Assembly (NCBI GenBank): GCA_020845775.1
Contig: JADLFC010000076.1
Coordinates: 1 to 36,142 of the forward strand
DNA from: Deltaproteobacteria bacterium
GTDB lineage: Bacteria; Bdellovibrionota_C; UBA2361; SZUA-149; JADLFC01
Length of the DNA: 36,142 nt
Reading direction: 5' to 3'
Of the stretch, positions 1 to 36,142 are shown one piece after another. A model generated the notes under the pieces. It was given only the letters and a program-made list of their open reading frames with translations, was not told the DNA's origin and did not search any database. Position 1 is the first letter of the stretch; each line of letters starts with the position of its first letter. The position numbers were made by a program, and so were the translations under genes.

Positions 1-82
1 AAATGAAGAGCGCCTTATATGTTTCTTAACAGCTATCATAAAATTCGCGTTACAATATACTTCAAAAATCCACTCCTAAGCC

Positions 83-571
83 TTAGTACAAATAAGGCCC
101 CACTTCTGAAACGTTTATTCCATTCCCGTTAAATAGAGGAAAAAAAGCCTCGTATCTCGCAGAAATCTGAACTTTCGTCTTGTCGCCCTGAGGATTTGCC
201 GCAACGGGATTTTGACAATAGTAGGACGCAATCACGATACTATCTGCCTGCAAGCTCAGCTTCTGTGACTGTATCAAGTTAAACACCCGTTGTTGCACTT
301 CAAAATGCTCCTGCCCACAGGCGTTACTACAACCACTAGACGTACAGCACTTAATAGCTGTGCTGCTGTCAAACACACAAATAGCGCCTACTTCTGTAGA
401 CGCTAACCCAAGCTTAGAAGCAGCTACCCTAGTTCCTTCTCTAGCAATTTGAGTTAATGCAAGATAATCATTAATCATATTGCCAACATCTATAACGCCA
501 ACCATGAGTACAGTAATAAAGAATAATGAGATAGAGAACTCTAACACCGCGCTTCCTTTTTCTGATTTCAT
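83..571 (-). CDS. TadE-like pilus assembly protein (pseudopilin)
   Basis: This 162-residue protein starts with a short polar leader (MKSEKGSAVLEFSI) followed by one hydrophobic segment at about residues 10-32. That is the standard layout of TadE/TadG proteins, the minor pseudopilins of Tad/Flp pili: the GSAxxEF stretch resembles a prepilin processing site, and the helix anchors the protein in the inner membrane with the rest outside. The segment after the helix (LALTQIAREGTRVAA) also fits the family. The exposed part holds six cysteines, most of them clustered at residues about 65-86, suggesting disulfide bonds. The gene starts at ATG 571 with no clear Shine-Dalgarno. Its stop lies near the window edge, so other tad genes may continue to the left. 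The family call is good; the exact subtype (TadE, TadF or TadG) is not resolved. Confidence 0.8.
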   Translation of the reverse strand: MKSEKGSAVLEFSISLFFITVLMVGVIDVGNMINDYLALTQIAREGTRVAASKLGLASTEVGAICVFDSSTAIKCCTSSGCSNACGQEHFEVQQRVFNLIQSQKLSLQADSIVIASYYCQNPVAANPQGDKTKVQISARYEAFFPLFNGNGINVSEVGPYLY

Positions 572-855
572 CGCTTTGCACTAAACCTTATCACGAGCTG
601 CTAACCGTCCCCTCGTCTGGCCTCACCAAAAGACTTAAAAAAATGCACCACATTTGCATAAGATGACATCCAGCTCGAAAAATACTCTTTATTACTACTC
701 AAATAAAATACGCTTTCAATGCAACCCAAAGGCTCTACTATATTTAGTCACTAGGAGCATGTCGAAACAGCATGCATTGCAATAAACAGCTATGTTTATG
801 CTTTTAATTTTATCCCATCGAAATACCCTAGTCTAGTCGCAGGTACAAAATAGCT
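572..855. other. Intergenic gap upstream of the TadE-like gene
   Basis: This 284-base stretch separates the end of the ArgRS-like gene from the TadE-like gene, both on the minus strand. I see no tRNA and no convincing coding frame. The only structure noticed is an AT-rich inverted repeat, ATAAACA at 782-788 and TGTTTAT at 793-799 with a 4-base loop. It is too weak to call a terminator. The TadE-like gene presumably has its own promoter here, but no clear -35/-10 pair stands out. Confidence 0.5.
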
Positions 856-1860
856 CTATCCCAAGGAAGTTTCCCTTTGCATAGGCAGTCCAAGATACCG
901 CAGGCTAATTGCCAGCAAAGAGCGAATGACTTGAGCTAAAAATGCCGCCTGATGCGCTATAATGACCCCATGCTCGTTAAGGCAAGTTTGTCGCCTCAGA
1001 AACGATGGGTGGCGAAAAAAAGTATAAAAATCCCTTATCATTTCAATTAATTGCCTAACTACTAACCAGGGCTTACCCTCCTCCGCAGCAAGAAAAAATT
1101 TATGGCGGAATTCGAGAATTTTAATAATAACTGGCATAAACATTTCTTCGGTAGCTATTCCCCACTGCGGCACTTCAATAATAGGATATTTAGACAGATA
1201 ACTACTAACATCGCTAACAAACTTGTCAAAATACCAGGGAATGTTTTGGCGCCCGCAAAGGCCAAGCAAATAAGGTTTCACCTCTAGTTCCCGGTCAGCA
1301 AGCAGGGCAAGTGCCATTAGCTTGTCCCTAAAAGAAACAAACTCCTGACCAAGAAGTTTATGTGCAAACAAGGCAACGTCATCGCTCTTTTCCTCACGGC
1401 AACGACTAAAAATATCACTCCAGTTAATATTACTACCTTCTCTTGGCCCACCTTCACTATTACATTCGCTAACTACAAAGCTCCCCTGCGAAAAGAGAAC
1501 ATCTACGCCTATTTTCCACAAACGCGCAAAATAGCTATCAACAAAGATATCGCTAGGCGTTGAATTGATGTGCCCACCTCCGCCCAGAGAAAACGAAAAA
1601 AAATCCCTGGACTCTAACTGCCCCCTCCCTCGAAGATTTTCGAGAATGAGATTTGCAATCTCTAAAGGCCCAAGATGGCCGCCATCTGTCGCATTTAACT
1701 TGACAATATGAGCTAAATCAAAAGCTACCCTAGAAGTTAGCATAGCTCCGTACTTAGGTTCACAACTCTCTACCTTAACCGCTCGCTCTAACTCTACCTC
1801 AGAAAGTAAAAAAAGCTCGCGCACTGCATCTCTAATTACAAAGTGGCATTCAATGTGCAT
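856..1860 (-). CDS. ArgRS-like protein lacking the catalytic core (N-terminal domain plus DALR domain)
   Basis: This 334-residue protein resembles the two ends of arginyl-tRNA synthetase joined without the aminoacylation core. Residues about 5-120 follow the N-terminal tRNA-binding domain: a YGAMLTSRVAFDLA segment, then PLEIANLILENL, then a GGGHIN segment where ArgRS has AGPGFIN. Residues about 240-330 follow the DALR anticodon-binding domain (IIKILEFRHKF, AAEEGKPWL, FYTFFRHPSFL, and a last helix ending ISLRYLGL). The roughly 115 residues between them show no HIGH-type motif or Rossmann core. Such a protein could bind tRNA but not charge it. It starts at ATG 1860, overlapping the CCA-enzyme gene by 11 bases, which implies coupled translation and a shared tRNA theme. 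The domain reading is by eye. A decayed argS is possible, but the frame is intact. The function is unknown. Confidence 0.75.
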   Translation of the reverse strand: MHIECHFVIRDAVRELFLLSEVELERAVKVESCEPKYGAMLTSRVAFDLAHIVKLNATDGGHLGPLEIANLILENLRGRGQLESRDFFSFSLGGGGHINSTPSDIFVDSYFARLWKIGVDVLFSQGSFVVSECNSEGGPREGSNINWSDIFSRCREEKSDDVALFAHKLLGQEFVSFRDKLMALALLADRELEVKPYLLGLCGRQNIPWYFDKFVSDVSSYLSKYPIIEVPQWGIATEEMFMPVIIKILEFRHKFFLAAEEGKPWLVVRQLIEMIRDFYTFFRHPSFLRRQTCLNEHGVIIAHQAAFLAQVIRSLLAISLRYLGLPMQRETSLG

Positions 1861-2857
1861 TTGATAACGCAGTCCTTAAAACTATTAGGCGCTTTATCTG
1901 GGAATTTGAAAGCTTAAATTTTTTTAGGCTTTCAAAAAAATCCTCCTCGCTAACGAGCTTATATAAGAATACAAGCAGAAGCTCCCATCGCACATAGGGC
2001 TTATTACTACTAATCGCTAGATAACTATCGAATACACCGCTACTAGCTTCCATGATACTTAGCAAAACATCATCCGAGACACTCCAAAGCGGCTCAATTT
2101 GCGAGAGCACTTTATGTCGCTCAAACACAATTAATATTTCAGCCGGAAATTTTTCGCTTAAAACCTTTCGCATCTCATCAAACAATCTCTCCCAAGGAAC
2201 TCTTCTCAAAAATTCGCCTTCTATCGCTCTACAAAAGAGTTCCTCAGTGGTTGACTCAAAAGACAATCCAAAACGCGCTACAAGCCTAAGACCCCTTAAA
2301 ATCCGAACTGGATCATCGACAAAACTTTCGGCGTGCAATACTCGTAGCAAGCCCTCCTTTAAATCCTCTCGCCCATTAAAAGAATCGTAAACTTGTCCAA
2401 AATCCTCCGGCGAAAGGCCGACTGCCATGGCATTAATACTAAAATCGCGCCGAGCTAAGTCAGCATCCAGATCGGCCCACTCGACTATTGGCGCCGCACC
2501 CGAAAGGGGATAAGTTTCTTTCCGCGCAGAGGCGAATTCAAGCAAGTCAACTTGAGGAAAAATCTCCTGCTCAAATTTTAGTTTGGCAGTCTTATACTTT
2601 TTAAAAGTCACAAAACTACTTGGTGGTTCAATTCCGTGGAAAAAAACAGGCCAATTATCTATCAACCGTGAGCAGTATTCTATGGCATCGCCCTCAATTA
2701 ATATGTCGACGTCAGCGCAGTAGTGCTCCAGCAATAAATCCCTTGGCATGCCACCCACTATAAAAGCGCGGCTTCTACTCTCAATGGCTAGCTTGCCAAG
2801 CTGACGCATGAAGGCGATTTCCACGGGAGAGTATATTTGCTCAAATCTACTTAACAC
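1850..2857 (-). CDS. cca: CCA-adding enzyme / tRNA nucleotidyltransferase family protein
   Basis: This is a class II nucleotidyltransferase of the tRNA CCA-adding/poly(A) polymerase family, acting on tRNA 3' ends in the cytoplasm. The nucleotidyltransferase head shows GGMPRD near residue 35 (the usual form is GGxVRD), the metal-binding DVD about residues 49-51, and RRDFSINAMAV near residue 135. DDPVRILRGLRLVARFG marks the neck region, and RRVPWERLFDEMRKVL follows. At 335 residues it lacks a C-terminal HD phosphohydrolase domain, so it is a short form. It starts at GTG 2857, 11 bases inside the end of the amidase gene, and overlaps the next gene by 11 bases. From sequence alone it cannot be told whether it adds CCA, only A or CC, or makes poly(A) tails. 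Confidence 0.88.
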   Translation of the reverse strand: MLSRFEQIYSPVEIAFMRQLGKLAIESRSRAFIVGGMPRDLLLEHYCADVDILIEGDAIEYCSRLIDNWPVFFHGIEPPSSFVTFKKYKTAKLKFEQEIFPQVDLLEFASARKETYPLSGAAPIVEWADLDADLARRDFSINAMAVGLSPEDFGQVYDSFNGREDLKEGLLRVLHAESFVDDPVRILRGLRLVARFGLSFESTTEELFCRAIEGEFLRRVPWERLFDEMRKVLSEKFPAEILIVFERHKVLSQIEPLWSVSDDVLLSIMEASSGVFDSYLAISSNKPYVRWELLLVFLYKLVSEEDFFESLKKFKLSNSQIKRLIVLRTALSNAH

Positions 2858-4109
2858 TTTTGTCTTTAAAGTACGCCTTAATGCCCAAAAAAATCGCCTC
2901 CGCTATTAGCCGCTGATAGGAGCGATCCGCCAATCGCTTTCCCTCCACAGCGTGATCAATAAACGATACTTCGGTAAGCACACATGGCATGTGCGCCCCC
3001 ACGAGGACGTAAAACGGCGCTTTCTTTACTCCCAGATTGTTTACCCCTTCGTAACGCCTAGAAATTCGCCCCACTAAGGAATCCTGCACGCGGTGCGCCA
3101 AAGTTATGGAATCGTCCAACTTGGCGTTTTGAATTAAATCGCTTAAGATAAACTTTAAATCGTCGGCATTGGGATTAAAGCTGCTGTTTTCGCGCTCGGC
3201 AAGTTTAAGGGAGGATTGGTCAGCGGTATTGTCTAAGTAATAAGTCTCTATACCACTTGCACTTTTATTCACACTTGCATTGGCGTGAATAGAGATAAAA
3301 ACGTCCGCTTGCTTATCATTGGCAATTTTCGCCCTATCGGCAAGCGCGAGCTCTTGATCGCGCGCACGCGTAAGCACTGTATCGACGAAAAGCCTCTTCC
3401 TAAGCATCTCATCCAAGTAAATGGCAATATTTAGCACTATGTCCTTCTCGTAATCGCCATCTACTCCAAGCGCACCTAAATCACCCTCTCCACCATGCCC
3501 TGGATCTATTACAACTACTGGCGCTAGTTTCTTTCTGCTCACACTCACTGGTCGCGGAACCGGCACTGCAATACCGGGCAGGCGAGCTTCGCCACGAACT
3601 CTCCTATTCGCCTCCGCCACCATGTCCGAACCTGGATACTTGTCTATTATCTCAAAATAAGCCACCTTGGCCCCGACCTCATCTCTAAAAACATTGCGCC
3701 TCAGATCCCCAAGGCGAAGCAGTGCATCGTCGGCCAAGTAATGCCCCACAAAATCTCTACAAACTATTTCGTAATAAGACACGGCACGAGCACTACTCTC
3801 AGTAGACTTCCTCTCCCGCCCCATGATTTCAAAAATCTGCCCCAACAAAAACAAAGCTTTGGGCGTTTCAACGGTATCAGGATTATCCTGCAAAAAAGAC
3901 TGCAAAGACTTTGCCGCTTCCAGCCACTCGTCTAGCTTTCTCACACGCGTATCTTGTTTTAGCAACTGTTGTGCAGCCCTCCTAGCTTGCTCAAAATCTT
4001 GGCGAGAAACCGCCTCCTCGGCGCAAAAACCCTCCACGCAGGAAAGCAAGAGCGACAAGACAATTATCCCGATTAGGACAAAATTTTTAATGCAATTGCG
4101 CATAGGCAT
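2847..4109 (-). CDS. N-acetylmuramoyl-L-alanine amidase (Amidase_3) with TPR-like N-terminus
   Basis: This exported zinc amidase cleaves the bond between N-acetylmuramic acid and L-alanine in peptidoglycan and is likely used in cell separation. I chose ATG 4109 because an N-terminal hydrophobic signal follows at once; an open frame to GTG 4157 would add 16 unlikely residues. The signal (LIGIIVLSLLLSC) could be a lipobox with the cysteine as anchor, or be cleaved at FCA-EE. A helical TPR-like section covers about residues 35-175. The catalytic domain then shows IDPGHGGEGDLGA (zinc His), a Glu in YEKDIVLNIA, ISIHANAS (zinc His) and the catalytic Glu of LTEVSFIDH. The AmiC-type AMIN domain is absent and replaced by the helical repeats. 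The gene follows mutS by about 70 bases and overlaps cca. Confidence 0.9.
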   Translation of the reverse strand: MPMRNCIKNFVLIGIIVLSLLLSCVEGFCAEEAVSRQDFEQARRAAQQLLKQDTRVRKLDEWLEAAKSLQSFLQDNPDTVETPKALFLLGQIFEIMGRERKSTESSARAVSYYEIVCRDFVGHYLADDALLRLGDLRRNVFRDEVGAKVAYFEIIDKYPGSDMVAEANRRVRGEARLPGIAVPVPRPVSVSRKKLAPVVVIDPGHGGEGDLGALGVDGDYEKDIVLNIAIYLDEMLRKRLFVDTVLTRARDQELALADRAKIANDKQADVFISIHANASVNKSASGIETYYLDNTADQSSLKLAERENSSFNPNADDLKFILSDLIQNAKLDDSITLAHRVQDSLVGRISRRYEGVNNLGVKKAPFYVLVGAHMPCVLTEVSFIDHAVEGKRLADRSYQRLIAEAIFLGIKAYFKDKSVK

Positions 4110-4179
4110 ATAATACACGAAACTGGAGCACTTCCATTCCCACTTCCCAGCATACACACAATTCCGAGCCCAATAGGCG

Positions 4180-6918
4180 CTACTGCGAAAGCTCGTTTTG
4201 TAGCGCCTCGAGCTCCCGTAAAGCCTGAAGAGGTGTCATGGAATTTATATCAAAAGATAGTATGCGCTCAACTACCAATTCATGCTCTGCATTGCTAGAG
4301 GGCACATCCTCACGCGCTGGGGGAACACTGCTATTATCGGCAAATACGGCTATCTGAGAACTCAGCGGCTGATTAAATAGATCGCTAGTCAAAGTCTCAC
4401 AATTCTCAAAAGAACTCATTGCCATCCTCGCGCGCTGCAACAACGGCTGTGGCAAGCCGGCAAGCCGTGCGACTTCCAGACCATAGCTACGATCGGCGGT
4501 TCCATTTTCAATTCTGTGTGTAAAAATTATTTCATCCCCATCTTCAACAATGCCCACAGTTATACAACTTACCCCCTTCTTAGCCTCGGCGAGACTAGTC
4601 AATTGGTGAAAATGCGTCGCAAAAATAGTTTTCGCTCCTATGCAATCGTGCAACCACTCGGCAATAGAAGTAGCAATGGCTAATCCGTCAGCCGTAGCCG
4701 TTCCCCTGCCAATTTCGTCAATTAACACCAAGGATCTTTCTGTAGCCCTCTTTACTATAGTCGTGGCCTCGCGCATCTCCACCATAAAAGTGGAGTCTCC
4801 CCTAGCAATGTCGTCCGCGGCGCCAATTCGCGTAAATATCCTATCTACCAAACTTAGCTCTGCAGATTCCGCCGGAACAAAAGAACCAATTTGGGCTAAA
4901 AGCTGAATTAATCCAACCTGCCTTAAGTACGTAGACTTACCTCCCATATTGGGACCTGTAAGCAGTGCAAAATATTTCCCCTCTCCCTCGCTGTCCAATG
5001 TGCAGTCATTGGGAACAAAATTGTGCGCCCCTATTACCATTTCGATAACGGGATGGCGTCCAGCTTTAATATGCAGCTTGGTTCCCTGAACTATTTTGGG
5101 CCTACAATAATTTCGCCTATGGGCGAGCTCCGCCAAAGCTGCGAACACGTCTAAAAGACTTAAACCGCGACTCGTAGCTTGAATCCTATGCGCTTCGCCA
5201 GCTACATACGACCTAAGTTCGATAAACAGCTCTTTCTCCAATTCGATTTGCCGAGCTTTTGCCGACAAAACCGAAACTTCTAAACTCTTTAACTCATCAG
5301 TTGAAAAGCGCTCCGCATTGGCAAGCGTCTGTTTGCGTTGATAGTGCGAAGGTACTTTACTCAAGTGGGATTTAGTCACCTCAAAAAAATACCCAAACAC
5401 GTTATTGTAGCGAACTTTAAGACCACTTATGCCGGTTCTTATCTTCTCCTCAGCCTCTAACTTTAATAGCCATTGCTTAGCTTCGCCACTTAACTCGCGT
5501 AAGTCGTCGACATTCGAGCTAAAACCTTCGCGAATAATTCCTCCTTCGTTTATCTTATTGCTAGGTTCATCGACTAAGGCACTATTGAGCTTTCGGCAAA
5601 TGTCTTCCAGAGTATCGAAATCTGCTAGCAGCCGTTTAAGCATTTCGCTCGAGCACTCGCCTAAAAAACGGCGAATTTCTGGGAGCTCCGACAACGAGTC
5701 CGCTAGCACGCGCAAGTCTCTAGGCGTTGCACGCATCGTAGTTACTCGCGACATCAGCCTATCTATATCGCGCACCGCCGCAAGCAATTCTCTAAGGCGA
5801 GCACGCGAGCTATCTAATCTAACTAACTCCTCCACAGCTGCCTGCCTACTCTCGATTACATCTAATTCGCAACTGGGAGCCGATAACCACTCCCTAAGCA
5901 AACGAGAGCCCATCGCCGTCTGCGTAAGATCCATTAAATCAATCAAGGAGTTCTTTCGCGTGCCATCTATGCGCGTTTCAAAGAGCTCGAGATTCCTTCT
6001 CGTCGCCGCATCGATAAAAACTACTCCATTTGACTTCTCCACTGTAAACTGAAAAATGCGCGCTAGCGGCCCAAAGGAAACCTCCTCTACGTAGTTTATA
6101 GCAGCAGCAAGGGCCGAACAGGCTTCTTGCGAAAGTCCTCTTGAGTTGTCGCTAGCGGCCCCAACACCTACACTGCTATTTTCCCTAAGCAACATCTCCA
6201 GGCGCCGAGAAATATCCCTCTCGCTAACCACAACAAACGGCCGCATGACTATGTGGCAATTTAGTTCATTCGCTTTTTTGCGGACTTTTCTAAGCCAGTT
6301 CTGGTTTTCTTTGGTGGACACGCCAAAAAGCGTAGAGGGAAGGATTAATTCGCTAGGAGAAACGCGCTCAAGCATTTCGAGCAAATTTTCAAGATTTTCT
6401 ACTTCGCCCACGCGAAGGCTTCCCGTAGAAACATCTACAAAAACCAACGCGCCACTCTCTCTGGCGTTTAAGGCACAGGCCGCAAGATAGTTAAATTTCT
6501 TCTCGTCTAAACCCTCTCCCTCATAGCGAACCCCAGGAGTAATAATGCGAGTTATTTCGCGCAGAACTGGCCCTTTGGCTTTAGCCTCACTAGTTTGCGA
6601 TACGATTACGCAACTAAAACCTTTAGCGAGAAGTTTGGGAATATAAGCATCTATGGCATGCACCGGCACGCCACACATAGGGATAGAATTTTCGCTATTC
6701 TTATTGCGAGAAGTTAGGCGAACATCCAAAGCCGCCGCCGCGACAGTAGCATCCTCGAAAAAAAGCTCGTAAAAATCGCCGACCTGAAGTAGTAACAAAT
6801 GCTCGGGGTAGTCGGCCTTATACCCAAGGTAACAGCGCATCATGGGGGGCAAGTGTTCAGCATTAGACTGAACACTTGCTATTAGCTCGTCTCTTTCTCC
6901 AATAAAGCTATCACTCAA
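4180..6918 (-). CDS. mutS: DNA mismatch repair protein MutS
   Basis: MutS recognises base mismatches and small loops and starts methyl- or nick-directed repair with MutL. The N-terminal mismatch-binding domain contains GDFYELF with the Phe-x-Glu wedge. The ATPase domain has Walker A TGPNMGGKST at about residues 654-663 and Walker B LVLIDEIGRG near residue 731, followed by the conserved FATHFH segment. At 912 residues it is slightly longer than usual. The start is TTG 6918, supported by AGGGAG 10 bases upstream. The first internal ATGs (6843, 6840) lie inside the conserved PMM segment and have no ribosome binding site. Codons about 14-24 contain a perfect 12-base inverted repeat. The gene lies 45 bases after rpsA in the same direction. 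Confidence 0.97.
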   Translation of the reverse strand: MSDSFIGERDELIASVQSNAEHLPPMMRCYLGYKADYPEHLLLLQVGDFYELFFEDATVAAAALDVRLTSRNKNSENSIPMCGVPVHAIDAYIPKLLAKGFSCVIVSQTSEAKAKGPVLREITRIITPGVRYEGEGLDEKKFNYLAACALNARESGALVFVDVSTGSLRVGEVENLENLLEMLERVSPSELILPSTLFGVSTKENQNWLRKVRKKANELNCHIVMRPFVVVSERDISRRLEMLLRENSSVGVGAASDNSRGLSQEACSALAAAINYVEEVSFGPLARIFQFTVEKSNGVVFIDAATRRNLELFETRIDGTRKNSLIDLMDLTQTAMGSRLLREWLSAPSCELDVIESRQAAVEELVRLDSSRARLRELLAAVRDIDRLMSRVTTMRATPRDLRVLADSLSELPEIRRFLGECSSEMLKRLLADFDTLEDICRKLNSALVDEPSNKINEGGIIREGFSSNVDDLRELSGEAKQWLLKLEAEEKIRTGISGLKVRYNNVFGYFFEVTKSHLSKVPSHYQRKQTLANAERFSTDELKSLEVSVLSAKARQIELEKELFIELRSYVAGEAHRIQATSRGLSLLDVFAALAELAHRRNYCRPKIVQGTKLHIKAGRHPVIEMVIGAHNFVPNDCTLDSEGEGKYFALLTGPNMGGKSTYLRQVGLIQLLAQIGSFVPAESAELSLVDRIFTRIGAADDIARGDSTFMVEMREATTIVKRATERSLVLIDEIGRGTATADGLAIATSIAEWLHDCIGAKTIFATHFHQLTSLAEAKKGVSCITVGIVEDGDEIIFTHRIENGTADRSYGLEVARLAGLPQPLLQRARMAMSSFENCETLTSDLFNQPLSSQIAVFADNSSVPPAREDVPSSNAEHELVVERILSFDINSMTPLQALRELEALQNELSQ
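6849..6879. repeat. Perfect inverted repeat inside the start of mutS
   Basis: GCAAGTGTTCAG at 6849-6860 and its exact complement CTGAACACTTGC at 6868-6879 are separated by 7 bases. The palindrome lies in codons about 14-24 of mutS, in the variable part before the conserved mismatch-binding domain. In the mRNA it would form a 12-base-pair hairpin about 40 bases after the start codon. Its outer seven bases match those of the small hairpin at 13648-13667. Whether the two share an origin is not certain. Confidence 0.7.
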
Positions 6919-6928
6919 ATTAACTTCG

Positions 6929-6934
6929 CTCCCT
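6929..6934 (-). promoter_or_regulatory. Ribosome binding site deciding the TTG start of mutS
   Basis: On the minus strand this reads AGGGAG and ends 10 bases before TTG 6918. No comparable site precedes the first ATGs of the frame, so it supports initiation at TTG. Confidence 0.6.
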
Positions 6935-6963
6935 GAGCCATCCCCGCTTGCACACTTAGCGAA

Positions 6964-8688
6964 CTACTCACCGCTATCCTCGTTCCTGCCGCGCTGAAAC
7001 TCTTGTTGTAGCAGATCGCCAAAAGTAACCGCTCCACCAGTATCCTCGAGGTACTGCGCATACTCTTCCTTCTCTCGAGGCGGCTTATGCTGCTTCATGC
7101 TAAGACTAATGCGCCGCTCGTTTCGGTCAACGTTTACCACCTCAGACTCTATCTCCATGCCTACGGAGAACTTGTCTCTATGCTGCTCGCCTTTGGCTAA
7201 ACCGAGCTGAGAAACGTGCACCAAGCCCTCTACGCCTTCCTCCAACTCAACAAAAAGGCCAAAGTCAGTGATGCTATTAATCTTGCCCTTAACCCTAGCT
7301 CCCGTAGGATATCGATATGGAACCGATTCCCAAATATCTGGTGTAAGTTGCTTAATGCCGAGGCTCAGGCGCTCGTTAGTGGGATCTATATCGAGCACGA
7401 TTGCCTCGACCTCTGCTCCCTTCTTAAATTGCTCCTGAATTTCCTTTGCATCGCGAACTCTTTTCGTCCAGAAGAGGTCTGAGACGTGTACCAATCCATC
7501 TATATCGTCCTTAACAGTAACGAATACGCCAAAATCCGTAACAGAGCGAACGTGGCCCTTAATCTTTGTGCCCACCGGATGGTGCTTGGCAAGCTCGTCC
7601 CAGGGATTAGCAGTTAACTGCTTAAGTCCAAGGCTGATGCGCTGCTGTTCGGGGTTTACTTCTAGCACAACCGCCTTTACCTTCTCTCCGACGCCTAAAA
7701 TCTTAGACGGATGTCTAACCTTCTTTGTCCAACTGAGCTCGGAAACGTGAATCAATCCTTCAACGCCTTCCTCGAGTTTTACAAATGCGCCATAGTCAGT
7801 AAGGCTAACGACAGTTCCTTCCACGGTTGAGCCAGTTACGTACCGAGCTTGCACATTTTCCCAGGGATTCGGATGAAGCTGCTTAATACCTAAACTAACG
7901 CGCTCCTTATCTGCATCGTATTTTAGAACTACCACTGGCAACGTCTGCCCGGTAGTCAATAGCTCCGATGGGTGATTCACGCGGCCCCAGGACATGTCAG
8001 TAATGTGTAGCAGTCCATCAATCCCACCTAAATCTATAAAGGCGCCGTAATCCGTAATGTTCTTTACTACTCCTTCGATAACTACGCCCTCAGCTAGCTG
8101 CACCAAAGTATCTTTCTTTAAGGCGTCCCTCTCTTCCTCGAGAACTACACGGCGAGAAAGAACAATATTGCCGCGCTCGCGACTAAACTTGAGAATTCGA
8201 AAATCCAGAGTCTCGCCGACAAACTTGTCTAAATTGCGCTGCGGCCTAACGTCTATTTGAGAACCAGGCAGAAATGCCGGAACTCCTACGTCTACCTGTA
8301 AGCCCCCCTTAACTTTCTGCACAACTCGCCCCTGCACATTGGCTCCATTATTGAAGAGCTCAGCTAAACGCTCCCATACGCGAAATTGTTCTGCGCGATC
8401 CTTTGAAAGAATAATCTCGCCATCTTCGTTCTCAGCAGATAACAGCAAAACCTCGACCTCGTCGCCAACGTTTACAGTTATCCTACCTTCGGAGTTTACG
8501 AACTGGCCAATTGGTATGTGCCCCTCGGACTTAAAACCAATATCAACAGTGACATACTCCTTGCCAGCCTCCGTCACCCTACCCATGACTAAGTCACCTG
8601 GTTTCGTAACATCAAAATTTTGATTTAATAAATTTTCAAACTCGCTGAGATCTACTTTTTCAGCAGACACTTCCAATTGATCCATCAT
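6964..8688 (-). CDS. rpsA: 30S ribosomal protein S1
   Basis: S1 binds mRNA on the small ribosomal subunit and helps initiate translation of messages with weak ribosome binding sites. The 574-residue protein contains six consecutive S1 (OB-fold) domains, at about residues 32-98, 117-182, 203-270, 288-357, 375-445 and 462-531. The four C-terminal domains show the repeated pattern ITDYGAFxxL...GLxHxSxL...HP. The length and six-domain layout match proteobacterial S1. The start is ATG 8688, immediately followed by a second ATG. The site has little Shine-Dalgarno character (a GGGA about 13 bases away), as is common for rpsA. It is preceded by an AU-rich leader and follows cmk, the usual neighbour. 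Confidence 0.97.
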   Translation of the reverse strand: MMDQLEVSAEKVDLSEFENLLNQNFDVTKPGDLVMGRVTEAGKEYVTVDIGFKSEGHIPIGQFVNSEGRITVNVGDEVEVLLLSAENEDGEIILSKDRAEQFRVWERLAELFNNGANVQGRVVQKVKGGLQVDVGVPAFLPGSQIDVRPQRNLDKFVGETLDFRILKFSRERGNIVLSRRVVLEEERDALKKDTLVQLAEGVVIEGVVKNITDYGAFIDLGGIDGLLHITDMSWGRVNHPSELLTTGQTLPVVVLKYDADKERVSLGIKQLHPNPWENVQARYVTGSTVEGTVVSLTDYGAFVKLEEGVEGLIHVSELSWTKKVRHPSKILGVGEKVKAVVLEVNPEQQRISLGLKQLTANPWDELAKHHPVGTKIKGHVRSVTDFGVFVTVKDDIDGLVHVSDLFWTKRVRDAKEIQEQFKKGAEVEAIVLDIDPTNERLSLGIKQLTPDIWESVPYRYPTGARVKGKINSITDFGLFVELEEGVEGLVHVSQLGLAKGEQHRDKFSVGMEIESEVVNVDRNERRISLSMKQHKPPREKEEYAQYLEDTGGAVTFGDLLQQEFQRGRNEDSGE

Positions 8689-8783
8689 TTCGTAACAGTT
8701 TTCCCAAATGTGTTGTTGTTAATTATTAATATTGTTTGTTCTTTAATTATTTATTCGCTAATGGCAACCTCCCAATGCGCCCA
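8689..8783 (-). promoter_or_regulatory. rpsA: AU-rich leader of rpsA
   Basis: This 95-base gap between cmk and rpsA is one of the longest in the operon. About 60 bases of it (roughly 8700-8760) are almost only A and T, unlike the flanking genes. AU-rich unstructured leaders bind S1, and rpsA in enterobacteria is known to be repressed by its own product through its leader. A similar role here, or a promoter within the gap, is an inference. No precise -35/-10 pair is claimed. Confidence 0.35.
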
Positions 8784-9461
8784 TTAACCTCCCTCACCAT
8801 GCGCAATCGTTTCATAAAGACTATTAACTACCTCGTCAATACCTAGGTCCGAGGTATCCACTACTACGGCATCACGTGCTGCCCGTTGTGGTGCTATCTC
8901 TCGCGTACTATCTCTATGATCCCGCTCGCGCAACTCAGCTCGAACCCCTTCTAGCGTTACCACCTTGTTCTCCGCAGCTTCTCGCTCTCGCCTTCGCGCC
9001 CTAACTTCCAAACTGGCATCTAAATAAAATTTATGTGATGCCTTGGCAAACACAACGGTTCCAGCATCTCGGCCCTCAACCACTACTGAACCCTGTTTCG
9101 CTACGTCTCTTTGAACTTCGCTGAGAACCTCCCTCACCTCCGGCAACACGGCAATGCGACTTGCCTGTCTCGCCACTTCCTCTGAACCAATCCTCTTGCT
9201 AAACTCTTCGCCATCGACAAAAAACTTTGTGCTTCCATCACCTTGGAGTTTAAAGCAAAAAGATGTATTGCGCGCTAAATTGGCTAAAGTTTCGTCATCC
9301 TCTAGCGATGCCCCATTCTCAACCGCTATTACCGCCAATGCTCTATAGAGCGCCCCGGAATTTACATGCACAAACCCGAGTTTTCTAGCAAGTTTACAAG
9401 CAATTGTCGACTTGCCCGAAGCAGCCGGCCCATCAATAGTAATTACTTTAAAACTATCCAT
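8784..9461 (-). CDS. cmk: Cytidylate kinase
   Basis: This enzyme phosphorylates CMP and dCMP to the diphosphates using ATP, as part of pyrimidine salvage and RNA turnover. The 225-residue protein begins with the nucleotide-binding loop IDGPAASGKST (about residues 8-18) and the substrate segment VNSGALYRA. It has the family motif EGRDAGTVVF near residue 130 and an Arg-rich lid (RARRRERE) further on. The length is typical. The start is ATG 9461, 12 bases after the aroA stop, and rpsA follows. The aroA-cmk-rpsA order is widespread in proteobacteria and supports the call. Confidence 0.96.
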   Translation of the reverse strand: MDSFKVITIDGPAASGKSTIACKLARKLGFVHVNSGALYRALAVIAVENGASLEDDETLANLARNTSFCFKLQGDGSTKFFVDGEEFSKRIGSEEVARQASRIAVLPEVREVLSEVQRDVAKQGSVVVEGRDAGTVVFAKASHKFYLDASLEVRARRREREAAENKVVTLEGVRAELRERDHRDSTREIAPQRAARDAVVVDTSDLGIDEVVNSLYETIAHGEGG

Positions 9462-9473
9462 CTCGCAGCTAAA

Positions 9474-10913
9474 CTAATCGCCTCCGCTAAGTAGCTGAAA
9501 ACATTCGTTAAAAGTTGGAAAAGACGTTTCGACTACATCCATATCAGGCAAAAAAAACTCTCCCCTTATAATTAACTCCATAACGGCTCCTGCCATTAAA
9601 ATTCGATGATCGCCACATTTTTTCCAAGACTCCACTTGATTTTTTTCGACTCGCGCCTCCACCACGCGCTGCCACATGTTCGCTAACTCCGGTTTCCCAC
9701 AAATATCGAGACCATCTTGGAATTCCTCAACCTCGACCCCAAATGACATTAGCATAGTGGCTATCATTTTTAAGCGATCGCTTTCCTTAACGCGCAATTC
9801 CTCTGCGCCGCGTATGCGCGTTACACCATTACTAAAACTGGCCGCTACGCTTAAAATTGGAATTTCATCAATGGCGCGAACCACCTCTTCGCCCTTAACT
9901 TCAGTGCAAGAAAGTTCGCTGCTACTAACTCTTAAATCCACTACCTCCTCGCCACCAACGATGCGATGATTAGTTGCCTCTAGTTTTCCGCCCATGCGTG
10001 TTAGTATGCTCCATAACCCAAGGCGAGTTGGATTAAAGCCCACATTGCGCACTAGAACATCGGACTTATCGATGAGAATGGCAGCCACTAATATAAAAGC
10101 CGCATGAGAAAAGTCACCACATACGTCTATATCGATGCTCTTTAGTTTAAAACCATCTGTTTCTCCACAGCACGAACTAGAGTGCCTAAGTTTCACGACG
10201 TGCTTGCCAGTCTCTAGCTCGGAGGTCTCCAGGTCTACGCCTTGGGCGCGCAACAATCGCTCAGTATGATCGCGCGAACAAAAGGGTTCGCTTATTGAGA
10301 CATCCCCACTTGCCTGTAGCCCAGCAAGGAGAATCGCGCTCTTTACTTGGGCAGAAGCAACCGGAGAGTCGTAATCAATTCCCCTCAATGCGCCAGCAGA
10401 AATAGTGAAGGGCAACTTATCCCCAGAAAAACTTGCTCCCATTAACGTAAGCGGCTCCACGACTCGCCTAAAAGGTCGTCGCGTCAAACTCTCATCTCCG
10501 CTTAACGTCGATTTAAAAGGTCGCCCCGCCAATATGCCAGTTAGAAGCCTCGCCGTAGTACCAGAGTTGCCACAATATAGCGGCGCAGTCGATGGCTTTA
10601 GGCCGGAAAAGCCACCGCCCTTGATTTCTACACTGGCCTCATTATCGCTTGACAGTTTAGCATCGCTAATTCCTTCAGCTTGAGCGAGTTTAAGCATCTC
10701 CGCGCCGAGACTAAGTTTAATATCAACTCCTAACTGGCGCATAACCCTAATGCTAGCTAAGTTGTCGCGCCCAAAACTAGCAGCACGCACAAGTGCCGTG
10801 CCGTTCGCTACGGCATTAAACAAAATGGCGCGATGCAAAATAGACTTGTCAGCAGGAACTGAGATTTCTCCGCGAAGTCCCTCCTCTCGTTTAAGCGATA
10901 TTTTTGTCTGCAT
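9474..10913 (-). CDS. aroA: 3-phosphoshikimate 1-carboxyvinyltransferase (EPSP synthase)
   Basis: EPSP synthase joins phosphoenolpyruvate to shikimate-3-phosphate, the sixth step of the chorismate pathway. Visible motifs are PADKSILHRA near the N-terminus (usually PGDKSxxHRA), YCGNSGTTARLLTGILAG, GDESLTRRPFRRVVEPL, the KESDRLKMIATML segment, and GDHRILMAGAV near the C-terminus. At 479 residues it is about 40-50 longer than common AroA proteins, with the extra length mostly in surface-like stretches, including one just before the GDHR motif. The GNSGTT form of the PEP-binding loop resembles Bacillus-type enzymes more than the E. coli type. It starts at ATG 10913 without a clear ribosome binding site and leads the aroA-cmk-rpsA cluster. 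Confidence 0.96.
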   Translation of the reverse strand: MQTKISLKREEGLRGEISVPADKSILHRAILFNAVANGTALVRAASFGRDNLASIRVMRQLGVDIKLSLGAEMLKLAQAEGISDAKLSSDNEASVEIKGGGFSGLKPSTAPLYCGNSGTTARLLTGILAGRPFKSTLSGDESLTRRPFRRVVEPLTLMGASFSGDKLPFTISAGALRGIDYDSPVASAQVKSAILLAGLQASGDVSISEPFCSRDHTERLLRAQGVDLETSELETGKHVVKLRHSSSCCGETDGFKLKSIDIDVCGDFSHAAFILVAAILIDKSDVLVRNVGFNPTRLGLWSILTRMGGKLEATNHRIVGGEEVVDLRVSSSELSCTEVKGEEVVRAIDEIPILSVAASFSNGVTRIRGAEELRVKESDRLKMIATMLMSFGVEVEEFQDGLDICGKPELANMWQRVVEARVEKNQVESWKKCGDHRILMAGAVMELIIRGEFFLPDMDVVETSFPTFNECFQLLSGGD

Positions 10914-10966
10914 GAATAATAATCTATTAGGTAATAAATGCTGCTACACTAAACATAGCCTAATCG

Positions 10967-11626
10967 TTAATCAGGTATTGGATTTACGTCCGCTGAGGCA
11001 ATTCTAATTGTCCCGCCAAAACCCGGGCCTTTCCCATGGCGTCGCAATATTTCTCTGGACAACATCCCGTGAAATGATTCAAGGCGCGCTTCATCCGTGC
11101 AAAAACCAAAGCCAATATATGAGACTCCTAGTTCAAAAGCCAGCACCCAATACCATAGCGCCTTTAGCTCAAGAGTGCTGTCAAATAAATAGACGAGCGA
11201 CAAGTAAAAGAAGAAGACTGCTACTAACCCAAGCAGGGCGGAAATTACCACAAAAAAGAACCGCTCTATAAAATTGGGCAAGAAAATGCCTAAAGACTCA
11301 ATGTCGTCTGCTCGCTCTAACCGCTCAACTAATTCGCAATCATATGCCTCTAAAGCATTAGTGCTAATCGTTACTAGACTCTGCCTGAAAAAATCGCCCA
11401 CCGGACCTCGAAAACTCTTTCGAAGTCTCTTTATGCGAGTACTAGGAAACAACACAGGGATGCCCACCAAAAGACTACCAGCTTCACAGCTAGATAATGC
11501 CTGACCTATGGCCCGAAAATCAGCAGAATAATCATGTATTTTTGCTTTGCGTCCTGGCCGAGCATCGGACTCGATGGAATCGATAGAAATCTCGGAGAAG
11601 TTAAAAAAAATTAGCATCTTCCACAT
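10967..11626 (-). CDS. Hypothetical two-TM membrane protein
   Basis: I do not recognise this 219-residue protein. It has a soluble N-terminal half (about 1-115) and two hydrophobic segments at about 122-148 and 155-175, followed by a basic and glycine-rich C-terminus of about 45 residues. There is no signal peptide, so both ends are probably cytoplasmic. The segment LLVGIPVLFPSTRIKRLRKSFRGPVGDFFRQSLV is amphipathic and basic. The start is ATG 11626, with another ATG three codons later. It lies 53 bases before aroA on the same strand and is divergent from the Omp85-type gene, so it may share a regulatory region with it. The frame is long, intact and not covered by any other convincing gene, so it is probably real. 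Confidence 0.6.
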   Translation of the reverse strand: MWKMLIFFNFSEISIDSIESDARPGRKAKIHDYSADFRAIGQALSSCEAGSLLVGIPVLFPSTRIKRLRKSFRGPVGDFFRQSLVTISTNALEAYDCELVERLERADDIESLGIFLPNFIERFFFVVISALLGLVAVFFFYLSLVYLFDSTLELKALWYWVLAFELGVSYIGFGFCTDEARLESFHGMLSREILRRHGKGPGFGGTIRIASADVNPIPD

Positions 11627-11813
11627 GCGCTATCAAACAACTTTTAAAAGCTCGTCAACAAACTAACTCATCTAAATAATAAAGCTATATTGTAATAGCA
11701 CACCGCGTATCATACTGTTATGAAGTGTATCTATGCCATTTAATGAAAGTAGTTTAACTTTCGCGGAATGGCCTAACTTTGTTTTTTTTATATCGAGATC
11801 CTCTATATACCAA

Positions 11814-13580
11814 ATGCGTAAATTTGCATACACGTTACAACTAATCGTTCTACTAGCTCTTATCATTCTATTACCTACGCGCTACGCGATAGCTAACCCG
11901 GACACTGTTTCCACCGGACGCCATAATCCGTCTAGCCTAATAATACGCACGATTACTATACAAATAGCAGATGTATTCGACGAGCCAGACATTGGCAGTT
12001 TTTATCAAACGGTGAACAATCTAAAGATTTCGACAAGAGAAGACATAATTCGCCGCGAACTCTTATTTAAAGAGGGCGATAAACTCGATACTTTCCTGCT
12101 TCAGGAAAGCGAGCGCGTTTTGCGAAGTCTACCTTTTCTGCACAAGGTATCTATTACTCCCATTCGGGATGGGAAATACATCGACATTATTGTTAGCGTT
12201 CAGGATACCTGGACGCTTATCCCGCAATTTAGCTTTTCAACTGGCAGTGGCTCGGACAAGATGTCTGCTGGTATTGTTGAAACCAACGTCATGGGCTACG
12301 GCAAGCGTGCGGAGCTATTTTATGCCGACGACGAAGGACGAAAAAAGATTGAGGGCGTTTGGGATGACCAGCGATTGCTGGGAAGCTACAAACGCTTGTT
12401 ACTGGGGCATTTTCAGCGCTCAGATGGCTATCGCTTTGTTGGTTTTTTTGGACAGCCCTTTCGCAACCTCATAGAGAAAACCTCGTGGGGCGTAAATACC
12501 GATCTGTACGACATCGTCGGAAAGCTTTTCGTCAATGGCGATGAGCGATTTATCTATCGAACGCGGAACCGCGATGTCCATGGTAATTTTTCACACGCGT
12601 TTGGCGATCCAGAAGACGTATTGCACCGAGGTGCGCTTGGCTATCGCTATCTTCGCACCGAATTCATTTCGGCGGATGAGGATGATTTTGACGACGTGGA
12701 CGTAGACCCAGAGAGCGTATCTACCGATCCTTCGCTTTTGGCTCAGGATCGCGAATTTAGCGGGCCGACTCTTTCTTACGAAAGGATAGAGCCGGATTTT
12801 GTCGCCCTTAACTACATAGACCGATTTGAGCGAGTTGAGGATTTTAATCTAGGAAATCAATTTATACTCGGCTTGCATTTGGCTAGCCACATGATGGGTT
12901 CTGCCGCCGATACGGCAATTATCTCTGCAAACGAAAGCGATGGTTTCCGCCTTTCTCCCCTATCGTTCGTGCGTGGAGATTTAGGGATCTCTTCGCGACT
13001 AGACAATTCTGGAGCAGAAAACAGCATTATCCGTGGCGAGCTAAAATACTACGCCGTTTTGGGTTCTCAGTATGCCAAGGGATTTTTTATCGGCAAGCAC
13101 ACTTTGGCTTCCTCTTTTGCGGTGGATTACTCTGAGGATTTGGATCGCGATAAGGAGTTTTTATTAGGGGCAAGTGAGGGTTTGAGGGGTTACGAAAGCC
13201 GGACATTTACAGGGGATAAGCGCGTAATTCTTAACGTCGAGGATCGCTTTCATATTACAGAGGACGTTTTTAGATTAGTTAGCATAGGCGGCGTCTTCTT
13301 TTTCGACGTAGGGGGCTCTACGACTGACTCATTTGGTAACCTAATTTCGAGCGACCTATATAGCGACGTCGGTTTTGGCCTGCGCTTTGGTTTTCCACGC
13401 TCCTCGGGCGGCAGCGTACTACGCATAGATTTTGCAATTCCGCTTAGAAATAGTCCAGAAGACGACGATAAATTCGAACCGCGAATATTAATCACGACAG
13501 GCCAGGTTTTCGACGCGAATTTTCAAAGCGAAAACCAGCGCGCCGCAAATCCTCAAACTAGCAGTATAATTGGGCGATAG
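11814..13580 (+). CDS. Omp85/BamA-family outer membrane protein with a single POTRA domain
   Basis: I chose ATG 11814, 27 codons into the open frame, because a signal peptide follows directly (LQLIVLLALIILLP, probable cut at AIA-NP). One POTRA-like domain covers about residues 40-125, with the RREL(L)FKEGDKLD...SERVLRSLPFLHKVSI pattern typical of the family. The remaining 460 residues alternate in the manner of a beta barrel and contain family-like strands such as MGYGKRAELFYAD and GVFFFDVGGS. Such proteins insert or translocate proteins or lipids at the outer membrane. With only one POTRA this is not the main BamA, which has five. Its client is unknown. It stands alone on the plus strand between minus-strand operons, and the palindromic element follows its stop. 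Confidence 0.85.
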   Translation: MRKFAYTLQLIVLLALIILLPTRYAIANPDTVSTGRHNPSSLIIRTITIQIADVFDEPDIGSFYQTVNNLKISTREDIIRRELLFKEGDKLDTFLLQESERVLRSLPFLHKVSITPIRDGKYIDIIVSVQDTWTLIPQFSFSTGSGSDKMSAGIVETNVMGYGKRAELFYADDEGRKKIEGVWDDQRLLGSYKRLLLGHFQRSDGYRFVGFFGQPFRNLIEKTSWGVNTDLYDIVGKLFVNGDERFIYRTRNRDVHGNFSHAFGDPEDVLHRGALGYRYLRTEFISADEDDFDDVDVDPESVSTDPSLLAQDREFSGPTLSYERIEPDFVALNYIDRFERVEDFNLGNQFILGLHLASHMMGSAADTAIISANESDGFRLSPLSFVRGDLGISSRLDNSGAENSIIRGELKYYAVLGSQYAKGFFIGKHTLASSFAVDYSEDLDRDKEFLLGASEGLRGYESRTFTGDKRVILNVEDRFHITEDVFRLVSIGGVFFFDVGGSTTDSFGNLISSDLYSDVGFGLRFGFPRSSGGSVLRIDFAIPLRNSPEDDDKFEPRILITTGQVFDANFQSENQRAANPQTSSIIGR

Positions 13581-13604
13581 GATACAAAGTTTACTCGACA
13601 ACAA

Positions 13605-13733
13605 GTTATACCATTTACAAAAAGGATTTTTGTAAATGGTATTAACAGCAAGTGCGTAAGCACTTGCCAATAAACAACAAATACCGTTTCCAAAAAGTAA
13701 AATATTTAACTTACTTTTTGGAAACGGTATAAC
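13605..13733. repeat. Compound palindromic element (three hairpins, possible bidirectional terminator)
   Basis: The 129-base element has three perfect hairpins: arms 13608-13623/13627-13642 (16 bp, loop GGA), 13648-13655/13660-13667 (8 bp, loop GTAA), and 13681-13700/13711-13730 (20 bp, 10-base loop). The outer two hairpins share the unit ATACCRTTTMCAAAAA, which occurs four times in alternating orientation (13608, 13627, 13681, 13715). The ends form 19-base imperfect terminal inverted repeats, GTTATACCATTTACAAAAA at 13605-13623 matching 13715-13733 at 17 of 19. It sits exactly between two convergent genes, 24 bases after one stop and 4 bases from the other, so it may terminate both. It also resembles REP/BIME or MITE elements. 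No other copy was seen in the window. Confidence 0.85.
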
Positions 13734-13736
13734 AAA

Positions 13737-14336
13737 TTAGTGTTGCCTCTTTTCCAACAACTTCCTGCACTGGGTCGCAACGACGCTAGAAATTGACTTT
13801 GACTTACTAAGTTGTTTTAGATGTTTTGCCTCAAGGTATTTTATCCATCGCAAGGCAACATCGACGGGAGTTTTGGGGTTTGAAGTGATCGCTTGTTTTA
13901 CAGCATAATTCTTCGTCCATTGGCTTTTCCCAGAGATTTCCCTTAAAACGGCATCCGCTACAGTTGTACTCTTGGCAAACTCCAACACTTCCTCTTCGCT
14001 AATCCTGGCATTCTCTAACACAAACAATGGAATCATTTTATTGGTATCGCGTATGAGCACGGCGCGAACTGACTTGTTTCCAAACAATGCGAGCTTTATT
14101 TTTTTAGGAATGGGGAAATCCCGAATCATCGATAGCACTACCTCCCCCTCAACCTTAGATTCATCCTCCTTGGTAAGTTTTTCGGGTAAACTCATCTCGT
14201 CATTGCCATCGCGCACACTAGCAAGCTCACCCCTCATAGCCTCGTCAGACGCGCTCGAAATCGCCGCATCCCATAACGAACAAGTAGAATCGCCCTTAAA
14301 ATCTTCTTGGCAATCGCTCATACTCGGCAAACGCAT
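13737..14336 (-). CDS. Conserved helical protein with NPKTP motif
   Basis: This 199-residue protein has an acidic, serine-rich N-terminal third of low complexity. A helical C-terminal part (about 80-199) follows, with short repeats of the type ALFGNKSVRAVLIRDTNK, ARISEEEVLEFAKS, and ITSNPKTPVDVALRW. I recall similar uncharacterised proteins with LGNxxVRxxLIRDxNK and NPKTPxxxAL segments in deltaproteobacterial genomes. Their role is unknown; the helix pairs look HEAT-like and could form a binding surface. It begins at ATG 14336, directly abutting the coaX stop, with another ATG six codons in. It is the last gene of the valS-nadC-birA-coaX operon and ends 4 bases before the palindromic element. 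Confidence 0.65.
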   Translation of the reverse strand: MRLPSMSDCQEDFKGDSTCSLWDAAISSASDEAMRGELASVRDGNDEMSLPEKLTKEDESKVEGEVVLSMIRDFPIPKKIKLALFGNKSVRAVLIRDTNKMIPLFVLENARISEEEVLEFAKSTTVADAVLREISGKSQWTKNYAVKQAITSNPKTPVDVALRWIKYLEAKHLKQLSKSKSISSVVATQCRKLLEKRQH

Positions 14337-15101
14337 TCAGCTATTCATCTTGGCAAGAATCCTTAGTCCCTCAAGCGTCAAATTGGGCATTACCTTCTCT
14401 ATATGCTCCGACTGTCCAGCAATCATGCTAGCCATGCCTCCAGTAGCCATAACGCGCATATTCTCCCCAAGCTCCCTTTTAAGTCGTGCAATAATTCCAT
14501 CGACTAAACCAACATAACCAAACATTATTCCCGCTAACATAGAGTCCGGTGTATTCTTGCCGATTAAATGTTTTGGAGTTTTTAATTCGATAGTCCACAA
14601 TTTAGACGCTTTTTGAAAAAGAGCATCGCTAGAAATCTGTAACCCTGGCGCAATTAAACCACCCTCATAAGTGCCGCTGGCACTTAACACATCAAAAGTC
14701 GTCGCCGTCCCGAAATCGACCAACACCGAAGGATAGCCAACGAGCTCCTTCATCGCCACTGCATTTACAATCCTATCAGCGCCAATGCTGCGCGGATCGT
14801 CGTACGCAATGACTAAACCCGTCTTTATATCCGAGCTTACAGTTAAGGGCAAAATGCCAAAATACTTTTTCGACAAATCTGCAAACACGCCCGTTAACGC
14901 CGGCACCACACTGCTAACGGCCACCTGCAACACCCTTTTTCCCCCAGGCACGGCATTAGATAAAAGTGCAAGTACCTGCAAGGCATACTCATCAACCGTG
15001 CGCCGCATGTCCGTCTGCAAGCGCCAGCTTGCTAATAATTCATCTCCACTATACACCCCTAGCACTATGTGCGAATTGCCAATGTCAATTGCTAACAACA
15101 T
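14337..15101 (-). CDS. coaX: Type III pantothenate kinase
   Basis: CoaX phosphorylates pantothenate in the first step of coenzyme A synthesis. The type III enzyme belongs to the ASKHA fold and, unlike CoaA, is not inhibited by CoA. The 254-residue protein shows the phosphate loop LLAIDIGNSHIVLGVY at the N-terminus, GADRIVNAVA (about residues 104-113), and DFGTATTFDV (about 126-135), all diagnostic; its length is normal. The start is ATG 15101 with a strong GAGAGGGA ribosome binding site just upstream. It overlaps the end of birA by 17 bases, so the two are likely translated together. The birA-coaX pair is common in bacteria. Confidence 0.96.
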   Translation of the reverse strand: MLLAIDIGNSHIVLGVYSGDELLASWRLQTDMRRTVDEYALQVLALLSNAVPGGKRVLQVAVSSVVPALTGVFADLSKKYFGILPLTVSSDIKTGLVIAYDDPRSIGADRIVNAVAMKELVGYPSVLVDFGTATTFDVLSASGTYEGGLIAPGLQISSDALFQKASKLWTIELKTPKHLIGKNTPDSMLAGIMFGYVGLVDGIIARLKRELGENMRVMATGGMASMIAGQSEHIEKVMPNLTLEGLRILAKMNS

Positions 15102-16101
15102 ATTCCCTCTCTATTTCGCCGCTATATAGGACTTCTATCTCGCTAGGCTTTGATACTGGAGAAACGACTAAACCGCCGCTCTCATTAACTCCCCTTATCA
15201 CCACAGGCCGACCGCCATTAAAATTCTTAACAACCAGCACCTTATTGGTTAGCATTGAACTTTCACTCCACTCACATAAAAGCGAATCGCGACTGCCAGC
15301 ACGGTATTCACTAACTACATCGATAAAATTTCGCGTCAAGCGAGCTACCGCGGAATCCTCCGCCAAGTAAGCAACCGTTAGGCCACTACCGGCCCCCCTT
15401 AACTCCTCAATCGATACGCCTCCTAACTCTCTAACTGCAACACTAGGCCTTAAGTTTAGGCCAATCCCAACACTTACGCCGCATACCTTTTCACTAATCT
15501 CCTGAGTCTCTACCAATATCCCAGCAAGCTTTCTATAAGCCGCGCCTCCAAGCAAAAAGCCTCCCGATATATGCCTACAATTCGACATATCAACTAAGAC
15601 ATCATTTGGCCACTTTAGACCGCAAGTAATTCCATACTCTGCCAACATGCGCTTCAGACAGACTCCCATAAATAGCGAAAACCCGCCTAAATCTGCCAGC
15701 GAAGATTCGACAAATATAAGATACGTTACGTAAAGCCCAACCCCTTCGTCCGAGCGCCATTCTCGTCCCTGTCTACCCCTACCAACTGTTTGCTGCCGAG
15801 AGATTATGATAGCGGGTTTTAGCCCCTGACAGGACGATATAGGTGGCAATCGGCATTCCCTGTGCATTTGCTGCCAAGGCACATCGCTATCCACTACGCG
15901 TTTAAGCAGATGCCTAGCCACATCCATAGTCGAGCTGAGACTCCTAAAAGCATATAGCTGCCAAGTGGTTAAATTACTGCAAATAACACCCGACACACTT
16001 TCCGCACTCGCCTCCATTCCCCTAGCTTCAATTGCCGCAACTAACTTGTTTACACAAGCTGTTTCGAGAGGGACTGCGCTAAATTCGCTTGGGAAGCCCA
16101 T
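15085..16101 (-). CDS. birA: Biotin--[acetyl-CoA-carboxylase] ligase
   Basis: This ligase activates biotin with ATP and attaches it to the biotin carboxyl carrier protein. Visible motifs are SSTMDVARHLL (substrate site), VGRGRQGREW (biotinyl-AMP loop), LKWPNDVLVD, LAGILVETQ and VSVGIGLNL. The first 50 residues do not look like a winged helix-turn-helix, so it is probably a ligase without the repressor activity of E. coli BirA. An extra stretch of about 25 residues (SDVPWQQMHRECRLPPISSC) lies between the substrate site and the glycine-rich loop. At 338 residues it is somewhat long for a repressor-less form. It starts at ATG 16101 and lies between nadC and coaX. Confidence 0.94.
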   Translation of the reverse strand: MGFPSEFSAVPLETACVNKLVAAIEARGMEASAESVSGVICSNLTTWQLYAFRSLSSTMDVARHLLKRVVDSDVPWQQMHRECRLPPISSCQGLKPAIIISRQQTVGRGRQGREWRSDEGVGLYVTYLIFVESSLADLGGFSLFMGVCLKRMLAEYGITCGLKWPNDVLVDMSNCRHISGGFLLGGAAYRKLAGILVETQEISEKVCGVSVGIGLNLRPSVAVRELGGVSIEELRGAGSGLTVAYLAEDSAVARLTRNFIDVVSEYRAGSRDSLLCEWSESSMLTNKVLVVKNFNGGRPVVIRGVNESGGLVVSPVSKPSEIEVLYSGEIEREYVVSN

Positions 16102-16115
16102 GACATCTCATAGCT

Positions 16116-16961
16116 TTAAAGCCTACAGCGCAGCGAAATATCCGCCGCTCGAGCGGAGTGGGTAATCGCACCTAAGGAAATGAAATCTATGCTCAGACTC
16201 GCATACTCAGAAATATTGCCGTCGTTAATTCCGCCCGACACCTCCACCTCCACTACTCCCGCAATCACCGAAGAGTCTATTATCTCGAGCATTCTCCGCA
16301 CCTCAGTTGGGCTCATGTTGTCTAACAATATCGCGTCTGGTGCCTCTGCAATAGCCTGCTCAAGCTCGCTAAGATTTCTGACCTCGACCTCGAGTCTCTT
16401 ATCGGGCGCAAATTGTCTACACTTTCTAATGGCAAGGCCCACATCGCCTGCTAGCAAATCAATGTGATTGTTTTTTATTAAAAAGGCATCGAAGAGGCCA
16501 AACCGATGGTTCTTGCCACCGCCAGTTTTTACGGCATATTTTTCTAGTGTTCGGTACGCGGGAATGGTTTTTCGGGTATCTAGTATCTGCACCTTAGTGC
16601 CCTTTACTTTTTCGACCACCCCCCTGGTGGCTGTAGCGATGCCGCTAAGCCTCTGCAAAAAATTGAGAACAGTTCGCTCGGCCGTTAGCACCGATGCAAA
16701 CTTTCCGCTAACGCTAGCAATTTTCTCACCACTAGAAAGCAAACACCCGTCCTTGGCGAGCACCTCATAGACTAGGCTTTCGTCAATTCTCGCAAACACC
16801 TTCCGAGCTACATCGTTTCCACAAACGACGAGCTCTTCCTTTGCAATAATATCCGCATAGCACATCCCGTCTACAACTATCGCCTGCGTAGTAATATCTC
16901 CACTCCCGATGTCTTCAGCAATGGCGAGTTCTATTAAAGTATCTAAACCTTCGCAATCCAT
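16116..16961 (-). CDS. nadC: Nicotinate-nucleotide pyrophosphorylase (quinolinate phosphoribosyltransferase)
   Basis: NadC converts quinolinate and PRPP to nicotinate mononucleotide, releasing CO2, in de novo NAD synthesis. The 281-residue protein shows ALAEDIGSGDITT-type N-terminal residues (AIAEDIGSGDITTQA). It also has ERTVLNFLQRLSGIAT, the PRPP/quinolinate site TRKTIPAYRTLEKYAVKTGG with GKNHRFGLFDAFLIKNNHI, and the VEVSGGIN loop near the C-terminus. Length and motifs are normal. The start is ATG 16961, three bases after the valS stop. With nadE further right the window covers two NAD-synthesis steps, although they are not in one operon. Confidence 0.96.
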   Translation of the reverse strand: MDCEGLDTLIELAIAEDIGSGDITTQAIVVDGMCYADIIAKEELVVCGNDVARKVFARIDESLVYEVLAKDGCLLSSGEKIASVSGKFASVLTAERTVLNFLQRLSGIATATRGVVEKVKGTKVQILDTRKTIPAYRTLEKYAVKTGGGKNHRFGLFDAFLIKNNHIDLLAGDVGLAIRKCRQFAPDKRLEVEVRNLSELEQAIAEAPDAILLDNMSPTEVRRMLEIIDSSVIAGVVEVEVSGGINDGNISEYASLSIDFISLGAITHSARAADISLRCRL

Positions 16962-16964
16962 ATG

Positions 16965-19649
16965 CTACTGATGCGACCTATCCAGGCTAGCTCTAAGGAC
17001 TTTAATAGCCTCCTCGAAACCTTTAAGTTTTCCTCTCTCCTTTTCAACTACCTGCTGAGGAGCCTTGCTTAAAAACGCATTCGAGGACAGCTTCTCCGAT
17101 GTGCGCTGAATCTCGCTCTCCAGCACTTCGATTTTTTTCACCACCCGCTCTCGCTCTTCGGCAACATCCGCTTGATGCGGAAAAACCACCGATATTTTTA
17201 AATTCGACACTATAACCGTAAGGGCATTCTCTGGAAGCGAGTTAAGAGTTATGGAATTTAACCTAGCTAGTTTGGCAATTAGCTGAGCGTGCTCCATAAC
17301 TAGCACCACTTCAGACTCGTCCCCATCCACTACCGCCTCAAGCCCCAAAGCCGGATTAATATTTTTTTCGGAGCGCAATGTTCTAATTGCCGATATAAAC
17401 GAGATAACTAGATTCATCTCGCGCTCGGCACTTAAGTCGCGCAAAAAAGCTCCGCCAAAATCATCTCCCCTTGGGAATGACGCCTTAGACAACGCTTGTC
17501 GCTCCTCGCTAGTAAGCGAAGGCAAGGTATCCCAGATCTCACTAGCGACGAAGGGAACTGTCGGATAGAGCAACCTAAGCGAAGCATCCAGCACGACGAG
17601 CAAGGTTCTAATTACATTTATCGCCTCTCCCCCTTCGTAGCGAGCCAACTGGAACTTGCTTATTTCTACGTACCAAGCGCAGAACTCGTCCCAAAAAAAT
17701 CTATAGTTAGCAGCACATATGTCGCTAAAATGATAGGCTTCGTAACCGACTACGTTTTCTTCAATAGTTTTGGCAACGCGAGAGCGAATCCAACGAGAAT
17801 ACAAATCATTGCTTAAATCCGCACCACCTCGAACGACAAAAGCATCACTTTCCTTTTCTTGGATCTTCCCTACATGCACCGAAACGAACCTAGCAGCATT
17901 CCAAACCTTGTTGATGAAATTTCTATATCCTTCTATACGCGAGGCGGATAAATTGATATCTCGTCCCTGCACAGTCATTATCGCTAGCGCAAAACGCAAA
18001 GCATCTGCCCCATACTGCTCGATAATGTCTAAAGGATCGATTACATTTCCCTTTGTTTTTGACATCTTTTGGCCGCGTTCATCCCGCACCATTGCATGGA
18101 GGTACACTTGCCTAAAAGGAATTTGCTCAGTCATTTTAATCCCCATCATCATCATCCGTGCCACCCAGAAGAAAAGTATATCTGCACCCGTAACTAGAAC
18201 GCTCGTAGGGTAAAACTTCTTTAACAGCGGTGTTTTTTCCGGCCAGCCCATCGTGCTAAATGGCCACAAAGCCGAGCTAAACCAAGTATCCAATACGTCT
18301 GGGTCTTGCTTAATATTCTTACTACCGCAATGCTCGCATGCGGTTGGCTCTTTGCTGGCAACAGTCATTTTACCGCAACCGCAGTGCCAAGCGGGGATTT
18401 GATGCCCCCACCACAATTGGCGCGATATGCACCAGTCGCGAATATTATCTAGCCAGTGATAATAAGTAGCCTCCCAGGACGGGGGTATAATCTCTGTCTC
18501 GCCGCTCCTCACTGCCTCGGCAGCAGCGCAAGCTAAATCCTTCATGCGCATAAACCACTGAGTAGATACTAGCGGTTGAGTAACTGATTGACATCTATAA
18601 CAGCGTCCTATTTTTAACTCGTGCTCCTGCGCGCCGAGAAGGACGCCTTGCTGCATGAGATCCTTAATTATTGCCTGCCGACAATTCCCCACTTCTAGCC
18701 CAGCATACGGCCCGGCGGCCTTTGTCATCCGCCCATCAAATCCAATGACCGTCACGATCTCTAAATCGTGCCTGCGGCCAGCCTCAAAATCGTTCGGATC
18801 GTGTCCCGGAGTTATTTTTACAGCGCCGCTGCCAAAAGCTGGATCGACAAAGTCATCAGCTATAATCGGTATCGTCCTATTGATAATGGGTAGTTCTACT
18901 AGTTTCCCAATTAGCTGCTGATAGCGAGTATCGCTAGGATGGACAGCAACCGCCGTATCGCCAAGCATAGTTTCTGGCCTCGTTGTATCGACTTCTATAA
19001 AACCAGGCTCTCCAGCCGATGCACCGATAATCGGATATCTAAGGCGATACAACTTGCCACTCTCTGGTTCGTCCGGATATTCGACCTCTAAATCTGCCAA
19101 GGCGCTCTCGCATCTAGGACACCAGTTTATCATGTAGTTATCGCGATATATTAGACCCTCGCGAAAGAGCCTCACAAACACATCGACTACCGCCTGCGAC
19201 AAGCCTTCGTCCATCGTAAAGCGTTCGCGTTCCCAATCACAAGAACATCCAAGTCGCTTAAGTTGACTAATAATTTGGCCGCCAGATTGCGCCTTCCATT
19301 CCCAAACGCGCTTGACGAAGGCATCGCGACCCATCTGGTTTTTTGTGGTGCCCTCTTTGGCAAGTTGCTTTTCAACTACATTTTGCGTTGCTATCCCCGC
19401 GTGATCGGTTCCGGGTATCCATAGAACTTCTCTGCCCCTCAGCCGATAATAGCGACACAGCATGTCCTGCAAAGTGTTGTTTAAGGCATGGCCTAAATGC
19501 AGGGAACCAGTTACATTAGGCGGGGGTATGACGATAGAAAATCCTGGCTTATCGCTAGCCTCATCTGCACGAAAGGACTTATTGTTGACCCAGTGTGCTG
19601 CCCACTTTTCTTCTATGCGCTTAGGCTCATATTTATCTTCTAGCTTCAT
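16965..19649 (-). CDS. valS: Valyl-tRNA synthetase
   Basis: This class I synthetase charges tRNA-Val and edits mischarged threonine. I chose ATG 19649 (MKLEDKYEP); an in-frame GTG at 19661 would add four residues. Motifs are PPPNVTGSLHLGHALNNTLQD (the HIGH region), the editing-domain segment VDTTRPETMLGDTAVAVHP, KMSKTKGNVIDP (the KMSKS loop) and the family signature WCISRQLWWGHQIPAW. A four-cysteine zinc-ribbon-like insert follows the latter (CGCG...CEHCG). The C-terminus (about 825-890) is the expected coiled-coil arm that contacts tRNA. The length of about 894 residues is typical of bacterial ValRS. It appears to lead the valS-nadC-birA-coaX operon; the gap to the FHA gene upstream is 74 bases. 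Confidence 0.97.
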   Translation of the reverse strand: MKLEDKYEPKRIEEKWAAHWVNNKSFRADEASDKPGFSIVIPPPNVTGSLHLGHALNNTLQDMLCRYYRLRGREVLWIPGTDHAGIATQNVVEKQLAKEGTTKNQMGRDAFVKRVWEWKAQSGGQIISQLKRLGCSCDWERERFTMDEGLSQAVVDVFVRLFREGLIYRDNYMINWCPRCESALADLEVEYPDEPESGKLYRLRYPIIGASAGEPGFIEVDTTRPETMLGDTAVAVHPSDTRYQQLIGKLVELPIINRTIPIIADDFVDPAFGSGAVKITPGHDPNDFEAGRRHDLEIVTVIGFDGRMTKAAGPYAGLEVGNCRQAIIKDLMQQGVLLGAQEHELKIGRCYRCQSVTQPLVSTQWFMRMKDLACAAAEAVRSGETEIIPPSWEATYYHWLDNIRDWCISRQLWWGHQIPAWHCGCGKMTVASKEPTACEHCGSKNIKQDPDVLDTWFSSALWPFSTMGWPEKTPLLKKFYPTSVLVTGADILFFWVARMMMMGIKMTEQIPFRQVYLHAMVRDERGQKMSKTKGNVIDPLDIIEQYGADALRFALAIMTVQGRDINLSASRIEGYRNFINKVWNAARFVSVHVGKIQEKESDAFVVRGGADLSNDLYSRWIRSRVAKTIEENVVGYEAYHFSDICAANYRFFWDEFCAWYVEISKFQLARYEGGEAINVIRTLLVVLDASLRLLYPTVPFVASEIWDTLPSLTSEERQALSKASFPRGDDFGGAFLRDLSAEREMNLVISFISAIRTLRSEKNINPALGLEAVVDGDESEVVLVMEHAQLIAKLARLNSITLNSLPENALTVIVSNLKISVVFPHQADVAEERERVVKKIEVLESEIQRTSEKLSSNAFLSKAPQQVVEKERGKLKGFEEAIKVLRASLDRSHQ

Positions 19650-19723
19650 ACTACGCACCACGAACTTTAAACGACATGGTTATTAACGGGTAAATTGTGT
19701 ATCTGTTTGCTACTGTTTTTAAT

Positions 19724-20725
19724 TTATAGCGGATAGAAGAGCAATACTACGACAAAGATTATGGCAAGGAATGTGGCTACGCCAATAAAAATAACGACAG
19801 ACTCGGACAAAGAAGATCCGGATGTATTCTCATCATCCCTTTTAAACTGAGAAAATCTATGTAATGAGCTAACGGGAAATGCCGAACTCGTTTCATCTAT
19901 CTCTCCCGAATTGACATCGTTTTCCGCCACATCTCGACTCTCCACCTCCTGCCCAAAAACAAACGGCCTGCCGGTGGTATTCTTGCGACGAACCGCTTCT
20001 GAACGCCACTCACCACTTACGGTCACTCCTGATGGTGACCTAGGACCTGCTTTGTATTGGCCCTTAGTAACTAATTGCGGGACGAGGGAAGACGAATCGC
20101 TCACCACAACTTTTAGCTCCTCTACGTCAATTTCATCCCTATCGACAAGAGACGTCGTACCTCGCACACCTACACCCCCCACCTTAACCGTTGGGCCCAC
20201 CTTCCCGACCGTAAGCTCTAGCCTGCCCAGGTTGCGGGCGATGACCATAATTAGGTTATCAGACGCAAAACCTTCTATATTAAAGTTAGCCTCTGGCCCG
20301 CCCAGTACTAGCCTATCATCTGGCTCTATCAAATCTACCTGCTCTCTAAACTTGCCACCTACAAATACTAGTAGGAAAACGCTTACATAAACATCAGGCA
20401 AGCCCGATATGTCCTCCTTGCTCAAGTCCGAAACGCGCAAAGGAAAATCCGCAAGCTGAATGACATCGTGATTCCTCAACAAACGAACCTGGCCCTGACT
20501 GACCTCAATGCCATTAACCCAGGACTTGTTTGTGCTACCGAGATCGCGAAAAACCCAGCTATCACCTGCCTGTTGAATTAGTGCATGCAGCCTAGACACA
20601 CCTTCTGCGTCTATGACTACGTCATTATCACTCGATCGCCCCAATGATAGAGAACCAGCGCTGATGCTGGTAATAGTCGAAGGGTCTCCATAAGCAAGCG
20701 TTTCGAGTTTTAACATACAAGGCAT
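19724..20725 (-). CDS. FHA-domain protein with C-terminal membrane anchor
   Basis: Residues about 8-100 form a forkhead-associated domain that binds phosphothreonine peptides. It has the hallmark LGRSSDNDVVID, VSRLHALIQ, and LGSTNKSWVNG motifs, including the conserved Arg, Ser and Asn. A second, less clear region follows (about 110-210) and may be a divergent second FHA-like beta fold (DRLVLGG...DNLIMV). Then comes a polar low-complexity stretch and a single transmembrane segment at about 306-331 at the very end, so the protein is probably tail-anchored with the FHA domain in the cytoplasm. The start is ATG 20725, with AGGA a few bases upstream; the later ATG at 20716 has none. It precedes valS. 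No kinase is visible nearby. Confidence 0.85.
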   Translation of the reverse strand: MPCMLKLETLAYGDPSTITSISAGSLSLGRSSDNDVVIDAEGVSRLHALIQQAGDSWVFRDLGSTNKSWVNGIEVSQGQVRLLRNHDVIQLADFPLRVSDLSKEDISGLPDVYVSVFLLVFVGGKFREQVDLIEPDDRLVLGGPEANFNIEGFASDNLIMVIARNLGRLELTVGKVGPTVKVGGVGVRGTTSLVDRDEIDVEELKVVVSDSSSLVPQLVTKGQYKAGPRSPSGVTVSGEWRSEAVRRKNTTGRPFVFGQEVESRDVAENDVNSGEIDETSSAFPVSSLHRFSQFKRDDENTSGSSLSESVVIFIGVATFLAIIFVVVLLFYPL

Positions 20726-20885
20726 CTATCCTCACTCAACATCGCAACATTCTAATATTACTGATAAATTTTACAATTAATTAGCTCATCTATAGCTCGA
20801 CTTTAGCGAACAGCACTAGCCATCATACATTTAGGTAGCGTCGCGCGCACTAAAGATTCTAAATTATACTGCCGATTAGGGATTT

Positions 20886-21182
20886 ATGAGTAACATTGGC
20901 GCAATTCTGGCTCCAGCGGCGAGTATCGCCGCGCATGGCAATCAAGCAGCTACACCCAGGGCCGATGCTAGCAATGCGCACAACTTAGCCAACAACAGCA
21001 TAGCAACAGTAGGAACCGCAGCGGTCGTCTCCTTACGGGCATCGAGCAAAGAAAGGGCGGCCTCGTCTGGCGAAAAGCGGCAAATAGACGCAGCCTTTGA
21101 TAAAGAAAGAATAAAGGGCGGCCGCAAGGATAGCAAAAGTTCGTCGGCATCGTCAAAAAAGAGCTTAAATGTTGTAGCCTAG
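20886..21182 (+). CDS. Small Ala/Ser/Lys-rich hypothetical protein
   Basis: This 98-residue frame starts at ATG 20886 with an AGGGA a few bases upstream. The N-terminal half is alanine- and asparagine-rich and the C-terminal half is highly charged and serine/lysine-rich. The stretch DASNAHNLANNSIATVGTA faintly recalls the N-terminal helix of flagellar rod/hook proteins (ANNLANxxTxG), but this is not enough for an assignment. Two frames on the opposite strand overlap it and look like shadows. It stands alone between the divergent FHA gene and korA. Codon use looks coding rather than random. Confidence that it is a true gene is moderate. Confidence 0.45.
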   Translation: MSNIGAILAPAASIAAHGNQAATPRADASNAHNLANNSIATVGTAAVVSLRASSKERAASSGEKRQIDAAFDKERIKGGRKDSKSSSASSKKSLNVVA

Positions 21183-21279
21183 CAACTACGACGAGCATCT
21201 GCCCCATTTTATTTTTGCCCCCACTATTTGAGCAGATACGCACTTTCCCATTTGCGCTCCTTAGGATAGCCTAGACTCC

Positions 21280-23139
21280 ATGGAAGGCAATAAGAAGAGA
21301 CCAATTCGCCAAGAGCAATTAGCATCGGTGGTCATTCGCTTTGCGGGAGATTCCGGCGATGGAATTCAGCTAACGGGTAGCCAGTTTACGGATGAATCGG
21401 CCTTGGTGGGAAACGACGTAGTTACTCTACCAAATTTTCCGGCCGAAATTAGAGCGCCAGCGGGAACTATTGCGGGCGTAAGCGGATTTCAGATTCATTT
21501 TAGCAGCAGCGATATTTACTCCCCCGGCGATAGACCGGATGTGCTCGTAGCCTTGAATCCTGCGGCATTAAAGCTCAACTTAAAGGATTTAAAACTAGGT
21601 GGGATTCTAATTTTAAATGAAGATGCATTTACGCCCAAAGCTCTTTCGAGAGTTGGCTTTGCAAATAATCCTTGCCAAGACGAAAAACTTCTCAGCAGCT
21701 ACCGAACTTTTGTCGTTCCCATTACCCAACTTACCAAAGAAGCTTTGGTCGAGAGCGGACTAAGCGCTAGAGAAGTGGAGCGGTGCAAAAACTTTTTTGT
21801 ATTGGGCCTAACGCTCTGGTTGTTCGGAAGACCTACTGACATGACCAGCAAGTGGATAGAAACCAAGTTTAAAAACAAATCCGAACTGGCAAGTGCGAAC
21901 GCTAAAGTACTACAAGCAGGCTACTCCTATGCTGAGGCAACGGAAATTTTTGACGTCTCGTATTGCGTTCCTCCTGCGCCGCTCGAGCCTGGTCGATATA
22001 GAAATCTAAGCGGAAGCGCCTTAACGGCCTATGGACTCGTATCGGCGGCGCAAAAAAGCGGGCTGCCGTTATTTTTTGCCTCCTACCCAATTACGCCAGC
22101 CAGCGAACTGCTGCACGAGCTGGCGCGGTTTAAAAAATACGGCGTTATCACTTTTCAAGCGGAAGATGAAATTGCTGCAATGTGTGCTATTATCGGTGCT
22201 TCGTATGGCGGAGCCTTGGCTCTCACGTGTTGCAGCGGACCCGGTTTTTCGCTCAAAGCTGAAGCCTTGGGACTTGCGGTTATGGCAGAACTCCCCTTGG
22301 TAGTAGTAAACGTCCAACGCGCAGGACCCTCAACGGGGCTACCGACGAAGACGGAACAATCGGATTTGCTGCAGGCTATTTATGGCAGACATGGCGAAGC
22401 TCCGCTATGCGTGTTAGCGGCCTCCTCGCCAAGCAATTCGTTTAAAATGGCTTACGAGGCTTGTAGGATTGCTACAAAATACATGACTCCAGTAATTTTG
22501 CTTTCCGATGGCTATATCGCCATGGGTTCTGAACCCTGGAAAATCGCCGATCCAGACGAGCTGTCGCTTTTTGAAGTTGCTTTTACCGAGGTCAATAACA
22601 ACCCGGGAGGCCGATTTCTTGCATACAAGCGCGACGAAGCAACGCTAGCGCGGCCATGGGTTAAGGCCGGAACCAAAGATCTCGCTCACCGAATTGGTGG
22701 TTTAGAAAAGGAGAACGAAACAGGCGATGTCTCGTACGACGCTAACAACCACCACCTCATGTGCCAACTGAGAGCTGAAAAAATTAACCGCATCGCCCAG
22801 GAGATTCCACCACTTTCTGTCGAGGGGCCAAGCGATGCCGAGTTGCTGCTACTCGGCTGGGGTGGAACTGAGGGCATATTGCGCGAAGCCTTAAAAGTGT
22901 GCCAGGCAAACAAATTGCCCGTAGCGCGCCTACATCTCCATTACTTAAATCCGCTACCTTCTGATTTAAAAGAGGTTCTTGGGCGTTTTAAGCATATCCT
23001 AATTCCGGAATTAAACTTCGGACAACTTAGAACCTTGATTCGAGATAAGTATTTAGTCGATGCGCGAGGCTTAAATCGCCTAACGGGCGAAATTTTTAAA
23101 GTCGAAGAAGTAGTGCGAGCAGTTCAGGAAATGTTATGA
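21280..23139 (+). CDS. korA: 2-oxoglutarate:ferredoxin oxidoreductase, fused gamma-alpha subunit
   Basis: This is the large subunit of a two-subunit 2-oxoacid:ferredoxin oxidoreductase that decarboxylates 2-oxoglutarate to succinyl-CoA and reduces ferredoxin. Residues about 17-195 are the gamma (catalytic/CoA-side) domain, beginning VVIRFAGDSGDGIQLTG. Residues about 210-600 are the alpha domain, with FFASYPITPASELLHELA, the EDEIAAMCAIIGASYGGALALTCCSGPGFSLKAEALGLAV region, and QRAGPSTGLPTKTEQSDL. The gamma-alpha fusion of about 620 residues is typical of the KorA type found in aerobes and in reductive-TCA organisms. The start is ATG 21280. The stop overlaps the korB start in an ATGA arrangement. 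2-Oxoglutarate specificity is inferred from overall similarity and is not proven. Confidence 0.92.
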   Translation: MEGNKKRPIRQEQLASVVIRFAGDSGDGIQLTGSQFTDESALVGNDVVTLPNFPAEIRAPAGTIAGVSGFQIHFSSSDIYSPGDRPDVLVALNPAALKLNLKDLKLGGILILNEDAFTPKALSRVGFANNPCQDEKLLSSYRTFVVPITQLTKEALVESGLSAREVERCKNFFVLGLTLWLFGRPTDMTSKWIETKFKNKSELASANAKVLQAGYSYAEATEIFDVSYCVPPAPLEPGRYRNLSGSALTAYGLVSAAQKSGLPLFFASYPITPASELLHELARFKKYGVITFQAEDEIAAMCAIIGASYGGALALTCCSGPGFSLKAEALGLAVMAELPLVVVNVQRAGPSTGLPTKTEQSDLLQAIYGRHGEAPLCVLAASSPSNSFKMAYEACRIATKYMTPVILLSDGYIAMGSEPWKIADPDELSLFEVAFTEVNNNPGGRFLAYKRDEATLARPWVKAGTKDLAHRIGGLEKENETGDVSYDANNHHLMCQLRAEKINRIAQEIPPLSVEGPSDAELLLLGWGGTEGILREALKVCQANKLPVARLHLHYLNPLPSDLKEVLGRFKHILIPELNFGQLRTLIRDKYLVDARGLNRLTGEIFKVEEVVRAVQEML

Positions 23140-24173
23140 ATAAAAAAGTGCAGCTAAACAAATCCGACTTCGAATCCCACTTGGAAGTTCGCTGGTGCCC
23201 GGGGTGTGGCGATTATTCGGTTTTAGCGGCTGTGCAGCGCTACCTAGCATCGATTGGCGAGCCCATTGAGAAGCACGTCTTCGTTTCCGGAATAGGATGC
23301 TCGTCTCGTTTCCCCTATTACATGAACACATATGGCTTTCACACCATTCACGGCCGTGCGCCAGCGATTGCGATGGGCTTAAAAATCGCCCGACCAGATT
23401 TGTCCGTATGGGTAGTTACTGGGGATGGAGATTTATTGAGCATCGGCGGGAACCATTTTCTACACATGCTTAGAAGAAACCCGAATATTAAGGTCTTGCT
23501 GCTAAATAACCAAATTTATGGCCTTACCAAGGGCCAGTATTCGCCAACCTCTACAAAGGGCAAGGTCACTAAATCCTCTCCCGCTGGGTCACCAGACACG
23601 CCGATTAACCCAATTCAACTGGCATTGGGTGCACAGGCAACATTTGTAGCTCGCGTCATAGATGTAGATGCGCAGAATCTCACAGAAGTGCTCTCAGAAG
23701 CGTATACACATAGGGGCACCGCTTTAATAGAAATATATCAAAACTGCAATATATTTAATGACGGGGCATTTGATCGCATTCGAGGAAGAGACGAAAGAGC
23801 GCAATATCAACTACTGCTTAGACACAATGCGCCATTAGTGTTTGGAAGGAATAGCGAAAATGGGTTAATAGTCGAAAATGGTCGAGCAAGAGCTGTGGAA
23901 ATTGGGTCTAACAGTTCGGAAAGCGTAGCAAAATTTGGGATAACTACCTACGACGTTACTAACTTTAGCCTAGCCATGGCAATGGCTACTATTCCGCAAA
24001 CCGACGATGCATGCGTTCCGATGGGGGTTTTCTACAAGGTTGACAGGCCCTGTATCGAAGATGTATTGGCGGAACAATTAAAGGATGCGCGCAAGAAAGC
24101 CCAGCTATCTTCGTCGGCAAAAGATAATTTAGAAGAATTATATCTTTCTGGAAATACATGGACGATAAGGTAG
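23136..24173 (+). CDS. korB: 2-oxoglutarate:ferredoxin oxidoreductase, beta subunit
   Basis: The beta subunit binds thiamine diphosphate and one 4Fe-4S cluster. Cysteines of the cluster appear in RWCPGCGDYSVL, GIGCSSRFPYYM and YQNCNIFNDGAF. The thiamine diphosphate-magnesium motif is VTGDGDLLSIGGNHF...LLNNQIYGLTKGQYSPTS. The 345-residue length is normal. It starts at ATG 23136 within an ATGA overlap with korA, and AGGAA at 23126-23130 serves as ribosome binding site, so the two are translationally coupled. No korC/korD or ferredoxin gene is adjacent, so the enzyme appears to be a self-sufficient alpha-beta type. Confidence 0.93.
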   Translation: MNKKVQLNKSDFESHLEVRWCPGCGDYSVLAAVQRYLASIGEPIEKHVFVSGIGCSSRFPYYMNTYGFHTIHGRAPAIAMGLKIARPDLSVWVVTGDGDLLSIGGNHFLHMLRRNPNIKVLLLNNQIYGLTKGQYSPTSTKGKVTKSSPAGSPDTPINPIQLALGAQATFVARVIDVDAQNLTEVLSEAYTHRGTALIEIYQNCNIFNDGAFDRIRGRDERAQYQLLLRHNAPLVFGRNSENGLIVENGRARAVEIGSNSSESVAKFGITTYDVTNFSLAMAMATIPQTDDACVPMGVFYKVDRPCIEDVLAEQLKDARKKAQLSSSAKDNLEELYLSGNTWTIR

Positions 24174-24225
24174 TAGACTGATATTTCGCCTGTTCTGCTT
24201 GACTCTTTTAGAGTGCTTATTTTGC

Positions 24226-25080
24226 ATGGCAGTTATTAGTGAACTAAATATTTATCCGGTAAAATCACTGCGCGGCATATCGCTAAATCACGTAGCGTTA
24301 GGAGTGCGTGGATTGCAATACGACCGCAACTGGATGTTAGTCGATGAGGCAGGAAAGTTTTTATCTCAAAGACAAGTTCCGGAACTTGCGCTTATCGGGG
24401 TATCGCTAAACAATGATTCGATGGTTTTTTCCAAGGACGGTCAAGCACCGTTAAAAATAAGTCTCGTACACGAAAGAAGGCAGCCTGTGGAGGTTAAAGT
24501 TTGGGACGATATGTGCGAGGCAACAGACGAAGGATCCGAAGCATCGAGTTGGTTTAACAAAGCATTGGAGGGCAAATTTACTTCTCACGTGCGTCTGGTT
24601 CGCATTGAGGATAGCTTTAGGCGAGTAGTCGATAGAGAATTACTGCAAGACAATGAGGTGCACACGGCGTTCGCAGATCGCTATCCCTATCTAGTTGTCT
24701 GGGAGGAGGCGCTTCTGATACTAAACGAGCGATTAAAAGCTCGCGGCGTTAGGCCTGTAACAATGGATCGCTTTCGCGCCAACATAGTCCTTAAAGGCCT
24801 GCCCGCCGGAGCGAGCGACGGCGACGTGCTGGCTTTGGAATCGACAAATCAATCCTACAGACTAAGGCTTATAAAACCTTGTAAGCGGTGTAAAATCGTA
24901 GGCATAGACCAGATAACCGCTCAACCAAACGATCCCCCTAATGAGCCACTCGTCACTCTTGTTTCCATGAATAGCGACATCCACGATAAATCCGCCTATT
25001 TTGGCCATAGGGCAATCCTAGCAAAAGGCGCATCGCACCTCGCACGAGTCGGAGACGAGGTCAACGCCTTATTGGCCTAG
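24226..25080 (+). CDS. MOSC domain protein (YcbX/mARC-like)
   Basis: I chose ATG 24226 (MAVISELNIYPVKSLRGI); the open frame extends to TTG 24199. The N-terminal beta-barrel domain (about 1-110) has the YPVKSLRG...GLQYDRNWMLVDE...FLSQRQVPELALI pattern. The MOSC domain (about 125-284) contains DRYPYLVV, MDRFRANIVLKG and the PCKRCKIVGID segment with the cysteine expected to ligate the molybdenum cofactor. Proteins of this type (YcbX, mARC) reduce N-hydroxylated compounds such as N-hydroxylated bases and need an electron donor. The C-terminal 2Fe-2S domain of E. coli YcbX is absent, so it would need a separate partner. It follows korB by about 50 bases and converges with rimO. Confidence 0.88.
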   Translation: MAVISELNIYPVKSLRGISLNHVALGVRGLQYDRNWMLVDEAGKFLSQRQVPELALIGVSLNNDSMVFSKDGQAPLKISLVHERRQPVEVKVWDDMCEATDEGSEASSWFNKALEGKFTSHVRLVRIEDSFRRVVDRELLQDNEVHTAFADRYPYLVVWEEALLILNERLKARGVRPVTMDRFRANIVLKGLPAGASDGDVLALESTNQSYRLRLIKPCKRCKIVGIDQITAQPNDPPNEPLVTLVSMNSDIHDKSAYFGHRAILAKGASHLARVGDEVNALLA

Positions 25081-25108
25081 CGGCAAACATAGTTCGCTTC
25101 CCACTAGC

Positions 25109-26536
25109 TTAGGTCTTTGCAATTAGATCGTAACTCCTGGCACCTGTAATTTCTACTTCCGCGAACTGGCCAATTTGCATTTTCTTTGAAGCACTGACAA
25201 ACACCTCTCCATCTTCCTCTGGCCCCTGCCACTCAGTTCGACCTACAAAAGTCGTTGCATCCTGCTGTCTGTCGACTAGGATGCGGACTTGTCGGTTTAC
25301 AAACTGCTTAAGCCGCAGCTCCACTATGTCGCGCTGTGCAAGCATTATTCTACTTCTGCGCTCCTCCTTAACTGCTTCCTCGACCTGAGCGGGATACGCA
25401 TACGACTTCGCCTCGCGCTCCTGCGAATACGTAAAAACACCAACGTGCGCAAAATGCCCGGCTCTTACAAATTCTTCGAGTTGCTCAACATCTCTATCAG
25501 TTTCGCCGGGGAAGCCCACGAGAAAAGTCGTTCTGAGCGCAATTCCCGGCGCAGTTTGGCGAATGCGATTTATTAATTCTCTTGAACCCTTTTCGCCCAA
25601 AGGGCGCTGCATGCGCTTTAACACTGCCGCCGAAATATGCTGCAAAGGGATGTCGAGGTAATTACAAAGAAATGGCGTATCAGCCACAAACCTAATCAGC
25701 TCATCCGTAGTCCCTACGGGATATGCATAATAAAGCCTTATCCAGTAGTCTTGCGCATGGCCCAAGGTTCTAGTGATCTCGCGAAGTAGGCTAACTAACT
25801 CGCGACCAGCAGGTGGGCGCTCTGAAAAATCCGTTCCATAGGCAGTTAAATCCTGTGCGACTAAGTTTATCTCCCTTACCCCTCCTTGCACCATCGTCCT
25901 AACCTCGCTAACAATAGAATCACGCGAGCGAGAGCGAAAACTCCCCCTAATGTCGGGAATTATGCAAAAGGTACACTTTCTATCGCAGCCATCTGAAATT
26001 TTTACGTATGCCGAGCCTCGCCCAGTAGAATAAACGCGCGGCATGCTCTCGTCGTACAAGAAATACGGCCTGCGCGCCTGGTCGAAACACTCGGCCGTGG
26101 TACCTTCCTCAAAACCAATGCGCAAAATCTCATCCGCTGAGACAAAGCGATCCACCTCAGGAAGTTCCATGGCTAAATCACGCTTGTAGCGCTCAACCAT
26201 ACAACCTACCACCACCAACTTCCTACATCTCCCCTTCTTCTTGTAAGAAACCAGCGAAAGTATTACATCAATGCTCTCCTTAACAGCACTTTCGATGAAA
26301 GCACAGGTATTAACAACTATCAGATCAGCGTTAGCGGGATCCTCAACTGAGCGAAAACCCCTAGCGACTAAAGCGCCGAGCATCAATTCGGAATCAACAG
26401 TGTTTTTCGAACAACCCAAAGTTACCAAGGCGACATTGCCAATAAATGGCTTTCTATCTACAGAGCCAAGACTACTGCTAGCTTCCTTAGAATCCCCATC
26501 CCCCCTATCTGGCAACACTGGCAGTCGCTTTTTCAC
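25109..26536 (-). CDS. rimO: Ribosomal protein S12 methylthiotransferase RimO
   Basis: RimO is a radical-SAM enzyme that adds a methylthio group to a conserved aspartate of ribosomal protein S12. The N-terminal UPF0004 domain has its three cluster cysteines in TLGCSKNTVDSE, VNTCAFIESA and VGCMVERY. The radical-SAM domain has the CxxxCxxC cluster in SDGCDRKCTFCIIPDIRG, and a TRAM domain closes the protein. SDGCDRKCTFCIIP and the LGCSKNTVDSE form favour RimO over MiaB. The 475 residues include an extra N-terminal stretch of about 30. The start is GTG 26536, as no ATG precedes the first cysteine motif. The gene lies 50 bases after thrS and converges with the MOSC gene. Confidence 0.94.
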   Translation of the reverse strand: MKKRLPVLPDRGDGDSKEASSSLGSVDRKPFIGNVALVTLGCSKNTVDSELMLGALVARGFRSVEDPANADLIVVNTCAFIESAVKESIDVILSLVSYKKKGRCRKLVVVGCMVERYKRDLAMELPEVDRFVSADEILRIGFEEGTTAECFDQARRPYFLYDESMPRVYSTGRGSAYVKISDGCDRKCTFCIIPDIRGSFRSRSRDSIVSEVRTMVQGGVREINLVAQDLTAYGTDFSERPPAGRELVSLLREITRTLGHAQDYWIRLYYAYPVGTTDELIRFVADTPFLCNYLDIPLQHISAAVLKRMQRPLGEKGSRELINRIRQTAPGIALRTTFLVGFPGETDRDVEQLEEFVRAGHFAHVGVFTYSQEREAKSYAYPAQVEEAVKEERRSRIMLAQRDIVELRLKQFVNRQVRILVDRQQDATTFVGRTEWQGPEEDGEVFVSASKKMQIGQFAEVEITGARSYDLIAKT

Positions 26537-26586
26537 AACAATTACAACCCTTAAAAGCTATGCACTAATATTTCTTATTTCTCGAC

Positions 26587-28401
26587 TTAACTATCAAGCA
26601 ACTCATCCGCAAAATTATCCATTTTGCGCTGCTCGACGGCGCCTTTTAGAATGGCCAAAAACTCTCTAAACTTCAAAGTCCGCTGATCTTTAACAGCATG
26701 TCGCCGCCACGTCACTTCCTCGTTCTCCTCCTCTCTAGCACCAACTATTAGCAAGTTAGGAATCTTTTTCACTACGTTATTTCGAATCTTCTTGTTTAAA
26801 GTCTCAGCACTAGTATCGATTTCCGCGCGAAGCATCGAATTTAGCAATTCAGCTTGCAGTTTATGAGCATAATCCAAAAACTTCTCCGACACCGGAATAA
26901 TTTTTACCTGCAACGGCGCAAGCCAAGACGGAAAAGCTCCGCCAAAATGCTCAATTAGAAACGCAATAAACCTCTCATTAGTGCCTAACGGCGCGCGGTG
27001 GATGATATACGGCCTATGCTCCTTGCCATCTTCGGCGATAAACGTGAGATTAAAGCGGGCCGGCATGGCAAAATCGAGCTGATTGGTCGAGGCCGTCTCC
27101 TCCCGGCCAATTACATTTTTAACTTGGAAATCTACCTTAGGGCCATAAAAAGCCGCCTCGCCTTTAGCTTCATCGTAATGAACACCCATCTCATCCAACA
27201 CATTGCGGATAACCGATTCCGAATAAGTCCAAGCCTCCGGGTCCGAAACAAACTTCTCGCCCTTCTCTGGATCGTGCAGCGACAACCTCATCCAATAATC
27301 GCTTAGGCGAAATTTTTTGTAATAAAACACATGCATATCGAGAACCGCTCGAAACTCCTCCTGCAATTGTTCCGGCCTACAATAGATGTGTGCATCGTTC
27401 ATGCTTAACATTCTAACGCGAAGCAAGCCGCTTAGCGCCCCAGAATCTTCGTAGCGGTAAACGGTCCCATACTCGGCTAAACGCAACGGCAACTCGCGAT
27501 AGCTCCTAGGCCGCGAGCTATAGATCATGTGGTGATGAGGACAATTCATCGGCTTTAAATAATAATCCTCCTCGCCTTCGCGCCGCATCGGTGGAAACAT
27601 GCTATCTTGATAATAAGGAAGGTGCCCAGAAGTATAGTACAAAGATGCTTTGGTAATGTGAGGCGTCACCACTCTCTTGTATCCAGCTTTAAATTCTACC
27701 TCCTTGGCAAATTTTTCGATCTCCTCACAAATCACCGCACCATTGGGAAGCCACATCACGAGCCCTGGACCAACTTCTTCGCGAATGACAAATAGTTCCT
27801 GTTCCGATCCGAGCTTCCTATGGTCGCGCTCCTTGGCTAAACGCCTAAGTTCCTGATATTCAGAAAGTTGCTTCTTATCCTTAAACGCCAAGCCGTAGAT
27901 GCGCGTAAGTTGCTTGCGCTTTTCATCTCCTCGCCAGTACGCCCCGGCAAGACTATCGATAGAAAAGCCCACCGATAAGAGCTCCCCAGTATCCCTTACG
28001 TGTGGCCCTCTACACATATCCTCAAAGCCAGCGTTCTTGTAGAAACCGATTTCCGTTTCTCCCTGATTACAAAGCTCCTCAGCATACTCCGCCTTATACC
28101 TCTCGCCCTTAGTCTCTAAATGGCGAATCGCCTCTTGCACCGGCAATGAAAAGGCCTCAAATCCTTGGCGCTCCTTAATGATTTCACGCATGCGCCTTTC
28201 AATTTCAGGCAAATCCTCAGACGAAATTGGCTCATCGAGATCAAAGTCGTAATAAAAGCCATTTTCTACCGGTGGCCCAAAGGCCAATTTCGCATTCGGC
28301 CTTATCTGCAACACCGCCTGAGCCAGCACGTGCGCCAGTGAATGGCGCACTTTGTATAGCTGCTCGCCTTCCTTATCTAATCGTTCCGGTCGTTCTTCCA
28401 C
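26587..28401 (-). CDS. thrS: Threonyl-tRNA synthetase, TGS-less form
   Basis: This class II synthetase charges tRNA-Thr. Its N2 editing domain begins almost at once, with the zinc/hydrolytic motif RHSLAHVLAQA near residue 20 and MCRGPHVRDTG at about residue 130. The catalytic domain shows PYYQDSMFPPM, the zinc ligands of MNCPHHHMIYSSRPRSYRELP, YRYEDSGALSGLLRVRMLSMNDAH, and IHRAPLGTNERFIAFLIEHFGG. A C-terminal anticodon-binding domain follows. The usual N-terminal TGS domain of about 60 residues is missing, giving 604 residues. The GTG start at 28401 has AGAGGGG 7 bases upstream and an in-frame TAA two codons before it, so the lack is not a wrong start. It follows the thiolase by 13 bases and is not followed by infC. 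Confidence 0.95.
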   Translation of the reverse strand: MEERPERLDKEGEQLYKVRHSLAHVLAQAVLQIRPNAKLAFGPPVENGFYYDFDLDEPISSEDLPEIERRMREIIKERQGFEAFSLPVQEAIRHLETKGERYKAEYAEELCNQGETEIGFYKNAGFEDMCRGPHVRDTGELLSVGFSIDSLAGAYWRGDEKRKQLTRIYGLAFKDKKQLSEYQELRRLAKERDHRKLGSEQELFVIREEVGPGLVMWLPNGAVICEEIEKFAKEVEFKAGYKRVVTPHITKASLYYTSGHLPYYQDSMFPPMRREGEEDYYLKPMNCPHHHMIYSSRPRSYRELPLRLAEYGTVYRYEDSGALSGLLRVRMLSMNDAHIYCRPEQLQEEFRAVLDMHVFYYKKFRLSDYWMRLSLHDPEKGEKFVSDPEAWTYSESVIRNVLDEMGVHYDEAKGEAAFYGPKVDFQVKNVIGREETASTNQLDFAMPARFNLTFIAEDGKEHRPYIIHRAPLGTNERFIAFLIEHFGGAFPSWLAPLQVKIIPVSEKFLDYAHKLQAELLNSMLRAEIDTSAETLNKKIRNNVVKKIPNLLIVGAREEENEEVTWRRHAVKDQRTLKFREFLAILKGAVEQRKMDNFADELLDS

Positions 28402-28408
28402 TTTTTAA

Positions 28409-28415
28409 CCCCTCT
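28409..28415 (-). promoter_or_regulatory. Ribosome binding site fixing the GTG start of thrS
   Basis: On the minus strand this reads AGAGGGG, 7 bases before GTG 28401, and it touches the thiolase stop codon. It shows that translation starts after any place where a TGS domain could be encoded. Confidence 0.65.
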
Positions 28416-29602
28416 TACAATCGCTCTACTAATACCGCAGTGGCCTCGCCGCCTCCGTTGCAAATGGCCGCCACTCCGCATTTAAGATGTAATCGCCTTA
28501 ACGCATGGATAAGCGTAACCAGTATTCGCGCTCCAGAGGCACCAATGGGATGCCCCAGCGCAACCGCTCCACCACTGACATTTAACTTTTCGACAGCTAT
28601 GTTCAACAAGCTGCTACAAGCTAGAGTTACAACGCTAAATGCCTCGTTTATCTCGAACAAGTCTACATCTTCAATTCTTTTGTGAGCCTTCTTGAGCACA
28701 TCCTTAATGGCGCCGACCGGAGCAGTGGTAAATAGCTCAGGTGCTTGCCCCCAGAAGCCCTGCGCTACTATTCTCGCTACTGGCTCCAAGCCATGCTCTT
28801 TCACAAAACACTCAGAGCACACTAACATAGCAGCAGCGCCATCGCTAATAGACGAAGCATTGGCAGCCGTTACGCTGCCATCCTTTTCAAACGCTGGATT
28901 TAAGGAAGTAACCTTATCTCTTTTTAGCTTAGCAGGTTCTTCGTCAATTAAAACTATTGACTCCTTTCTTCCAACATCGACCTTAACTGGAACAATTTCG
29001 TCTACAAAAAAACCTTGGCCTATAGCTTCAAGCGCAAGATCGTAACTGCGAAGCGCGTAAGAATCCTGCTGCTCGCGACTAATGCAATGCTGCCTACCAC
29101 AAAGTTCAGCCGCCATGCCCATGTGATAGTCATTGTAGACATCCCATAAGCCATCTTTAATCAGACTATCCTCGGCTACAGCGCTCCCCAATCTAGCACC
29201 GTTTCTTAATGCCGGGAGAAGGTAAGGAGCCCTCGACATATTTTCCATGCCTCCAGCAATGACAGCCTCCGATAGCCCAAACCTAACCTGTGCATCTGCC
29301 AACATACAGGCCTTAAGCCCCGAGCTACAGACCTTGTTTATAGTCATCGCCTGCACTTTTGGCGGAAGTCCTCCGCCAATGCACGCTTGCCTTGCAGGCG
29401 CTTGCCCCTGCCCCGCAGTCAACACAGAACCAAGAATGACCTCATCTATTGCGTCACCTTCAAGTCCCGTTTGTGAGAGTATAGACGATATTACACTTGC
29501 GCCGAGTTGTGGCGCTGGCACTCCCTGAAACGCTCCGCCAAAACTGCCAATTGCCGTTCTGCGCGGCGCACAAATAAAAACATCCTTACACGACACTTGC
29601 AT
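28415..29602 (-). CDS. Acetyl-CoA acetyltransferase (thiolase)
   Basis: This 395-residue thiolase condenses two acetyl-CoA into acetoacetyl-CoA or cleaves 3-ketoacyl-CoA. The nucleophilic cysteine is in INKVCSSGLKACM (residue about 92). The second signature is NVSGGAVALGHPIGASGARI, with the catalytic His, and the third is CGVAAICNGGGEATAVLVERL at the C-terminus, with the acid-base cysteine. IDEVILGSVLTAGQGQAPARQA is also typical of biosynthetic acetyl-CoA acetyltransferases (AtoB/PhaA type). No partner genes of fatty-acid oxidation or polyhydroxybutyrate synthesis are next to it, so its direction is open. It starts at ATG 29602 and is closely followed by thrS. Confidence 0.94.
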   Translation of the reverse strand: MQVSCKDVFICAPRRTAIGSFGGAFQGVPAPQLGASVISSILSQTGLEGDAIDEVILGSVLTAGQGQAPARQACIGGGLPPKVQAMTINKVCSSGLKACMLADAQVRFGLSEAVIAGGMENMSRAPYLLPALRNGARLGSAVAEDSLIKDGLWDVYNDYHMGMAAELCGRQHCISREQQDSYALRSYDLALEAIGQGFFVDEIVPVKVDVGRKESIVLIDEEPAKLKRDKVTSLNPAFEKDGSVTAANASSISDGAAAMLVCSECFVKEHGLEPVARIVAQGFWGQAPELFTTAPVGAIKDVLKKAHKRIEDVDLFEINEAFSVVTLACSSLLNIAVEKLNVSGGAVALGHPIGASGARILVTLIHALRRLHLKCGVAAICNGGGEATAVLVERL

Positions 29603-29640
29603 AATTTCTTCTCAATTTTCGATTTCCACGCGTCCAGCTT

Positions 29641-30558
29641 CTAGGACGTTAACCAAATATCCTTTACCAAAGACGTATTTCTGACCTTTACCACAGCGGC
29701 TGCTCTATGTTTATGAGCATTAGCCCTGAAGCGGTCAATGACGAAATTTGCCACCTTGCTATCCACTTCGGCAAATTCCATAAGAGCTACGTTAATGTCC
29801 TCGTCCTTAACTCCGCGATCTATAACGCGATAAAGCGCGCACAATGCCGGCTCTAGCTCCTCGTAGGAATAACCGAGCTCCCTATGATCCGTTTGGCCAG
29901 GATACAATCCAGCTGACGGCGGAGCCGCCACAATCGACGGTAGCACCTCATAATACTGAGCCAGTTGGTACACTTCGGACTTAAACAGATCTCCAATAAT
30001 AAACAAGTCCGCCAAGGCATCTCCACCTTTAGTATCATAGCCAATCAATTCTTCCGACGCATTGCTAGTCCCAATTACCCGCACCCGCCTCTTGGAGCTT
30101 TTGCCCTTGAGTGAAATTACCGTGGATTCACAGTTTTCCCTTTCATCAAAACGAGTGATTAACTCTCCAGCTATAGAATAGAGCACATTCATCCTCGCTC
30201 TAGCTCGAATATTGCCCTTAGTGAGCTGATGGAGTTCGTGTTTTGTCAGAAGCTCCCTCTCAAAACCCATCTCAATCTTATGAACGATTGCATCAGTAGG
30301 CTCGTCTATGGGAATTACTAAGTGATGAGCCCTGAGCTTTTCAGCAAGTTCAGCGCTGAGCATATTAAACGTCTGACGATCAATTTCGTCATAAGGCATA
30401 GAAACCAGATACACGTTTTCTTGGCCGAGAGCTTCAGTGCAAATCGCAGCAACTACCGCTGAATCCACTCCACCACTGACGCCGACAACCGCAACATCCG
30501 CAAAATCCCGCAGTTTTGCCTCCAAAAAAGAAGCCAGTAAATCAATTTTTGCTATCAT
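29641..30558 (-). CDS. nadE: NAD(+) synthase, ammonia-dependent type
   Basis: NadE amidates nicotinic acid adenine dinucleotide to NAD. The P-loop SGGVDSAVVAAI of the PP-ATP pyrophosphatase family is near residue 30. Also seen are the segment GNIRARARMNVLYSIA, GTSNASEELIGYDTKGGDALADLFIIGDLFKSEVYQLA, and a PPSAGLYPGQTDHRELGYSYEELE loop. There is no nitrilase-type glutaminase domain, so it should use free ammonia or a separate glutaminase. I chose ATG 30558; the frame runs on to TTG 30570. A stretch of about 10 polar residues (ERENCESTVISLKGKSSKR) interrupts the core at about 140-160 and is an insertion relative to the short bacterial forms I recall. It is followed by the thiolase. Confidence 0.93.
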   Translation of the reverse strand: MIAKIDLLASFLEAKLRDFADVAVVGVSGGVDSAVVAAICTEALGQENVYLVSMPYDEIDRQTFNMLSAELAEKLRAHHLVIPIDEPTDAIVHKIEMGFERELLTKHELHQLTKGNIRARARMNVLYSIAGELITRFDERENCESTVISLKGKSSKRRVRVIGTSNASEELIGYDTKGGDALADLFIIGDLFKSEVYQLAQYYEVLPSIVAAPPSAGLYPGQTDHRELGYSYEELEPALCALYRVIDRGVKDEDINVALMEFAEVDSKVANFVIDRFRANAHKHRAAAVVKVRNTSLVKDIWLTS

Positions 30559-30650
30559 GAGAATTACCAAAAAAATGGACTATACTTGGGGAATATACCA
30601 GAAACCACTCTGGCAACTCAACACAAGAGTTACTCTACCTTCCGCCAGAA

Positions 30651-31895
30651 TTACTGCCCTTCACTAACTACTTCGGCAACTTTTGCCGTCAATAGTCGCC
30701 CCACTTTGGAAGCCAAATTGGAGTAGGAAAAGAGAACGACTCCGCCCGCTTTTGTCGCTCTTACCTTGCGAACCTGCCTTATCAATAACTCCTGATCTCT
30801 TAGCATCAACCAAGCGCCCAAACCAATCATCACACGACTCGGCTCCGACAATTTGGTCGCAAAAAGGGTTTGCTGCTCAACTAGCGATGCATCCGTAGTA
30901 TAGGCCATAAGCACTACCTTATCCACAAGTTTGCGCTCAAGCCACTGTGGCCAATCTTGCAGTGCGCGCTTTTTAGCGCGTTCGGAGTCCGCTAGAGCGG
31001 CAACGGACAGTTCCATGTGGGGCGCAACACTTGCAAGAAGGCTCTTTATCTCTCTCACCAACTGCGTAACATGAGCAGCTCGCCAGTACTCCCATTCGCG
31101 CCCACTCGGCCGTTTGGCGAAAAATTCACGCGGATATCCGCCCATACCGCTAAGAACATCAAAAAAGCTTCTAATGCTATCCTGCGAATATCCAAACTCT
31201 AGAAATCTCGATCCCTGTGGATTATTTCCGGAGTTTACGGCAAAGGGAAAACGAATCATATCGAGGTGGATACCATCTAGATCTGGATAAGCACGAACGA
31301 GTTCTAAAATGAGCTCAGCAACATATTGTCGGACGCGCTCCGATGTGGGGTCTAGCCATATACCAGGAGTGTCCAGCCCATAAGCAGAACCGCTATTAGC
31401 TGGTGGCAAGCCTTTTAGATCATAATCAAAAAGAGAGCTCCCAAAACTGTCAACCAATGCGGCCTCTTTCCCAATTATTTTAAAGATTGGCGCATTGCGA
31501 CGATCTTTAACTCTGAGCACATTTACCCACGCATGAACTTTTTTGCCCTTGCTGTGTGCGAAATCTATAGCAGCCCTTAGTGGCTCTACGCCCTCACTGA
31601 GAGATTCCCTGTAGGGCAAATCGTCGGCTAGCATAGACGGGAACCAAGATCTACCTCTGCGATAGACCTGACAGTATAAATCCGTTAGGGGCACGGCCTC
31701 TACAAATTCACTAAACTCGACAAAAGCATGGGAATCCTTAAACGCTTGAGTTTGCCCTTCGGCTTCAACCCATAGTCCAAAACGCGACTGCGCTTTGGCA
31801 TTTGGCTGATAGATAAAAATAGACGCTACCAAAAAAAAGAAAAGTAAAGCAATTAGGCTCTGGTATCTAGGCGGTAAAAATAATACTATGCTCAT
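30651..31895 (-). CDS. Secreted glycosyl-hydrolase-like 10 (GHL10/DUF187) family protein
   Basis: This 414-residue protein has an N-terminal signal segment (LIALLFFFLVASIFIYQP, likely cut at AKA-QS) and then a TIM-barrel-like domain. The family pattern is visible. FGLWVEAEGQ opens the barrel, DFAHSKGKKVHAWVNVLRV follows, then IWLDPTSERVRQYVAELILELVRAYPDLDGIHLDMIRFPF, and VVLMAYTTD comes later. Related proteins (for example DigH in E. coli) act on glycan strands lacking stem peptides during cell separation, so a peptidoglycan substrate is plausible but not shown. It starts at ATG 31895 without a clear ribosome binding site and is divergent from the ABC cassette. About 90 bases separate it from nadE downstream. 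Confidence 0.85.
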   Translation of the reverse strand: MSIVLFLPPRYQSLIALLFFFLVASIFIYQPNAKAQSRFGLWVEAEGQTQAFKDSHAFVEFSEFVEAVPLTDLYCQVYRRGRSWFPSMLADDLPYRESLSEGVEPLRAAIDFAHSKGKKVHAWVNVLRVKDRRNAPIFKIIGKEAALVDSFGSSLFDYDLKGLPPANSGSAYGLDTPGIWLDPTSERVRQYVAELILELVRAYPDLDGIHLDMIRFPFAVNSGNNPQGSRFLEFGYSQDSIRSFFDVLSGMGGYPREFFAKRPSGREWEYWRAAHVTQLVREIKSLLASVAPHMELSVAALADSERAKKRALQDWPQWLERKLVDKVVLMAYTTDASLVEQQTLFATKLSEPSRVMIGLGAWLMLRDQELLIRQVRKVRATKAGGVVLFSYSNLASKVGRLLTAKVAEVVSEGQ

Positions 31896-31967
31896 GTCTT
31901 TGATGCATACGCGCTGACGTAACTAATAACAATATTTGGCAAGGAAAAATTCCCGCAAAACAACCTA

Positions 31968-32789
31968 ATGTCCTCACCTAAAAAAATCGGTGCTGTAATC
32001 ATCCCCGTCCCAAAATCCGTAAAGACAAACAGAACTATCCCGCGTCTAGTAGCAACTGTGACAATATGCGCAAGCGTTTTTACCGCTATTGTCGGTATAC
32101 GCGAGTTGGCTAAACTGAGCCAGCAAAACACGTCACCGATAGACCAAATCTTCCAAATAGGAACTCGCGCGTGGAAAATCGTAGCTAACGCCGACCAAGG
32201 CCACTGCCTAGGCTTCCTCTATTCTGAGGTTCGAAACAGAGAAAAACCCCAGCTAAACTTAAGAGGAGTGGTTGCACTACCACTCTATCAGAAGGCATTT
32301 TTTGCCAGCCTAGACCTGGCAGCGAATTTTTCTGAGCAAAAAGCTCTTGATTCTCTTGTGGCTAGTTTTCAGGTCGGCGGAAACAAAGCACGAATATCTA
32401 CGCTAAGAACTGACATAAATAAGTTATTGTTCGAGCTTGAAACTCCTTATATGAGGAAAAGCATAGAAACTAGCCGTCCAAATCCTATATATCTAGTCGA
32501 GATTGCCGAAAATAGATTCAATATTAGACTCCCTCAACAGGTTCAAGGCATCATCAAAAGAAACGAGGTTAATCTTTCGAGTTATTTTGGACTTCCGGGT
32601 TTTATGTTTACCGAGCTCGAACTTGAGCAGCTGATTTCGTGTAAGAATCAAGTGCTTGCGATAGATGAAAACTACAGTTTTGACAAAGGTGTTTTGGATA
32701 TTGGGCCACTTATAAATCTGCTTGGCATTAAGCCTACTCCGGCCATCGTCGAGTCGCTTAGGATCCGGCCCAAATGGGACAGCAAATGA
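31968..32789 (+). CDS. Unknown membrane-anchored protein coupled to an ABC ATPase gene
   Basis: I do not recognise this 273-residue protein. It has a short basic cytoplasmic N-terminus, one hydrophobic segment at about residues 24-44 (ATVTICASVFTAIVGI), and a soluble region of about 225 residues that would lie in the periplasm. That region has a LRGVVALPLYQKAFFASLDLAANF segment, a helical middle, and a C-terminal INLLGIKPTPAIVESLRI. The stop codon overlaps the ATG of the ABC ATPase (ATGA at 32786-32789), which is strong evidence that the frame is real and co-expressed with the transporter. It could be an accessory or substrate-binding-like subunit, but nothing identifies it. No ribosome binding site is obvious; an AAGGAA lies about 25 bases upstream. 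Confidence 0.7.
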   Translation: MSSPKKIGAVIIPVPKSVKTNRTIPRLVATVTICASVFTAIVGIRELAKLSQQNTSPIDQIFQIGTRAWKIVANADQGHCLGFLYSEVRNREKPQLNLRGVVALPLYQKAFFASLDLAANFSEQKALDSLVASFQVGGNKARISTLRTDINKLLFELETPYMRKSIETSRPNPIYLVEIAENRFNIRLPQQVQGIIKRNEVNLSSYFGLPGFMFTELELEQLISCKNQVLAIDENYSFDKGVLDIGPLINLLGIKPTPAIVESLRIRPKWDSK

Positions 32790-33547
32790 TTGAGATAGAG
32801 AATCTGACAAAAAAATTTGGTTCCTTCGTAGCTGTAGACAATATTAACCTCAGCATCGATAGGGGGAAAATTTTTGCGTTTTTGGGGACAAACGGCGCAG
32901 GAAAGACAACTACTATTCGCATGATGACGGGGGTGCTGGAGCCAAGTGGCGGAACTGTTCGGATTGGCGGTTACGATATTCAGAAGAATCCCATCGAGGC
33001 AAAGTTTTTAATGGGAGTCATCCCCGATAGACCATACTTGTACGGGAAGTTGACTGGCCGTGAATTCTTGCACTTCATGGCGGATTTGTACAAGACCCCG
33101 TACAAAACTGCTTTGGATCGAATTGGCATCCTTCTCGATACTTATGGTTTAGAAGAATGGCAGCACGACCTAATAGACAGTTATTCGCATGGAATGAAAC
33201 AGCGCCTCTTAATGTGCGCCGCCCAAGTGCACGACCCAGCGGTTTTAGTGGTAGATGAGCCAATGGTTGGCCTGGATCCAAGAGGCGCCAAATTATTAAA
33301 GGACACTTTTAAGAAGAAGGCCTCAGAGGGCTTAACCATTTTTATGTCTACTCACTCACTTTCAGTAGCACAGGAAGTTGCGGACCAGTTAGCCATCATT
33401 CAACATGGGAAAATTATTGCAAAAGGTTCGCTGCAAGATTTGTTTTCACGAGCTAAACAAGAAAGCTCCGATCTTGAAAATGTTTTCTTGCAGCTCATAG
33501 CAGAAGCGGAAGAACAAAGCGGGGTCGTAACGAAGAATAAGTGGTAA
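32786..33547 (+). CDS. ABC transporter ATP-binding protein
   Basis: This single nucleotide-binding domain has Walker A GTNGAGKTTT at about residues 36-45, the signature YSHGMKQRLLMCAAQ (SHGMKQR in place of LSGGQ, as in many ABC-2 exporters), Walker B VLVVDEPMVGLDP, and the switch His in STHSL. The 253-residue length and the LTKKFGSFVAVDNINLSI opening are typical of the CcmA/YhhH-like family of exporters. I chose ATG 32786 because it forms an ATGA overlap with the preceding stop; the frame also contains ATG 32774. It is followed 32 bases later by a membrane protein gene, with which it should form an exporter. The substrate is unknown. Confidence 0.94.
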   Translation: MIEIENLTKKFGSFVAVDNINLSIDRGKIFAFLGTNGAGKTTTIRMMTGVLEPSGGTVRIGGYDIQKNPIEAKFLMGVIPDRPYLYGKLTGREFLHFMADLYKTPYKTALDRIGILLDTYGLEEWQHDLIDSYSHGMKQRLLMCAAQVHDPAVLVVDEPMVGLDPRGAKLLKDTFKKKASEGLTIFMSTHSLSVAQEVADQLAIIQHGKIIAKGSLQDLFSRAKQESSDLENVFLQLIAEAEEQSGVVTKNKW

Positions 33548-33579
33548 TGACAATAGAAACATAATAGCTGGGTCATAAC

Positions 33580-35289
33580 GTGCCGTTTGTATTACTAAAA
33601 CCACATGTTTTAGCACTTAAGAACTCGCTTCTTACATCTTTTAGACATGGCACCTATTGGCGTAAGCATCTTCCGTTTTTACTCATCGCGTGCCTAATAT
33701 TGTATATTATTTTTCTTTCTCTACACGACTCTCTGCTCGCGATACAGGAGGAAGAAAACTTTTCAATGGCAGTTGCACATAAGCTGGTAGACATTGCTGT
33801 GCTGGCCATTTTTTTATTGCTACTACTATCTAACATAGTGGCGTCAATGGGCTGGTTTTTCTGCGCAAGAGATTTGCCGCTTCTGCTGACACTGCCGATT
33901 TCGCCAGCTCGCTTTTACTTATCTCGCGTAATCGTCACTAGCTTTAGCGCCAGTTGGGTGCTTTTATTGTTATCCATCCCACTAATTACAGCCACTTATG
34001 TGGCGCTCGACCTTCCAGCGACATTTCTCGCAGCCTCAGCCTTGGTGGGAATACCAATGTTCATTATCCCAACGACGTTCGCTAGTCTGATTGTAACTAC
34101 TGTCATTAATATATTTCCCGTGCGCAGACTTCAGGCGTTTATCCTCTTAGTTCCGCTTGCAGTATTTCTGGGGATGCTTTCTATGGAGAAGGAACTTTCT
34201 TTGGACCTAACCGCTAAAAAATACTCTCCGCAGGACACTTTAGAATTTTTGCATTCAATTGATAACCCAAACCCTATCTGGCTACCTTCGCACTGGGCAG
34301 CTAAGATAATTAACTCCACCATTATATCGGAGCAGTCCGCCAATGGCATACTGCCTTACTCCCTGCTCCTGGGGTTCACAACCGCAGCGTCTTTGGTTTT
34401 AGGCTACGCTGTCTTTAAAGCCCTTTTTGCCCGCGGCTGGACGGAATCGCTAGGCGAGAGAAGAGCCTATTTAAAAAGCTATGCCTGGCCTGGCCTGGAA
34501 GCCACTAGCAGAATTGCTCCTCTCAATCCCCAACTTAGAGCTATCATGGTGAAGGAATACAGGATGTTCTTGCGAGATCCGACACAGTGCGTCCAGCTCT
34601 GCTTGCTGCTACTGCTGTCAATAGTTTATTTGTATAACCTACGGACGTTGCGATCTGTAACAATTGAAAACGCAGAGGCATTTTCATGGTGGCAGACAAT
34701 GTTGTGCATTTCCAATGTAGCTTTGGGAGCAAGTGTTATTTCCGCGATTTGCGCGAGATTTGTTTTCCCTAGCATAAGTTTGGAAGGCCAGTCCTACTGG
34801 ATAGTTCGTTCCGCACCAATTAGTATTAGACAACTCATCATTAACAAATTCTTAATATGGCTGTTCCCCATAAGCATTATTGCTATGGTGTTACTCATCT
34901 CGGGGGCATTTGCAACACAAGTGCCTGCTCCAACTGTTGCAGTATGCTTAATATTATCTATCTCTCTAAGCATTGGCATAGTTGGTTTGACCGCTGGCTT
35001 GGGCGGCGTATACGCAATCTTCGACTGGGATTCGCCGACTCAAGCTGCCGCGAGCTTTGGCAGCATAGTAGCGATGCTCCTAGCGGTTGCTCTCATAGTT
35101 GTAACTCTCATCCCCGCCTCGCTCGTCATCATCATCACGGCAATTCCAAATCTCTCTAAAGGAATGAGCACCTCGAACTACATAACATCCATTGCTTGTG
35201 CAATGTTTTTGTCTTTCTTCCTCAATTTAATCACAGCGCGCTGGGCCATAGACGTTGGCGAACAAGCGTTACGAAGGCGAGAGAAGTGA
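33580..35289 (+). CDS. ABC exporter permease (ABC-2-like)
   Basis: This 569-residue protein is strongly hydrophobic, with about a dozen transmembrane segments in two groups separated by a cytoplasmic region at about 290-330. The N-terminal group begins HLPFLLIACLILYIIFLS, and a ARDLPLLLTLPISPARFYLSR loop follows. This PISPxRFYLSR loop after the second segment is common in ABC-2-like exporter permeases, where it contacts the ATPase, and it reappears as WIVRSAPISIRQLIINKF in the second half. The start is GTG 33580; no ATG precedes the first membrane segment and no good ribosome binding site is seen. Together with the preceding ATPase it makes a likely exporter. The substrate is unknown. Confidence 0.85.
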   Translation: MPFVLLKPHVLALKNSLLTSFRHGTYWRKHLPFLLIACLILYIIFLSLHDSLLAIQEEENFSMAVAHKLVDIAVLAIFLLLLLSNIVASMGWFFCARDLPLLLTLPISPARFYLSRVIVTSFSASWVLLLLSIPLITATYVALDLPATFLAASALVGIPMFIIPTTFASLIVTTVINIFPVRRLQAFILLVPLAVFLGMLSMEKELSLDLTAKKYSPQDTLEFLHSIDNPNPIWLPSHWAAKIINSTIISEQSANGILPYSLLLGFTTAASLVLGYAVFKALFARGWTESLGERRAYLKSYAWPGLEATSRIAPLNPQLRAIMVKEYRMFLRDPTQCVQLCLLLLLSIVYLYNLRTLRSVTIENAEAFSWWQTMLCISNVALGASVISAICARFVFPSISLEGQSYWIVRSAPISIRQLIINKFLIWLFPISIIAMVLLISGAFATQVPAPTVAVCLILSISLSIGIVGLTAGLGGVYAIFDWDSPTQAAASFGSIVAMLLAVALIVVTLIPASLVIIITAIPNLSKGMSTSNYITSIACAMFLSFFLNLITARWAIDVGEQALRRREK

Positions 35290-35303
35290 GCATCGCTCTT
35301 TTT
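35288..35303 (+). terminator. Possible weak terminator after the ABC cassette
   Basis: GAGC (35288-35291) and GCTC (35295-35298) form a 4-base stem with a 3-base loop, followed by five T. The hairpin overlaps the permease stop codon. The stem is short, so the call is tentative. Confidence 0.35.
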
Positions 35304-35433
35304 GGTGCATAAATTTAGTCGGTATTGCCATCTAGTTTAGTACTTAAAAATTTAATCATTAAGTTTGCGCTGAGATTACCCGATACTTATCTCGAGTAGG
35401 TGAATCTAAATAATACCACTCCAATGAGATAAG

Positions 35434-35480
35434 GTGCATATCGACTCGGAGGTAAAAATTACTAGCACATCTACGAGTCG
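35434..35480 (+). promoter_or_regulatory. Structured leader upstream of the fimbrial-like gene
   Basis: CGACTCG (35442-35448) pairs with CGAGTCG (35474-35480) in a 7-base stem. Inside it, GTAA (35452-35455) and TTAC (35459-35462) can form a small hairpin. In addition GTGC (35434-35437) can pair with GCAC (35465-35468) in a pseudoknot order relative to the 7-base stem. It lies 31-77 bases before the start codon in a 221-base gap. It does not match any riboswitch class I can identify; it could be an operator or an mRNA-stabilising 5' structure. Confidence 0.4.
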
Positions 35481-35496
35481 TAAAAAAAGTTAATAT

Positions 35497-35502
35497 AAGG
35501 AG
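35497..35502 (+). promoter_or_regulatory. Strong ribosome binding site of the fimbrial-like gene
   Basis: AAGGAG ends 8 bases before ATG 35511, the best Shine-Dalgarno match noticed in the window, which suggests high expression. Confidence 0.8.
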
Positions 35503-35510
35503 TATTAACG

Positions 35511-36044
35511 ATGAAACGGACAGGAAAAGCGTTAGTGGTAGCCATTTTGCTAGTTGCTTTTACATCACAGGCAAACGCAGCGACAGACGGAACACTGGGA
35601 ACGACTTCGACAGGTGATTTAGATATCACTGTAACAATTCCAGACTTAGTAATGATTTCTGGCTTTGTTGATATTGCGTTTGGCGTATATGGCGGAACAG
35701 GCGATCTGACATCCAACCAGAATCTTTGCGTTTACCGAAATGCTACGGCTGGACAGTACACTATAACGGCCACATCGGCCGAGGGCGCATTCCAAGTAGA
35801 AGCCGGTGCTCTAACATTAGCATACAGTGTTTATTTTAACGACGTAACAGGAACGGCCGGCGAGATAGCCCTTGTTTACAATACTGCTACAGTAACGCAA
35901 TCCGGTGCGAACACGACTATTGCTGACTGTTCTGTTGGTGGTGATAGCGCAAACGTTCATGTAACAATTACAGAAGCGAACCTTCAAGCTGCTGAACCAG
36001 GTGCCTATTCCGGCACTCTTATCCTTTTAGCTACTCCAGTTTAA
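35511..36044 (+). CDS. Small secreted fimbrial-like beta-sandwich protein
   Basis: This 177-residue protein has a clear signal peptide (KALVVAILLVAFTSQANA, cut after residue 23). The mature part is rich in Thr, Ser, Gly, Ala and Val in an alternating beta pattern, with only two cysteines (NLCVYRN and IADCSVGG) that could form one disulfide. It opens with TSTGDLDITVTIPDLVMISG and ends with a strand of the form EPGAYSGTLILLATPV. This layout recalls fimbrial or spore-coat-U-like subunits secreted to the surface, and I recall similar proteins as uncharacterised families in Proteobacteria. No chaperone or usher gene is seen before the window edge. Function is inferred only from fold-like features. 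It has a strong ribosome binding site. Confidence 0.7.
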   Translation: MKRTGKALVVAILLVAFTSQANAATDGTLGTTSTGDLDITVTIPDLVMISGFVDIAFGVYGGTGDLTSNQNLCVYRNATAGQYTITATSAEGAFQVEAGALTLAYSVYFNDVTGTAGEIALVYNTATVTQSGANTTIADCSVGGDSANVHVTITEANLQAAEPGAYSGTLILLATPV

Positions 36045-36142
36045 CGCTAAAAAACGCTTGCGGCAGCTTTAATACGCGCGACACCTGCTGGCTGGCGAAA
36101 TACATATTTTGCTAGGCTTCCATACACAAATTGCGCTATCCT
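36045..36142. other. Right-edge non-coding sequence
   Basis: The last 98 bases after the fimbrial-like gene hold no convincing gene, terminator hairpin with a T-run, or repeat. A chaperone, usher or second subunit gene could start just beyond the edge. Confidence 0.4.

Follow-up and report, generated by a model that had tools for sequence, protein, structure and literature searches.

A probable displaced arginyl-tRNA synthetase, reduced to the two ends that bind tRNA in its relatives, encoded behind a tRNA nucleotidyltransferase gene in Bdellovibrionota_C

Introduction

A gene that appears to encode both ends of an arginyl-tRNA synthetase (ArgRS) without the catalytic core between them raises the question of where such a protein came from and what it is kept for. 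The gene, here called X, lies in a window of 36,142 nucleotides, which is the entire contig C76 of a 2.57 Mb genome (95.8% complete). An earlier note on this DNA had read the ends of the protein as the N-terminal and DALR domains of ArgRS, had found neither HIGH nor KMSK-like motifs in the middle, had counted an 11-base overlap with a CCA-type gene, and had compared the protein with animal DALRD3. In this study those claims were followed through profile searches, gene order in the wider phylum, and comparison with ArgRS from other phyla.

Results

The X gene and its surroundings

The open reading frame of X is intact and begins with ATG, and the overlap with the upstream tRNA nucleotidyltransferase (NTase) gene has the length given in the earlier note (Table 1). 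Scanning the window for Rfam families and tRNAs produced no matches. A TadE-like gene (83-571 on the minus strand; PF07811, E 6.1e-8) lies 3' of X, at the position that a SPOR gene occupies in relatives, and the contig ends soon after it.

Table 1. Features of the X locus, in positions of the window
Feature	Position	Strand	Basis
X, core-less and very probably ArgRS-derived protein, 334 aa	856..1860	-	profiles and family alignment
X residues 1-120, ArgRS N-domain (Arg_tRNA_synt_N-like)	1501..1860	-	family profile, profile-profile comparison
N99 codon of X, aligned with the A20-contacting Asn of bacterial ArgRS	1564-1566	-	residue roles from PMC8975779
X residues 121-190, variable middle in place of the catalytic core, without HIGH or KMSK	1291..1500	-	
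X residues 191-334, post-core helix and DALR domain, with a family motif around P285	856..1290	-	
11-bp overlap between the end of the NTase gene and the beginning of X	1850..1860	-	open reading frames; in relatives the two genes adjoin on one strand, slightly overlapping or a short gap apart
A-adding-like tRNA nucleotidyltransferase, 335 aa, translationally coupled to X	1850..2857	-	
N-acetylmuramoyl-L-alanine amidase, operon gene upstream	2847..4157	-	Pfam on homologue L016:4384-5784
mutS, first gene of the conserved run	4180..6918	-	

The two ends of X are ArgRS domains

Homologues of X were present in 14 of the 15 genomes of the order, 13 of them found by search and the fourteenth, in G003, through gene order (profile E 1.5e-6). 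They are about 316-368 aa long, and the 13 sequences of the family alignment (A1) are 19-27% identical to the window protein. F47, N99 and E191 are invariant in this alignment, and P208, W209, R252, F278 and P285 nearly so. A search of contigs with the window protein gave no match, and the same search with a homologue gave one named record, L076 (MAG Pseudomonadota bacterium isolate JPNA_metabat.107), whose sequence is the same as that of G001.

The Pfam search that the earlier note had suggested gave its answer at the level of the family. X alone had a sub-threshold match to DALR_1 (E=0.028) and nothing further in Pfam and NCBIfam, Arg_tRNA_synt_N included, while nine of the 13 family members matched Arg_tRNA_synt_N (best 2.4e-6) and four matched DALR_1. 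When the order-family profile was compared with all PDB sequences, the seven best matches were all ArgRS, four through the N part (3.5e-6) and three through the C part (0.0085), and the PDB matches of a profile built from X across the class were likewise all ArgRS. Profile-profile comparison of the order family with one type of ArgRS (t1, see below) gave collinear matches for the C part (P=3.2e-10) and the N part (P=1.8e-7). Control profiles made from unrelated operon proteins and from reversed ArgRS gave P values of 0.04-0.7, which rules out chance similarity between X and ArgRS. The post-core helix of X, ELE...NIPWY, aligns with ArgRS DFDLE...NPVYYVQYAHAR. With 13 members to draw on, the profile and PDB matches make the proposed identity of both ends firm.

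The absence of the class I core was borne out as well. HxGH was found in 0/13 members of the order family, no KMSK-like motif was matched in the window protein, and PF00750, the ArgRS catalytic domain, had no match in X. An AlphaFold model of X, for which the alignment consisted of the window protein and L076 only, had a pLDDT of 38, too low for the model to be usable.

The earlier note had asked whether the genome carries another argS. A full-length gene of ~580 codons is present on another contig (G000:C36), with N, catalytic and DALR domains all above cut-off, and by homology its product is a working ArgRS. The short form of X was also seen in 13 other genomes of the order, so X is not a local frameshift; this recurrence and the separate argS together rule out an assembly frameshift or a lost argS.

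A longer form of X occupies the same place across the phylum

The short NTase paralogue was located in each of 46 genomes sampled from the phylum, and the neighbourhoods were compared. In most of them the next gene after the NTase encodes an X of 394-439 aa, followed by a SPOR-domain membrane protein, PP2C and purH, and the conserved operon reads mutS-amidase-NTase-X-SPOR-PP2C-purH. Beyond the order, X was found in a further 19 genomes (a contig end cuts one copy), which brings the phylum total to about 33/46. In family f15 and in G016 the NTase is followed directly by the SPOR gene without X, and in family f11 the NTase is located elsewhere; some contigs end too early for absence of X to be judged. 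At L135:6600-8519 (G022) a 639-aa open reading frame lies 3' of the NTase, where relatives have X.

In profile comparison it is the C-terminal part that connects the class-wide X with the order family (P 1e-7 to 2.5e-7). N350, P352 and R355 are invariant in the longer form, and an N-x-P-x-x-R-like motif, searched as a loose pattern, was detected in 31/31 X members as against 3/22 and 7/40 ArgRS.

X resembles an ArgRS type that is not the charging type of the class

Sixty argS neighbourhoods from other phyla served as the ArgRS comparison set, and profile scores separated the enzymes into two types, for which the labels t1 and t2 are those of this analysis. ArgRS of type t1 typically carry [E/D]NP.YYVQYA (30/40). 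A G[D/N][T/S]G.Y signature marks t2 (10/13), and the same signature is present in 22/22 of the working ArgRS set, drawn from this class and two other genomes. The class-wide X profile aligned with t1 over 390 columns, from the N-domain through the core to the DALR domain (P 3.3e-11; P 2.4e-12 when alignment A3 was used), whereas significance against t2 was limited to the N part. Taken individually, 27/31 X members scored higher with t1 than with t2, the charging type of the class. The HIGH segment of the class's ArgRS (SPNIAKPFHVGHLR) aligns with, for example, PDATVPLYARLRL in X; at this former HIGH site both His residues are lost and the next Arg is invariant among the class homologues.

Gene order points the same way. 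A SPOR gene comes immediately after argS in 11/53 sampled genomes of other phyla, ten of these 11 argS being t1, and X lies directly 5' of that same SPOR gene. The same-strand argS-SPOR pairs are L146, L147, L150, L153, L154, L158, L165, L176, L183, L186 and L196, and a literature search of open-licence papers found no published explanation for the pairing. Outside the order the homologues still have a longer, though degenerate, core, so X is better read as a decayed argS than as a joining of two terminal domains, and the argS-SPOR pairs seen in other phyla indicate its source. Profiles, signatures and gene order thus make it very probable that X is an old argS which was displaced and decayed in place, and which was then probably repurposed.

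In a number of lineages (G015-G018, G022, G024, G029-G031, G035 and G037) the ArgRS catalytic domain was matched in two pieces within a single frame of 668-728 aa, which suggests an insertion in that domain.

The D-loop pocket is partly kept and X is under selection

The N-domain of bacterial ArgRS grips A20 of the tRNA D-loop, and in E. coli F36, Q40, A78 and N84 form the pocket for this base and F82 adds a stacking interaction; the central residue is N84, which corresponds to N79 in T. thermophilus (PMC8975779). In the alignment the equivalent of N84 is N99 of X, kept in 13/13 members; the equivalent of F82 is H97, a position held by His, Tyr or Phe across the order family, and that of A78 is G93, where residues are small throughout. 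F36 and Q40 are not kept in the X family, and family f13 has Val or Ile in place of the pocket Asn. The kept equivalents N99, H97 and G93 therefore indicate that the pocket partly persists in the window's order. Charge proved uninformative as evidence for RNA binding, as basic residues are not over-represented in X and ArgRS proper is acidic too.

Nei-Gojobori dN/dS values for five pairs of X genes were 0.18, 0.12, 0.30, 0.24 and 0.13, with dS near saturation, and on these values X is under purifying selection. Taken with the residues that do not vary and the fixed position of the gene, the dN/dS values disfavour a mere pseudogene, and X was probably given a new job.

The NTase is a constant neighbour

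The NTase lies directly upstream of X on the same strand in 31/31 loci measured, usually at a distance of no more than a few bases, so the conservation of the cca neighbour that the earlier note had asked about extends across the phylum. Its best NCBIfam match is the A-adding tRNA nucleotidyltransferase NF041569 (6.7e-43); with 335 aa against 880 it covers profile positions 463-764 only, and the score is far below the equivalog cut-off. The window genome also encodes PcnB and an HD-type CCA enzyme. Across the phylum the short single-module A-adding-type NTase (in the window and, for example, at L020:8158-9111 on the minus strand) is a third PolyA_pol paralogue.

Distance correlations between X and the NTase gave no NTase-specific signal of co-evolution, NTase length had no visible relation to the presence of X, and in other phyla no NTase gene was found adjacent to argS. 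An NTase upstream of argS at L150 was rejected as a candidate, being 1.2 kb away and not the best NTase match of that genome.

Discussion

The model proposed here begins with a t1 argS and SPOR pair which, in the ancestor of the phylum, would have sat downstream of mutS-amidase-NTase. A second ArgRS of type t2, represented here by G000:C36, would then have taken over charging, after which the old argS would have lost HIGH and KMSK and, in most of the class, shrunk to 394-439 aa. In the window's order it would have shrunk further, to about 316-368 aa, with the gene retained. The product may act as a non-catalytic tRNA binder, probably of tRNA-Arg, whose N-domain would hold the D-loop through the A20 pocket and whose DALR domain would hold the anticodon stem-loop. 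Some tRNA-binding role, judged from the residues kept, is somewhat favoured, and the joint claim of ArgRS descent with such a role is about evenly balanced. X might further act with the coupled A-adding-like NTase, for instance by holding on to tRNA, or offering it to the enzyme, while the 3' end is matured or repaired. The constant same-strand adjacency favours a joint role, though a partnership as such is put forward tentatively. The specific form in which X is a dedicated tRNA-binding subunit of the short A-adding-type NTase, the two proteins completing or checking the tRNA 3' end phylum-wide with tRNA-Arg first, is a rather more speculative proposal. X may also be the tRNA chaperone or CCA-enzyme targeting factor of the earlier note; the unbroken adjacency and the tRNA-contact residue retained in the order speak for such a job, and the distance correlations, the genomes with an NTase but no X and the lack of basic character speak against it.

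The same ancestry could also have led to other roles. X may be an independent tRNA-Arg-binding factor, such as a modification guide, chaperone or charging sensor, with the NTase next to it by operon history only. The persistence of the NTase without X in several lineages (f15, G016), the distance correlations without NTase-specific co-variation and the precedent of DALRD3 with METTL2 (PMC7237682) agree with this reading, which is nevertheless unlikely on present evidence, as the NTase-X adjacency is unbroken in 31/31 loci while flanking genes vary: f13 has no amidase or mutS upstream, and the window has no SPOR gene. It is a more distant prospect that tRNA binding has been lost altogether and that the fold serves protein-protein contacts or another role, for example as a scaffold of a cell-envelope operon. 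Here the SPOR and amidase neighbours, the lack of basic character, the loss of the D-loop Asn in f13 and the invariant N-x-P-x-x-R motif, a new feature that most ArgRS lack, would find an explanation; however, throughout the window's order the Asn is retained, as is its partner, an aromatic residue or His, and ArgRS proper is acidic too. The ancestry itself leaves very little room for an X put together from an N- and a DALR domain instead of descending from an entire argS. That account draws on the window's order taken alone, where reliable alignment is limited to the two ends, but in the longer forms of the class the alignment continues through the core and takes in the HIGH site, and the ArgRS type preference and the SPOR neighbour indicate an old argS.

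As a displaced argS, X can be set beside several known systems. It shares with the SPOR-linked bacterial ArgRS (PF03485, PF00750 and PF05746) the order of N-domain and DALR domain, the NPVYY/NIPWY helix and, in many members, a downstream SPOR gene. It differs from them in having no HIGH or KMSK, a reduced or absent core, an N-x-P-x-x-R motif of its own and a second argS in the genome. HisZ and YadB/GluQRS are repurposed aminoacyl-tRNA synthetase paralogues too. In HisZ and GluQRS a catalytic-type domain remains and anticodon-binding parts are gone, and X is the reverse of these, having lost the catalytic part. Like the repurposed paralogues reviewed in PMC9437257, X would be a synthetase which, once duplicated or displaced, was retained for a different task; no ArgRS paralogue is named in the searched passages of that review, and no description of a bacterial core-less ArgRS paralogue was found in a literature search of open-licence papers. 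Three marks of a pseudo-synthetase, namely synthetase descent with loss of the aminoacylation motifs, a separate synthetase that by homology is functional, and retention under selection, were found for X.

By analogy, the nearest functional counterpart of X may be DALRD3, which guides METTL2 to tRNA-Arg and in vertebrates is likewise a DALR protein with no recognisable synthetase motif alongside true ArgRS genes (PMC7237682). The comparison drawn in the earlier note thus stands as an analogy but not as common descent as a paralogue, for which no evidence was seen: unlike DALRD3, X has a recognisable ArgRS N-domain, METTL2 is absent, and the conserved X operon contains no methyltransferase.

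The series reported here, from the intact argS-SPOR pair of other phyla through a degenerate form of 394-439 aa with a recognisable former HIGH region to the core-less form of 316-368 aa, is a rare set of intermediates after replacement of a synthetase. X appears to have discarded the catalyst and kept the tRNA-binding parts, as DALRD3 has in vertebrates, and its fixed place behind the NTase gene names a partner for X that can be tested directly.
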